From NCBI GenBank assembly GCA_963575645.1, contig OY754464.1:27481501-27545500 (forward strand): a stretch of DNA of 64,000 bases, in the 5' to 3' direction. Positions 1-64,000 of this stretch are shown piece by piece. A program made the position numbers and the translations under genes. The first letter of the stretch is position 1, and each line of letters begins with the position of its first letter. This stretch comes from Xanthostigma xanthostigma (Eukaryota; Arthropoda; Insecta; Raphidioptera; Raphidiidae). Below the pieces are notes generated by a model. That model did not search any database. It worked only from the letters and a program-made list of their open reading frames with translations, and was not told where the DNA came from.

Positions 1-300
1 TTTGGCTGCAGTGGCTTCAAGTGAGTCCAAGTGCGGTAAGTTATATTCATGGTGAACTATACTTTTTTTAATGAACAGAGCAACTCCGCCGCCAGCTGTA
101 TTGCGATCTCTACGATATATGTTATAGTCTCTAGAATTTAGTGAGGAGTTATTATCCAGGTGAGTTTCACTGATTCCGAGAACGTCAATGGATTTGCTAT
201 CAAGAGTTTGTGACACGTCATTAATTTTGTTTTTTATGGAATTTGAATTCCACGTTAATATTTTTATTTTATTTAGTGTGAATATGATTAGTCGAACATT
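1..300 (-). CDS. LINE ORF2, N-terminal endonuclease (partial at window edge)
   Basis: This is the beginning of the endonuclease/reverse transcriptase polyprotein, which nicks target DNA and primes reverse transcription. The minus-strand frame open from base 300 to base 1 encodes ILTWNSNSIKNK, then DVLGISETHLD, then YRRDRNTAGGGVALFIKK. These match the N-terminal beta strand with its metal-binding Asn, the catalytic ISETHL Glu block and the GGGVALFIK block of apurinic-type LINE endonucleases. The frame is shifted relative to ORF1 and overlaps its last few codons. I find no in-frame ATG between the upstream stop (301-303) and the first conserved block, so ORF2 may use reinitiation, frameshifting or a non-ATG start, or this copy may have lost its ATG. 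The reverse transcriptase lies outside the window. Confidence 0.85.
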
Positions 301-1508
301 TCAAACAGATTTTCGGCAATAATAACTAGTTTGGTAATTGCATCGGGTGCGGTTTTTAATTTATTTCCCATAGATTTTATTGAGGTAAGTATTTTAGAAA
401 AGTTAATATTTGTGAAAATCGATTTTATTTCTTTGAATACGTCACCAAGTGATTCACTGTTGGTGGCTGGCTGGTTTACAGCTGCTGTAGTAGAGCGATC
501 GGTCCAGAAGGATGATACGCCACTGGCGGATGACCGTCTTGCGTTGTTTCCAGGCAGGGGTGGGAAGTCTTCTGGTTTTGATCTAAAGCGCTGGTTGGAT
601 GTTGGTGAGTTTTTGCTGTTAACTTTTGGTGGTTGTGTTCGGCTCTGATAAATTTTTTTATAAACAACACAGTTTTTGTCACTTGCTAGATGGTTTTCAC
701 CGCAATTAGTGCACTTTGAATAGATCGATTCCCTAGACGGGCAGTCTTTTATATTGTGATTTTCGGCACACTTAAGACACCTAGGTACGCGATGACAGTT
801 TTTTGCAATATGGCCAAAATTTTGACACTTGAAGCACTGGGTAATTCCACTAAGATTTCTGTATTTTTCCCATTTAATTAAGCAATGGCATACTTTGTTG
901 TTTTTAATGATATCAGAAATTTTAGTGTGTTTGTCAAAAGTGACTATAAACAATGGTAAGTTTATTTCTGAATCGTTCAGTTTTTTGATCATTTGTTTTA
1001 CACTTGTAACAATTAAATTTTTTGATGCTAAGTCGTGTTTTATTTCACCACAGGTTACATTTGGCGGTATATTTTTGAGTACCATGCGAGGTTCAACTTC
1101 GGATTTTGGTGTGTACGTGTGGTACTCAACCCTAGATGTCTCAATAACAGATAATATCGTATTGTAGTCTTGAATTGTGTTAGTGTACACTAGCAAACGA
1201 TTGCCTTTAAATTTGATTGACATATCGTCTGTGAGTGCAGATTTTATTCCCGAAAGTGTTTCGCTGTGTTGATTGACCCAGCTATAAACCACGATGGGAG
1301 GGATTTTGACTTTACCCTTATTAGCATCAGTAGCGCGTTCATCTTGGTTACTTTCATCGTCTTCAGTATCGTCTTCACTAAGAACACTAAATGAGTTTGA
1401 TGTATTCACATTGTATCTTAGTTGATTTTGGCTAGAATCAATTTTTCGTTTTTTATCACTTGGGCATTGCCCGAGTGAAGTTGTTGGTCTATTAGTACAG
1501 AAACTCAT
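288..1508 (-). CDS. LINE ORF1, gag-like zinc-knuckle protein
   Basis: This 406-residue ORF1 protein would bind the element RNA and form the ribonucleoprotein that is retrotransposed. Residues 1-65 are polar and acidic, likely disordered. Residues about 100-215 resemble the RRM-like/PRE_C2HC region of Jockey-type ORF1 proteins (RMVLKNIPPNVTCGEI, then PLFIVTFDKH). Three CCHC zinc knuckles follow: C225-C228-H233-C238, C244-C247-H251-C256 and C266-C269-H273-C280. A Ser/Pro/Asn-rich linker and an amphipathic C-terminus (EIKSIFTNINFSKILTSIKS) close the protein. The start at 1506-1508 is the first ATG of the frame. The stop overlaps the ORF2 frame. No internal stop or frameshift is seen, unlike the other LINE fragments here. 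Clade assignment (Jockey versus CR1-like) is inferred. Confidence 0.9.
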   Translation of the reverse strand: MSFCTNRPTTSLGQCPSDKKRKIDSSQNQLRYNVNTSNSFSVLSEDDTEDDESNQDERATDANKGKVKIPPIVVYSWVNQHSETLSGIKSALTDDMSIKFKGNRLLVYTNTIQDYNTILSVIETSRVEYHTYTPKSEVEPRMVLKNIPPNVTCGEIKHDLASKNLIVTSVKQMIKKLNDSEINLPLFIVTFDKHTKISDIIKNNKVCHCLIKWEKYRNLSGITQCFKCQNFGHIAKNCHRVPRCLKCAENHNIKDCPSRESIYSKCTNCGENHLASDKNCVVYKKIYQSRTQPPKVNSKNSPTSNQRFRSKPEDFPPLPGNNARRSSASGVSSFWTDRSTTAAVNQPATNSESLGDVFKEIKSIFTNINFSKILTSIKSMGNKLKTAPDAITKLVIIAENLFEMFD

Positions 1509-1600
1509 TATTTATAAGAAATCAAAACAGAAAAGAATAGACAAACTGAAGAGATGCCGGGCACCTCTTCAAGTAAAAACACGCCGTTTCACTGCCAATT

Positions 1601-1797
1601 AATTAGATGTTTATCCGTCAATTGTCGAATGAACACTGTATACACCATATATTTTATATTTTATCTGCTTTTATATCTATAAATTTTGTTATATATTTTT
1701 ACATGCTTTGTTTTATAATTTTGTTATCTTGTATGTATATTGAAAAAGGGCAGACGTTGTCAGCCGGTAAGGCTATTGTCTGTTTCCTAAATAAAGA

Positions 1798-1843
<46 letters not shown>
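1601..1843 (+). mobile_element. 3' tail of a 5'-truncated LINE ending in (TTA)n
   Basis: The stretch ends ...GGTAAGGCTATTGTCTG, then CCTAAATAAAGATATTATTATT, with an AATAAA signal just before about 15 TTA units (1799-1843). The same layout (AATAAA, short spacer, ATT repeats) ends the LINE fragment at 36.2 kb. The upstream 200 bases are AT-rich with no preserved frame, so this is a severely 5'-truncated copy. It abuts the 5' end of the minus-strand LINE, so the two lie head-to-tail-end. Confidence 0.6.
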
Positions 1844-1844
<1 letters not shown>

Positions 1845-2938
1845 GAAGGTCAGATGACAGATCGAATTGTTGACGTTGTTTCAAAATTAAAGCCGTCAGA
1901 TGGCAGACGTTGTTCAGCGTTGCTGTAGGTATTTTAATTAATTTACAAAAACAAAAGCAATAATAAATTTTTTAGTTGTCGATGTCAGTAGAGCAAGCAA
2001 TTATCTGTAAAATGATATATAATTTATGTGGAGAAATTGTGAGGTTTTTTCCAAAAAGGGAGGCAAACATCTTAACCTTAGCGTATTAATATATTATATG
2101 ATGTTAAATAAATAAAGTAAATACCTAAGTAGGTATAAAGATTTTTTAGTTACTAGGGGTCAATTGCTCAATTACTTGTTTAACTTGTAGAGGTTTCGTA
2201 TTTTAAGAAAAAGAGGTTTCAGGGCCCGTCAGATAACTTTATTAATTTATAGAGGTTTGAATTATCGAGATTCTACTATAACTATTTCTGTTAAGATAGA
2301 CATCATGACAAGCCGTGACTTCTCTGGCGCCTTGAAAGATAATACAGTTGTTATGGAATTTTGAATAAAAAGAAAAAAAATCTACAACACCATCTCGTTT
2401 CAAAACGCATAACTAGAAATATTTCGAAAAAATATTTGTAATTTTTTTCTTTATTTTAATATATTTCTATTTTTTATAAGTTTAATCGCCGGATCAGTGA
2501 AGGGAAATCCCAACATTCGCTCCAGCCGTGCTTTTAGGTCAAAGCACAGAACAGTCAGGTCAAAGTAATAAATGCCGACCGCCTGGCTCTCGGAATAACT
2601 CGACGTGCTGGGTTTGAGAATAACCGAACATATAGTGATGCCGTTATTTTTTTTTTGATGTTTTCGTGACTCTTCTAAGTTCTAATATAAACTTCACTGC
2701 AAGCGTCTAGCGACCACGGGGACCAGCAGTCCCGAAATTTCCCATTTCGCTATAGCATGATAAATTACGTCTAAGTAGTTTTCGCGTTTGTTTTTAATGA
2801 GTTGCCCTACTCCCCTCCACGACGCGAGAAATTCTGCCCGTGCGAGAAACAACGCCTCTGTAAGTTTGATTGTAAACAAAAAATAAAACAAGCCATGAAA
2901 TGCGTCATGTATTGGGACCCAAGACGATGATTAGGGTA
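1844..2938. other. No gene seen; AT-rich, one pogo/MITE end-like fragment
   Basis: No reading frame with protein character is present. Bases 2160-2290 contain several AGAGGTTT words and a CGAGATTCTACTATA stretch, like the subterminal parts of the pogo-type MITE at 22920-23887, and are probably a decayed relative. The rest is unassigned. Confidence 0.5.
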
Positions 2939-3828
2939 GGACGGGGGAATGGCGTTCACTTAAGGAAAACATGATGTATTTTTTAAATTATTTGATATGA
3001 ATCAAAATTAACAAGAGTAACAAAGTCTTTAATTATCGAGTAATCAACAATTTAACAACAAAAGCATATATCTTTCACCTACTAGTAGTGGGAAAACATT
3101 ATTAAAAAAAACATGTTTGAGCGGCATTGCCCCTGACTTTGGGTAATGCCGCTCAGGGTCTCATAAAGAAGTGTACCCAATCTAATCTGGCTGTTTTGCT
3201 GCTTTGATCAAAATTGTTTTTGATATTGTTGCGCTCAGCAAATTTATAAACAAGTTTACGCAAATCTGCAACATTGAGTCCATAATATAGCGAGCCCAGC
3301 AACTTAACTTGTTCAGCAATTTCAGTTTCTTGCTGTTGGGTGAAAAACGGGCTTCTTCGGTCCAAGCCGCTTTAGCGGTGGTTCTTTGACGATTTTTTGG
3401 CATATCTATCTAAAACAATAAAAAAATAAGTCACTAAGGGGTAATGGCGCTCAGATGAGCGGTATAACCCTAACCGGTCGTTTTGTAATTAATTTGAAAT
3501 TTTAAAAAAATCATACACGATTGTTGAAAATTGACTGCAATATCACAAAATAGAATAGTTTATTGGCAAAAAAGTAAAATCAGTAATTAAATAAGCATTA
3601 AAGTTTTGGACTTACCGACAAAAAACACCTAATTAAAAATTAGATCAGTGCGGCCGCAAACGAAGAAACGCTCTTCACGGTTACATGACGCGAGCTGACT
3701 GTCCGTTTGCAACGCTGTCTATTAGAGGCCCCCTCCCCTCGCGCTTCACGCGACGTGACGTGTCGCTACGTTTCTTTTTGACAGAGTTACAGAGGTGAGC
3801 GCCATTACCCAGTGAGCGCCATTCCCCA
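2939..3828 (-). mobile_element. pogo/Tigger-like DNA transposon remnant
   Basis: The ends are imperfect inverted repeats sharing GGGGAATGGCG (left at 2943, right complement at 3811-3828), each flanked by TA as expected for Tc1/mariner/pogo insertions. Inside is a broken minus-strand transposase N-terminus. A motif GGGTAATGGCGCTCA or close variants occurs at least six times (about 2946, 3119, 3142, 3439, 3795, 3811) in both orientations near the ends and interior, suggesting transposase-binding repeats. Confidence 0.6.
3153..3403 (-). pseudogene. pogo-type transposase N-terminal fragment
   Basis: Two minus-strand frames together resemble the DNA-binding half of a pogo/Jerky-type transposase. 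The first starts MPKNRQRTTAKAAWTEE (from 3403), the usual beginning of psq-type helix-turn-helix proteins. After a short lost segment and frame change, the second continues FFTQQQETEIAEQVKLLGSL, then YGLNVADLRKLVYKFAE and DWVHFFM, which fits the CENPB-type second DNA-binding domain ending in a DW-x-x-x-F motif. The psq helix is largely deleted and the DDE catalytic domain is absent, so the fragment cannot be active. Family assignment is by motif recall, not search. Confidence 0.6.
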
Positions 3829-3919
3829 TATTAAATATGTATTTAGTAAATTAGTATTTACAAATTAGACGCAAGAGTTTTTTTTTTCAAAAAATCCTAA
3901 AATATATTTTTTGGTAGTC

Positions 3920-4588
3920 TTTTACCATTCCAACCTACAAGTGAGGAATAGTACTAGTTTAGGTCAAAAATCACTTTTCAAAAATTTTACAATATCTTTC
4001 CGTTTTGAGGTCGCCCGAATCCAAAAAACATATTTTTGGAAAAACTCTGTGCGTCTGTTAGTCTGCTTGCCTGTAAACACGATACAGCTCAAACAGATGA
4101 GTGGATTGAAACCAAATTTTGGGAGGATGTTTGGTATGCAAATATGAAGTGCCCTATTGTTTTTGGGGAAAATCGGCGCATGTGCAGAAGAGATATATGT
4201 TAAAACGATGTTTTTTATATAATAATGGTATATACATTTCATAACGGCTTATTAATCTATTTATTTTTTCAAGAAAGTTTTGTTAAAATTTTTTTTTCTA
4301 AACTCTATAGTTTCGGAAATATTTTGAAAATTTAAAAAACTCAGCTGTTCTTTTGTTTTATGGATCTGTTAGGCATGTTAGTTAGGCATGCATTGATTAA
4401 TTTTTACATGACGTGGAACATATTATGTAAGGTAACCATGGCAACGAATAGTTAATATCATATTGTATACTAGCCATTACCCGCGTCACCTCACGCGATA
4501 TCAGAAATTTTATTTTCTTTATTATAATTAAATGTCAACATTTTTGAAATTGGAATGGTCCCGTCGCCCAATTGGCTGGATTTTTTTT
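3920..4588 (+). repeat. ~650-bp interspersed repeat, copy A
   Basis: It begins TTTTACCATTCCAACC, has a short hairpin (ACCATTCC...GGAATGGT), passes through TTTGAGGTCGCCCGAATCC and a TCTGTTAGTCTG block, and ends GGAATGGTCCCGTCGCCC plus GGCTGGA and a T run. Other copies are at 31204, 42322 (partial), 45285, 59111 (reverse), 59895 and 54242 (fragment). It has no coding capacity or clear terminal inverted repeats beyond the CCATTCC words at both ends. The class is unknown; it is probably a non-autonomous element. Confidence 0.75.
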
Positions 4589-4599
4589 CAATTATATTG

Positions 4600-4960
4600 A
4601 CGTTCATACGCTTCGGTTGGTATACCCTAACGAAATCGATATCTTTTTTCATTCACGAGATTTCTTGTAAAATCCACTTGCTGTTTTTTTGTTTAAACTA
4701 AAAAACGACTGAAACTATTTTGATAGACTTTTTGAAAATAACGTGATATGCTTCGTTTGACACCCTAATGAAGTCAATATAATTTTTTAGTCGCGAGATA
4801 ATTGTGAAAAATCTATTTTTTTGTTTAAGCAAAAAGAACGCTTAACCTATTTTTTAAAATTCTCTAAGATTATATAGGTATGTACGTTGATGTGCTTCGT
4901 TTGCTACTTTAACGTAGAGGATGTCATTTTTTGTTCTGGAAATTTCATTCTAGTAAGAAA
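4600..4960 (+). repeat. Three diverged ~140-bp tandem repeats
   Basis: Similar units start near 4603, 4742 and 4887. Each contains a GCTTCGGTTGGTATACCCTAA-like block (GCTTCGTTTG in units 2 and 3), then CGAGAT and a T/A-rich spacer. They follow directly on the 650-bp repeat and may be part of a longer composite element. Confidence 0.5.
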
Positions 4961-5169
4961 TTACCACACACATATTCCTTTTCAAAAATATTGTAGTAAA
5001 AGTATGTTAAAATTTTTGATTTCTATTTTCGGACCCATTACAATAACTTTCCAATATAACTAGGAAGTTAAAAATATAAAGTAAAATTGTTGAAAATCAG
5101 GTAGGTACACCTAAATAAATATCAAGTGAAATATACAATTGTTGTAAAAAGAGCAAAATACATTACTAA

Positions 5170-5240
5170 TGTTGGCCAGAATCGAAGAAGCGACCTTCTG
5201 CGTACAAGACGCACTCTATCCATTCAGCTAGCATGCTAAC
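5170..5240 (-). pseudogene. tRNA-like sequence (Thr-like)
   Basis: On the minus strand GTTAGC pairs with GCCAAC (5 of 6) as an acceptor stem. TAGCTGAATGGATAGAG matches a pol III A box/D arm, and CTTCTTCGATTCTGG matches a T arm/B box. The anticodon region TGCGTCTTGTACGCA can form a 5-bp stem with a short loop, so it is not a standard 7-base loop. A loop reading CTTGTAC would give a Thr anticodon TGT. A T run lies downstream. It is more likely a tRNA-derived module than a functional tRNA. Confidence 0.5.
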
Positions 5241-5355
5241 GTAAACGTTTCATTTACAACTCTTTTTAACCGACGAAAAACAAAAACGGAGGAGGTTCTC
5301 AATTCGACGCGTATATTTTTTTTTTTTTTTTTTATTTTTTTTTTTTTTTATTTAT

Positions 5356-5680
5356 GTATGACCACGCATAACTTTTTACAGAGAAGTCCGATTTTGATAA
5401 TTATTTTTTTGTTTGAAAGGGTATACCCCGAAGCTGGTCCCATATAAATTTGGTAAAAAAATTCCAACCCTAAGGGTAGGAAAACAGGGGATGATTGATT
5501 GTTCACTCACTGATTGTAATGTATGACCACACATAACTTTTTACCGAGTGGTCCAATTTTGATAATTATTTTTTTATTGGATAGGGTATACCTCGAGGCT
5601 CGTCTCATATAAATTTGGAAAAAAAACTCCTACCCTAAGGGTGGGAAAATAGAGGTGATTTATAGTTCACTCACAGATTT
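5356..5680 (+). repeat. Two tandem copies of a ~163-bp unit
   Basis: Unit 1 (5356-5518) and unit 2 (5519-5680) both read TGTATGACCACNCATAACTT, continue TTTTGATAATTATTTTTTT and GGGTATACC, and end TTCACTCAC. A T-rich tract precedes them (5311-5350), after a GGTTCTCAATTCGACGCGTA word that recurs in part at 28.7 kb. Confidence 0.75.
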
Positions 5681-5734
5681 TCATGCTTTGTGTATTACAA
5701 TTATAAATTATATAGCCACAAAAAATTATAAAAT

Positions 5735-6227
5735 AAAAACTTTTTAACAAAAAAATTAAACCGCCGAAAAACTGAAAAGCAAAAAATAATAAATCTTTTT
5801 ATTTAACTAAGTTCTATCTAAGTAGTTGAACGTATGTGACAGTCTAGTATATCTAAGTAATTTTGAGTCGGCGTCAAACCATCAATGAACAAAGATCACT
5901 AAAAGAAATAACCAAATCAAATTAACAATGATACGTGAAATCTTCAGCGATAAACATTAACATTCCGAACATGCGCTCTCCACACGACCACTCGCAAAGA
6001 CGTGTGCCCTCAGTGTGCCCGTTCGGGTTGCTCTGTCGCTGACATTAACTTCGTGAGCGCTCAGAGATTTCCGGCGAAGGATTGTTGACGCCGACTCAAA
6101 ATTACTTAGATATACTAGACTGTCACATACGTTCAACTACTTAGATAGAACTTAGTTAAATAAAAAGATTTATTATTTTTTGCTTTTCAGTTTTTCGGCG
6201 GTTTAATTTTTTTGTTAAAAAGTTTTT
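5735..6227. repeat. Foldback element with perfect 143-base arms
   Basis: Bases 5735-5877 and 6085-6227 are exact reverse complements over all 143 positions by base-by-base reading. They are separated by a 207-base spacer that is richer in GC than the arms. The outer ends are AAAAACTTTTTAAC and its complement. No coding region is present. Identical arms imply a recent origin, gene conversion, or possibly a palindrome made by replication or assembly. Confidence 0.85.
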
Positions 6228-7335
6228 TTTTGATACAGTATAATATTAAATAAATAATATGATACCCTAACGAATCGAGAAACTTTAGGATTGATGCTAC
6301 AGTAGGTATACTCCGTAGGTGCTTTTCAAACCACCAGAGCCCAGATTCTAATCAAAGAGCTAAGAGTGGCTTGAAAGTATGATGTTTTCGTGAATCCTCT
6401 ATTAGAAGCCCCAGGAAAAGTTCTGACTGCACTTAGATCTTCAAGGTTCCATTGTGCATCCTCGGCGTCTAAGCCAGGCCCCGATCAGTCCTGGACCCTC
6501 GTGAAAAGGTATTCAGTTCATTCGTAAACTGAATATTCGAATGTATCCGTTTTACCTTTTGACCACAAAATTATTAATGTCGTGTACTACTATTCTAATA
6601 TAATAATGGTATTGATTATCTAAAATTCAACATGCTCTCCACGCTTGGTTCAGTAATTTCGTATACTATTTTATCACATTTCATAAATTTCCATTAATAA
6701 CAGAGTGCCCTTCACATGACAATAAATAATTAGCTTTTGATCTCGTATTTATCTAATTACTGTTTTACAAAAAAAAAAATATGAACATACTAACACAATT
6801 TCTTTCGCAGACACCTCAGACTCTAATCCTTAGGAAACAAGCGATTGGGTACCAACAGATTCCCCCGCGGTCTCTCACGAGTGGACTAAGCACTTTCTCA
6901 CGAAGATGCACAAACATTTCACAGATGAAGAGTTTCGCTCGAGGGGATGTTGGTGCGAGATGCCATTTTTTGCGATGTGGAAAGGGTAGGAGTGCATGGA
7001 AGTTCCTTTAAAAACGTCATGTGGTGTGTTGGTGCAGTCGTGCATCTTCGGAACTCCTCAGCCTTTCATTGTCGTTTAAGTGGCCTTTATATAGTTTGAC
7101 CAGCGAAAGTATGTCGGTGCGGAAGGAGAGAGTAATTGCGTGTAACTATAGGTGGAGAAGGTGTTCCCACATAGTGAATGATACGATTATCGACACCGAC
7201 ACGGGAAATAGTTTATTGTGCGACTAGTGAGAGAAGGAGAAGATTCCATGAGCGTGAAATTTGTCGCACGAGCGTAGCGAGTGCGTTAACACGCGAGTGG
7301 AATATTCTCCTTCGATCAATGGTCGCACATAATAC
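6228..7335. other. Mostly unassigned; contains a candidate exon
   Basis: This is AT-rich sequence up to 6780, then a more GC-balanced stretch 6800-7345 with several short open frames. A clean 49-codon frame at 6834 is listed separately. Nothing else is recognised. Confidence 0.4.
6834..6985 (+). CDS. Candidate internal exon, unknown protein
   Basis: After a CTTAG acceptor-like site (6829-6833) the frame reads ETSDWVPTDSPAVSHEWTKH, then FLTKMHKHFTDEEFRSRG and CWCEMPFFAMWKG before a stop at 6987-6989. A GT (GTAGGA) at 6986 could be a donor just before the stop. The residue mix (Trp, His, Asp/Glu, balanced) looks coding, unlike neighbouring frames, but I do not recognise a family. It could be a host exon, a retrocopy or a transposon fragment. 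Another frame across the same bases opens from 6781 and looks random. The splice sites are modest. Confidence 0.25.
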
Positions 7336-7651
7336 TTTATTCAACTAGCACGAGTAATATGTAATCGGGCCCCTGATAAAAGAGGGAAAAATAATAAATC
7401 ACTTCATTGATTGACGTACCCACCGCCCTCGATGCACACAAGATGGCCCTGACTTTCGCTGAATTGCGATGCTGTTTTCATATGTACAAATCGCTACCGC
7501 GTTCCTATTGGTCCAGAAACTATGCAGTAATACATTATCGTACAGTTTCGGCTCATTATTAGCACTCTACGCGTCAACATGAAGTAATTTATTATTTCTC
7601 CCGAATTTAGCAGGGCCCCGAAATTGTATATTACTCACGCGTGTTGAATAA
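7336..7651. repeat. Inverted-repeat element (~60-base arms)
   Basis: The left arm has TTTATTCAACTAGCACGAGT, then AATATGTAATCGGGCCCC. The right arm, complemented, reads TTTATTCAACACGCGTGAGT, then AATATACAATTTCGGGGCCC. The inner AATAATAAATCACTTCA also pairs. No gene is seen between the arms. It is probably a MITE; target duplication not resolved. Confidence 0.6.
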
Positions 7652-8580
7652 ACTCTTTTTCTTAAATAAAGTTTTATTTTATTGATAAATATATTTTATT
7701 AACATTTATTATTTATTTTTACACAAATGTTTATAACAAATATCGTTAGCTACAAGTTCGGTCAAACTTTTTGTACATAATACATTTTAACTACAAATCG
7801 TTCTTTTGTTTTAAAGCCGCTTTTCCTAAATTAGGGACCCTATGCACATTATTTTGGTAGGTGTACCTGTTATACGAGTACTTTTTTCAGTCAGATAATA
7901 GGATTGAGTGCAGTTGAAACTTCTCATGCTCCAAAAATCTAACTAAAAATTGGTCCACAGGTCACAGTGGATTACAGAATTGGCCATATTTATTATTAGA
8001 AATCCGTAAGATAGTACAAAAATAGACACGAAAGATAATTTAATTTAGCACACAAATATAAACAATGTTATTTTTTAAAACAAAAATTTCCACTTTTTAG
8101 TAGTTACCTATATCTTAAACAACTAAATAATATTTTCCTCATAGGTCTTGATAATACAAAAAAAGAAAATAAATCGGAATTATCTTAGTTTTACTATAAA
8201 AAACATAAACAAGCGCGTGTTATACAAACATATATATTTGTTTTTATTTATTTATTTATTTTTATATGAAGCTTACAAATACTTTTTAACCCCTCTGAAA
8301 AAAACAAACAAACTGTTCTGTAACGTAACTAGCCTCAGAGATAGAGAGGATCGAAAAAGAAATGGTTCATGTAAATATAAGTCCTCAGTTTTCAAGTTCT
8401 AATCTAAGACCTGGGGAAAGTATCAACAGAATTTTGAATTTATTATTAAAAAAAAATAGCCATCGTGGTACGCCTGGCACTTGGCAGATGTGAAACATAC
8501 ATTTAAGCGAAATGCTAGTAACTAATTTTTGCCCTGTAAATAAATTTTGCACTGTCATTTAAAAACATATAAGTATACTA
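7652..8580. other. No gene seen; AT-rich
   Basis: No plausible coding frame, RNA gene or clear repeat is recognised. It contains short T/A homopolymer and TTTA runs. Confidence 0.5.
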
Positions 8581-8820
8581 CGAGCCCCGTCCCACTTCAG
8601 TTGGCCCACTTACAAAAAACTCAATTATTAGTCCTCAATTAACAGAAATCGAAACACTAGCGTAATATAGGTATTTTTTATTTTGTACCAAATATTTTAC
8701 AGACTTTTTACACAACCTAAGCCTACTAGATAATATATTCTTACTAAGATAAAAAATTAAATAGAAAACCGAATAAAATATGCATTCAGACAAACTAAAA
8801 CTCGAAACGTATTTCAAAAG

Positions 8821-9918
8821 TTACCATTGGGTAACATCACCTTTATTGGTTATAACGGCCATTATTCTTCGAGGCATAGTATTAACTAAATTCTGGCAGT
8901 CTTGTGGAGTAAAGTTATCCCATATTTCTTTGAGTTTTTGTCTTAGATCTGAGACCGATCTAGCGGGAGTAACACGTAAGCGTTTTTTCATTTCATGCCA
9001 AAGTGTTTCAATTGGGGACAAGTCAGGGCTACTGGAAACCCACTCTAAGAGTGGAATAGTGTTCTCTGAGAACCATTTTTTAGCTTTTTTTGATGTATGG
9101 CAGGCAGCTCCGTCTTGCTGAAAAATAAAATTCTCTCCAGAGACCAAAACTTCTTCCATTGTTGGCAGCAGAGACTCTTCTAATATGTTTAAATATTTGT
9201 CTGTATTAACAATGCCATCAATAAAGTGCAGTTTTCCTACACCTCTTGCAGACATTGAGCCCCATACCATAACAGATGCTGGAAATTTCACTTTCCTTTT
9301 TAAACAGTCGGGATGGTATGCTTCATTTTTTTGACGAATAACTCTGCTCCGACTGTCACCTACACAAACTTCAAACCGAGACTCATCACTCCAATGTATG
9401 CTGTTCCACTGTTCAAAATTCCAATTTTTGTGTTCTTTTGCCCATTGCAATCTGTTTTTCTTTTGTTTCTGTGTCAACAATGGCTTTTCCTTAGCCTAAA
9501 CAAATTACGTATGTTAGTTTTTTGCAAATTTAAATTTAAGACAGCGGATTAAAAATATGAGTAATACCTTGTACGTTCCAAATCCTAACTTCTTTGCTTC
9601 CCTATGACATGTAGATCTCGAAATACGTCTTCCCACAGTATTGCTCCAAAGTACGCTCAATTGTCCGTAGTTAGCACGTCTGTTTTCCTTAATTATTCTT
9701 TTCAATGCCCGTTTATCACCGTCTGTTAGTTTGGTTTTCTTCACGTACCGGGGCTTTGAGGCGATTGAACCATTTGTTTTGTACAGTCTCACAATATTTC
9801 TAACACTATATTTTGATAAATTTAACAATTTCCCGATTTCGGAATTTGATTTTCCGGTTTTCCACAAGTTAATAATGATTACTCTAAGTTTTTGGTCAAT
9901 AACTGCGCCTCTACCCAT
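8821..9918 (-). CDS. Tc1-like DD34E transposase, two exons
   Basis: This enzyme cuts and rejoins the element at its inverted repeats. Exon 1 is 9918-9568 (117 codons) and exon 2 is 9495-8821 (224 codons plus stop), giving 341 residues, the normal Tc1 length. Exon 1 encodes the paired-like DNA-binding domain: a first helix-turn-helix (residues about 1-50, NSEIGKLLNLSKYSVRNIV) and a second (about 65-115, ending KKLGFGTYK). Exon 2 has the catalytic triad: Asp in WSDESRFEV, Asp in FQQDGAACHT, and Glu in SPDLSPIETLWHEMKKRL, with exactly 34 residues between the second Asp and the Glu. The glycine-rich VMVWGSMSARGVGKL block is present. Exon 2 has no ATG of its own near its start, supporting splicing from exon 1. 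No damaged residue is visible. Confidence 0.92.
9496..9567 (-). other. Intron in Tc1 transposase
   Basis: On the minus strand the boundary is AAG|GTATTAC and the end is GTTTAG|GCTAAG, a phase-0 GT-AG intron of 72 bases with stops in the exon-1 frame. Removing it joins TYK to AKEKPLLTQKQKK, the usual Tc1 sequence order at this place. Confidence 0.85.
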
Positions 9919-10276
9919 TTTTAAGTTAAAAAAATATTATACTATTACTTTTTGACACTTTTGACAAATTACTATCAATAAATAACAATTGTTTTATCGT
10001 GTTTTTACATAGCCACCTCTAATATCACTTAACTTCTTACATAGTCTAATATTTGTTATGTTGACGCATAAAACGCATTATTTACACCCATTTCGTTTTT
10101 ATGATAAAAATTAAATATATTTGAATACATTTTACTTAATGTTATGAAAACAGCTTTTAATATGAATATTTACAAGAAAAAAATGTAAAGTGGCAGTTAG
10201 TTTAACACTTTTTTGAATAAATCTTAAAGAAATTGAAATTTCAGTAAGTGGGCCAATTGAAACGGGACGGGGCTCG

Positions 10277-10942
10277 TATAGTCGGATAGGAAGGCACACG
10301 CAGCACACAGCTCACACATTGTAGGTATAGTATACTAGTATACGCGAGCGCACACACAAGGGAATCGAGAGCAGTGCCGGGGATAGGGAGTACATCATGC
10401 CGTTTGCCGTGACGTTTTACTGCCAAGACGCGCCTATAGATGTCACGTGATCACATAAAAAATAATGTAAATTGAAAATATAAGTTGGTTCTTAGCCAAA
10501 TTAATCTTGAATGGTGGTGAAAAAAAAAGAAATGTTTCTTGACCTAAATCAAGTATTTTTTTCGCTTAGTGATGCCACTAGATAAAGGTAACACTTTTTT
10601 TAAAGTAATCAAAATAATATTGATTAATTTTTTAAAACAAATGAACTTTAGAATAAACCTGATTAAAAGCAATAACAAAATAATAATTATTTTTTAGCTG
10701 TTATCAGTAACAAAAATATAAATGAGACACATTCTTGGTGATATTATGATCGAACCGTATAGACGACTGGTGCACGCCTAGACTGCGTGTTCTTCGATTT
10801 TTGTATCAACAATTGCCTCGATTTGTTGATAATTTCTTTTCATATTGAGATCCGCAAGTTATTTTTTTTGCATATACTTTATTTAATAGACAAAGACAAA
10901 GATTTCATCATTCTTTAAATGTCTAGGAAAAAACCAATAGCA
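10277..10942. other. No gene seen
   Basis: Bases 10280-10450 are GC-richer (GCACACGCAGCACACAGC and similar) but hold no convincing frame. The rest is AT-rich. Confidence 0.4.
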
Positions 10943-11115
10943 CACGGTGTACCGCAAGGATCGGTAATTGGGCCTATATTATTTATTATTTTGTAATTTA
11001 TAGAAACGACATCATTGTCAACATAAAAACAGCAAAGGCGCTTTTATATGCGGATGACACACCCCTAATTACCCGAGAGGAAAATCTTCCTCAACGTTTC
11101 ATCTCAATCGCTTGC
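10943..11115 (+). pseudogene. LINE reverse transcriptase fragment
   Basis: The frame from 10943 reads HGVPQGSVIGPILFIIL then stop. After a one-frame shift it continues YRNDIIVNIKTAKALLYADD then TPLITREENL. GVPQGS and YADD are the template-grip and catalytic motifs of LINE reverse transcriptases, here at normal order but with reduced spacing. Stops and frameshift mark it as dead. No endonuclease or tail is seen around it. Confidence 0.8.
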
Positions 11116-11229
11116 GTTGTTTTCCAAGTGATGCGGACGACGATTACGGCACTATTTCATTAACAATCGATTAAAAAACCGAGTCTCCGAAAAATGAAAA
11201 ATTGGTTGTCTGTAAAGTCGGTTTACGGA

Positions 11230-11625
11230 CGATAGTTTTACGTGATAACGTATTCCGCTAGAATATCATATTTAATAATACATAACCTAAATTTTAGTAG
11301 CTGTCAAACTATATTTTTACCGACTAATAATTTGATCAACCAAAGCAAAATACATATTTTTAAGCAATTATAAAAGACATTTAAAAGAATGTATATATAT
11401 TATATATTTGTTAACAAACCGTATAATTTATCTGGCCATCTGTCAGATGTAGCTTTCGCTGGAACAGCCGAAAAAAATGTTGAACGCACACTACTCTCTA
11501 ACGTCACGCGAGAAGAGAGAGACTATCGCTTATATCGCGCTCTCGCTTGCGGAACGTTACTCTTTTTCGTGCGTGCAGCCGGTGTTTCATCAATGTATAA
11601 GACGTTATCACGTCAAAAAAAATCG
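11230..11625. repeat. Short TIR element (MITE-like)
   Basis: The left arm CGATAGTTTTACGTGATAAC and the right complement CGATTTTTTTTGACGTGATA share ACGTGATAACGT with near-continuous pairing over about 22 bases (11230-11251 with 11602-11625). The interior is CpG-rich (GCTCTCGCTTGCGGAACG) without a believable gene. Confidence 0.55.
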
Positions 11626-11696
11626 TGGAGCTTCTAAACAGCAATTAGCATGCGTGATTTTTTGACACATATCTAGAATACTGTACTAGATCAGGG

Positions 11697-12010
11697 GTGG
11701 CGAACTTTTCTACACCTACGTGCCAATTTTTTTCAAAACTTTTAATGGAACTATGACTAAGATTTAGTGATATTTTGCCGGACCCCTCCCCCTATTTGGA
11801 GCTCACGTAATTACTGGACGATTATTGGTGGAGGCTACAGCTACAACTGAGCTACAACATCACACAGTGAGAAAGATAGAACGTGTGTGCGGTCACTCTC
11901 TTTCTCTTTATCTGGCAAATTGGCAACCCTATAACTACAGTACTGCGCCGAGAGATATAGACATAAGACCGCATGTTCGCGTTTTCTTTTTTTAAAACGG
12001 GCACATTTTC
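11697..12010 (+). mobile_element. hAT-type end fragment
   Basis: CAGGGGTGGCGAACTTTTCT at 11693-11712 is the typical left terminus of many animal hAT elements. A TTTTGCCGGACCCC block follows at 11770 and recurs at 14038. No matching right end with an equal target duplication is found, so this is a truncated copy. Confidence 0.5.
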
Positions 12011-12574
12011 TGATCAGTTACCCAGTTCATGGGTATAAGTCCATGGTAAAGACATATGATACTCAAAAGCTGGAAAGTACAGGTGGAGAAGCACGAACTT
12101 TATCGACATGTGGCAAAAGAAAAAAAAGTAGGAAATCGTTCGAACTTCAAATTAATTAGCTGGCTAATGATATTAATTCTTTTATTTAATAAATGTAATT
12201 GCTCGTGACTATAGGATAGGTCACGCGTACGCTCTATGTAAACTGACGGCGTGATGTCGTTTTGTTTATAGGTCAGAGAGTGTCAAACTGTTATCTTAAG
12301 CATGCGATTATTAAGTAAATAGTCACCAATGTAACTAGGTATCTATTTTTAATCCTCATCACTTGTATTATTCATGTTAATGATTAACTTACACTGTAAT
12401 TCGTTTTTAAAAATATTTGTTACGATAACTGACAAAAACAATTGCATGGAAATCACGCCATTCCACGAAAGCGTGATAATATTCAACTGAAAAAATATTA
12501 AAGCCCCTTCGTTTAAACAAAAATAATTTAGTAGGTATACTAAAATTGAACTTGAACAAAGATTGAAATCTCTA
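12011..12574. other. No gene seen
   Basis: AT-rich sequence with no recognisable frame, RNA gene or repeat end. Confidence 0.4.
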
Positions 12575-12790
12575 CATATTATAAAACAAAGTCCCCCCGC
12601 CCCGTCTGTCTGAACGAGATAAACTCAAAAATTACCGAACGGATTTTCATACGGTTTTCACCAATGAACGGAGTGATTCAAGAGAAAGGTTTATGTGTAT
12701 ACTTAATTAATTTTTTGTGTAAATTGGTTGAAATCTGACGATGATTATTCACAGAGCAGCCTAGAATGACACTTCACCCGCTACCACATC
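12575..12790 (+). repeat. Interspersed repeat fragment (Helitron-like family)
   Basis: CTACATATTATAAAACAAAG, then GAACGAGATAAACTCAAAAA and ACCGAACGGATTTTCATACG form a block of a type common in insect non-autonomous elements. A short relative with AATTACTGAACGGATTTG is at 14800-14826. Ends are not resolved. Confidence 0.45.
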
Positions 12791-14122
12791 GTCTTTGATA
12801 ATAATTAATGTTTACCGCAGTTGTAGACGAAACGCCAGGTAGAAATACCAATGAACCACGGCATACAAGCCAGGAAACCAAAGATATTTAGAAAAAAAAG
12901 TTTCGCCGGTTGTAAAGGGTTATTGGAATGAAATTTATACTGAAAAGTGTAGGTACCAAAAGCGTAAACTGCTGGTACACTCTTGTAACAAACGGGTCAG
13001 GTAGTGATTCTGAACGTGTTCGATAGTAGGTACATATAGATAAATATACGTAACAAACACAGAAAGACCAAACAGGCTAGTGTATCTTACGCGTTTATAT
13101 AACAAACGCAATAGTGTCAAAAGTGTTAACACTTTTTATACTAGAGTTTGATACCAAACACACCTAAAATATTGTGAAGTTGTAAATGTATCAGCCACTG
13201 CCTAGAATATACGAACAGATTACAGAATTATAATTTAAAATTCGACCGATTATCGAGTAGCAGTTTAAAAAGAGAGTACAGTATTATATTATGATTATTG
13301 CAGTATGATAATGATACTGCACGTTTTTTTAATCGTATTTCAAGTCGGACAATGCCCTTCTTCATTTAGATTGTTATTCTCGTATTGCAATTATGTTTGC
13401 ACAAGTAATTGATAAAACGATAGCAGAGTCAATTTACTTCGAATTTTGCAACATTTATTTATAGTACATTTTACGATAAAATACTACAGATTATAAACTT
13501 TATAATACATCAATTTATGACACGTAATTGCTATCTATGCACTATATAGATAGATAGATTACAGACGCTCAACATCTGAGCCCTGAGAAAATTTAAGAAG
13601 TTAGTCATACCATAGGCATAGTAAACCGTAAATGAAACACTACGCTGTCTATGTTTTTATTGCTTCACAATAAGGGACGTTAATTTTATGCAGGGAACCG
13701 GTATGCGTTTGCTTTGCCGCTCCATTAAACGAATCGTACTAAAATTATGTCACTTCTCGAATTTTGGTCATACACACTACGTGTCTAGATCTAGACTGAC
13801 GCCCGCGCCGTCGGAAATGTATTCTAAAAACTTTTTTTACACCTTGGCTGCTTGCTTTCGAGAAGTGATTATATTAAACCCTATACACACGTGTACGTTC
13901 GGTTGTAGTTCTTTGAACAGTTTTGATGAAACCCTATTTGTATACAGTATGTTAAGAAAATGCTATGCTTGTTTTTAATATAATACTTCTAAAAGTTTTG
14001 TGTGTTTTGTTGGCAAATTCCGAACTGATTCTGCACTATTTTGCCGGACCCCCCCTAGCTCACGTAATTAATAGACGTCTCCTTATCAATTCCACATAGG
14101 GTTTCAGATGCTATTGACTTCA
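12791..14122. other. No gene seen
   Basis: AT-rich, with scattered short frames lacking protein character. A 96-codon frame at 13688-13978 is judged random. A short ATAGATAG run lies near 13550. Confidence 0.4.
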
Positions 14123-14552
14123 GGCCGCTGCACACGAGGCTAGAAACGCTGCTAGATTCCTTGCTAGATTTGCCTACTACTTTTCTAGCGCTGGTTTTCT
14201 TGATTGCTGTTAAGTGCTCGCTTCACACGAGACTATTTTTCAAGTTTGTTTTGCGGATAGATCTGGTGCGCGCGCAGTGACAATTCGAATATAAACACAG
14301 AGCCAAAAGTGTATGTTGTCTGGCTCTGAGCAGAATGACGCCATGTTAGTATGTGGGCGTTTGTTCAAGTGCCAACATGACAAGATACTGCTTTCTGACT
14401 GGTTCTTGCTCATACCTAGAGCAGATCTAGCAGGAAAGTAGCCCCTGTTCTAATTTCAAAACCCATCTTGTAAGTGACGTCATTTCCAGCTTCGTTCCCA
14501 GCCTGCCGGCTAGCAGAACTCCTAGCAACGTTTCTAGCCTCGTGTGCAGCGC
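14123..14552. mobile_element. MITE with ~33-base inverted ends
   Basis: The left end GCCGCTGCACACGAGGCTAG, then AAACGCTGCTAG, pairs with the right complement GGCGCTGCACACGAGGCTAG, then AAACGTTGCTAG. The interior has more CTAGCA and CACACGAGACTA words. The target duplication is unclear, so the superfamily is not assigned. Confidence 0.65.
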
Positions 14553-14864
14553 CCTTAACATTGCTATTAATATTGTGTTATAAATTAGCATATAGAATAA
14601 CACAAAGAATACTACATGAATTAAGTAGGTTCGAGTCTAATCTGTATCTTTATGTTTCGTAGTACCTCCGCAATTTTCTAGATGTCGAAACTTGAAGTAA
14701 CGATTAATTATAAGACAAATAACAATTTATTCAATAGAACATTATTGATACGGTATGGAAAGTAAAGCTCGTCGCGTGCGTTTTTCTGTGTGTTCGCTAA
14801 AAACACGAGAATTACTGAACGGATTTGAAAAAAATTTAAATCATCAAAATTTCCAATTAGTTAA

Positions 14865-14942
14865 AAGAGGGGTGCCACAAGGTAGTATTTTAGGACCGTA
14901 AATGTATATTATTTGCGCAAACGCAGATGATACATCCTTAAA
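14865..14942 (+). pseudogene. LINE reverse transcriptase scrap
   Basis: One frame reads RGVPQGSILGP, stop, MYIICANADDTSL. The GVPQGS and (A)DDTSL motifs of LINE reverse transcriptase lie only about 15 codons apart, so most of the domain between them is deleted. It is a dead relic. Confidence 0.7.
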
Positions 14943-15269
14943 GCAAAGTGTACTAGTAAATTGCAGGAATTAACTCAAGACACTATGATCAAGCTAACAA
15001 TGGGCTTAGTGTCCAGAATCTTCATTTAAATATCGCAGGAAATTAATTTGAACATCTCCATAATTAATAACAAAATATCCAAAGTAACATTTGTAAAATT
15101 TTCTAGGATTATGGCTAGACAACATGATTGATTGCCTAGGGTTGTTATGGAAATCATTAATGCATTACAGAAAATCGTTCCAACTAAAATGCAAACGAAC
15201 CTCCCTTGGGCGCCCGGTCTATATTGCATTTTATGTGAAACGATATATTAATGCATTAATGATTTACAT

Positions 15270-15916
15270 CAGCCGCATGCGGCCTGCAAGCCTATACCTT
15301 GCGGCCCGTGACTGTTTTATAATTAAAAGTCTTAGATACCCAACTACATAAATAAATAATTAAATTAATTTTAACAAATCCTTTTTCTTGTGATATTGAG
15401 GATGTACCTAGTCATTTACAAATGAACGTGATTGATCTCCAATCTAATAATACTCTCAAAAACTCTGTCTTTGAAATCAAAGATCTTGTTAAATTTTATG
15501 GCAGTTTGCCATCTAATTTTGACGAATTCAAAAGGTTTGCTCTGCAATTAATTATAATTTTTGGTAGTACTTACTTATGTGAACAAACCTTTTCGATTCT
15601 CAATTACAGAAAAAATAAATATGCTTCTCGTCTCACAGATGAGCATTTGAGAGCTATTCTACGAATTGCAACTACATACCTGAACGCTAACATACAACAA
15701 ATAGCCACTCAAATACAACCTTAAACGTCACACTAATTTTTGTAAAAGAACAATTCTATTTTGAACTTTGAAGTAGTCAGTTAAATTTGTAATAAAATTC
15801 AAATAAAATGTTTTTGAATTTTTAATATCACAAATACCTATTATTAAAATTATGAACAAGTGTGGCCCACCTTTATTTCAATTTGCCCTTGCTTGCCAAA
15901 AGGTTGCCGACCGCTG
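15270..15916 (+). mobile_element. Internally deleted hAT transposon
   Basis: The 647-base element starts CAGCCGCATGCGGCC and ends GTTGCCGACCGCTG. The 8-base target duplication ATTTACAT is exact on both sides (15262-15269 and 15917-15924). It keeps the 3' end of a transposase gene, while everything upstream of the C-terminal domain has been lost. Confidence 0.88.
15377..15724 (+). pseudogene. hAT transposase C-terminal dimerisation domain
   Basis: The frame reads NPFSCDIEDVPSHLQMNVID, then LPSNFDEFKRFALQLIIIF and GSTYLCEQTFSILNYRKNKY, ending ASRLTDEHLRAILRIATT and a stop. NPF...D(V)(P)xHLQ(M/L)ELIDLQ and FGSTYLCEQTFS...KxKYxSRLTDEHLxAIL(R)I are hallmarks of the C-terminal region of hAT transposases of the GTF2IRD2/ZBED-like branch. 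The 116 codons are uninterrupted. The BED finger and most of the RNase-H core are absent, so it cannot catalyse. A dimerisation-only peptide could still act as an inhibitor, but no promoter is evident; this is speculation. Confidence 0.85.
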
Positions 15917-15924
15917 ATTTACAT

Positions 15925-16074
15925 AGCTCCCATATCAACAAAACTCATGTTGCGTCTTAAATGAAATTCATTGTATGTAGAAAACTTAAGGGGTTACATG
16001 GGTTTAGAAGGTTAAAAAAAAAACATTTTTTTTTTAATATATCAAACAAATAATCCCTATATTATTAAACGAGC
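15925..16074. other. Short spacer
   Basis: AT-rich, nothing recognised. Confidence 0.4.
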
Positions 16075-16460
16075 TAATCTTGTAATCTACCTATGTACCT
16101 ACCTATGTACCTACCTATGTCCCTAAATATTTTCTCGAAAACGGCCCTAACGATTTGGATGAAATTTACTGAAAAAGGATTTTGGGGGGCAAAAAATCGT
16201 TTTAGCTAGGTCTCATCTCTCGAAAAAATCGTTTTCTTACAAATTTTATCATTATAAAAATCAATTTTTTGACGTATGAAAATACTTAAATATTGTAAGT
16301 AGGTTTTGGAATTTTATACAAACAATGAAACAATTGTTTTCAAAATATTATGACAGTTAATCTTTAATTATTACTATCCAAGTGAGACTTAAAATAAATA
16401 CGTATTTGAATATCAGTATTTTATTTAACTTTCCGAGCAAAGCTCGGTCACGCAGGTACT
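16075..16460 (+). repeat. Interspersed repeat, possible Helitron
   Basis: It starts with a CTACCTATGTACCTACCTATGT short tandem and ends TTTCCGAGCAAAGCTCGGTC. The CCGAG-CAAAG-CTCGG hairpin near the 3' end resembles a Helitron terminator hairpin, but the expected CTRR terminus is not evident. Confidence 0.4.
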
Positions 16461-18139
16461 TTTATTTAAACGTTTAACCATATAGGTAAAAGAGCAACAT
16501 TTCAAAAATATTTTGTAAAATTTTGAAAATTCCGCCCTTAGAGTCTGGTTTTCGGAGACCCCTTAGAAAAAAGTATCCTCGCGATGATCAAGATAAATCA
16601 TGATAGCTTTATCTGAACTCCAAAAATCGAATATTTTCTGTTAGTATGTGAATATACTCGTAGTTGGTGACTGAACGAAGAATAAAAAAATTGAAATTTT
16701 GATTTTCGACAGAGTTATATCCAAAAAAGTCCAATTTCGGTCAAATCTACACCACATATTTTCTTGTAAAATGAATTGTAAACAAAAAAAGAAAACCTTT
16801 GTTCAATCACTAGACGATCTTATCTAGAAGAAGTGCGCAAAATTTTAAAAAAATTGGTAGATTAGTTCTTAGTGAATCCTGTTCACCGACTTCAAAAATA
16901 GAGTTTTGAGAAAAAAACGACTAAAGTTTTAAATAGGATTAAAACCGATTTTTTTTAAATTTACATAGAATCGTCGATTCCTCTAATTCCTCTAGGAAAC
17001 CTCTTTGCTCAACAAGCAACATTAAACTTAAATATTTAATAAAGGTAACCAAATTCTTAGAAAGTGAGAAAAACTGACAAACAATAGCTAAGCAGCTGCC
17101 TAATGAGAATAATTTCCGCAGGCTCTTTCTTCTAAAATTTTACTTCGATTGACTTGAAACTTTGAGAAAATATTCTTAATATGTTGTACTATTAGGTGAA
17201 AAAATAAAAACAAAATGTTTTTTTTTTTTTGAAAATTTTTGGAACTGGAACTGGTTAATCACTATGCAAATAAGTATTATCTATGATAAAATTAAGTCCA
17301 CAACTTTCTGAAATATTTGTATTTTCACTAAAGAAACAATTTGCGAAATTTTATAAAAATTTAAGGAGACAACCTCTTTTGTCCTCCTCTAAATCTGGCC
17401 CTGATGCACATTTGAATGGTCATTTTATTTGTAAATATTTAACCTAATTTAGCAAAGAATGGGCCATTGCTTATTTTAATAAAAGCTGTTAATGGTTGGT
17501 TGATAATGAACGATTGTTCTAAATCCACTCATATTTTATTATTACACTGACTAAAGTGTCTATGTATTATGCACCACGATAATTAGTTATCAACTCATTA
17601 TTAGATATTATTATGATAAATGAACAAGAGTTTTATAGAGCGTAGAGCAGTGGTTCGTGTCCATGTTTGATGTTTTCTTTTAATAAGTAATTCTATATTT
17701 TAATTGAAATAATTATACACGCGTGCATCCATTACAACTCTTATTTCAAGAGGAATTCTTACCCAAACTTATAGTCTATGAGCTCGTGGTAAAATATTGC
17801 AAGCATTTTTCTAAAGGAATATTTTGAGAATTAGCTAGTTTATCTATAGGGTGTAAATTATACATATAACAGTTATAGCAAGTCAAGCGCGTTTTGAAAA
17901 ACGTACAAAAAAGCTAGTACAGTAAAACATGTGTACACTGACCGCTTACGGTTCTCCAAAATAGTGTAATGTAAGAGTAATTAGATCGGTTCCTAGAAAT
18001 ATTAGTCATTGTAGAGAGGTGGTCAGGTTACAGGTGGTCATGTTTACAGGTTTCATTGTATTTTGTAAAAGTGAAAATTTGGCACAGAGCTAATTTATTA
18101 AATATAATTTATGGAAAAATAATCAAACCTCATTTTGAT
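16461..18139. other. No gene seen; AT-rich
   Basis: No frame with protein character and no repeat ends recognised. The sequence is uniformly AT-rich with homopolymers. Confidence 0.45.
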
Positions 18140-18600
18140 AGAAGCTTATGTATGTATGCATGTATGTATGTTTGTAACCTCGTTTGGATTACAGCAAGTG
18201 GTTTATTACTATGCTAGTATGTTATGCCACTACTGCAAGAGCAATCATTGACCGAGCGGTCTAAGGCGCTAGTCATCGCTGACGTCAACTCTCGGATTCC
18301 CTGGTCGTGGGTTCTAATCCCGTCCACGCCGAAATAAAAAATTTGTTTTTTTTCGGCAAATTTTTGACAATAAATCGAACTAAAAAGTGAAAATAAATAT
18401 AGTTCAAAAAAAAATAAAAAACACGCTTTATATCAAACTAAAAAGTGAAAAATAAAGATAGTTTAAAAAAAAATTAAAAACACGCTTTATATCGAACTAA
18501 AAAGTAAAAAATATTTTTTTACTTTTTAGTTCGATATAGGTAAGCGTGTTTTTTAGTTTTTTTTAAAACTATATTTATTTAATTATATTATTCTCTAAAA
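18140..18600 (+). repeat. tRNA-bearing repeat with AT-rich palindrome
   Basis: A TATG microsatellite (18146-18176) is followed by a tRNA-like sequence. After it come two direct ~65-base repeats of ATCGAACTAAAAAGTGAAAA...ACACGCTTTAT, which then pair with an inverted copy (18520-18580). The layout matches the tRNA-bearing Helitron at 34129 and the repeat at 38113. Confidence 0.6.
18247..18331 (+). pseudogene. tRNA-like sequence (Leu/Ser type, long variable arm)
   Basis: TTGACCGAGCGGTCTAAGGC is a class II A box/D arm and GTGGGTTCTAATCCC is a B box/T arm (C to T in the TTCGA core). The distance between them leaves room for a variable arm. The acceptor stem is poor. A TTTTTTTT run follows at 18346. 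It is probably pol III-competent at most, not a working tRNA. Confidence 0.55.
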
Positions 18601-19157
18601 TAAAATTGCTCCAAATAACTTTTAAAAATCACCAGTCTTCACACGCCGGATGTTCTGACTAGTCGTTTGCTGACTAGTATGTTTATTTACAGCGGACAGT
18701 GAACGCTCTAAATACTAGCTAATCAAAAAAAATGTCTTTTAAAAATTCTTTAGATTTTTCACCACGAGCTCTTGTGTACTCATAATCGTGTAGGTAAAAA
18801 AATAAGTAAACCTTAACTATAGAAAGAAACAACATCCGCCGTTATACGAATTCAAGTCCAAGGAAAGTGTGCGATCAAGGAGGCTATCTGTGATCGGCAT
18901 TTGTTTAAAATTGCAGTCTAATCATTATGCGTATAGTATAGGCCAAAAGAGAAGAAAAATTACGGTTTAACATTCCACCAAATATATAACGTGTGCATGA
19001 AAAAAGTCAAAACCGGTGACAGAAACGCAATATTTCTGTGACATGTCACACAAATTGGCAATCCATTTTGGAACCATCAAAGAAAGGGTAGGATGTGTCA
19101 ATGGTAACGACTGATCAAAAGCTGGAGCCAGAATATCATCTATAAATATTATTATTA
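18601..19157. other. No gene seen
   Basis: Unassigned AT-rich sequence. No convincing frame. Confidence 0.4.
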
Positions 19158-19460
19158 GTGTCCGACCGAAATTTCGGTTTCGGTTTCGGCCTAGTTTCGG
19201 CCAAAAAACTGGTTTCGGCATAGTTTCGGTTTCGGCTGCCCATCCGGCCTAAACTAGGGCCGAAACCGAAACTACATTCGGGAGGTTTCACGCTGAAGCA
19301 GCTGCGAGCGACGAAGTGTCTTTTATGTATGCGCGCTGCGCGTTTTTTTCAGTTTGAGAGAAAACTTTTTTATTTTGATACTTTCGATTGAAGAATTATT
19401 TGCAATAAAAAATTATTTGGTTTTTGTATTTGGTAGGTAGGTACTTATTAATTTTAATAA
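19158..19460 (+). mobile_element. hAT-like MITE with GTTTCGG repeats, truncated copy
   Basis: It begins TAGTGTCCGACCGAAATTTC and carries more than eight GGTTTCGG or CCGAAACC words in the first 120 bases. The same family in the opposite direction is at 55565-56282, sharing the ACATTCGGGAGGTTTC block. The far end is missing here. Confidence 0.65.
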
Positions 19461-19639
19461 AGTAGCAGTGTTCAAAATTTCATACGTCTAGATAGAAGAT
19501 ACAAATGTTCAAAAATAATCATTTTGGGCATTCACTGAGCTTGAAAATTTTACTTGGAGTTGGAGGTTGCAGATCGGTCAAAACAACCTACTTCTTTTAT
19601 CACAAGCATCTAGCCGGACGTGGGAGGAGCATCGATTCT

Positions 19640-20045
19640 GATTGCATCAACCGGTCGTCCTAAAACTACTCGCGTCTAGTCGATGCTGGAATATGGCGTG
19701 TGTTATAATGAATTATGGTATATAACAATGATATAATGAAGTGTGCTATGTAACTATATTATGTGTCAAGTATAATATTTAAGTAGAATAAGTAAGAATA
19801 GAACTACAGAAAAAAGTATTGAAGTCCCACCAAAAACATAAATGTGAAAAAAGGGACAAATTCAATACAAAAGAACAAGTGGCTTTGCCGAAAAAAAGAA
19901 GTGAAAGAAAGTGCCAAGTTTTCACTTGGCAAGTTTGACTCGTGTATGTAAACTTGCCAAGTGAAAGTTTGGCACTTTTTTAGATTTAATTTCTTTTTTT
20001 CGAACTTGACCCTTTTTTCACATTTAAGTTTCTGGTGGGATGTAT
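19640..20045 (+). repeat. Foldback repeat shared with 36.5 kb
   Basis: It contains ACTCGCGTCTAGTC, GGCGTGTGTTAT, CATAAATGTGAAAAAAG and a strong palindrome around TTCACTTGGCAAGTTTGACT. A second copy lies at 36540-36890 in the opposite orientation. No coding content. Confidence 0.6.
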
Positions 20046-21211
20046 TATTAAGTGAAGTTAAATTTGTTTTAAAAATAAAATTTTGAATTCCTTAATACAC
20101 CCTTGGAATGATTACATTTTTCTTAATATACCACGTTCATTTTTGTTTCTCCAACAAGAGAAAATACAAAATATTAATTCTACATAAAAATTATGAATAA
20201 CGTGTAATGTAAGAAAATTAAATCTTTGTTTATTTATGTCAGTTATTAGGTATATTCTATCGTTTGAGAGCGAATAATGGAGAAACAGTTCTTAAAATTG
20301 ATTTCAACTTTAAAATACAATATGTGAACTGAAATGTCTCTAAATATTGTAAAACTGAAATATTTTTATGAATTTCGAATAAAAATAAAAATATAGTTTA
20401 ATTATTTCTAAGACGTCCAACAGTTAAAGTTTTTGGGTCTAGCACCTGAAATAATTCATGTTTTCCATTTATTTTTCAAAATGAAAAATTGAAAATCCCA
20501 TTGATACTTTTTCCAGTTCTCGGATTAGAACCCTTATTTTTAAAATTTTGAATTCTTCTATTTTAATTTAGCATAATTTAGATTTTTTATATATTTACAA
20601 CAACTCTCCAGCGAGGAGTCCTGGCGTCATGAAACTATATTAAAAAATAACATTTAAAATTTGCCCCGTAAATGTTAGCATAATTTCTAAACAAGGACGA
20701 ACATTTGCCAGTCTCCCTCAATCAAAAATAGTCATTTATTTTATTATCGTGTTTCGACTTTATTATTATTTTTTTTAAACGCATTGTTTGATCCCCAGCA
20801 CGCAATGGCTGTGAGATATTTGTAACAATCCGCTATTTTCGTGCAACAAAGCTAAAAATTGAAATGAGAAATATTTTTTTAGGTTTCCATTGTGTTTTGT
20901 CAACACTATTATTAATAAATTGATAGAAACCTACTTTACCAGTTTAGCACATATTAAATTTGTTCTTTGTAGGCAAGACTTTCGGAGAAATAAATTAGTA
21001 TCATTGACCTAACTAAAAATATTTTGTAGAAGAGTGTCTGGACTATAGTTGTATAAAATTATCGTTTTGTGAAATAAAAGTTTTTTATCCGCGTTTTGTG
21101 AATTTGAGACGTTTTTTGCGCGGCCTACTAAATACAATCTTTCTCAATACTCTACTGCCCCTTGGTAACCTAACCCACCCCCTAGTGAGAAACGTTAGCG
21201 CAATGTTTGAA
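20046..21211. other. No gene seen
   Basis: AT-rich sequence with no recognised frame or repeat end. Confidence 0.4.
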
Positions 21212-21509
21212 CAGTGGCGTAGCGTGGACTAATCTAGACGTGGGCGAAGTCGTATCAGCGAGGTCCTTTTCTGTCAGTAGGTACCTATTCCCAAGATCAA
21301 TGCAGTGATCCTGCCATATTTATATGTAGGCTATATTTAGTTAGGGTCTCTTAGGTTACTAATCGTACTTTTTATTTAGCGTAGAAAATATAGATCATGG
21401 TGTTTGGCATCAAGTCGCACGCAAGTGGGCCTCACGCGAGGCCCTTAAAAGCGCGAGGCCGTGGACAAGGGCCCGCTTTGCTCACGAGCCACGTCTAGCT
21501 ACTCCACTG
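21212..21509. mobile_element. hAT-type MITE
   Basis: It starts CAGTGGCGTAGCGTGGAC and ends GTCTAGCTACTCCACTG. The 8-base target duplication TGTTTGAA is exact (21204-21211 and 21510-21517). The interior has no coding capacity. Confidence 0.88.
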
Positions 21510-22143
21510 TGTTTGAACGCTCCTTTAGGATTTTTCTTGTATGCTTTTTGAAGTAAAACTTCTTTAGGCACGCTTGACTTGGGGAGTAAGCTGGTGAATG
21601 CGTGACGAGAGATTTACGGAAGTGTGATCGGGCGAGGCGAACGGAAGTTAAGAGGGAGTGAAGATAGAAAGAGAGAGAGCTACGCTTCGTATATTACTGT
21701 AGGAGCAAGAGAGAGAGGTGCTGGTAAATACTTCACTGGCTAGTGGCGCCATCAGATGGCCTAAAATATAAGCAGTACTAACAATAGAATGACACATACT
21801 TTACTTGCCAGTGGCGCTATCGGGTGACAGAAAAAAGTTTTGTAAACCTACTGAACTTGCAGTGCTAAATTATATTTCATATTATAAAGATTTACGCTTA
21901 AAATCCAAAGAGCTAAGTAATTGCAATGTATTACTTTTGTTTTCATTATCTTTATGTTTATATTTCTTTTTCTTACATTAGACTGTTCATTTCGTTTTTG
22001 AACAATTTTATAAATTTATATTTTGTTCAATACATTAAATATTCTACGTTTAAAGTGAATAAAATTGTAAATTCATTTTAAAGTTCATATTTTGTGAATT
22101 TTCGGGTGAATAATAACAAATTATGGCAGGAAGAAATTTTACT

Positions 22144-22341
22144 TCAGTCGTGTGGTCTAAAGCACACTCGTTTTTTGCGACCTACATACTTATCCCAATC
22201 AGGCTCTTCAAAGTCTAGAAGTACAAGGAATTGCATTGTCGTAATTTCGAGGAGCGCTACATTCCTGAGCGCGCGTCGCAAGTCTTTAATTGGCAGAGAA
22301 AGTGCTCTGCTATGTGTCGCAGCAGTGGCACGGGCACCCAC
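22144..22341 (-). pseudogene. Possible PIF/Harbinger protein N-terminal fragment
   Basis: The minus-strand frame contains MQFLVLLDFEEPDWDKY, then VGRKKRVCFRPHD before a stop. A short hydrophobic-acidic run followed by RKKRxxxRP is typical near the N-terminus of Harbinger (HARBI1-like) proteins before their nuclease domain. The upstream half of the frame (GARATAATHSRALSLP) looks random. Only a suggestion; a homology search is needed to decide. Confidence 0.3.
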
Positions 22342-22548
22342 CGCACGCGAACTGACTTCATTATTATTAATTGTTGTTCCGTTCGATTGTTGTGAGTCCA
22401 GTAGCGTCTGAGCGAGTTTCTAATTTACCGAAGCTATTCTTTTTAAAGCTATTTCTTTATCATCAATAAGGCTGGATTTAGAAATAAGGATAAAAGCTAA
22501 GAACTCCATAGCGGCAGGGAAAGAAACTTCTTGACGCATGGTATAGAG

Positions 22549-22790
22549 CAGGGGCAGGCAAATCTTTTGATCGGCGGGCCACATAGCTGATGAAAATTTG
22601 ACCGCGGGCCGGACGGCTGACGAAAATTTCACCGCGGGCCAAAAATTTGCAGAAAAAAAGATAAAAAAGGTCCTCACATTCTATTTCGCATGTGGAGAGC
22701 AAAAAAAAAAAAGCCCCCGCTACTATTTTTCTAAAATTTTCTAAAATGCTTCGCGGGCCGGATTCAATTGCGCTGCGGGCCGGATCCGTT
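22549..22790 (+). mobile_element. hAT-like MITE, GCGGGCC family (copy 1)
   Basis: The left end CAGGGGCAGGCAAATCTTTT is followed by three GCGGGCC(A/G) words and GAAAATTT blocks. A second, longer copy is at 56373. No right terminus equal to the left is visible, so it is partial. Confidence 0.6.
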
Positions 22791-22919
22791 GATCGTTGAA
22801 CGTGAACCTAAGATACTTTTGAAAGTGTCTTTAGATACTAGATCCCAATTTTTTCTCTCAGTTAATTATTTGCAATTGACACTACTTGTATTTTGTAAAG
22901 TGCTATATTTTTTTATATA

Positions 22920-23887
22920 CGCAGTCAAACCTGAGTGAGTGAGAACTGGGTAAGCGAGAAAACTCTCTGAGAGAAGTTGCCAGGAACCGTCTTTGTAACC
23001 CTCTAGAGCAGCCATTCTCAAAGTGTGCTCCGCGGAACCCTAGGGTTCCGCCAAACCCCTGTGGGGGCTCCGTAAGAATTTAGAAAAATATTTAAAAAGA
23101 ATATTGCGTATAATATTTTTTAATATTATGCTATACGCACGCCAACAAAAGAGGCAGTGCGAGCTGATCAGCCACCAAGAAAACAACGTTCATGTCTATT
23201 TAATAGAAAATTTTAAAGGACATTTTGATTTCGTATACTGGAATAGTTAATAAAATTATTATTATTTAATGTTTGAATGTGTTAACATTAATTATTTTCA
23301 TTTAAAAAAAAAAAAAAACAATACCTCCCTTTAGATTTTTTTTAATAAGTAACTGTTACATTGTACCTACTCGTATTATGCTTATTAATAAAGAATGCAC
23401 ATAAAGACATTTTTGTTTTATTGGAGGGATCCGTCAAGTATTTCGCTTTCCAAAAGGGTTCCGTCACCAAAAAAGTTTGAGAACCGCTGCTCTAGAGAAA
23501 CAGAAACCTCTATAACTGAGACTACTACTTACCTGTACCTCTATAAACGATAGTCGAACATATTAATAGTTCCACGAAAAATAAATAAATAATTTGATAA
23601 AATTTAGGAGCTAGAAAAATATATACAAAATGTAAAAACAGAAACGCAGAAGAAATTAACAAATTTCTTTAAGTAAATATTAGTGTAAGATTTTTTGTTT
23701 TCTTTTTTAGCATCTATGTCGAAGAACACATGCATGTTTATCACTAAATATTGTCTGTATTTTTATAGACCTCTATAAATGAGAAAGACCACTCCTGTAC
23801 CTCTATAAGCTAGATACTTGGGAAAAACCTCCATAAGCGAAATAGAGATCGCGGTCCCTTAAACTCTTGCTTATCCAGATTCGACTG
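22920..23887. mobile_element. pogo/mariner-type MITE, interrupted
   Basis: The ends are CGCAGTCAAACCTGAGTG (left) and the complement CAGTCGAATCTGGATAAGC (right), both flanked by TA. Many ACCTCTATAA and TAAGCGA words lie inside. A hAT MITE (23009-23489) has inserted into it. No transposase remains. Confidence 0.6.
23009..23489. mobile_element. hAT-type MITE
   Basis: It starts CAGCCATTCTCAAAGTGTGC and ends AAAGTTTGAGAACCGCTG. The 8-base duplication CTCTAGAG is exact (23001-23008 and 23490-23497). The CGGAACCCTAGGGTTCCG palindrome sits near the left end. Non-coding. Confidence 0.9.
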
Positions 23888-25109
23888 TATATAACAAATA
23901 AAAAAATGGTTAAATATACTTATATGTACGCGCGTTAGAAGTTACACTTCTCTGGCGTGATTAAAAACTAATTTTTAATTTGCACATGTAAATAATTAAT
24001 AAAAGAACAAGTGAGATTAGCATAAATACAGCTATCAGACGCTACACGCATGTGAACATGGTATCTACCATACTCTATCCTCCTCGCTTAGTGAAGAACT
24101 ATATAATGATATAATATGGAGAAGGCATGTTCACAAGTGTAAGTCAACGGTATCTATTTCTATTCTGTTGGTATTCTGGAAGCAACTTCATCCTGTTAAT
24201 TTTAATGTTACAGATATGTGAGTTACAGTGTGCGCGCGCACCGTAAAAATTCACTCTCGTCAATTTTTCATAACGCACCAAAAGAAGTATAACTTCAAAA
24301 ACTTATATAATTATTATAAATATCTTCTATTTTTGATGTAGTTAACATATTATTTTCAATACAAAGTATTTAAAAACAAAAAGAATTTTACAGATAGAAA
24401 TATATCCGAGCTCTGCTATAGCCTGTAAACCATTAATTTTTACTTTAAAGTGCAAAAGAGTGCTAACAGGTAAATTAAAGACAATACGATTTTTAAGTTT
24501 ACCCAAGTTCACGTAAAACAAATGAATACTGAATAAAATGTCTATAGAATTCTCGTCACGTGACAAAAATAGAAACCAAATACTAACGAGCAATACGTAA
24601 AATGATAATTTATAACACATACATTGATACATCCTCAACGATATACTTTTAGGGAAAAGTGGACTATCATTGTTGTGATTGTCTATTGTTTTCTCTATTC
24701 AATGCACATGCGCCTAATGTCAATTGTCAACGGCCGGCGTTTGTTTGTTACGGTGACATTGATACTACATTTATAGAAGTCATTCACAAAAGTATTTTCT
24801 CTCTAACTGATTAATTGATCGAAGTGGAATTAGAAATTATTAATATTATCGTTTTAAACACATGCAAGGTCAACCAATGACGACGGACTATCGTGTATTA
24901 TGTTTGATTTTCTTAGTTTAGCACGCTAAGTTTGTCCTGAAATAGTGTAGAGTAATTTAATCACTGTTTTTGACAAATTACAGCGGTAGTAGTACCATAG
25001 AGCAGGTACATCGTACCAAACCTTCTTTTAAAGCATTCTAAAAAAGATTGTTCTTATTATTTATATTAGGTATTGCAATTTAATAGCCACCGTTCTGAAC
25101 AACCTTATA
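23888..25109. other. No gene seen
   Basis: AT-rich with isolated short frames. A 98-codon minus frame at 24342-24638 has hydrophobic, low-complexity composition and is not supported. Confidence 0.4.
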
Positions 25110-25480
25110 CTGGGTTGCACAAAGCGTTGTCAAAATTTTTGATTTGACAATGACATTGGATTTTAATCATATAGTTACAGTTGTGAAACTCCCTGTCATG
25201 TTGAACTAGATTGTACTCACATAAAAACAAATAATAGATCTACATATAAAATTAGATATTGCTTTTCAATTTTTGATCAATATGCATAGAAAAATGTTGT
25301 TTCGTAATTCGTGGTGGAAACTGTATAAAAAAAAACTATGTTAAATACATGTATAAACAGTTTAAGACAAATATCGTTTCAATCGATCAACTATTTTTCG
25401 AGAAGTTTCGATTTAAATTGTGGTCATAAGCTAAAATCATTGTCGAAATAGATTTTCTGACAATGATTTATGCAACCCAA
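25110..25480. mobile_element. MITE with TGGGTTGCA ends
   Basis: The left CTGGGTTGCACAAAGCGTTG and right complement TTGGGTTGCATAAATCATTG share about 20 positions, followed by TGTCA on both sides. The interior is AT-rich and non-coding. The target duplication is unclear. Confidence 0.65.
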
Positions 25481-26319
25481 CATTAAAAAAAAATCTTTAC
25501 CAGTTTGAAATTGTTGTCTGTAAGTAATATTACCTAGAATTCTTAAGAAAAAATTGTGGGATTTATAAGTAGTACTTTGTAGAAAAAAATATGCTCAACA
25601 ATTTTTGTCCTATGACATTTTTTCGTCCGAGTAACGGTTTAGGCTTTAGAAGATAGAGTCAGCACTAACAGGAGCGGGCTTTCGTTCAAAATGCACAAAG
25701 TACAAAGAATTTCGAGACCTAATTGTGGGTCGAGTTCACGATTGGGTTTAGGGCATTCTAGTCCTCTATTTTTCACACATTTATTAGAAAATTAAATAGT
25801 TCATTCTGAAAAAAACAAACTAAATGATTTTCATTTCATCTAACTTGCGACCTTTTCCAAGGCCTTGAGAACAATGTCCGGTGCGAGATTCTATAAGACC
25901 GCCCTTGAAAAATGTTCTAATCTTACCCGGCTCTGACATTTCTGTGCCCCTCCAGGATCTGTGCCCTAATTACGGCACTGTTTGAGAATAGCCGGGCGTG
26001 TAGCGTTGTCGCTGTTTATACGGCGTTGCCTTGACTCCTCTATTACAAGCCCGCAGTTCAATTTTCAATATATCATTAAAAATATTAAATACATATAGAC
26101 AATAAAAATTAATACTTGGTTCTAATGTTAATGCCCTTAAAAAAAGAAACATAAATATTGTCCAACCCTACAATACTATCTCGCGTGCAATAAACGCGTA
26201 TAAATTCACAACTTGGCGTCAATTAATAATTCATTGCACAATTAAACAATAATCATTATTACAACAATAATAATATAACAATAAACATTAGCTAGGCCAC
26301 ATAGTATAGACTAAAGAGT
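25481..26319. other. No gene seen
   Basis: Unassigned. AT-rich, no supported frame. Confidence 0.4.
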
Positions 26320-26640
26320 ATTGTTTCTATCTGACGAACATGCGCGTCCAGGCGGCCAGTTCGTTTACAGTGAGCGATTCCCGTACTGGCGATGTCGAGA
26401 TCTTGAGACGGTCGGCTGCACGCCGTACAGTCGGCCAGTCCGTTGGACGACTGGTAAAGTTAGGTCGCCGCGAACGAAGAACTACGAACGATCGATTCGG
26501 TCCGCTGCGACCGCAGACGAAAGTAGGACCCGATGACGACGGAACTGGAACACACGTCGATCCACTTGCTAAGCCTTCTTTATCGAGCATTAAAGTCTTT
26601 ACTAGTACCGTGAACAGGCGACGCAAACATTAAAGATGAA
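26320..26640 (+). promoter_or_regulatory. GC- and CpG-rich island, possible promoter/5' exon
   Basis: About 320 bases with many CG dinucleotides stand out from the AT-rich surroundings. Overlapping open frames exist on both strands, which is expected of GC-rich sequence, so none is chosen. A TTACAGTGAGCG element near 26366 could be an initiator with AGATC about 30 bases downstream, and CTG|GTAAAGT near 26451 is a good 5' splice site. A host gene 5' end is possible but unproven. Confidence 0.3.
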
Positions 26641-28124
26641 TGGATGGATTATAAGATTAGTATTTGTTCGACCGATATCTATGGATAGAATGATGATGGT
26701 ACCAGAGTGGCGGAAGAACCACCTTCTGATGGTGGGTACGCGTCGGTGAGAGGTGAGATCCTTCATTAATAAATTTTGCCTTTTCGAAGTGCCCAATGAA
26801 ATAGAACGTATTGCTGCAGCTACAATCCTTGTACTATTTATTCGGCATTATCTATACTACTTAACCTAAAAATACATTTTAATTCAATTTCAAACATCAA
26901 ATGCATTGTTCTTATTTTTGATACAAAAAAAAATTACAGCTTTCGATCAATTGACATTAGTAGGTACTCGCTAAATGAATACACGGTTGTGACCGGCAAA
27001 GTTGACACGAAGTTTGTTTCAAGCAGCCAGCAAACGGTAACGAAACTGTCACCCGCATGCAAGACGAAACTGTTGTATCGGTTTTATAACACGTTTTAGC
27101 TATCTGCGCATGACGGTGACGGTTTCCTGACCGTTTGCTGGCTGCTTGAAACGAACCTATGGACGACCACAAGATAACCCCCCACGAGCCCGCTCCGCAC
27201 CTTTGATCTTAGCGACTCGCTGTGGATGAACCGCACAACCCCGGACGCGTCTACGTCACTACAGAGTACGCGGATATTATATCTTTACAACGGCGCGTCG
27301 ATTTAGTACCGGGGTAACTGCAGACCATAGCCCGCAAGTTGATCCCAACGAGATTTTGTACGTTTAATTCTAAGTGACTTGGTAGGAGTTGCTTAATACA
27401 ATTTTATTTCTACTTTTATCAAACTAGAAATCGATTTGAAAATGAATTTATTAAATATAGATTATAGATGCCCGACAACTAAAGTCATAAACGAATCTCT
27501 AAATATCAATGGACTGTAATGATAAATTGGACCTTATTGCAATAGTTTGACGTCTCCAATTGAACAATAAATTCTAGCTCTACGTAGTAAATACGTATAT
27601 CCATCGAGCCAAAACCAATACAAAATTGTCCCAAACACGGAATTCAGTTGTGGAATTTTCCCACATTTTACATAATAATTAGATAAGTACCTGAACAGAT
27701 TACCTATAGTAACGTACAAAAATTTAAGGAGCTAGTCATCATTATAGTATACCTACAGTTCGCCTAATGAAGCGGCAAAGCAATGAAACAATGTAAAATG
27801 TATACACGTTCCACTGTTCCAGTCATAAAAAATTATGCCTCTTGTTATTAGATTGCGAAGTATAATTGTTTGACTCAATCCTTAAAAACAAATAATAGAT
27901 AGATAGATAGTTATTTATTTGTGGAGCATAAAAAATGCTATAAATACGTCACATATACATACACGAAGAACATAGAGTAAAAAATGATATTAAAAGTTAC
28001 ATTAAAATTTATATATTAATCAATCTGCAATGTATGCCTATGAACTGGTACTATTCTCAAACTTTTTATAAAGACATAACTAAGAAAAATAATCCCTTAC
28101 CTGTTTTTTGAAATAAAAACACTT
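26641..28124. other. No gene seen apart from one hairpin
   Basis: Bases 27160-27360 are moderately GC-rich without a good frame. A GATA run lies at 27897-27910. The hairpin at 27012-27156 is listed separately. Confidence 0.4.
27012..27156. repeat. 145-base hairpin
   Basis: GTTTGTTTCAAGCAGCCAGC...AAACGGT pairs with its complement at 27130-27156 (26 of 27). Pairing continues inward through GAAACTGTCACC and GCATG with a few mismatches, so nearly the whole segment folds back. Confidence 0.75.
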
Positions 28125-28270
28125 GAAAATTCTACAAAATATTTTCTCTCTCGATCGTTTTGGACATTCAGTCCATCTTCAGGAGTACAGACATGGGTAT
28201 ATCTTCTACTCCTGAAGATGAACTGATTTTTCGAAACGATCGTCGAGAGAAAACATATTTTGTAGAATTC
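28125..28270. repeat. Inverted pair of hammerhead-like motifs
   Basis: Two copies of CTCCTGAAGATG...AAACGATCG face each other across a short centre (minus copy 28146-28183, plus copy 28211-28249), with AATTCTACAAAATATTTTCTC flanking arms also pairing. This arrangement is known from the terminal repeats of Penelope-like retroelements. Confidence 0.6.
28211..28249 (+). ncRNA. Hammerhead ribozyme-like core
   Basis: Reading 5' to 3': CTC (stem I), CTGAAGA (CUGANGA core), stem II with GAA/TTC pairing, GAAA, CG-AT-CG (two-base-pair stem III with a tiny loop), TC (completing a GUC cleavage triplet), and GAG (stem I partner). All invariant positions are present. Stems are minimal, as in Penelope-element hammerheads, which usually work as dimers. 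The facing minus copy has lost the triplet and has AAAA instead of GAAA. Activity is not shown. Confidence 0.5.
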
Positions 28271-28745
28271 ACTAGTGTTTGTATTATTTGTTATTAATCA
28301 TGTGCCAAGTGAAAAATGATAAAAATCATCATTTTGAATTTATAGTATAGAAGATATTACAATGATTAGGTAGACCTAATTGTGGGCATGTTGAGATTCA
28401 TAATATTTCATTACAATCTTTATTTGAGGTAATAAACATAAACAAAACACTGCAATTTCGACGCGGTATAATTTCACGCCGATGCAACGTGCCGTTTCAA
28501 ATACATATGTGAATAATCATGGCGGCATGACCACACAAAGATTGAAATTAATTTAGGAATGCCTAAATAACTAAAGTACAAATTAATAATTTTGCAGACT
28601 GGCCTTGTCGAAATGATAGGTACCTATAGTAGGGATATTTGGAAAAGTAGGTTCTTAGAAATGAAATTAAAGAAATAATGCGGCTATAAACAATTTTTTT
28701 ATCAACTTCGAAAAAAGAGGTTATCAATTCGACACGTATGGTCAA
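28271..28745. other. No gene seen
   Basis: AT-rich spacer. It ends with GAGGTTATCAATTCGACACG, a word shared with 5290. Confidence 0.4.
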
Positions 28746-29231
28746 TCTATACTAAAATATAAAGCTGGAGAGTTTGTTTGTTTGTTTGGTTGAACGCGTT
28801 AATCTCAGGAACTATTGGTTCGAATTGAAATTTTTTTTTGTTGGATAGTCCATTTATCGAGGTAGGTATATAATATCACGCTACGGCTAATAGGAGCGGG
28901 GCATTAATGAAAAATGTTGCAAAATATAACTCAAAATTTATCCGTCCGACAAAAACTTTTGATAGATAGATAAATTTTATTTAGCACATAATAGTACAGC
29001 TTGTACATGTGACGTCAAAACATATAAAAAATATACCTACACAGTGCAAGTAGATTATAGATTTTTTTTAATTTATAGTAAAAAAATTCATCAATGTGGA
29101 ACGGTAACTCCGATCATCATGAAATTTGGACACAATGTTCATCTCGCTAAACTAAGATGAACGTGCGTACTCATGTATCTCACCCCCCATTCGTTCTTTT
29201 GCACCGGGTTGAAACCGGGCGGGACCGCTAG
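28746..29231 (+). mobile_element. Non-autonomous Helitron, copy 1
   Basis: It starts TCTATACTAAAATATAAAGC after an A and ends GGGCGGGACCGCTAG before a T, as Helitrons do (A|TC...CTAG|T). A GTTTGTTTGTTTG tract follows the start, and a short hairpin-forming ACCGGG...CGGGACC region precedes the end. No tRNA-like insert in this copy. A GATAGATA-flanked insert lies at 28965-29060. Confidence 0.8.
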
Positions 29232-29255
29232 TATATGGATATAAAAGTATATGGA

Positions 29256-29350
29256 TAATTCGCACACATCGTTATGAAACATACATCATTCTCTTCATTT
29301 TCATGAGAGGAAATGCGCAATATATGTTTCATCACGATGTATACGAATTA
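29256..29350. repeat. Small hairpin
   Basis: AATTCGCACACATCGTTATG, then AAACATACAT pairs with the complement near 29322-29350 (about 29-base arms, few mismatches) across a 36-base loop. Confidence 0.6.
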
Positions 29351-29591
29351 ATAAAATCTATTCAGGAGAAATTCATATAATAATGACAAAAGAACCTCAA
29401 TAACGTTCAAACTTAATTTAATGAATTACGGTCGAATTTTGACCACTATTGACGATCACTAGTTAGTAGTTAATATAAAGAAACAATCTAAACGCTCATT
29501 TTAAACAAGCTTGCTGCTGCTTGCTTTTGACTTCGTCAGGCGATTTGACACAGAGAACATACACTGTTTGACATGAAACTTTGTTCATACG

Positions 29592-29916
29592 TAGAGCTGT
29601 AAAAGTAACGAGAAATTGTGTACCGGTATGTATTCGTTACTTAAAGAACCAGTACCCGTTACTTTCGTATCGTTACGTTACTCGTTACTTTTCATACGAC
29701 ATACAATCGTGTACTAACATCATCAAGCATGTACCATCGCATCGAGGCGCGTCGCATACGTGATACGATATGACTTCGTTCGTATAACGTATAACCGCAT
29801 CAAACGAGTCGAACTGACATGGATACGACAAATGCGAGTAACGAAATGAATTTGTAAGTAACGATTCGTTACTTCGAGTCAGAGGATGTACCTACATACG
29901 GTTTGTTACAGCTCTA
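29592..29916. mobile_element. hAT-type MITE, GTAACG family (copy 1)
   Basis: It starts TAGAGCTGTAAAAGTAACG and ends TTTGTTACAGCTCTA. The 8-base duplication TTCATACG is exact (29584-29591 and 29917-29924). CGTTACT/AGTAACG words recur at least eight times across the element. Confidence 0.92.
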
Positions 29917-29963
29917 TTCATACGTCATGTAGGTTGAGATGCTTGTTTTGAGCTTCTGACATA

Positions 29964-30695
29964 CAGGGTGAGGCACATAAAGTGTTACAGAGTAGCACTC
30001 AAACTATTGATCATATTCAAAAATGTTTCAGACAAAAGTTTTAGTGTTCGAGAAGGTCGTCATATTGGACCACCCTATTTTTTTATCGGTGAAGGCGCTG
30101 AAGCTACGTCAAGGTCAACTTCACTTTTTTAAACTTTTTTTTTAATGTATTTTTTTTTCGATGACATTATTAGCGATTTTAAGACGAATTCAGCAACCTA
30201 CAACACAAGGTCATTCAAATTATTTTATTCTTATTTATTTAAAAAAAATTCAAAATTTTTATTTTTAAAATATTCTGTTCAATATTCAGAATATTCAAAA
30301 TAGTCACGTATGTACCGAAATTACACCACAAATATCATCATTTCGAGCATCTTCCGTTGGTAGACCCAAGCAAAGGTTAGTGGATCCTTTAAAAGTGAAT
30401 ATTCCGACATGTTTAGATTTTTCGACTACGATTTTGCGTGATTAGAATGACCTTGTGTTGTAGGTTGCTGAATTCGTCTTAAAATCGCTAATAATGTCTT
30501 CGAAAAAAAATACATGTTTTTTTTTAAAAAAGTGAAGTTGACCTTAACGTAGCTTCAGCGCCTCCACCGATAAAAAAATAGGGTGGTCCAGTATGACGGC
30601 CTTCTTGAACACTAAAACTTTTGTCTGGAACATTTTTGGATATGATCAATAGTTTGAGTACTATTGCTCTGTAACATTTTATGTGCCTCACCCTG
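29964..30695. mobile_element. Long-TIR mariner-type MITE
   Basis: The 732-base element is flanked by TA, starts CAGGGTGAGGCACATAAAG and ends with its complement. The arms (29964-30216 and 30446-30695) are about 250 bases and roughly 93% identical by eye. The 230-base centre is AT-rich. No coding sequence. Confidence 0.88.
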
Positions 30696-30697
30696 TA

Positions 30698-31203
30698 AGT
30701 ATATTCCGACGAACTGCAGGTACACTATTTCCATTGGCATTGGCGTAGCCGGCAGCGAATAAAACATATTATTAACAGTAATTATTAATTATCATAGTCA
30801 GTGTTTGATATTACGAACAGTTGACGGTCAAACTGGTACCTTGAACTAAACATCCGACAGCCGCTTCTAATTACTAATTAATGACGGCATTTCAGCGTTG
30901 CAAAATAGGAAATGCCTAAACGGCGCAGTTCTCATGAGATATACTCCAGTTGCCCACGATTAAGCCGCAAAATCGCATCAATGCTAATCATTTCAAGTTG
31001 CATTACTAAATCTCATTCCAATTTATTAATCATTAATACCAATTCAAAATCAAATTATTATTAAAATGACCGCAAGTTATGCAAATCTATTTCCTCTGTT
31101 GGTATAATACTTATCTCATTGATTATAAGACACGTTAAGGTGACTGTGCAGTGTGTGAACCAGTGGCGGATTTACACATTTCCTAAGCATAGGCTTCAAA
31201 ACA
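30698..31203. other. No gene seen
   Basis: Unassigned. CAGTGGCGGATTTACAC at 31161 is a typical MITE terminus, cut short by the next repeat; the same start recurs at 41975. Confidence 0.4.
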
Positions 31204-32062
31204 TTTTACTATTCCAACCAACAAATGGGGAATGGTACTAGTTTAGGTCAAAAATCACTTTTCAAAATTTTACAATATTCTTTTGTTTTGAGGTTCACCG
31301 AATCCAAAAAACATATTTTTGGAAAAAACTCTGTACGTCTGTTTGTCTGTTAGTCTGTGAGCACGATAAAGGTCAAACCGGATTAAAACCAAATTTTGGA
31401 AGGACGTTTGGTATGCGGATATGAAGAGATATATGCTATAACAGTGTTTTTTTAAATAATAATGGTATTGATTTGATTAATTTTTACATGACGTGACATA
31501 TTATGTATTTAACCATAGCAACGAATAGCAATTATCATACTGAATACTAGCCATTACCCGCGTCACCTCACGCCATATCCGAAATTTTATTCTCTTTACT
31601 ATACTATATCACAGTGTTTTTCAACCTTTTTCATGATGCGACCCCCCTGGTATGAAAAAATATTTCGCGACCCCCCGATCCTTCGCTTTTTTATCATGTA
31701 TGTATGTGTATGTTACAGTGTTACAAATATTCATTCCATACGACGTTTTTATACGTCTCCATAATTAGAATTCGGATATAAGTACATAATTTAGTACGTA
31801 AAACACATTATTTTACAATTATGTACATACATCGAATACGTATATTATATTCCTTTTGTTAAAATTCTCTTACTTAATAAATCAATCTTTTTAATCTTTA
31901 TTGTTTTTTTACTAAAATTCTCTCGACCTCTGGCGACCCCCCTACAGAAGCTTCGCGACCCCCCAGGGAGTCGCGACCCACAGGTTGAAAAACACTGCTA
32001 TATCAAATGCCAATATTTTTAAAGTTAGAATGGTCCCGTAGTCCAATTGGCTGGATTTTTTT
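31204..32062 (+). repeat. ~650-bp interspersed repeat, copy B (interrupted)
   Basis: The same start (TTTTACTATTCCAACC) and end (GTCCAATTGGCTGGA) as the copy at 3920. The interior is split by a 386-base hAT MITE that duplicated CTATATCA. Confidence 0.8.
31612..31997. mobile_element. hAT-type MITE nested in repeat copy B
   Basis: It starts CAGTGTTTTTCAACCTTTT and ends AGGTTGAAAAACACTG. The 8-base duplication CTATATCA is exact (31604-31611 and 31998-32005). GCGACCCCCC words occur near both ends. Confidence 0.93.
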
Positions 32063-34128
32063 CTTTGCAACAATTTTTTTTCCAGATAACACCCAACCAA
32101 TACCAAATACCAATAGGTGCACAAACCATCCAGTTCACAGCCCTCAACCAGTAGTCGGGCTTGTACATGAAGTGATAAGTGGGAAGGTGTGAAATATATT
32201 TTCTTCTCACTCATACAAAGTGTGGGCAGTGGTCTATTACTGGTTGGTGGCCGCGAACTGAATGTTTTACCATAGAATATAGAAGTTTGTGGTACCTTTG
32301 AATGTACAATGAAAGAGAAGAGGTAAAAGTCATTGGAAAGATGTCTTGTCGAATTCTTTCTGCAAGACATTAAAAAACCGGCTAAAAAAAGGAAAAAAGT
32401 CAGTCCCTAAATTAACCGCTCCTAAAATCATTGCCTTAAGCTCAAGCCTACTCGGCCTTTTGTCCCCTCGACAAAAAAACCTTTCACTACTGTTTTATTA
32501 GCTGTGGTTAAGCATTAATTTTCACAAAATTTGGCTTATATTATTGCTTAAAAATTTCAAAAAATACATTCTGTCCTAAAAATTATGTCAAAAAAACGTG
32601 ATATTGGTGAATATTTCTTTTGAGCACGACATGAAATCTCAATTTATGGGAAATATAATTAGCTTATTAAAGTTTTTTATTTTAGCTTGTTCGGTCATTT
32701 TTTTTAATTTTTTTTTTCTGTAGGTATATAAATTTCCAGATTTTAAATATTTTATTTAGATCAAATAATATACAAACAGGTTCAAAATTAATATGAGAAG
32801 AATAATGCATACTTACATCTAATCTATTTTGAAAGCATTACCATCCAAGTTGAAGAAGGTTTTTAATAGGAATTAGAGATTGTCGAAACTGTTTTTCAGG
32901 TATTTTGTATGCACAGCCATTCAAATGCTTGTAATATAGAGCTATGCAGGTGGAGAAGAGCTCCTACTGAACAGCTGGTGAACAGTCACCTTAATAATAA
33001 AAAAAAACTTCTAGTTCATTATTCTATACCTACTTACATACATAATACAGGCTTACTTGCTTAATAACTACGTCTGTCAGGGCCGTGGTCACCACAAGGT
33101 CAGGAAAAGCATTGCCCTTCCTGGAGAATTTTCGAACATTTCTTCAATTTTCGTCGTGATAAGAAAAATGATCGCCCATAACCCAACATTCATCAATTGG
33201 CCAACTTTGTTATTTTGGAATTAAAATATTTGGTAAACGAACTCAAGAAGTCGATATGGACTTATTTTTAACGAAGTTCAATAACAGACTTTTTAGGAAG
33301 CTGCAGCTTTACTGAATTGTTCAATTTTTACTGCTATCGGTATTTTTTAATTTTTTCTAATCGATTTTTTAATACAGTACATTAGAGGTACCTGATACTT
33401 TTAAGAATTAAAATGAACTATTGTTTTATACACATTACAATTTATTCTTTTGAGCTTCTTAACTGTGTTCTCAATTTTTATTTTGCCGTTCCAATAAAAT
33501 CATATATTATATGCCTTTTCTACACTCTCTAGAGTTGACCTAGGAAGTTGAAACTTTGCACACCTAAAAAGTGTAAGCCACAGAATAGAACCTAACGGAG
33601 CCAGATTTTCGAAAAAACATGGTAACTTCCATATTACATGTATTAAGAATGTATTTAGAAACAGCAATTAATGTATTTGTTGTATTTGTTTCACAGCAAA
33701 CATTTACGATTGTTGTAAATTCAATATTTCAAATAACCACTGGTACATAGCGAAGGCAAGTTTAAATATTACTTTAAGTTCGTACATGAATGATGATTGA
33801 TGAACATCTACATCAGTGGCTCTAAAACTGTAGCTGCCTACGTTGTGCTTGTCTTGCATTGTAAAGAGGGCAAGCAATTAGAAAAAAAATAAATTTTGCT
33901 TTTGAATGACCCATCTTGTCATGGCGAAAAAAATGATCAAAACTTTTCGAAGGATTTACACGTTTTGCGGTACCTGCATACCGAAAAACCGAGCCCGTTC
34001 GTATGTGCTTAGCTGACATAATGTAAATACCCGGATTAACACACTGGCTACCTATTATTTTATCTCGATCGGTTCAGTGGTTTCCATGGATAAGACGAAA
34101 CTTCATTTTCTGTTTGTCTCGCATTCTA
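32063..34128. other. No gene seen
   Basis: A 142-codon minus frame (31942-32370) starts in the repeat and has no family features, so it is not called. The rest is AT-rich and unassigned. Confidence 0.4.
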
Positions 34129-34835
34129 TCTATACTAATATATAAAGCTGAAGAGTTTGTTTGTTTGTTTGAACGCGCTAATCTCAGGAACTACTGGTTC
34201 AAATTGAAAAAAATTTTTTTTGTTGGATAGCACATTTATCGAGGAAGGCTATAGGCTATATAAAATCAGGCTACGACCATTAGGAGCGGAGCAGTAATGA
34301 AAAATGTTCCAAATGTATCTAAAAAATAAGCTTCTATTCAGGTGAAATGCACTAACTAAGTATAATCATATTAGCGATGTAAGAATACAACGCCGGCTAG
34401 CGCAATCGGTAGAGCACAAGACTGTCAATACCAGGGTCGTGGGTTCGAGCCCTACGTTGGGCGAATGCATTTTTATTATTTTTTTTTTTATTTTCTACAT
34501 TGCTTTCTTCTAAGGCTTACATTAAAATTTATTTTAATTTTATTTAATTAAATAAAAAAAATTATTGGTTAAAAAAAGTAAGTATAAAATTTATACTTAC
34601 TTTTTTTAACCAATAATTTTTTTTAATTAATTAAATAAAATTAAAATAAAAAAAAAATAAAAAGCATTATTTAATAATGCTTTTTATCGACAAAAAATTT
34701 TTAACGGTAACTCCGATCATCATGAAATTTGGACACAACATTCATCTCGGTAAACTAATATGAATGTGTGTACTCATGTTCCTCCCTTCCCCATTCGTTC
34801 TTTTTCACCCGGGTGAAACCGGACGGGACCGCTAG
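34129..34835 (+). mobile_element. Non-autonomous Helitron, copy 2, with tRNA-like insert
   Basis: It starts TCTATACTAATATATAAAGC after an A and ends CGGGACCGCTAG before a T. It contains a tRNA-Lys-like sequence and then a perfect AT-rich palindrome (around 34573-34600, GTAAGTATAAAATTTATACT centre) within larger inverted repeats to 34650. Confidence 0.88.
34391..34462 (+). pseudogene. tRNA-Lys-derived sequence
   Basis: CGCCGGCTAGCGCAATCGGT, then AGAGCA and GGGTCGTGGGTTCGAGCCCT match animal tRNA-Lys closely. One C is missing in the 5' acceptor strand. The loop CTGTCAA would read GTC, and the anticodon stem (CAAGA/TACCA) does not pair, so it is not a working tRNA. A and B boxes are intact and a T run follows. 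Confidence 0.75.
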
Positions 34836-35213
34836 TATAATATATAGGTAGGTACTAATGCATTTTTAAGACGTTCCTATGTTCTCTCGAGTGGAGTTAC
34901 GGGCAAATGTTAGTAATACCCAATGTAAAATTATTGGAAGGGGCCTCAAAATCAGGCTAATCATAGGTTAAGATCCATTGTTCCTGTATCCGGTTTTATA
35001 AAGAATCTCTCTTCACACAAAACACAAGCAACGTGTCATCATACGAGTATAAGTATACTATAATATAGTATACCTAGGTATTTACAGTGTATTGTGACAT
35101 CTGTCATTATAATCTATTTTATATCGCAGAGAAACATGACTTGGGTACATTTAATCGTCAACGAGTCACACAAACCAATTTTGAACTTGCTCGGTGAGGC
35201 CGGCTGTCTAGAT
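34836..35213. other. No gene seen
   Basis: Unassigned sequence between a Helitron and a MITE. Confidence 0.4.
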
Positions 35214-35657
35214 TAGTGATGTAACGAATATTGTATTCGCGAATATTCGCATATATTTTGACATTCACATTCGTTAAATTCATGCGAATATTAATATCAG
35301 AAAAAAATCAGATTTGTTCATGTGAAAATAATATTAAGTAAGGCAAAAAATATGAATTTCTTATAGCATTTTTTTCTTACACTTTTTTAAAAAAATAACT
35401 TAAGTTTTTTCGCTACGGTAACCTTATAATTATATCTTTTATCAACCTTTACCCTAGCATCAGGTAATAATGCTTTAGACGTATAGTATTGATAATCAAC
35501 CTAGCACCCAGCACCACTACAAATGTATCCGTGAGACTTGCGCGGTTAATCCGCTGTCAAATTTCAACCTTAGACCATATATGACGCCAGATTAGAAAGC
35601 TGAATATTCGCATTCGTGAATATCGGCGCCAGATATTCGCATTCGCGATTATCACTA
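35214..35657. mobile_element. hAT-like MITE with GAATATTCGC repeats
   Basis: It starts TAGTGATGTAACGAATATTG and ends GCGATTATCACTA. Words such as CGAATATTCGC and TATTCGCATTCG recur near both ends. The flanking 8-mers do not match, so the insertion is old or the boundary is off. Confidence 0.65.
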
Positions 35658-35820
35658 TAGTCTTGATCGATCATCGAACTCTCCTAGTGTTGTTCGCTGT
35701 GCGATCGTTGATGTCTCCAGGTTCGTCGTTTGTACGAACATTGAACAATGTCATTTATAAAAATAATATCGAATATTAATACCGCACAGTTAATAAATCT
35801 ATGTATAATAACTTGAAAAG

Positions 35821-36236
35821 TTGTTACATAGCTATCTTACGGAGTATCATAATTATCAGACCCGCAATGACTTAGATTTGGTTATTCCATCTTGCCATAC
35901 AGCTCTTGGATCGACATCGTTTTTAGTTGAGAGACTTAAACAATGGAATAAACTGCCAAGCAGTATAAAAGGCATCAAAAATAAAAAACAGTTTTTAAAT
36001 AAATGTAAAGATATGCTGCTGAAAAATGATAAATATTTTTAACTCAATTTTTTTTAATTTTTTTTGTTTTTACGGCTATAACTAATAATTTTATGTCAAT
36101 ATATTTCATGTTTTGTATAGGTATATCTCATGTTTTTTATATATTTTTGTATATTTTATCAGAGAGGGCATGTTAAAACGGCTTTTTCTACTCATGACCC
36201 TAAATAAAGTCGATTATTATTATTATTATTGTTGTT
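35821..36236 (+). mobile_element. 3' end of a 5'-truncated LINE
   Basis: The frame 35821-36042 encodes HNYQTRNDLDLVIPSCHTAL, then FLVERLKQWNKLPSSIK and a stop. This is the usual C-terminal tail after the reverse transcriptase of Jockey/CR1-like LINEs (TRxxxxLxxPxxxTxxGxxSFxxxxxxxWNxLPxxIK). A 3' untranslated stretch with CCTAAATAAAGTCG follows, then an ATT repeat tail (36213-36236). The upstream reverse transcriptase is missing. Confidence 0.82.
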
Positions 36237-36539
36237 GATATAGGTACCTATACCTACCTACGGAGTCGGTTACTGCCGGTCCAATCATTGTGTAAAGAAA
36301 CCTTAATTCATGTCACTTAAATATTGCAGAAAATTACTTCAGGCATATGCACATTACTAAATCATTGTACTTAAGTACTACCTACTTGCTTCGTACTTTC
36401 CTCGTCCGCATGGCACTCTCTGATTGCTGTTTATTGTCGCTTTTAAAAATTACTTCCGACTTCCTCTTTCGTCGTTTAATACATGATTTCTAGACGGATC
36501 AGTCCTTAGCTTTTGCTTACGTATAATGGCGTACTCACC
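36237..36539. other. No gene seen
   Basis: Unassigned spacer. Confidence 0.4.
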
Positions 36540-36890
36540 AAAATAATAAATGAGAAATAAAATGTGGGCCAAGTTCGATAAATGGGTTCGCCGGCTTTGC
36601 CGAAATAAAGAAACGAGATCTAAGAAGGTGCCATGTTTTCACCTAGCAAGTTTACATACACGAGTCATTTATTTGTTATACAAAGCACAAAAACTTATCC
36701 ATAGTAAAAACTTGATTCCTTCTTAGATCTTAGGTACTTCTTTTTTTCGGCAGGGTCCGCAAATCCACTTAATCTTTGTTTCGAACTTGACTTTTTTCAC
36801 ATTTATGTTTTTGTTAAGTTATATTCTTTCTATCACACGCCATGTATATCCCAGCACTGACTAGACGCGAGTGTTCTTCGGACGGCCAGT
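36540..36890 (-). repeat. Foldback repeat shared with 19.6 kb
   Basis: Inverted copy of the repeat at 19640-20045: CATAAATGTGAAAAAAG, ACTCGCGTCTAGTC and GGCGTGTGAT appear on the minus strand. The interior again folds (AGATCTAAGAAGG with CCTTCTTAGATCT). Confidence 0.6.
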
Positions 36891-37078
36891 TGATGTATTT
36901 TTACTCCAGATTTCGAGGAGGAAGTTACACTCCTCTGCCTCTCAGTCTCATGTGTACGTCCATGATCCTACCTTATTTGACTATAGGTATAACTAAAGTC
37001 TAAAAAAAAACTAAATGTTAAAACTTAAACCTCTATTTGGAATACAAATATTAAGAGCACTGTGGTTGAAACAAAACT

Positions 37079-37517
37079 AACAAAATTAAGAATAGTTACA
37101 TTCTTACCACAACAGTTTTATTAGTGGATGTACATTTCGGGAGCTATATGCCCTCATCTTCAGCAAACACTAAACTAAGTAACTAAACAAAAATATTAAC
37201 TTAATATAACAATTACAGGTATAAAACAAAAATTAAACTAGGTACTAAAACTATAATCAAAAGACTTGCGTTGTTGACAGTTTCTCAAGTTACAATGGAT
37301 CTCCAGTTTGTTACCTGATCTTTCGCAAGTCTTTTGATTAGTTTTAGTACCTGTTTAATTTTTCTTTTATACCTACCTGTAATTGTTATATTAAATAATT
37401 AAGTAAGATTTTTGTTTAGTAACTTAGTTTAGTTTTTGCTGAAGATGAGAGCGTAGATCCCCGCTCCCGAAAACAACCGCTATAAAACTGTCGTGGTAAG
37501 AAGTAACTATTCTTTAT
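37079..37517. repeat. Long inverted repeat with hammerhead-like motifs
   Basis: The arms share TAGTTAC/GTAACTA, CTTACCACAACAGTTTTAT and complement, CATCTTCAGC and GCTGAAGATG, and a TAACAATTACAGGTA block, over about 200 bases each. A 50-base GC-richer centre (37275-37320) separates them. A short fragment with GAGCACTGTGGTTGAAAC lies just upstream (37052) and again at 41101, so this is a repeat family, probably Penelope-like. Confidence 0.65.
37121..37173 (-). ncRNA. Hammerhead ribozyme-like core
   Basis: On the minus strand: TTAGTG (stem I), TTTG bulge, CTGAAGA core, stem II with GGGC pairing GCTC, then GAAA, TG-TA-CA (two-base-pair stem III), TC (AUC cleavage triplet), C bulge, and CACTAA, which pairs exactly with TTAGTG as stem I. 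Every core position is filled. The facing plus-strand motif (37439-37472, CTGAAGA...GAAA) has a degraded stem III. Function is inferred from structure only. Confidence 0.5.
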
Positions 37518-37599
37518 TTTTTTATTTATATTTGGAATTTTCAAGTCCTTAAGATACTTTGATTCTTCACGGGAAAGCGGACAGGTACAAATTAATTTA

Positions 37600-37678
37600 A
37601 TAACACCTTATTGAGTTGTTGAACGACGTTTTGCTGTCAAATTGCGACATCATCAGATACTCGACTGCTGGTGTTATA
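37600..37678 (-). repeat. Small inverted-end unit with CTGATGA motif
   Basis: AATAACACC and GGTGTTAT bound the unit. On the minus strand CTGATGA, a TGTC/GACA stem and GCAAAACG follow, a decayed hammerhead-like core (GAAA replaced). Confidence 0.4.
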
Positions 37679-38112
37679 GTATTAAAGTAGGTATAGGAAC
37701 ATTATTGGTATGACTTATATTATACAAAAAATATTTACCAATCAACATGAAAAATAATTTTACTTAGATAATTAAATTAATTTATACCTGATCACTTTTG
37801 AAGGATCAAAATATATCATAAACCTATACCTACTTGCCTTATATCCCATTGGACGCTAATAACCTCAGCTCTACAATCTAATCGAAATCTATTGCACATA
37901 CCGCTAAACTAGCGGTATGTGCTTTATTATCGCTTTGTGCGTCAGAGCTGACTTTCGTTCATATAAGAAGTTATATCTAAGTTAATTTCACACGAAATCC
38001 ATTCAAATTGAAGCTTTTTGAAAAGAGGAGATTCTAATCTATAAAATAGAACCATTTTTAAATCAATTTGAGTTCATAAATACTATTAAATTGTAATTGA
38101 AAATCACAAACA

Positions 38113-38750
38113 GCAGTTGTCGGTTGGTCTGTACGTATGTACGTATGTACGTATGTACGTACGTCACGACTCTACAGATCGCAATTTTGGTCGGGTTGCC
38201 TTGGGTTATATTTTATTCACTTTGTTTACTATCAGACCAGAACCCTATTTAAATTCACTAAAATGTGTTCAGTAGTTTAATTTTTATAAACAGTTTTATT
38301 TTTTATTATTTTTGACAGCTAATTAAAAACAATATATTAATAATTACGGTGTAAATATAGTGTAATCCATAAAACAAGTGCTACACTTGTATACCGTGAT
38401 AACACCACTACATGTATTAGGCAGCCGTGGTGTAATGGTTATGCCGTTGGATCCCCAAGGGCAAGGTCCTGGGTTCGATTCCTTACGATATCATTGAATT
38501 TTTTCTTTTTTTTTCTTTTTATTTTGTTTTATTTTATTCCACTTGATATTAATTATATATTATATTATGTATAGTTCTTAATTTTTTTTATTTTTGCAAA
38601 CTTAAAAAAAAATATTTTTTCAATTTTTAATTATTTATTTCTTTAAATTTTTAAATCTTTTTAAATTTATTAAAAATATTTTTTAATTGTTATTTTTTTA
38701 TCATACAGTGGAAAACTTGCGGGATGTGCACTTTTGGTTTTGCCAACTAT
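38113..38750 (+). repeat. tRNA-bearing repeat (copy with GTAC microsatellite)
   Basis: It starts CAGTTGTCGGTTGGTCTGTA, has a GTACGTAT tandem, a tRNA-like sequence, a long AT-rich tract, and ends ACAGTGGAAAACTTGCGGG...TTTTGCCAACTAT. A shorter copy lacking the tRNA part is at 61439-61770. Confidence 0.65.
38420..38492 (+). pseudogene. tRNA-like sequence (Val/Asp type)
   Basis: CCGTGGTGTAATGGTTATGC is a clean A box/D arm, and GGTCCTGGGTTCGATTCC is a clean B box/T arm. Acceptor and anticodon stems are poor. T runs follow within 15 bases (38500 on). Confidence 0.6.
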
Positions 38751-38858
38751 ATATATCATATTTTTAAACGGTACGAAACCGTGCATCGCATTATGATGGC
38801 GACGTTATTTTGTTTTACTAGAACCTGCTAGAACTGATTTTGTTTTCAACGGTCTCGC

Positions 38859-38890
38859 TGACGTCACAGCGTCAATCTCATCAGTCGCTA
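38859..38890 (+). promoter_or_regulatory. Candidate promoter: CRE and initiator
   Basis: A full palindromic CRE, TGACGTCA, lies at 38859-38866. TCAGTC at 38881-38886 matches the arthropod initiator. The region 38780-39010 is GC-richer than its surroundings and is not part of any repeat I can identify. A plus-strand transcript starting here would read the small ORF at 38903. Confidence 0.4.
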
Positions 38891-38902
38891 TCAGGTGCAA
38901 CA

Positions 38903-39019
38903 ATGATGGAAGGAGGTCTTCAAGAAACGAACTTCTTCATCGCCGTCAGCTGTTTATTGGTTAGTCTTGTCGCAGTCGATGCGCTAAAAACAAACGAAGT
39001 AGCTCGAGTGCACCAGTAA
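38903..39019 (+). CDS. Short ORF, signal-peptide-like, or uORF
   Basis: From CAACAATGATGG (acceptable start context) the frame encodes 38 residues beginning MMEGGLQETN, then a hydrophobic stretch FFIAVSCLLVSLVAVDA and a polar tail LKTNEVARVHQ before TAA. The N-terminal polar-hydrophobic-small pattern resembles a secretory signal with a possible cut after VDA. It sits 17 bases after the candidate initiator, so it could be an upstream ORF in a 5' leader, or a small secreted peptide. No family recognised. Downstream, GTGAAGTGTGGGTGAAAT (39204 on) offers possible donor sites. Confidence 0.3.
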   Translation: MMEGGLQETNFFIAVSCLLVSLVAVDALKTNEVARVHQ

Positions 39020-40305
39020 AAGTTCCAGCAAACAATTGAAGATTAACACAACAATGAACACCAACAGTGCAATTGTTGACTGAAATTGTGGAGACATGTG
39101 TGCGATTAAAACAATAAAAACCGTTACTATCAACTGTTTATTATTTGTGATAACATTGTTGTGATTTAAAAAAAAAGAGCGCGAAAATAATTTTCATTGT
39201 GCAGTGAAGTGTGGGTGAAATTTTTTTCTTCTTTCTTAAATAGGTAGGCATTTATTTAAATATTTTTAATATGTTGTGCTAATTATGTTTATTGTTTTTT
39301 ATAATTATTGTAATTCTTAAAATGCGATCTGGCGAAATTTTGTTTTGTTGTAAACTAATTAATTTTTTTAACAATTATTTATAACTTATATGGCGTTTCT
39401 ATGTCGCCTCTATTACAAACTCAAGTTTCCAAGTTTTAGTTCGAGTACCAGTGTAAAAGTATAAGTCGAATTTTCAATTTATTAAAAAATAATTAATTGA
39501 AAATATGAATTGGTACTTAAAATTAACAATTATTTAAAAATATTAAATTAAAGCAGTATTAGCGCAGACGATCTTCGTAAATTGAAAAAAACTCTGAAAG
39601 AGCTCATTAGCCTTACAGCTTTTCAGGAAAATTAGCTTGCGTGTATCTGAAACGTACCGGGTATACTGCAGACCAAACGCAAGCTAATTTTCCTGAAAAG
39701 CTGATCTTTTTTATTAAATATCTTTTAATCTAGTCGAACACTACGTTTTTTTATTTTTTTTATTTCTTTATTAAGATCTAAATTTTAAATTAAATAGTTT
39801 TTTTTTCATTTTCTTCGACAAATTTGGGTGAAAATTATTAAAACATGTCGCGGATCCTTCGTTTTGCCGTAAGACCAATGTTAAATATGCTTACTTTTGA
39901 AGTCAATTATTATTTATTTAAATAATCGGTTAACCCTCCTCAAATTTTCAGAATTTCTTTAGACGTATTTAAACTTTATTTTTATTTTATTATTTAAAAG
40001 TAATTTAGATAATTCAGACGTGGCTAATTACAATATCGTAGAAAAAAAAATCAATATAAGTACTTATTAAAAAAAAAACTTTATATAAAAAAAGAATCAA
40101 GTTTTTTTTGTTGGTACCGTGCTCGTACTTCCTTAAAATATAAGGTATTACATTTTATTATAAGTAAAATACCTACATATGCATATAATAGGTATAGGTA
40201 GGTATAAAAACTGTAACAAAAAAAAAAAAGAATTTCGAATTGTGTATGTTAGGTGCAATATGAAATAAAAAAATAAAAGCTTGTAAAATACAAAAAAAAT
40301 ATATA
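39020..40305. other. No gene seen; AT-rich with one perfect hairpin
   Basis: Long A and T runs, no supported frame. A hairpin at 39616-39703 is listed separately. Confidence 0.45.
39616..39703. repeat. Perfect 27-bp stem hairpin
   Basis: CAGCTTTTCAGGAAAATTAG, then CTTGCGT (39616-39642) is the exact complement of 39677-39703. The 34-base loop contains CGTACCGGGTATAC. A stem of this length and perfection could give a small-RNA precursor, but it could equally be a young MITE. Confidence 0.75.
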
Positions 40306-40381
40306 GGCGCCGTCCGCCGGATTCGAACCAATAATATCTTGCGTACGAAGCAGCCGCTTTACCTGGCAGCCACCTTAACTT
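40306..40381 (-). pseudogene. tRNA-like sequence
   Basis: On the minus strand GGTGGCTGCCAGGTAAAGCG serves as A box/D arm, GCTGCTTCGTACGCA as an anticodon arm with a possible CGT (Thr) anticodon, and TTGGTTCGAATCCGGC as B box/T arm. A TTTTTTTT run follows on the same strand. Stems are incomplete. Confidence 0.55.
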
Positions 40382-40586
40382 AATGTTATACGGCAGGTTT
40401 TTAGTTTACGCTATATGTACATGGCAACGTTTTGTTACACTTTCATTCTCATGAATCAATTTCACCGTAACGCGCCAAAAATGTCTCTCCAGAACAACAA
40501 AATCTTGGCAAGGGAATCATTTGATAATAATCTGGAGAACAATTTGCTTCGATGCCCGCACAGGGTTATATAATATATTGCAGGCA

Positions 40587-41010
40587 GCCAATGCCGGATT
40601 TAGAGGTCTAGAGGCCTCGGGGCAATAAAGGAGTGGAGGCCCCCTGGCCCCAAATTATTTTCCATATAAAATGAACAATTTTTTTCAGTCGAGTTCTCCA
40701 ATAAATAATTTATTGTGAAACCAAGTATAGATTCTTTTATTATTTAACAAACATATAAATATAATCGGAAACAAAAATTATCTGAAATAAAATTTTAGCG
40801 TTTTGCCTGATTGTGGAGTGAACAAATATAGATCGATGATTTCTGTTAATATTTAATATTAATGTTTGTGCAAAGTAGTAAAGGTAAAACGTAAAAAAAA
40901 TATCAAAGGAAAAGTTGTTTACTAATAGGTACCTATTTAATTTTTTTCCGAAGTCTCTATTGTGGGGGCCCTCCCCTAAACCGCCCCTTCAGGAAGCAAA
41001 TATTTCTTCA
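40587..41010. mobile_element. Probable hAT-like element remnant
   Basis: The left part reads GCCAATGCCGGATTTAGAGG, then GGCCTCGGGGC and GGCCCCCTGG. The right part has GTGGGGGCCCTCCCC and AAACCGCCCCTTCA. Such GGCCCC-rich subterminal blocks and CCGGATTTA ends are common in animal MITEs. Exact ends and target duplication not resolved. Confidence 0.4.
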
Positions 41011-41089
41011 GCTCTTCGCCATATTTCTTAACCTGGTTTCGCCAGGTTAACAAAACATGCTTTCGGTCCAATTATTCTTTAAACATTAA

Positions 41090-41235
41090 AATACAGTACA
41101 AATATTAAGAGCACTGTGGTTGAAACAAAAATAAAAAATAAAGAATAGTTCAAACACTAACCTGTTTAGTGTTAGCTAAAGAAATGTGAATCCGCTAATA
41201 AAACTGGTGTGGTAAGAAGTTACTATTCTTTAGTT
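41090..41235. repeat. Fragment of the 37-kb inverted-repeat family
   Basis: It shares ATTAAGAGCACTGTGGTTGA and AAGAATAGTT with 37050-37100, and GTGGTAAGAAGTTACTATTC with 37493. The hammerhead-like segment has been lost. Confidence 0.6.
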
Positions 41236-41246
41236 TTATTAAAATA

Positions 41247-41580
41247 CAGGCTGACCGGTAATTGCTCATATTCCTCTCGGGAGCAGAAACTATGACTAGT
41301 TAAAAATTAAACAAAAAATATTCTCACTTTTTGGCTTGAATTTTTCCATGATCTGATAGCTTACTAATTGGTCAACCTTTCCAAAGCTACAAATCACGAA
41401 ATTTACTGTTAGCTTTTATGTTGTGTGTTAAAACTTACAATAAATATAATAATTCTTCACAGAAGTGTCATTATCACAAAAAATGACGCATTTCCGACCC
41501 CCAAGTGATAAGGTTAAATCATTCCAAATTAGTCATAGTTTCTTCTCCCGAGACGAATACGAGGAATTACCGGTCACCTA
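41247..41580. mobile_element. TA-flanked MITE (~60-base TIRs)
   Basis: The left CAGGCTGACCGGTAATTGCT and the right complement TAGGTGACCGGTAATTCCTC continue in parallel through CTCGGGAG(C/A)AGAAACTATGACTA. TA lies on both sides. Non-coding. Confidence 0.75.
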
Positions 41581-42321
41581 TATAAGTAGGTACCTATAGC
41601 TGAAAATAATCGACCGATACTTTAATTTTTACTTGTTTACTATGAGAGTTAAATGATTGAATTCAACAAATCAATTTATTAAATATTTATTCCGAGTGAA
41701 AAAAGGTTTCTCGAAATACTCTTAATTCAACAATGATTCGAACGTGTATACATCAAAGCCAACTGAACAAAAATGTTGAGTTGTTCAAAGAAGTGGGTTA
41801 CAATAGTGTCTTTGCATTCTGCAGGAATGTATTAGCAACGTCGCAGTCTGTTGATAGACGTTATAGATCTTAGTTGCCGAGCGTCTGCAATCTACAATCA
41901 ATCTCTTCATTTTGATATTTATAATTGAAGAAATATATTAACGGTTTAAGTATCCTGCAGAACTTAGGCGCAGTGGCGGATTTACCTATTTATTAGGAGT
42001 ATACCGTTAAATTTCTGCCACATACTATATCTACAGAAACATATAAAGTTGTATAACGACATTACCAAAATAATTCATACACTAAATAGATTATACATAT
42101 TAGCAGGTTCCCTCATATTTTAGAAGACAACATCAAATCGATATAAAGTCTCCCTAATTGGTCTAGTTTTAATATGATAAGTTCAATATATTTTAAAGTT
42201 AACGTTTTTCTATGCAAACAAAGTCAACTTAAAGGTAATAAATGTCTTATTTTCAAAGTTCGGAAAATCGGTCACAGCAAATCAATTCGTTTCAAGAAAA
42301 TTGTGTGATCGGATAGTTTAT
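41581..42321. other. No gene seen
   Basis: Unassigned. CAGTGGCGGATTTACC at 41973 is an isolated MITE terminus. Confidence 0.4.
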
Positions 42322-42530
42322 ACCATTTCAACTCCTCCAGTAGGGAATAGACAATACCTAGTGGACTAACTAAACTAATTTAGGTCAAAATTCACTTTAC
42401 AAAATTTTACAAGATTTTTGTTTTGAGGTCCCCCGAGTTCAAAAATAATATTTCTAAAAAGAGTCTGTTAGTCTGTGAGCACGATGCAGGTCACACGGCT
42501 GATTGGATCGAAATCATTGGCTGAAATTTT
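42322..42530 (+). repeat. ~650-bp interspersed repeat, copy C (5' part only)
   Basis: The blocks AATTTAGGTCAAAATTCACT, TTTTGAGGTCCCCCGAG and GTCTGTTAGTCTGTGAGCAC match copy A. The 3' two thirds are missing. Confidence 0.65.
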
Positions 42531-42672
42531 TTCCCCCTCACTATAGGTTTAAAAATCTTCTCTTACTATATATCTTGTTAAAAAAATGTTTGTGCTTTTC
42601 GGATGATTGAATTGTATAATCTATTTGGAAGAAACTATATTTTTTACCTCAAACAAGTTTTTCTCCAATATA

Positions 42673-43372
42673 CAAACTGTTCCAAAAGTCGACACCTACA
42701 CGAAGTAAGGTGATAGGGGAGATCACTTTCAAAGCAAATAACCATAAACGTGGTTATCCATTTGTTGGCGGTGAAAAAAAACGCATTTTCACGAGCTCTG
42801 TTATCATCTATCAATTAAAAAAAACTGTTCTGAATAATGGTTTATATTATACCTTGTTAAAATCTTCATTAAATGGACAAGTGTTCCTTTAATAGAGCTA
42901 GTCAACTTTGATGTATTACATTTTTCTCAATGTCAATTAAAGAGTAAGTCCTAATGAGTCCAACGACCCCAGAACGATTGCTGTGGGATTATTAGAACGC
43001 GAGATATGAGCAATTGAAGAAAAAAAACAAAATCCAAGATGGCGGTGGACGGGGCAATTTGGAGAATGCGCAAATTCAGGGTTAAGGTCTCCATCGAAGA
43101 CCCATTCGAATGAGCAACAAAAGAAAAAATGTATCTGTAATTTTTGGGTCAATTCCTAAATGCACTGGGCTACAAGACAAATTTTTTTGCGACCAAAAAT
43201 TGTTCACAAAGTCATTTTTTTTATTTGACAAATAACAGAGTTCATGAAAATGCGTTGTTCGGGAAGGTAGACTCCTCAGGATCCCCGTTTATGGTTATTT
43301 TGCTTGGAAATTATATCACTCTTATGACCTATCACCTCACTTCGTTTGGGCGACGACTTTTGGAACATTCTG
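42673..43372. mobile_element. TA-flanked foldback MITE
   Basis: The left CAAACTGTTCCAAAAGTCG and the right complement CAGAATGTTCCAAAAGTCG extend through CGAAGTNAGGTGATAGG, AAATAACCATAAACG and ACGCATTTTCA over roughly 150 bases. TA lies on both sides. A 132-codon frame that overlaps it (43144-43542) is not supported. A lone end of the same type is at 61388. Confidence 0.75.
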
Positions 43373-43374
43373 TA

Positions 43375-43955
43375 TATTTGGAGTCATTGAGTAGATCTCG
43401 ATCAAGTCTATTACAAAATATTAAAAATCATAAACTTTTTTCAAAAGACGACGCAGTACAAACAGAGCTGAACCCAATTCACTTGATTTTTTTAATATTC
43501 TCAATGTTTGATTGTATTATTTTTCTGATACATAGTTGGTAATCTTTTTCTGGATCAACGTTACATCAAACGAAACGTATGAACTACTTGACTTTTAAGT
43601 CAAATTTGATTGACTTTTTCATGACAATGTGTCGACATCGATTGTTTTTTTTTTTATATAGTCTACAAATTCACGGTCTGTGGGTAAAATGCAACGCCCC
43701 GTTGACTAACTAGATCCACGTTCAGTATTTATCTGTTATATTTATGCAATGTAGAAAATATTATAATTGATTTACTCGCGGAGGTTTAAATATTTTAAGT
43801 GATAAGTATAAAAACTCGAGTTTAAAATAATCAATCGAGTACAATACCACCAGGTCTACAATTTGCCCAAGATCTCATGGTAAAAAATTGCGAGATTGGT
43901 GCGATGGTTATTATTTCGAGATTTAGGATGCAAATAAATATACTATACAGTTAGG
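43375..43955. other. No gene seen
   Basis: Unassigned AT-rich sequence. Confidence 0.4.
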
Positions 43956-44140
43956 AAATGTCCGTCGGGGCGCTTTAAAAAATTAGTGATTTTTAAAAGC
44001 TGTTTGACACAGGATTACTGACTAGGTCGGTTGTATCAAAATAGGGTCTAATTGCGTTTATCTATTATAATTCTGTCAAATTTCAGCTTTTACAAATCAC
44101 TAATTTTTTTACACCTTTTAAAGCATCCGAACGCCAGATG
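43956..44140. repeat. Small inverted-repeat element
   Basis: AAATTAGTGATTTTTAAAAG near 43979 pairs with its near-complement at 44080-44107. The outer GTCCGTCGGGGCGCTTTAAA pairs with TTTAAAGCATCCGAACG. Non-coding. Confidence 0.55.
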
Positions 44141-44537
44141 TTCCCAACGCTGACTTGTTGATTATAGTAGATTCATTTACACTATAAACAGTAGCTAGTC
44201 TTAAATATAAACCTTTACAAATATCTTGAAATTTTTTTATCCGCGAGCTATTGACTGAATGCAGCTACTCTGAGAAATTATTTATGCTGTTTGACATTGA
44301 CCTCACATTGTGACCACACACAAGAAATGCATAGCAGAACTTTAAATCGGTTCTGCCAAAAAATAAGCCATTGAGTGAAACGATATTTTTTACAAGCTTT
44401 TTTTCAACTTCACATGCTTGTCAGTCAGTTTTGGGTCAAATCTTGCAAATCGATTTTGAACCGCTTCCACTTGATGTATTACTTTGAAATTTTCTATAAT
44501 ATTTATGTAAGTATTAGGTATTGATGACAAGACAATA
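44141..44537. other. No gene seen
   Basis: Unassigned AT-rich sequence. Confidence 0.4.
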
Positions 44538-44954
44538 CACCTATTCCCCGATTTACACGGTAGATACGTTCCTGAGAAAAACGTGTAAATCGAAAATTAA
44601 AAAATTTCAAATCAAAACCGTGTAAATCGAAAAGATTGCAGAAAATGCATAATTTTGCTATTTAACAGTTGTGATTTTTTTCAATATTTTATGCACTCAC
44701 TTGTAATTTACGAATATGGAAAATTAAATCTTTCTGAAACTGTGAAACTTTCACTCAAATACAATTTTCCGTAGATAAAACTTTAATTTTATGCGAAGAA
44801 ATACAGACACAGTGTGCGTGTGCAGCAAGTCAGCACATAAGCTCGGGATTCCCCGTGAGATGTGTACACAGCGCACGTGTTCAATCACAGTAGCATTTAG
44901 TAGAGTGCGATAAAAACAAAAAAAAACTTATTTGGAAAAATCGGGGGATGGGTG
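44538..44954. mobile_element. TA-flanked MITE (pogo/Tigger-like ends)
   Basis: The left CACCTATTCCCCGATTTAC and right complement CACCCATCCCCCGATTTTT are inverted, with TA outside both (44536-44537 and 44955-44956). GTGTAAATCGAAAA occurs twice inside the left third. No gene. Confidence 0.75.
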
Positions 44955-45284
44955 TAATCTATGCTGCAGTCAGGATAGTCAGCTCACTATACAACTTAGA
45001 CGTACCGTGTTTGGGTTCGTTTTGGTCGGCAGACGTCTCCGATGATTATACAGCCATGTTATGTGCTTATCGAGTAGATGACTAATACTGAAATAATATA
45101 ACTAAAAAACATTTTAAAAAGAGGCTTTTATCAAAATGTACCAGAACGAAGAAAATAACAATCAAACAAATAAAGACATTATATCATTAATTTAATTTAA
45201 ACTTCTCCCGAATAGATTTTAGGTCAGGTCAACAATGATAATATTATATTATTTGTTTGATTGTTTTTCGTTGTTTTTAAAACA

Positions 45285-45904
45285 TTTTACCATTCCAACC
45301 CACAAGTGGGGAATGGTACTAGTTTAGATCAAAAATCTCATTTCAAAATTTTACAATATTATTTCATTTTGAGGTCCCCCGAATCCAAAACACATTTTTG
45401 GAAAAACTCTGTACATCTGTTTGTGTGTGAACACGATACAGGTCCAACGGATTGAAACCAAATTTCGGGAGGATGTTTACCTAATATGTTAATATGAAGA
45501 GCCCTATTGTTTTTGGGGAAAATAGGCGCATGCGTAGAAGATATATTTGCTATAACGATGTTTTATTTATATAATATAACTTTTCATAACGGCTTATTAT
45601 TTTATTTATTTTTTCAAGAAAGTTTCTAAAAAATTTTTTTTCTAAACTTTATAGTTTCGGAAATATTTGAAAAAAAAAATCAGCTGTTCTGTGTTTTGTA
45701 GATCTGTCAGAAATAAACTAGTTAAGCATGCTTTGATTTGTTTTTAAATGTCGTGAACGTATTATGTAGGTAACCATGGCAACGAATAGCAAATGTCATA
45801 TGCATTACCCGCGTCACCTCACGCGATATCAGAAATTTCATTCTCTTTGTTATACTGTCAATATTTTTGAAGTTGGAATGGTTCCGTCGCCCAATTAGCT
45901 GGAA
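45285..45904 (+). repeat. ~650-bp interspersed repeat, copy D
   Basis: Full-length copy from TTTTACCATTCCAACCC to GTCGCCCAATTAGCTGGA. Confidence 0.8.
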
Positions 45905-45947
45905 TTTATTACTTACCTATACATTTTTTTAAACTCACGTGTACATA

Positions 45948-46228
45948 GGGGCCATTCAAGTATTACGTAAGCAGAATTTTAGTAGTTTTTGACCCCCCTT
46001 CCCCTTGTCAGCAAAAATAAGCAAAGTTCTTACCCCTCCCCCCTATGCTTACGTAAACATTGGTATATATATATTTTTTTAATCTGTTCAAGTTTCTTTA
46101 TTGTTATAAATAAATATTGCTGACGTCACCACCATCTAGACCCCCCGCCGTCCCCCATGTCATCGAAAATAAGCTAATCAAAGACCCCCTCGCCCCCTTT
46201 GGTGCTTACGTAATACTTGAATGCCCCC
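45948..46228. mobile_element. MITE with GGGGCCATTCAAGTATTACG ends
   Basis: The left GGGGCCATTCAAGTATTACG, then TAAGC and the right complement GGGGGCATTCAAGTATTACG, then TAAGC are near-identical. Runs of C and AAAATAAGC blocks repeat inside each arm. Target duplication unclear. Confidence 0.75.
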
Positions 46229-46354
46229 ATTTACGTTATAGGTGGTTGTTAAATTGATCACTGCCGAAAATTATAACGCTCTCATGAGCTCAAATGTTTC
46301 TTAATATTTCAATATTAATATCTCAATTTTACATCTACCCTTCGAAAGTTCCTA

Positions 46355-46978
46355 TCTATACTAATATATAAAGCTGAAGAGATTGTTTGTTTGTTTGTTT
46401 GTTTGTTTGAACGCGCTAATCTCAGGAACTACTGGTTCAAATTGAATAAATTTTTTTTTGTTGGATAGCTCATTTACCGAGGAAGGCTATAGGTTATATA
46501 ATATTACGCTACAACCATTAGGAACGGAGTTTTAATGAAAAATGTTACAAAAAGTATCTCAAAAATAAGCTTCTATTCATGTAAAATGCACTAACTAGAT
46601 ATACTCATATTAGTGATGAAAGAACCCAACCTCAGGTAGATCAATCGGTAGCGCATACGACTTTCAATATCAGGGTCGTGGGTTCGAGCCCCACGTTGGG
46701 TGAATATATTTTTATTATTTTTTTTTTTACATTGCTTTTTTCTAAGGCTTACATTTAAATTTATTTTAATTTTATTTAATTCATTTAAAAAAAATTATTA
46801 GTTAAAAAAAGTTTAAATACTGCTCTTTATCGACAAAAACTTTTGAACGGTAACTCCGATCATCATGAAATTTGGACACAACATTCATCTCAGTAAACTA
46901 AGATGAATGTGTGTACTCATGTCCCTTCCTTCCCCATTCGTTCTTTTGCACCCGGGTGAAACCGGGCGGGACCGCTAG
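46355..46978 (+). mobile_element. Non-autonomous Helitron, copy 3, with tRNA-like insert
   Basis: It starts TCTATACTAATATATAAAGC after an A and ends CGGGACCGCTAG before a T. It is collinear with the copy at 34129 but lacks most of the AT palindrome. Confidence 0.88.
46624..46701 (+). pseudogene. tRNA-Lys-derived sequence
   Basis: ACCCAAC and GTTGGGT form a perfect 7-bp acceptor stem. GTAGATCAATCGGTAGCGCA and GGGTCGTGGGTTCGAGCCCC are D and T arms. The anticodon loop CTTTCAA would read TTC, but its stem does not pair. A T run follows at 46708. Confidence 0.75.
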
Positions 46979-47606
46979 TTAAGAAATAATATTTTAAAAA
47001 ATCTGAAAGTCGGCAAGTTCCTTGTATATGGTATTAGATATTTTTGAAAATTTTTAACGATACGATTTCCGGAGTTACAGCTAAACAAAAAACATTTTTA
47101 ATAGCTATGACGAATGTAACTGTCAATCGGTTACAAAATAATAATGATATGATGGTTACGTGATGTATGCACTGCATGGTTAGTTGTTGTGGTTTGTCCC
47201 AATAACCAACCGTATCAAATATTATGGTACCTAAATTAACAAAAATATACATTTCCTACAATACAAACAATAGTACTACTTCATGTGTCTAGGATGTAAT
47301 GAACTATATTATTGACCAATTGGTGACATTACGTTAAAACAAGCATCAGCGAATTTTAACAGTCACACGAGTCATAATATAATTACGTCCTAGACACACT
47401 ATATTTTTTAAATTCGTGTCCCCTCTAAAACAGCTGACTTTCACTTCATATTCAATTTATTATTAACATTTTTGACAGTTCAATTGTGTAACAAACTTCA
47501 CTTCTGTATTAGATTGTTTATGAAAATTATTATCCGTGCCTACTGTTATTCTTCATATACATTTTTAATGGCAGGTTTAGATGGTTTATTAAAATTTGAA
47601 AATAAA
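46979..47606. other. No gene seen
   Basis: Unassigned AT-rich sequence. Confidence 0.4.
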
Positions 47607-48215
47607 ATATAACAGAAAAACTTTTTAAAGCAAGCTTTTATTGCAGTGTACTAAAAAGGAATATCTAATTTTTAACAATTTTGGTTTATAATTATAAAAG
47701 CGTGGGCCGTGACAAATGAATTACTATAGCTTACAGTTACAACTAGAGCTGTAAAAGTAACGAGAAATTGTGTACCTATACCCGTATGTATTCGTTACTT
47801 AAAGAGCCAGTACCCGCTACTTTCGTATCGTTACGTTACTCGTTACTTTTCATACGGAATACAATGGTGTACTAACAGCATCAAGAAGTGGCATCAAGCA
47901 TGTACCATCCCATCGAGGCGCTTCGCATACGTGATACGGTATGACTTGGTTCGTATAGTTGAGCTGACTCCATGTCAGTTCGACTCGTTTGATGCGGTTA
48001 TGGATACGACAGATGCGAGTAACGAAATGAATTTGTAAGTAACGATTCGTTACTTCGAGTCAGACGATGTACCCGTTACTCAGTAACGAACACATACGGT
48101 TTGTTACAGCTCTAGTTACAACACATTATTTTGAATCTAAAGTATTTTTTTCCTTGTTAGTACACTGCAATTAAAGCTTGTCTTTAAAATTTTTTATTTT
48201 TAGTTTGTATATAGT
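47607..48215. repeat. Inverted-repeat element split by a hAT MITE
   Basis: The left arm AAGCAAGCTTTTATTGCAGT, then GTACTAAAAAGGAA (about 47630) pairs with the right-arm complement AAGACAAGCTTTAATTGCAG, then TGTACTAACAAGGAA (about 48150-48195). The MITE at 47744-48114 lies between. Without it the host element is about 230 bases. Confidence 0.65.
47744..48114. mobile_element. hAT-type MITE, GTAACG family (copy 2)
   Basis: It starts TAGAGCTGTAAAAGTAACG and ends TTTGTTACAGCTCTA. The 8-base duplication GTTACAAC is exact (47736-47743 and 48115-48122). It is some 45 bases longer than the copy at 29592, with extra palindromic TGACTCCATGTCAGTTCGAC in the middle. Confidence 0.93.
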
Positions 48216-48403
48216 TTATTTCCATTCAGTGGAATTTTAACTTAACAAAAGGGGGATATGGACTTTACCGACGTTTGTTTTTGTTTATGTTACTGTAAAG
48301 AAACAATTTGGGACGCTCCTTTTTGATATGCTTGGTTGTTTGCTTGTGGATTTCGCAAAGCGGTTAGATTAGGGTGACCAACCGTATCGGATTTTCCGGG
48401 ACA

Positions 48404-48467
48404 GTCCCGCATTAAAGCCCCATGTCCCGCATTAAAGCCCCATGTCCCGCATTAGAGAAAATGTCTC
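48404..48467 (+). repeat. 21-bp tandem repeat
   Basis: GTCCCGCATTAAAGCCCCAT is repeated two to three times near the left end of the hAT element. Confidence 0.8.
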
Positions 48468-48873
48468 GCATTATTATGTGAATTTTACAATAATCGATTG
48501 TAACTATACGAACGCATTCACGGATCGAGGCAATCGAATAAGGCCAATATAGGTTTTGTAACGCATTTTCGGACAGGGATCGGAGCTGGCTAACCTAATA
48601 CATCCCGATCAATTTACCTTTTCCGGTACTGATAAGGGCAGTTCGATCAGGTCCTGAATAGTCTCGCTGATAGGGTATTGCGATTACAATAAAAACGGCT
48701 AGCCTGATATGATCCTAATAAGTTTATTAATAGGTATTCCTTATCAGACATGTTTTGGCCAACATGTAGTACCTACATGTTTATTTTTATAACATTATAA
48801 ATAAGTTGAAGGAGATTTATTTGGTTGAGGAACAATTGAAAAATAAGCTTTACCTGCAGAGTATCGCTTGTGG

Positions 48874-48908
48874 CCAACGTTTCGAAAATTATATTTTCAT
48901 CGTCAGGG
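48874..48908 (-). ncRNA. Hammerhead-like motif, partly degraded
   Basis: On the minus strand CCTGACGAT, then a perfect GAAAA-TATAA-TTTTC stem II, then GAAACGTTGG. Core CUGANGA and GAAA are intact with the best stem II of the set. Stem III and the cleavage triplet are not convincing (CG-TT-GG), so it is probably inactive. Confidence 0.4.
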
Positions 48909-49010
48909 ATAAACAAAATAGTTACAAGTACAAGAACTAATTTTTATTATAATAAAATGCCCTGATACGGTAAACCTGATCCGGGACCGTATATTTATAC
49001 TTAATATTCT

Positions 49011-49145
49011 GTAAAAGGGCATAAATAAGGCTAGCCCGCTCCGATTCTAACCATCTGTAAAAGGGGATAAATAAGGCTAGCCCGCTCCGATTCTAACCAT
49101 CTGTAAAAGGGGATAAATAAGGCTAGCCCGCTCCGATTCTAACCA
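49011..49145 (+). repeat. Three tandem copies of a ~47-bp unit
   Basis: Each unit reads CTGTAAAAGGGGATAAATAA, then GGCTAGCCCGCTCCGATTCT, then AACCAT. Units 2 and 3 are identical by eye, unit 1 differs by one base. Confidence 0.9.
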
Positions 49146-49494
49146 GACTTATCACAATAGATTGATGATGCGGCAAAACTGATCAAAACCGGATTAAAAC
49201 TTGTAAGGTTTGCCGTTCAAGGGCTGCTACATGGCTAACCTTCTCCAGATCTGATCCAGAATTTTGTAACAGGTCTTTCCTTATTAAAACCTAGTCAGTA
49301 TCTCATGTCGTCACCCTTAGTAGGGCCCGCCACCCGCTATTTTGAACCGAATCCAGAGCCGATCCCGGTAAGGCTGGCCTGACAGGGCTTTCTACTCGAG
49401 CGCTGCGAAAACGGATATATTTTTTCAAGCCAGGCTGCTAAAAAAAGGCCGTACGTCTTCGCGGATGTTGATGTTTGTTATAAGAAGTAAAAAC

Positions 49495-49729
49495 AAGTCT
49501 TTTTCTTCATACCTCGATCGAAAGTACGTACTTTCGTCCCTTATAGCAGGGACGAAAGTTTGACATTTCCTTCCTGTTATTCATTATATTAAATGACAGC
49601 GGTAACCCTAGTTACGAGTATAAATACGCATGAGAAATTTTTTCCTCCCGCCGTTTTCACTAGGAGTCAATCTTTCGTCCCTGCTGACGAAAGTACGTAC
49701 TTTCGAGTGGATATGAAGAAAAATCGTAT
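49495..49729. mobile_element. Palindrome-ended MITE inside the hAT element
   Basis: Both arms contain the 18-base palindrome CGAAAGTACGTACTTTCG, AGGGACGAAAG/CTTTCGTCCCT and TCTTCATA. The interior is non-coding. Confidence 0.65.
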
Positions 49730-49887
49730 ACACCACATGGGCCTTAAAAGTTGAAATCTCGGCCCTGCGCGTCATGAGCCCGAGGCGAATTCAACTTTCG
49801 GTCCTTGTGATGTAATATACTATTCTCAGCAAACTCAAAAAAACATCATCTGTCCCGCATTATGTTACGATAAAAATGGTCCCTCTA

Positions 49888-50706
49888 GGTTAGATGCAAC
49901 CCGATTCATATGCGACCACGTTAAAAAGGAGCATTAAAAATTGTCTCTTTATAAGAATATACCTATAAATAATTATCTGCATCGTTCGGGTTTGGATCGC
50001 TGACGGACTGATGTCAAAATAAAACGACTTGTGTTTAAAATACCTATATAGATTGTTTTCTTCACGCCATCGATTCTGTTACACAAAAAAAAAGAGGCCC
50101 AGGTCGTAAAACATGAACGCCGTTGCGCGTTCGGCGTTTCTTGTGCCACAAGTCACACTTTTGTTTGATCACAAAAGTGTGACTTATAAATAATAATTTA
50201 CATGATTTTACGAAAGAGTTAAGCGTATATACACACACATCCAAACACAATAACAGTGAATATACCTATAGAGATAGAAATGATCCACTTTGTTTATGCT
50301 CAACTTAGTAAGTATTACAGAGCTCTATACTTAATATGAATGACGAATTTGTATGTGCTGCAATGCATGCGCTTACAGACAATATTAGGTACGGCAGTGG
50401 GAAAAGAAACGATGAACGCAAAGGTATATAAAAATAGAAATAGAAATAATTTTTATTTGTGTTGACCATTCGGTGTACAAAAATGTCAAAGCGAAAAAAA
50501 AAGAAATCAGAAAAACTGTATGTCACAATAAAAGGAAAATTTTTTTGGAGTTTATTGGAGTTTACTCCTTAAGAAACGATTTTGAGTTATAAGGCCCGGT
50601 ACGGAAATTTTATGAGTAGTAAAATCAATTGGTGATGCGTTACGCTCCATCGCTTTAAGTGTGGTGTTACGTTCGTCCGCCTCAAAGGAGATAAACATAT
50701 ATATCT
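49888..50706. other. No gene seen
   Basis: Short frames only. A GTCACACTTTTGTTTGATC / CACAAAAGTGTGACTT hairpin lies at 50151-50184. Confidence 0.4.
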
Positions 50707-50814
50707 GTAAGATATAACGTGCGAAAAAATGAGATGGAATACAAAAGATACAAACATCATAATATATTTGTAGGATTTAAGGTGCGAAAGAATGAGATGG
50801 AATACATTACACAG
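50707..50814 (+). repeat. Two direct ~62-bp repeats
   Basis: GTAAGATATAACGTGCGAAA, then AAATGAGATGGAATACA recurs as GTAGGATTTAAGGTGCGAAA, then GAATGAGATGGAATACA. Confidence 0.7.
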
Positions 50815-50997
50815 CGTATCTAAGGAATAAACTCCAGTCGTGCGTCGGAGCTGACACACACACACTTTTTTTAATCATTTCTAAACTTGTATTATTTATA
50901 TTTTTTAGATAAATTAGCAATTTACTATAAATCTTAAATCCTGTCTACACTGGACTTTTTTCAAAGAATGTGGTCAAGTCTTCAATTCTGTGCATAC

Positions 50998-51707
50998 AGG
51001 TGGATTTTTAAAATCCGAACACCCTTTTATTTCGAAGAGGAAAGGTTTTCGAAAAAAAATTGGACAATTAAAGTTGTAGAGAATCAAGTGGGAAGAACAT
51101 TGGTGTAGTTTTGTTTCTTATTAGATGGAGGCGCCTCTACTTTTTTAAATAGGAACCCGCATATTTTTTTATCTCGGATTATTGTTCTTTGGGTGTAAGA
51201 AAATATTTTTTGTACGAAACATTTTTCGATTTGATGCAATCCTGAATCGCTGTTTGGTTCTCAATTCATCCCATGTTTCCTATTTTAGTGGATTGAGTGA
51301 GTCGGAAAAAACTCGAAAACCGCAACTATGCAACTAGTTTTCGAGAATTCTGAACACGCACACCTTCAAGCAAGCATGCAAGTGCACAGACAAATAAACA
51401 ACATGTTACAGCTGAGCCTATGCGAGGTAGAAACAAGAAACAGGGGATGTATTTAGAACCAAACAGCGACTCAGGATTGCATCAAATCGAAAAATATTTG
51501 ATACAAATTATTTTCCCAGACAAAAAATATGGATTCCTATTTAAAAAAGTAAAGGTGATCTTGATATCTCGGAGGCACCTACACCAAACAAAAAAAACTG
51601 CACCGGCTTGATTGTCTGCAACTTTTGTCCGAAACTTTTTTTCGAAAACTCTTCCTCCACGAAATAAAAGAATACCTACTCGGGTTTTAAAAATCCACCG
51701 CCTGCAT
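50998..51707. mobile_element. Old long-arm foldback element
   Basis: The left arm from ACAGGTGGATTTTTAAAATC and the right complement from GCGGTGGATTTTTAAAACCC stay alignable for about 300 bases through TTTTATTTCG, TTTTCGAAAAAAA, TTTTTTAAATAGGAA and TTTTCGATTTGATGCAATCC. Identity is clearly lower than in the foldback at 5735. Overlapping frames at 51420-51736 are not supported. Confidence 0.65.
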
Positions 51708-52229
51708 AGACGACTTGTCGGTCCTCCGTGGGCCAATCCAGTCCGGTCTGGATTTTTTCTTCTTAGTTACATGGTCACGTAGAGGTGTTTGATGATTTTC
51801 CCGGTAATTTTTAAGGTCCCAGACCGACCCTGACGTAGCGTCACCCATAAAAGTGCCGTTTTATATCATTGTGGTACGGAGTTCTAAAAACCAACCAAAA
51901 TCTAAACGACGATATTAATTTTTCCACTACAGTATTCACAGACAACAATCTTTATATGAATAATGCAATCACTGAGAAGTTTAATTAGGTTAAAATTAAA
52001 AATTCGCAATTAGCAAAAGTGATGTGTGCAACGGCTGTCACGGTTTCTTGATATTTTTTTTTTGTAATTTTTATTTCATATAAAATATTAAAATAGACAA
52101 TTTAGGTTCATTTGTGGGCTTAGATATGGCTTTTAATCGTTGAACTATTTGGAGTCCGCGTTTTGATTGAATCTTGCTGTCTCTTTCCTGACGGATAAAA
52201 TATAAAATCCAATTATATTCTCACTAAAT
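51708..52229. other. No gene seen
   Basis: Unassigned. Confidence 0.4.
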
Positions 52230-52872
52230 TAGGGTGCCCATTTTTATTGTACCGTAATGCAGGACAGAGAGCGTCCATTGGATACGAAAATATATTAATT
52301 AGCTATATGAATCATTGACTATCTACTCAATGTGCGGTGAGTGAACGCAACAAAGCGTATCGAAAATATATCTGCGTGTCTTTTTTCGATGTAATTCTCT
52401 GATTTCTCCGATGCTAGGATTGGTTGATGTACTTGCATTCAATCTGAATAAAGTATCTCTGTTTCAAAAACTTTGTCTTTTTTTATGACGTTAACATGGG
52501 CGTACCCAGCTTTTGGTCCAGGAGGGGGCAGATTAGAAATTTCTTAAGCCGGGTCCCACGTGTTTGTGTTGCCCTCCTGGATACGCCAGTGTTTACGGCG
52601 TAAAAAAAGACAGAAGTATATATTTGCACCCTAATAGTTCGATTGCGATTTTATTCCTATGCTTATAGTATAGAATAAAAGTATATGGGTGCATGAAATT
52701 AGTGCATGCGTGTACGCAGAGACGCGCGTATAAAATATATTCGAATATTGTAATATTCACATGATATGATGAATTAGCTAATTCGTGACATTTTTCGGGA
52801 CATATATTAATACGGGATCCAAGGCTTTAATCCGGGACAGTTCCGAAAAATCTGGGGCGAATGGTCAAACTA
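52230..52872. mobile_element. hAT-like element related to 48370, no target duplication seen
   Basis: The left TAGGGTGCCCATTTTTATTG and GTAATGCAGGACAG match the right end of the 48370 element. The right complement TAGTTTGACCATTCGCCCC and GGAACTGTCCCGGATTAAAG match its left end. The flanking 8-mers differ. A smaller insertion with CATGGGCGTACCCAGC and GGATACGCCAGTG ends seems nested at 52495-52591. Confidence 0.6.
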
Positions 52873-52961
52873 GAGTCTAGACTAATCCATCTTGAATAAA
52901 AGTTAATATCTCTCGTGCTAGTATCTATCTTGTCTAAATGTTACTTGACTCTTTTTTATTA

Positions 52962-53605
52962 GTGTATTTGCCATAAGGCACTTACACTATTGGCGTCGGT
53001 CGGATGGCGGGACCTAGGGGTCGGACCAAAATTTCTCGACGTTTCATAGCCTCCTAAACACTTTGGCACCATTTTTGGAAAAGTATGTTTATATATGTAT
53101 ATATATATATATTTATATATATATATATATATATAGGTACGGGCAATAACTTTCGAAGGAGTTAATTGATTTTAATGAAATTTGGACCACATGTTAAAAT
53201 CCATCACCGCACGAAGCCTATTTAAAATGGGCCCATTCGGGCCACTTTAAGGGTGGGATTTAGGGGTTGAAAAATATTTTTGGGCCCAAAAGTACCGAAA
53301 AATTTCTTCGAATCGTTTCAAAATTGAAATTTAACCCTTTAGTAATGATTAAAATATGCTACCAAAATTTTATTAAATTCGGCCCGACAGGACCGGACTT
53401 AAAAATTTTATGAAAACATTAATTTGTAGATATGGATTTACTTAGTGCAGGATGAATTTAATTTGGTAAATTGATAGTAATATTGAAATTAAGAAAAAAA
53501 ATATTATTTTAAGGGATGTATTAAGTAAAAATTTTTTATTTTGTCCAAAACCAAAAGGGTTAAGTTCACATAATAAAGCCACACTGCCAGTGTAAGCAAA
53601 TACAC
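52962..53605. mobile_element. TA-flanked TIR element with an AT microsatellite
   Basis: The left GTGTATTTGCCATAAGGCAC and right complement GTGTATTTGCTTACACTGGC share the outer 11 bases, with TA on both sides. (AT)n at 53094-53137 and GGGCCCATTCGGGCC lie inside. No gene. Confidence 0.5.
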
Positions 53606-55322
53606 TATATTGTCGGCAGGGTTTGGCACTGCGACCCGAGTTTTTATTACCTTGAAATGTGTAGTTCACAGAAATTTTTATTTCGTTTAAATGTAATCGT
53701 TTTATAGGATAAAATAGCGCAAAAATTTTAAGTATAATCAAATACCTAAAGTTGATGCGAAAACATGAGCCGTTATGTTTACCAACAGTGACGTCATACT
53801 TGTAGTGTCAAACCATAAGTACAAGCAAGTATTCTTGTAATGTGTGTATTCGAATTTTGCGGATTCAAAATCAATATTTTTTATGTTTAATAATTTTTTA
53901 TATATTTCAATTACCTACCTAAGTCTATCGTATTCCTCGACCAAATTATTATAGATGTTTTTATTTGCTGTTAAAAATAATAATGATACTGACAATTTGT
54001 ATACTGTAGGTAAAAACAACAATTTCAATCCAATGTGCGTAAGAAAGTTTAAGTTATGCCAAATTTACTTCATCAATCATTATTTATTGTTTGTAATTAC
54101 CTACAGTCGTCTCGGCTTATTGTGATGCTCACTGTTTATTAATTATTTATTTATTATTAAAATAAATAATATTAATAAATTTATTAATTATTCATATTTT
54201 GTTAAATTTACAATTTTCTAACTACTGTAACATCGGATATAAAAATTAACCAAAGCATGCGTATGTCATCAATTGCCAATTTTTTTTACATATTATATCT
54301 TAAGAACAAAAAAAAACAGCTAGTTCCATAGATAAACGTATTATAGTTTATCTATGCTAGTTCTTTATTTTCAAAATATTTATGAGACTATAAAGCTTAG
54401 AAAAAAATTTTTTACAAAACTTCCTTCAAAATATTAATAGAATAGTTTCAACTTTCCAGATCAACGGGGATCTTTTTTTCGAACCCTCTATCCCCCTCTA
54501 ATTGTGTCGCCGGATAGAAAATCGAAAATCCGGCTCCATTAGATTCTGTCCCGTATCCTATGCTATGAATGCGCAAAATTTTTAACTTCCTAAGTCAACA
54601 GGAGCCTTCTAGAAAGTCTAAAAAGACAGACATACATTGGGAAATTATATATGCAGATGTGATTGCTACATTTTTCTCACATTTCAAACCATCATGACGG
54701 ATGGCGTTTTCTGGCATGTCGACAAATTGCAATTTTAAAATTGTAGTAATAAATACAACTGATCATTTCTGATTTCTTATTCGATTAATGATCGTATTCA
54801 CATAATTTACTCATTTTATGTTACTCAAGTTAGTGTCTTAACTAAGCATTCATATCTCTCGAATTAATGTTTTGACTGAACATTCATAATGTATATCTTT
54901 CAAATTGAATTTTTAATTTATCTGACATTTGTAGCTTTTTTACTTTCGGGAAACTATAGGAGTGAAGAAAGTCGACGAAAAAATTGAAATCGAGAATTCA
55001 GCGGATTCAGACGTTGCGTAGTTTTATACACACCGAAAAAAGCGTGTTTTGGATATGCAGAGGTTTCGTTGATTCCCCGGTCTACGGATCGAAACCAATT
55101 AATATTGAACTTATACAATTTTTAGAGGATTTCTCTCCCTACTTCCCTAAAATATGGGTAGCTTATTGATGCTTATGATGACTGAAAATAGAAAGGACAC
55201 TGCACAAACCTTTTGGGATTTGGTTCTCTGTTAATTTGATCGAATATTGTTTTATTTTATAGTTTAAAGTGTCCATGGGCGCATAGCCTAAACACCAATT
55301 GATGTTTAGCTACAGATATGTT
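53606..55322. other. No gene seen; one repeat fragment
   Basis: AT-rich. Bases 54242-54440 are an old minus-strand piece of the 650-bp repeat family (ATTAACCAAAGCATGC, AAAATATTTATGAGACTATA, AAGCTTAGAAAAAAA). Confidence 0.45.
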
Positions 55323-55564
55323 TAGCGAGATTTTAGATATAGGGATATCCATTGAATTCACAGTATTAAAAAATCCTAAGCTCTAGAAATATGTTTTCGA
55401 GTGCGCTGAATCCGAATATGACATTATTATTTTATACAGGGTGACACCTTCCAACATTACCTAGTTTTCGACGATTTTTTTATTTCCAAAAAAAAAGCAC
55501 AAAAATTGAACATGGAACATGTTTGCGAATTTAATGGATATCCCTATATCCAAAATCTTGCTAA
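55323..55564. repeat. Inverted pair, ~40-base arms
   Basis: TAGCGAGATTTTAGATATAG, then GGATATCCATTGAATTC pairs with GAATTTAATGGATATCCCTA, then TATCCAAAATCTTGCTA. The right arm ends exactly where the next MITE begins. Confidence 0.65.
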
Positions 55565-56282
55565 TAGTGTTCGACTAAAACTAGTTTTTACGGCCGAAAC
55601 CGAATTTCGGCCTCAGTCTCAGTTTCAACCGAAACCGAAACTTCATGTTTTTGTGGGAAAAATATAAAGTAAACACTATCATAATCAATCTTTTTTTTTA
55701 ATTAGTCACATATTAATCATTCAGCCTCTGATATACTTTACATATTATCTTATTGCTCCCTTATTTCAAAAAGCACAAATAAATATTCTTTTTTTTTAAT
55801 ATTATGAAATAAATTAAAAGCTACAAAACAAAAATACTTTAGTAAAAAGTGTTTATCTAATAAATATGTTTAGGTAGGTACACACAACAAAAAAAAGAAA
55901 ACACTCTTTCATCTTAAGAACAAAATTATTTCTTCTAAACTTTGGTCATTTTGTATATGGTAGCATTATGGTACTCTTGTTAATGATCTACAATAAAATT
56001 AAAATTTATAAGTGCCTACCTACCAAATACAACAACTAAATAAATTTTTAATGCAAATAATCTAAAGTATCAAAATAAAAAAGTTTTCTCTCAAAGTGAA
56101 AAAAAGGCGGAGCGCGCAGACATAAAAGACACGTCGTCGCTCGCAGCTGCACCGCATTTCAGCGCGAAACCTCCCGAATGTAGTTTCGGTTTCGGCCCTA
56201 GTTTCAGCCGGATGGGCAGCCGAAACCGAAACTAAGCCGAAACAAGTTTTTTGGCCGAAACCGAAATTTCTATCGGACACTA
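55565..56282. mobile_element. hAT-like MITE with GTTTCGG repeats
   Basis: It starts TAGTGTTCGACTAAAACTAG and ends TTTCTATCGGACACTA. CCGAAACC/GGTTTCGG words cluster in about 80 bases at each end. Flanking 8-mers (CTTGCTAA and AACCATTT) do not match. Confidence 0.7.
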
Positions 56283-56372
56283 AACCATTTTCGATCAATT
56301 TAACCGAGAACCAAATCCCATAAGGTTTATGCGCGCACCTTTGTGATTTTTCAAAATTTAATAGCTCTACAA

Positions 56373-56705
56373 CAGGGGTGGGCAATTCTTTTGATCGGCG
56401 GGCAACATAGCTGATGAAAATTTGACCGCGGGCCGGATGGCTGATGAATATTTCTTCGCGGGCCGGATGGCTGACGAAAATTTCTTCGCGGGCCAAAAAT
56501 TTGCAGAAAAAAAGATCCTCACATTCTATTTCCGCATTCGGAGAGCAAAAAAAAAAGAAAAAGGTCCTCACATTCTATTCCACATGTGGAGAGCAAAACA
56601 GAGCGCATTCTATTTCCGCTACTATTTTTCTAAAATTTTCTAAAATGCTTCGCGGGCCGGATAAAATTGCGCTGCGGGCCGAATCCGGCCCGCGGGCCGC
56701 CATTT
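56373..56705 (+). mobile_element. hAT-like MITE, GCGGGCC family (copy 2)
   Basis: It starts CAGGGGTGGGCAATTCTTTT and ends near GGCCCGCGGGCCGCC. At least seven GCGGGCC words occur. The flanks CTCTACAA and TACTACAA match at six of eight positions, a decayed target duplication. A 169-codon minus frame crossing it is a repeat artefact. Confidence 0.75.
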
Positions 56706-57190
56706 ACTACAACATGTCGCCATTCAGAACGGGTAAATGAACAAAAATCAAAAAATAAAATATTAAATAAGATTCGTGTCAAAGCCATGAGTAAAATCTG
56801 GTAGATGTAATTAACTTGTAAATGTTACCGAGCCGACTCTTCGACTACCTTTTATTTATAGCCGCTGCAATGCAAACAAGTGAACAATGCATCTGGCGTT
56901 GCGGTGACATGCTTAACGATTTAATATGAATGACGCGCTCAACAATCGACTTATTTACCGCCTTTCCCCACGTAGGTATATCGTATAGCTGTTGTGTCGT
57001 GAAAGTGAGATGAATTAAATGTATGGTTATAGCGACGTAGATACGGTCAGTCACTGTTACAAATTTTAACATCATCTTATTTGGATTATGCATGTGTACC
57101 TACCAGAGACATTTTTCTATTGCCTCACACCGAGAAACGGTAATTCCTGTACCGGCCATGCTATCGAGGTAGTCCATGGTTTCTCTCTTA

Positions 57191-57731
57191 GGCTGTTTTT
57201 CCACCGCCGCCGTCACCGGGACGTCACCGAGAACGAGATGACGGCGCCGATTTAGCGATACATACATTTACTATGGCCATATGTCCACCGCACGCCCGTC
57301 ACCCGAGTGCCGTCATCCCGGCCGCCGAGGTTTCGAGTAGTTCGGCGTGACCGCTAGAACTCGGCACGGTTTTATGACGGGCCGATGTGCCGGCAATACA
57401 AAACACATTTGTTCTTGCACTACCGTCGCACCGCGCTGTTCGCCCGGTTTTTGTTTTGTCTACCTATCATAAAATTTGTAAAAAAATGGCTAACAAATTC
57501 AAATACGATATTTATACATTAATTGAACTTGTAGAGAGTAAAGACTGTTTGTGGGATAAAACAAAGGATGTGTCCAAAGATAAAATTTTGAGAAAAAATG
57601 CGTGGCGCGACAAAGCTCTAGAACTGAGCTCGCGGTGGACACACGATCGCCGTCACGTCATCTAAACTCTCGGCCCGAAGTAATCTCGTTCTCGGTGACG
57701 TCCCGTTGACGGCGGCGGTGGACAAACGGCC
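57191..57731 (+). mobile_element. TIR element carrying a MADF gene fragment (PIF/Harbinger-like)
   Basis: The left GGCTGTTTTTCCACCGCCGC and right complement GGCCGTTTGTCCACCGCCGC continue together through CGTCANCGGGACGTCACCGA and GAACGAGAT, 49 bases with about three mismatches. TA lies outside both ends. It is GC-rich at the ends. The interior holds an ATG-initiated frame for the start of a MADF domain. Confidence 0.75.
57486..57665 (+). pseudogene. Truncated MADF (Myb/SANT-like) domain protein
   Basis: The 59-residue frame begins MANKFKYDIYTLIELVESKD, then CLWDKTKDVSKDKILRKNAW and RDKALEL. A leading helix with LIxLVE, then CLW(D)xxxxDYKD-like and AW motifs is the first half of a MADF DNA-binding domain (about residues 8-47). 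After that the frame runs into the right inverted repeat (SSRWTHDRRHVI) and stops, so the third helix is missing. Autonomous PIF/Harbinger elements often carry a second, Myb/MADF-like gene, so this is probably its deleted remnant. Capture of a host MADF exon is the alternative. Confidence 0.7.
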
Positions 57732-59110
57732 TATAATGCCAGATAAAAACCGGGACGGTTCCTTATTCAAGGTCATAACCTTGAAATCAAATTTTACGGA
57801 ATGTTGTAATAATAAGTGTTAGGATCCTCTTATGCTCACGACTATATCGGACCGGGAGGCTCGTGGCATTTTGGTCGTCCTACCACCGTATTGTTACGCC
57901 ACTGCAAGTCAAGTCAAATCAATTTAGTAACGGTCAAAAACCAAATCAAGGGATACATTTTAAAAAAGCTAGATTTTCAAGTCAAGTCAAATAGTTTGTA
58001 AAAGTCAAGCTACTTGACCTGATGAATCCTTAATAATTATAGCATAACGACAACACATGAATCAATCGTTTTTAGAATTGAATAATCAGTTGTGTACTTT
58101 TATTCTTTAACGTAGTCATGTTTTAGTTTTTTTTTCTTTTTAAACCGTTAGTAAATTAGCAAACATCGTGGGTACTCATTTGATTAGGTATTTGCTTACA
58201 AAAATTGATTAAGTGCGTGATTTTGGTGTGCATTCGCACTCCGACGACGGTACCTACTTCAAATTTTCACTGAAATCAGAAAACTATTTGAAGGTTCTGT
58301 GGTCGGGGTTACTACAGTGCGCTCGGCTAAAGAAGACCAGTGGGGAAAGGGCGAGAAGTCGCTGATGTGTACCATTGCGTCCCTTATTGTATAGAAGCGG
58401 TTCCAGGATCATTGCCTTTTACTAAATATAAAATGCATGTGCGCTCTTCTGCAATAAGGTCATATTTAATATTACATTCCATAGACCAGTCTTCTTTTAA
58501 AATTCGTACAGTACTCTGCAGCCACTATTTATTTTTTTTTTGTTTTGGTGCTGGGATTTTTTATTTTTTTATTTTATTTATTTAATTTAATTAAATACAA
58601 TTAATACAAAATATACAAATACAAATTGTTCACAATAGCTTTATGGTTAAGTGTTTCCTGCCCAACTTGGCGATGTCAGTGCTAGGGCAGGACTCATATT
58701 GTAGATGTGCAGACCAGAATGAGCCCATTCACAGAGTCGGCGCCCATGTATCGAATGAATGCGATTAAAAATTCTATGCAAGTTCCTATTTATTATGGTG
58801 GCGCCATGCAAGAAGAAAGTACAAAGTTAGCGCAACAGCAGGCGTTCGGACACCAGATGGTAGAAATGGTTGCACGACAACCAGACAGTTTCAAAAGACG
58901 AGAATAATACAATTCATTTAACGTATGGCGGATATCAATTAATAACAAAATGTCAGCTTTCTGCAGGTTGTTGTCTGTGCTTTCTCTCTCTTTAAATCTC
59001 AATCGTACCCTTTTTAGTTTTTCGTTTCATTATAATAAATACAGAAATTTTACTTCAATAATTTCACTGCTGAAATTGTTTCATTACATGTACCTACAAC
59101 AAATAAAAAA
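57732..59110. other. No recognised gene; two short frames of note
   Basis: A frame at 58340-58585 has CVPYC and VLCSHY, faintly THAP-like, but lacks the remaining motif residues. A frame at 58707-58907 ends MQEESTKLAQQQAFGHQMVE, then MVARQPDSFKRRE and a stop, with coding-like composition but no recognised family. Neither is called as a gene. Confidence 0.35.
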
Positions 59111-59745
59111 ATTCCAGTCAATTGGGCGACGGAACCATTCCAGCTTCAAAAATGTTGACATTTGATTATAATAATGAAAATAAAATTTTTGATATCGCGT
59201 GAGGTGACGCGGGTAATGGCTAGTATTCAATATGATATTTGCTATTCGTTGCCATGGTTACCTACATAATATGTTCCACGTCATGTAAAAATTAATCAAA
59301 GCATGCCTAAGTAACTAGTTTATTTCTGACAGATCCATAAAGCAAAAGAGCAGCATATTTTTTTATTTTCAAAATATTTCCGAAACTATAAAGTTTAGAA
59401 AAAAAATTTTTTTACAAAACTTTCTTGAAAAAATAAATAGAATAAGCCGTTATGAAAAGTATACCATTATTATATAAAAAACACCGTTATAGCATATATC
59501 TTTTCTGCGCTTCATATTTAGTAATTTACATAGGTACTAAATATATCCTCCCAAAATTTGGTTTCAATCCTCTCATCCGTTTGACCTGTATCGTGTTCAC
59601 AGACTAACAGACGCATAAAGTTTTTCCAAAAACATGATTTTTGGATTCGGGGGACCTTAAAACGGGAAGATATTGTAAAATTTTTGATAACTGATTTTTT
59701 ACCTAAACTAGTACCATTCCCCACTTTTGGGTTGGAATGGTAAAA
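59111..59745 (-). repeat. ~650-bp interspersed repeat, copy E
   Basis: Full-length inverted copy: it starts CCAGTCAATTGGGCGACGG and ends GGTTGGAATGGTAAAA on the plus strand. Confidence 0.8.
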
Positions 59746-59894
59746 GACATGGTGTCGTGGGACATATACAACCGAAGTAATTTTTATTTTTGTCAGTATA
59801 GATACTTAAGTACTTAAGTATATTTAAGTAAATCTTTATCATGATTTTGCCTTTTGGTAAACCAATTTCAGACATTTTTCGTTTCATAACAACA

Positions 59895-60524
59895 TTTTAC
59901 CATTCCTACCTACAAGTGGGGTCGGTACTAATTTAGATCAAAATTCACTTTTCAAAATTTGACGATATTTTTCGTTTTGAGGTCCCCCGAATCCAAAAAA
60001 CATATTTTTGTGCGTCTGTTTGTCTATGAGCACGATACAGGTCAAACGGATGAACGGGTTAAAACCAAATTTTGGGAAGATGTTTGATACGCAAATATGA
60101 AGAGCCCCATGGTTTTTGGGGAAAATCGGTGCATGTGAAGAAGAAATACATGCTATAATGGTGCGTGTTTTTTATATAATAATGGTATACTTTTCATAAC
60201 GGCTTATTATTCTATTTATTTTTTCAAGAAAGTTTTTTTTCTAAACTTTAGTTTCGGAAATATTTTGAAAATAAAAAAAAATCAACTGTTCTTTTGTAGA
60301 AATAAACTAGTTAATTAAGCATGCTTTGATTAATTTTTACATGACGTGGAACGTATTATATGGGTAACCATGGCAACGAATATCATATTGAATACTAGCC
60401 ATTACTCGCGTCACCTCACGTAATATCCGACATTTTCTTTTTTTCATTACCTAATACTATATGTATATCAAATGTTAATATTTTTTAAATTGTAGATATT
60501 GGTCCCTTCTCTCAATTGGCTGGA
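59895..60524 (+). repeat. ~650-bp interspersed repeat, copy F
   Basis: Full-length copy from TTTTACCATTCCTACC to TCTCAATTGGCTGGA. It lies 150 bases from copy E in the opposite direction, so the pair can form a ~600-bp hairpin. Confidence 0.8.
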
Positions 60525-60622
60525 TTTTTTTTTATTTTATCCCCCAAACCATTGAAGTGCCTCATAAGAAGTTTCACTTCAAAAACTGATGTTTAATATT
60601 CTGCTTGTTTCAAATGTTCCAG

Positions 60623-60671
60623 GTTAAGCAGTATTCACGCGACGAAATGTGGCGTCTTCTAATCACTTCAG
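60623..60671 (+). CDS. Candidate short host exon
   Basis: A pyrimidine-rich run ends TGTTCCAG at 60622, a good acceptor. The 49-base segment then reads VKQYSRDEMWRLLITS in the only open frame, and it ends CAG followed by GTAAGAA, a strong donor. An internal ATG (60646) would start MWRLLITS, which could be the beginning of a signal peptide, making this either an internal exon or the first coding exon. It lies outside all recognised repeats. No family can be named from so few residues. Confidence 0.35.
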
Positions 60672-62757
60672 GTAAGAACTAGGGCTCTGCCATAATATAA
60701 TTTTTTACTCTATGGCTTTGCCTCACCAGAGTCAATTCAACATTTTTACGTTTAAAACTTCTATTTTATAGTGAATTTTTTGTATTAGACAAAGTCATTT
60801 ATATTTATATAACGAGTCGGCATTCAAATTTTAACAATGGCACAACAATCGAGAGTAATCAACTCGGCACAATTCCAGCAGAGGCAATAAACAAAACAAC
60901 AATCAGAATAGTCTCAATTATTTTACAGATAACAGATCTTCAAGCTCTTTGAATACAAAAAGCATTCAATTGTTTGATGATTTGCTTATATAACCGATTG
61001 TGAAACAAAAACAGCATTTAATATACCTGTGATATTAATTTCAGTGTAGAAAATCAATTTTTATTTTTTTAGCGAAAGTGAAAAGGTGGCCAGCGCAGTG
61101 GTTTCCTTGTTGTATGTGAGAAATTATAATAATTATTATGAAATGAGGCTGTCGTAAATTTAATGATGTTTATCAGACGAAACATTTGTTCTCCTATCTC
61201 AGTTAGCAGAGCTATTTATGTAAAGAATATAATATATTTAAAAAGTTCTACATGGTGCAATTTGTTTCGAAAGTGTAACTGGAACATATGGAGATAGAAA
61301 AACAATTCCATATATTATGTTGAACATTATAGAACAATCTTCATAATCCGAAGAAAATGTCTGTTACCTTTTCTTCAAGCACCTGTATACAAGATGTTCC
61401 AAAATCGTCCTGAAATTTTAACTGAAAAGTGCGAGCGACAGGTGTCGGTTGGTCCGTACGTACGTCTGATAACTTTTATATCAATTTTATTTTATTATTT
61501 TTGACAGCTAATAGCAATACAATGCATTATTGTACAGTATTTAGTAGGGCAAGTAAAAATAATAATTGCTATATTGTAAAACATACATTGAGCTCCGTAA
61601 TGTTAAACACGTTTGCTTAGTAAGAAAAATTTTCACGTGTATTCCACCTGATTTTTATTTATTTTTTTAATATATTAAGTGTATCTTTTTTACTTTTTTT
61701 TCAATATCTATCAGACAGTGGAAAATTTGTGGGGTGGTCACCTTTGATTTTGTCAACTATTTCACTATGCTGTCCGTACTCCGTAGGCGATTTGTTCTAC
61801 ATAACAAGTATTACAATTTTTTTTAAGTCGAACTAATTATGCGACTTTCTTAGGTGACAATTTCAGTAGATTTATTTATTGTAGATTATAGACGTTCGAC
61901 AACTACGGTAATTACTCTCAATTAAATTAAATTAATCGACATCACAAAACATCCATGAGCGAAGGTGGGATTTGAATTCATGACACTCCGATCGAAAGAC
62001 CATCACATATATAATTTTTGTAGAACTGTATTAATTCGAAGTATCTATATTCTATTTATCTCTGTAAGTTGAATTGTGCTGAGAGAAATTTTAAATCATT
62101 CTACGTAGGTCAGAAGAAAGGGCATAGATGTTCATTTTTTCTAAAATAACTGAATTATATACGCTAGGAAAGTATCTATGACACGCGACTTTTGCGCCAT
62201 CTCGTGTTTGATTTTTTAAAATCTGGTTCAGTTAAAACTTACAAACCCATGGAAACCAGCTTTATTCTTAATTATAAAAAAATATTTACGCACAATGTCA
62301 GTAAAAAAAACCTACATAAATGTTAAAACAATTTTTATTTCAAGATTTTTTAAATCTTATTTTGTTAGCATAATAATTATGATATTTTCCATGTATTTAA
62401 TAATCGTTACAGACGTAGGTAAAATAAAATTTTATTACATTTGACGACGTACTGCTGCAATCCATTTTTTACTCTCTAATTCATAAGAAAATCCAGGAAA
62501 AGGGTGGAATTGTAATTCTAGATTTTTAGTTGGTGTATCTTTACAATCAACAACACAGCACTTCCGATTTGATAGATTTTTTCAACAATTAATCCTTATT
62601 AAAATTGCACGTATAACATAATATGACACTAAGGTTTTCACTGAACCAGAATTAAAAAAAAAAACATGAGAGGGCGCTAAGGTCACGTGTCCTAGCGTAT
62701 ATATTTTCCAAAAAAAAAGGTCAAAATTAAATTGAAAATAATATAGGATCGTTTTTT
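60672..62757. other. No gene seen; repeat fragments
   Basis: A single end of the 42673 MITE family (ACAAGATGTTCCAAAATCG) lies at 61389. Bases 61439-61770 are a short copy of the repeat at 38113 without its tRNA-like part (GTGTCGGTTGGTCCGTACG ... ACAGTGGAAAATTTGTGGGG). The rest is AT-rich. Confidence 0.5.
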
Positions 62758-62820
62758 TCAGTCGTTGTTTTGGCAACCCGATTCAGCAATGCCGTTCCGT
62801 CTGAAAGAGTCGACAATACG
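62758..62820 (+). CDS. Candidate first exon with initiator and splice donor
   Basis: TCAGTC at 62758-62763 matches the arthropod initiator. The ATG at 62789 (CAGCAATGCC) opens MPFRLKESTI plus two bases of an Arg codon, and the exon ends ACG followed by GTGAGT, a consensus donor. The T run before TCAG could instead be an acceptor, making this an internal exon. No TATA box or protein family identified. Confidence 0.3.
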
Positions 62821-63489
62821 GTGAGTCAAAGACAGATTATACATCTCAATGCTCACGGTAAAGCATTAATTCGGTCCCAAAACTCTTCGTAATCACTAAA
62901 CACATCGAATTTTAATTGGCTCTTGACGAACCCGTTCCCCCCAGAAAATACGTCAGTCTCACAAAAGATCTTTACTTTAATATAATCTCGATCACAAAAT
63001 AGAATATTTTTTGTAACACGTGCATTAAAAGTGCACCATTAGGCCTAGCACACATGAAGAGCGTTCAACGATTTATTCAACTCATGCGCGTTATTCATGT
63101 TTTATCATGCCTAAAAACCGAACCCTAAATAGCCATTTACCGACTGGTGACAATTACTTGTCATAACTCAATGAAGATTCCTACTAGCTCGGCCATTGTG
63201 GAGTAATGAAAATAAACGTAACTATTTTCTGAGTCGTAACGAAATAGTAGGTAACAACAACTCCGTTGTTACCCATTGAGACTAAAATTGAGAGGCCGAA
63301 TGTTTTCGACATGGAGTTTATTCATAATCGGCTAACCTCAAACCAAAACATTGAATCGTGCTGTTTGGTGCTGTTAGTATTGACAGTTTTTTTTATAAAG
63401 AAATAAATAGATATTTACAACATCTCATTATAATTAAAACATGAATAACGCGCAATTGTTGAATAAAATTATGGGCGCAACTTGTAGGC
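62821..63489. other. No gene seen
   Basis: Unassigned. Confidence 0.4.
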
Positions 63490-63620
63490 TAAGTCATGAC
63501 CTGTCAGCGCGATGTTTTCAGCACTCGTCTCCGGTGCGCAGTATGCACTCTCTTCGCGCGTGCCTGCGCACCTACGACTCGTGCTGAAAACATCGCGCTG
63601 ACACGCCATGAATGACTTAC
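63490..63620. repeat. ~130-base hairpin
   Basis: TGTCAGCGCGATGTTTTCAG, then CAC (63502-63524) pairs perfectly with 63581-63603. Pairing continues inside (GGTGCGCAG with CTGCGCACC) and outside (AAGTCAT with ATGACTT). GC-richer than the flanks. A 71-codon frame across it is not supported. Confidence 0.75.
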
Positions 63621-64000
63621 GACTACTAGTTACGCCAATAACTATTACATGCTTGTTTTCGGGGACGGAAGTTGACTTCTTCATGCCAATGAGCTAGAAT
63701 AAAAGTCCCTCACGCGCAGATCAAAAGTAAAGAGTTTTCGTCCTTGGGGATTTTTTTTTCGGGCTGACCCAATAGTCATACGCAAGTATTTGCTTCCAAT
63801 ACTCCTTTCTCCCTACACCAGCAGCATAGGCTGGCACACATTGGCCCAATGTTCCTTAGCGAATATTTGCTTTCAGAACACTTTACTAAGCATGTTCCCG
63901 CTCAATTATTTTGCAGTGGGTTTAACACTGTAATAATATTAATATCTCTCAATATTTTTTTCATCAAACCCTCTATCATGAAGAATTTGATTCCAATTAA
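63621..64000. other. No gene seen
   Basis: Unassigned; no supported frame or repeat end. Confidence 0.4.

Follow-up and report, generated by a model that had tools for sequence, protein, structure and literature searches.

The window, as we call the whole 64-kb stretch of DNA that was analysed (64,000 nucleotides from Xanthostigma xanthostigma), contains an imperfect palindrome of ~226 bp on which this study centres. As judged from inverted repeats and from the family alignment described below, the whole element occupies positions 28104..28329 of the plus strand (1505-1730 of L001, the window copy in our alignment) and is a head-to-head inverted dimer of a Penelope-type 3′ end. It outruns the limits of 28125-28270 given in a preliminary description made from the letters of the DNA, its real span being about 28104-28329. 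The left arm (28112..28187, minus strand), delimited by inverted repeats, is tailless and houses a decayed hammerhead-like motif. The right arm (28207..28285, plus strand), delimited by inverted repeats and family alignment, carries the better hammerhead (HHR) followed by the 3′ terminal region. The arms pair as 28112-28154 with 28243-28285 and as 28152-28187 with 28207-28242, with an identity of 86% in each pair.

The plus motif (28209..28247, plus strand) has every core letter. Its CTGAAGA box (28212-28218) is separated by a single T (28219) from a stem II of three pairs only (GAA/TTC), and GAAA stands at 28233-28236. Stem III consists of two pairs (AC/GT) enclosing GATC and is followed by GTC, after whose C17 (28244) cleavage is predicted, and stem I is formed by CTC (28209-28211) and GAG (28245-28247). 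The plus motif thus has the invariant core of a minimal type I hammerhead, CUGANGA / GAAA / NUH, whereas the minus motif does not. The latter (28146..28187, minus strand, read as the reverse complement) retains CTGAAGA and a four-pair stem II (GGAC/GTCC); its G12 has become A (GAAA to AAAA), the GUC triplet (GTC) is deleted and, to judge by these letters, the motif is dead. The letters of 28125-28270 therefore confirm the earlier observation of two facing hammerhead-like motifs, the plus one complete in its core and the minus one decayed.

The right arm is extended by a partly decayed ‘tail' (28290..28329, plus strand). Its tail score of 33 is just below our automatic cut of 36, and the range for arms on which no tail is visible is 10-24. 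With the right arm being the tail-bearing one, the plus motif of the window copy points outward, toward the tail. A candidate pair of target-site duplicates, TTTTGAA at 28106..28112 and 28332..28338, was found by eye, the left one overlapping the automatic left boundary. This candidate is weak, as the automatic scan gave only a 4-mer and 16% of control pairs reach a match of at least 7.

Taken alone, such a motif is within chance. The string CTGAWGA-N4..16-GAAAC has one match in the 64-kb window and at least one in 23 of 100 shuffles, and a hammerhead descriptor with a stem II of at least 3 pairs has three window matches and at least one in 39/100 shuffles. The palindrome and the family are beyond chance; the strand fold of the palindrome has a z of −13.5 (versus 200 shuffles). 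Rfam gave no match on the window at the gathering threshold and no hammerhead at E values up to 10, and a genome-wide search with RF00008 returned nothing, the controls being silent too. This silence says little, because Rfam also missed hammerheads in six motif-bearing loci that encode a GIY-YIG domain (see below); in two palindromes it likewise reported no hammerhead. Of the covariance-model check proposed in the preliminary description, the absence of an Rfam match in the window thus stands, and its power to decide falls away with the blindness of Rfam to this type of hammerhead.

We compared the folds open to the window copy. The predicted energy is −81.5 kcal/mol for the palindrome, −32.1 kcal/mol for the same sequence with the hammerhead enforced, and +2.6 kcal/mol for the isolated hammerhead fold. 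Since the palindrome fold wins by ~49 kcal/mol, a whole-element transcript should hide the hammerhead. By these models, hammerhead activity in the dimer context would be unlikely, and the ribozyme of the window copy, hidden within the long hairpin, most probably has no function there. A perfect-looking hammerhead core can, as a general caution, be masked by its own palindrome. The core columns of the family alignment are also not clearly better conserved than their neighbours (0.953 versus 0.929, p = 0.05, with gapped columns removed; an earlier test gave p = 0.024, but took in an indel-rich purine run), and on these alignments we do not claim selection on the core. Both arms have a full core in 13/38 copies, one arm in 19/38 and neither arm in 6/38.

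These results bear on the proposal that the locus is a working solo ribozyme or retrozyme-like unit, which would cleave itself and yield a small circular RNA. The presence of all core letters in the plus motif agrees with such a unit, as does a size near that of animal retrozyme RNAs (about 170-400 nt, PMC7229834). However, the energies above and the barely raised conservation of the core argue against it, and one full-core motif alone would allow no double cleavage, so we regard this explanation as extremely improbable. What had been put forward as a possible ‘solo' ribozyme unit is instead an inverted head-to-head pair of PLE-type (Penelope-like element) 3′ ends, and the hammerhead here is best read as an inherited part of the pLTR.

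Related copies were sought in the 623-Mb assembly (28 contigs) with 191 bases of the window locus as the query. The search gave 731 first-look candidates, from which 40 places were scored, the window copy among them (80 matches, each place matching on both strands); 39 of the 40 were taken into the family alignment and C1:67136413 was left out. The alignment falls into two subfamilies, CTGAAGA and CTGATGA, with a common plan of stem II GGAC/GTCC, GAAAC, a GATC loop, GTC or GTT, and GAGA. The 3′ region of the unit comprises the minimal type I hammerhead, beyond which it runs on for about 52 nt where it stops at the inner end and for about 100 nt where it includes the tail. The hammerhead sits near the apex of the palindrome. 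The apex itself is highly variable, with element spans of 108-571 bp, three of which are lengthened by nested insertions. Wherever both arms can be read, which excludes L019 with its one unreadable arm, they belong to the same subfamily; this fits copying from one template.

An arm extended upstream retrieved 38 candidates, all of which were scored; their apex lengths differ, and this route led to no ORF. In L083, L092 and L103 the dimer apex is lengthened by extra inverted sequence. Part of this added sequence is common to L092 and L103 and is therefore probably upstream sequence of the element; that of L083 differs. Two copies, L034 and L039, gave Rfam matches to mir-4662 (E 2e-8 to 4e-7), which we rejected as a microRNA identity and attribute to hairpin resemblance; their bit scores reach 51, far below the gathering score of 97.

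The outer ends of the dimers are unequal. One arm is usually longer by the ~48-nt tail, which starts ATAATTTGCACTG, and the other ends ...TTTGTTA. Tails were counted in the loci fetched irrespective of the tail (L001-L050), where 38 of 39 copies had both arms recognised, and tail-fetched loci (L074-L103) were excluded as having been selected by tail; across all loci, tail scoring dropped 9 of 66 with one arm unrecognised, L045 being the one from the tail-unbiased set. Automatic scoring of the 38 copies gave one tail in 28, two in 1 and none in 9. On reading the rows by eye, we reassigned L001, L025 and L026 to the one-tail class and L031 to the two-tail class, for a final count of 30 copies with one tail, 2 with two and 6 with none; by our own arithmetic, independent tails would predict about 18-19 one-tail copies. 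The two double-tail copies, L004 and L031, are also flanked palindromically.

We then scanned 57 elements for target-site duplications (these 38 and 19 tail-fetched ones; the left arm of L025, which bears a nested insertion, was set by hand). Exact flank matches of at least 10 bp were found in 16/57 elements and of at least 12 bp in 12/57, compared with 0.75% and 0.03%, respectively, of mispaired control flanks; the remaining 41/57 elements had no exact flank match of at least 10 bp. Examples are AATCCCGCAC (L008), TAAGAGCGTTTT (L025), GTTTAATATTGGTATA (L028) and AATTTCGATTT (L049), and the lengths of exact matches range from 9 to 16 bp. Some flank matches are AT-rich or lie within palindromic flanks (L018, L031) and may be no duplications.

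The outer arms of L025, L028 and L036 contain nested palindromes of two other families, each with its own 11-12 bp repeats and, by eye, with a tail on a single arm (3/3). Those of L025 and L028 are one family, with a near-apex hammerhead-like motif, GTACTTGAAAAAGTCTAAATTTATAGACGAAACGTCGTAC, whose core is decayed. That of L036, which we call family 3, is truncated within the motif; L096 has the complete motif of this family.

Could the family be a foldback DNA MITE, with the hammerhead-like string merely lying inside its terminal inverted repeats? It is non-coding, palindromic and of high copy number, its parent ORF was not found, and Mutator-like elements also show target-site duplications of 9-11 bp. 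The ends, however, differ by the ~48-nt tail, so that there are no symmetric terminal inverted repeats, and the variable flank matches disagree with a duplication of fixed length. Furthermore, sister families share the motif, are also arranged head-to-head and show a like asymmetry of the tail, and one of them includes GIY-YIG loci. A DNA MITE, which the preliminary description had named as the outcome that would overturn a Penelope reading, is thus very improbable given the unequal arm ends and the long duplications of variable length.

The rest of the window supplies a second case. At 37044..37528 lies another head-to-head dimer, which belongs to the PLE family of the GIY-YIG loci L066-L073 and has its tail on the left arm. 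The 10-bp direct repeat TATTTGGAAT, noted by eye, stands at its edges (37034-37043 and 37529-37538). Compared with the 3′ ends of L066-L073, its better arm is 83-85% identical and its other arm 73-76%, and L070 and L071 match farther out on the left arm. We consider this second dimer the best internal support for the PLE reading. Solo fragments of a PLE 3′ end as in this dimer were recognised by sequence match at 41100..41245 (plus strand), and a solo 3′ end of family 3 (hammerhead-bearing, PLE-type, with the core CTGACGA) at 48802..48908 (minus strand). A tblastn search of the window with 6 PLE open frames from 5 loci gave no match at E 1e-3, so that no PLE protein was seen there, in agreement with the preliminary description. 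Other coding stretches of the window are a Tc1/mariner-like transposase in two open frames (8821-9936, minus strand; DDE_3 and HTH matches) and a 407-aa open frame resembling gag/ORF1 (288-1511, minus strand), with a weak CCHC zinc knuckle below the Pfam cut-off.

A genome search for GIY-YIG domains gave 521 candidates, of which 150 were scored; 20 loci were fetched and 19 analysed. L057, whose GIY-YIG stretch we take to be probably of the host SLX1 type, was set aside from the hammerhead descriptor count. The descriptor found 14 matches in 12 of the 19 loci, whereas 100 dinucleotide shuffles gave 0.26 on average and never more than 2. These matches are redundant and amount to about five families, as L063 and L065 overlap, L061 is close to both, and L066-L073 are one family. 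No descriptor match was found in 7/19 loci, of which L055, L056 and L058 hold a decayed version. Twelve of the 14 matches share the strand of the GIY-YIG domain and lie about 0.3-0.9 kb past the domain match; the remaining two, those of L063 and L065, fall on the other strand, and in L063 there is an inverted repeat at that place. The letters of stem II vary among the families yet pair (GCC/GGC, GCTA/TAGC, GGCC/GGCC, GAGAGC/GCTCTC, GTTGT/ACAAC), a pairing judged by the descriptor against shuffles and by reading the stems. Both proteins that were scanned, of L070 and L064, have RT and GIY-YIG domains.

The head-to-head order recurs in the coding copies. In the set of 150 scored GIY-YIG matches, all 21 pairs of opposite-strand neighbours within 6 kb have their C-termini outward (21/21) and none inward, and there are 5 same-strand pairs. 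Likewise, the family 3 search with L096 as the query (1610 first-look candidates) shows, among the 53 matches listed, 14 pairs pointing outward, none inward and 1 on the same strand. These 53 matches are 95-100% identical to the query, so family 3 is young.

A coding parent of the window family was not found: none of the 117 listed places (some of which are two matches on one element) lies within 15 kb of the 150 scored GIY-YIG matches. Full Penelope elements sharing the terminal repeat of the window family, which the preliminary description had suggested looking for, did not turn up by this measure. The PLE membership of the window family therefore rests on its structure and on its sister families. 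These bear out the Penelope origin that had been suggested for the locus, through the same hammerhead design and head-to-head order in GIY-YIG loci, the inverted pLTR build and the target-site duplications of the family. We conclude that the window locus is, with little doubt, a PLE-derived inverted pLTR dimer. The full explanation that we consider best, and likely to be correct, is an old non-autonomous Penelope-type insertion in which two 3′-terminal copies are joined head-to-head by their upstream sides.

How such a palindrome could form is suggested by the build of the family taken together with published work on Penelope elements (see below). A resident Penelope protein would bind the hammerhead/tail RNA and both target strands would be cut, about 10-16 bp apart. 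Each cut end might then prime reverse transcription, one using the tail site and the other the inner site, and joining of the resulting short cDNAs where they meet would give a palindrome with a variable apex and fixed ends, with the hammerhead carried along as a component of the pLTR. The dimers without a recognisable tail (6/38) count against this explanation, as do the 41/57 elements with no exact flank match of at least 10 bp, the 7/19 GIY-YIG loci with no descriptor match and the failure to find a coding parent.

The same PLE origin would also be compatible with a palindrome that arose when a single cDNA primed itself or folded back, or that was copied from an RNA already palindromic. Self-priming on an antisense template has been proposed for Penelope inverted repeats (PMC3846280). 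Two observations among the GIY-YIG loci are relevant. L071/L072 (G000:C4 near 23146938) form a perfect, spacerless palindrome (100%) that joins two GIY-YIG copies and measures at least 1156 bp, and L067 has a near-perfect one (98.8%) at 86-1423, also with zero spacer; both are either a fold-back product or an assembly effect. Zero-spacer palindromes fit fold-back better than two starts, and arms of one subfamily in every readable copy agree with it too, as do L004 and L031, whose two tails and palindromic flanks would be expected from fold-back through the target. Fold-back should, however, copy the first arm fully, whereas the second arm usually ends ~48 nt early at one place. Nor are the arms within an element clearly closer than arms of different elements (0.907 versus 0.895 in subfamily A, p = 0.13), and the wide variation of the apex also counts against fold-back. 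We consider fold-back of one cDNA a serious rival, quite possible though somewhat short of an even chance, and on the choice of two-sided priming rather than fold-back our judgement is evenly balanced.

Extending two-sided priming to the other families, we tentatively propose, in the knowledge that it may well not hold, that the ORF-less head-to-head hammerhead palindromes (at least three families) form a trans-mobilised miniature class of Penelope elements. They would record two-sided target-primed reverse transcription with one tail-site and one inner-site priming per insertion. The route of Penelope insertion, and its frequent head-to-head, one-tail outcome, are the matter at stake: self-priming was proposed in 2013 (PMC3846280) and two-strand extension was demonstrated in vitro in 2024 (PMC11167929). 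This genome offers many short insertions, a good share of them with target-site duplications, and a young family, allowing a base-by-base comparison of both models.

The window family is a new family within a known type of element. A literature search that combined Penelope with hammerhead and Lepidoptera gave no paper; most subscription papers lie outside its coverage and we claim no priority. In Penelope inserts the pLTRs are inverted, usually in head-to-head order; target-site duplications are short, and one of the inverted pLTRs may bear a 31-bp tail (PMC3846280). As described there, the Penelope elements of Adineta vaga are like the window family in their inverted head-to-head pLTRs, palindromic junctions and one-sided optional tail, and have target-site duplications of 8, 9 and 10 bp. 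They differ in that the inserts mostly have an ORF and are few, whereas the dimer seen here lacks an ORF, bears a longer tail and yielded first-look candidates in the hundreds.

The purified PLE of Anolis cuts and extends both target strands, and it starts reverse transcription internally, downstream of the hammerhead, using two sites, one at either limit of the tail (PMC11167929). Hammerhead mutants of this element still inserted, and no difference in start site was seen between the strands (PMC11167929). One tail per insertion is thus left unexplained by the Anolis data. The Anolis element, the Poseidon PLE PAc, resembles the window family in having its hammerhead within the pLTR; its hammerhead overlaps the start of the ORF (PMC11167929), whereas no ORF is linked to the window family.

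The minimal hammerheads of PLEs, as described in PMC6155905 and PMC11167929, are like that of the window in being type I-like, with a tiny stem III and without clear tertiary contacts. A possible difference is that in the families seen here a single unpaired base separates A9 from stem II. Metazoan retrozymes share with the window element a small size, a non-autonomous nature and a type I hammerhead (PMC7229834). They are, however, tandem repeats with canonical hammerheads (PMC7229834), and we rejected retrozyme membership for the window element, which lacks tandem monomers with a canonical type I hammerhead and is instead an inverted dimer with a minimal one.
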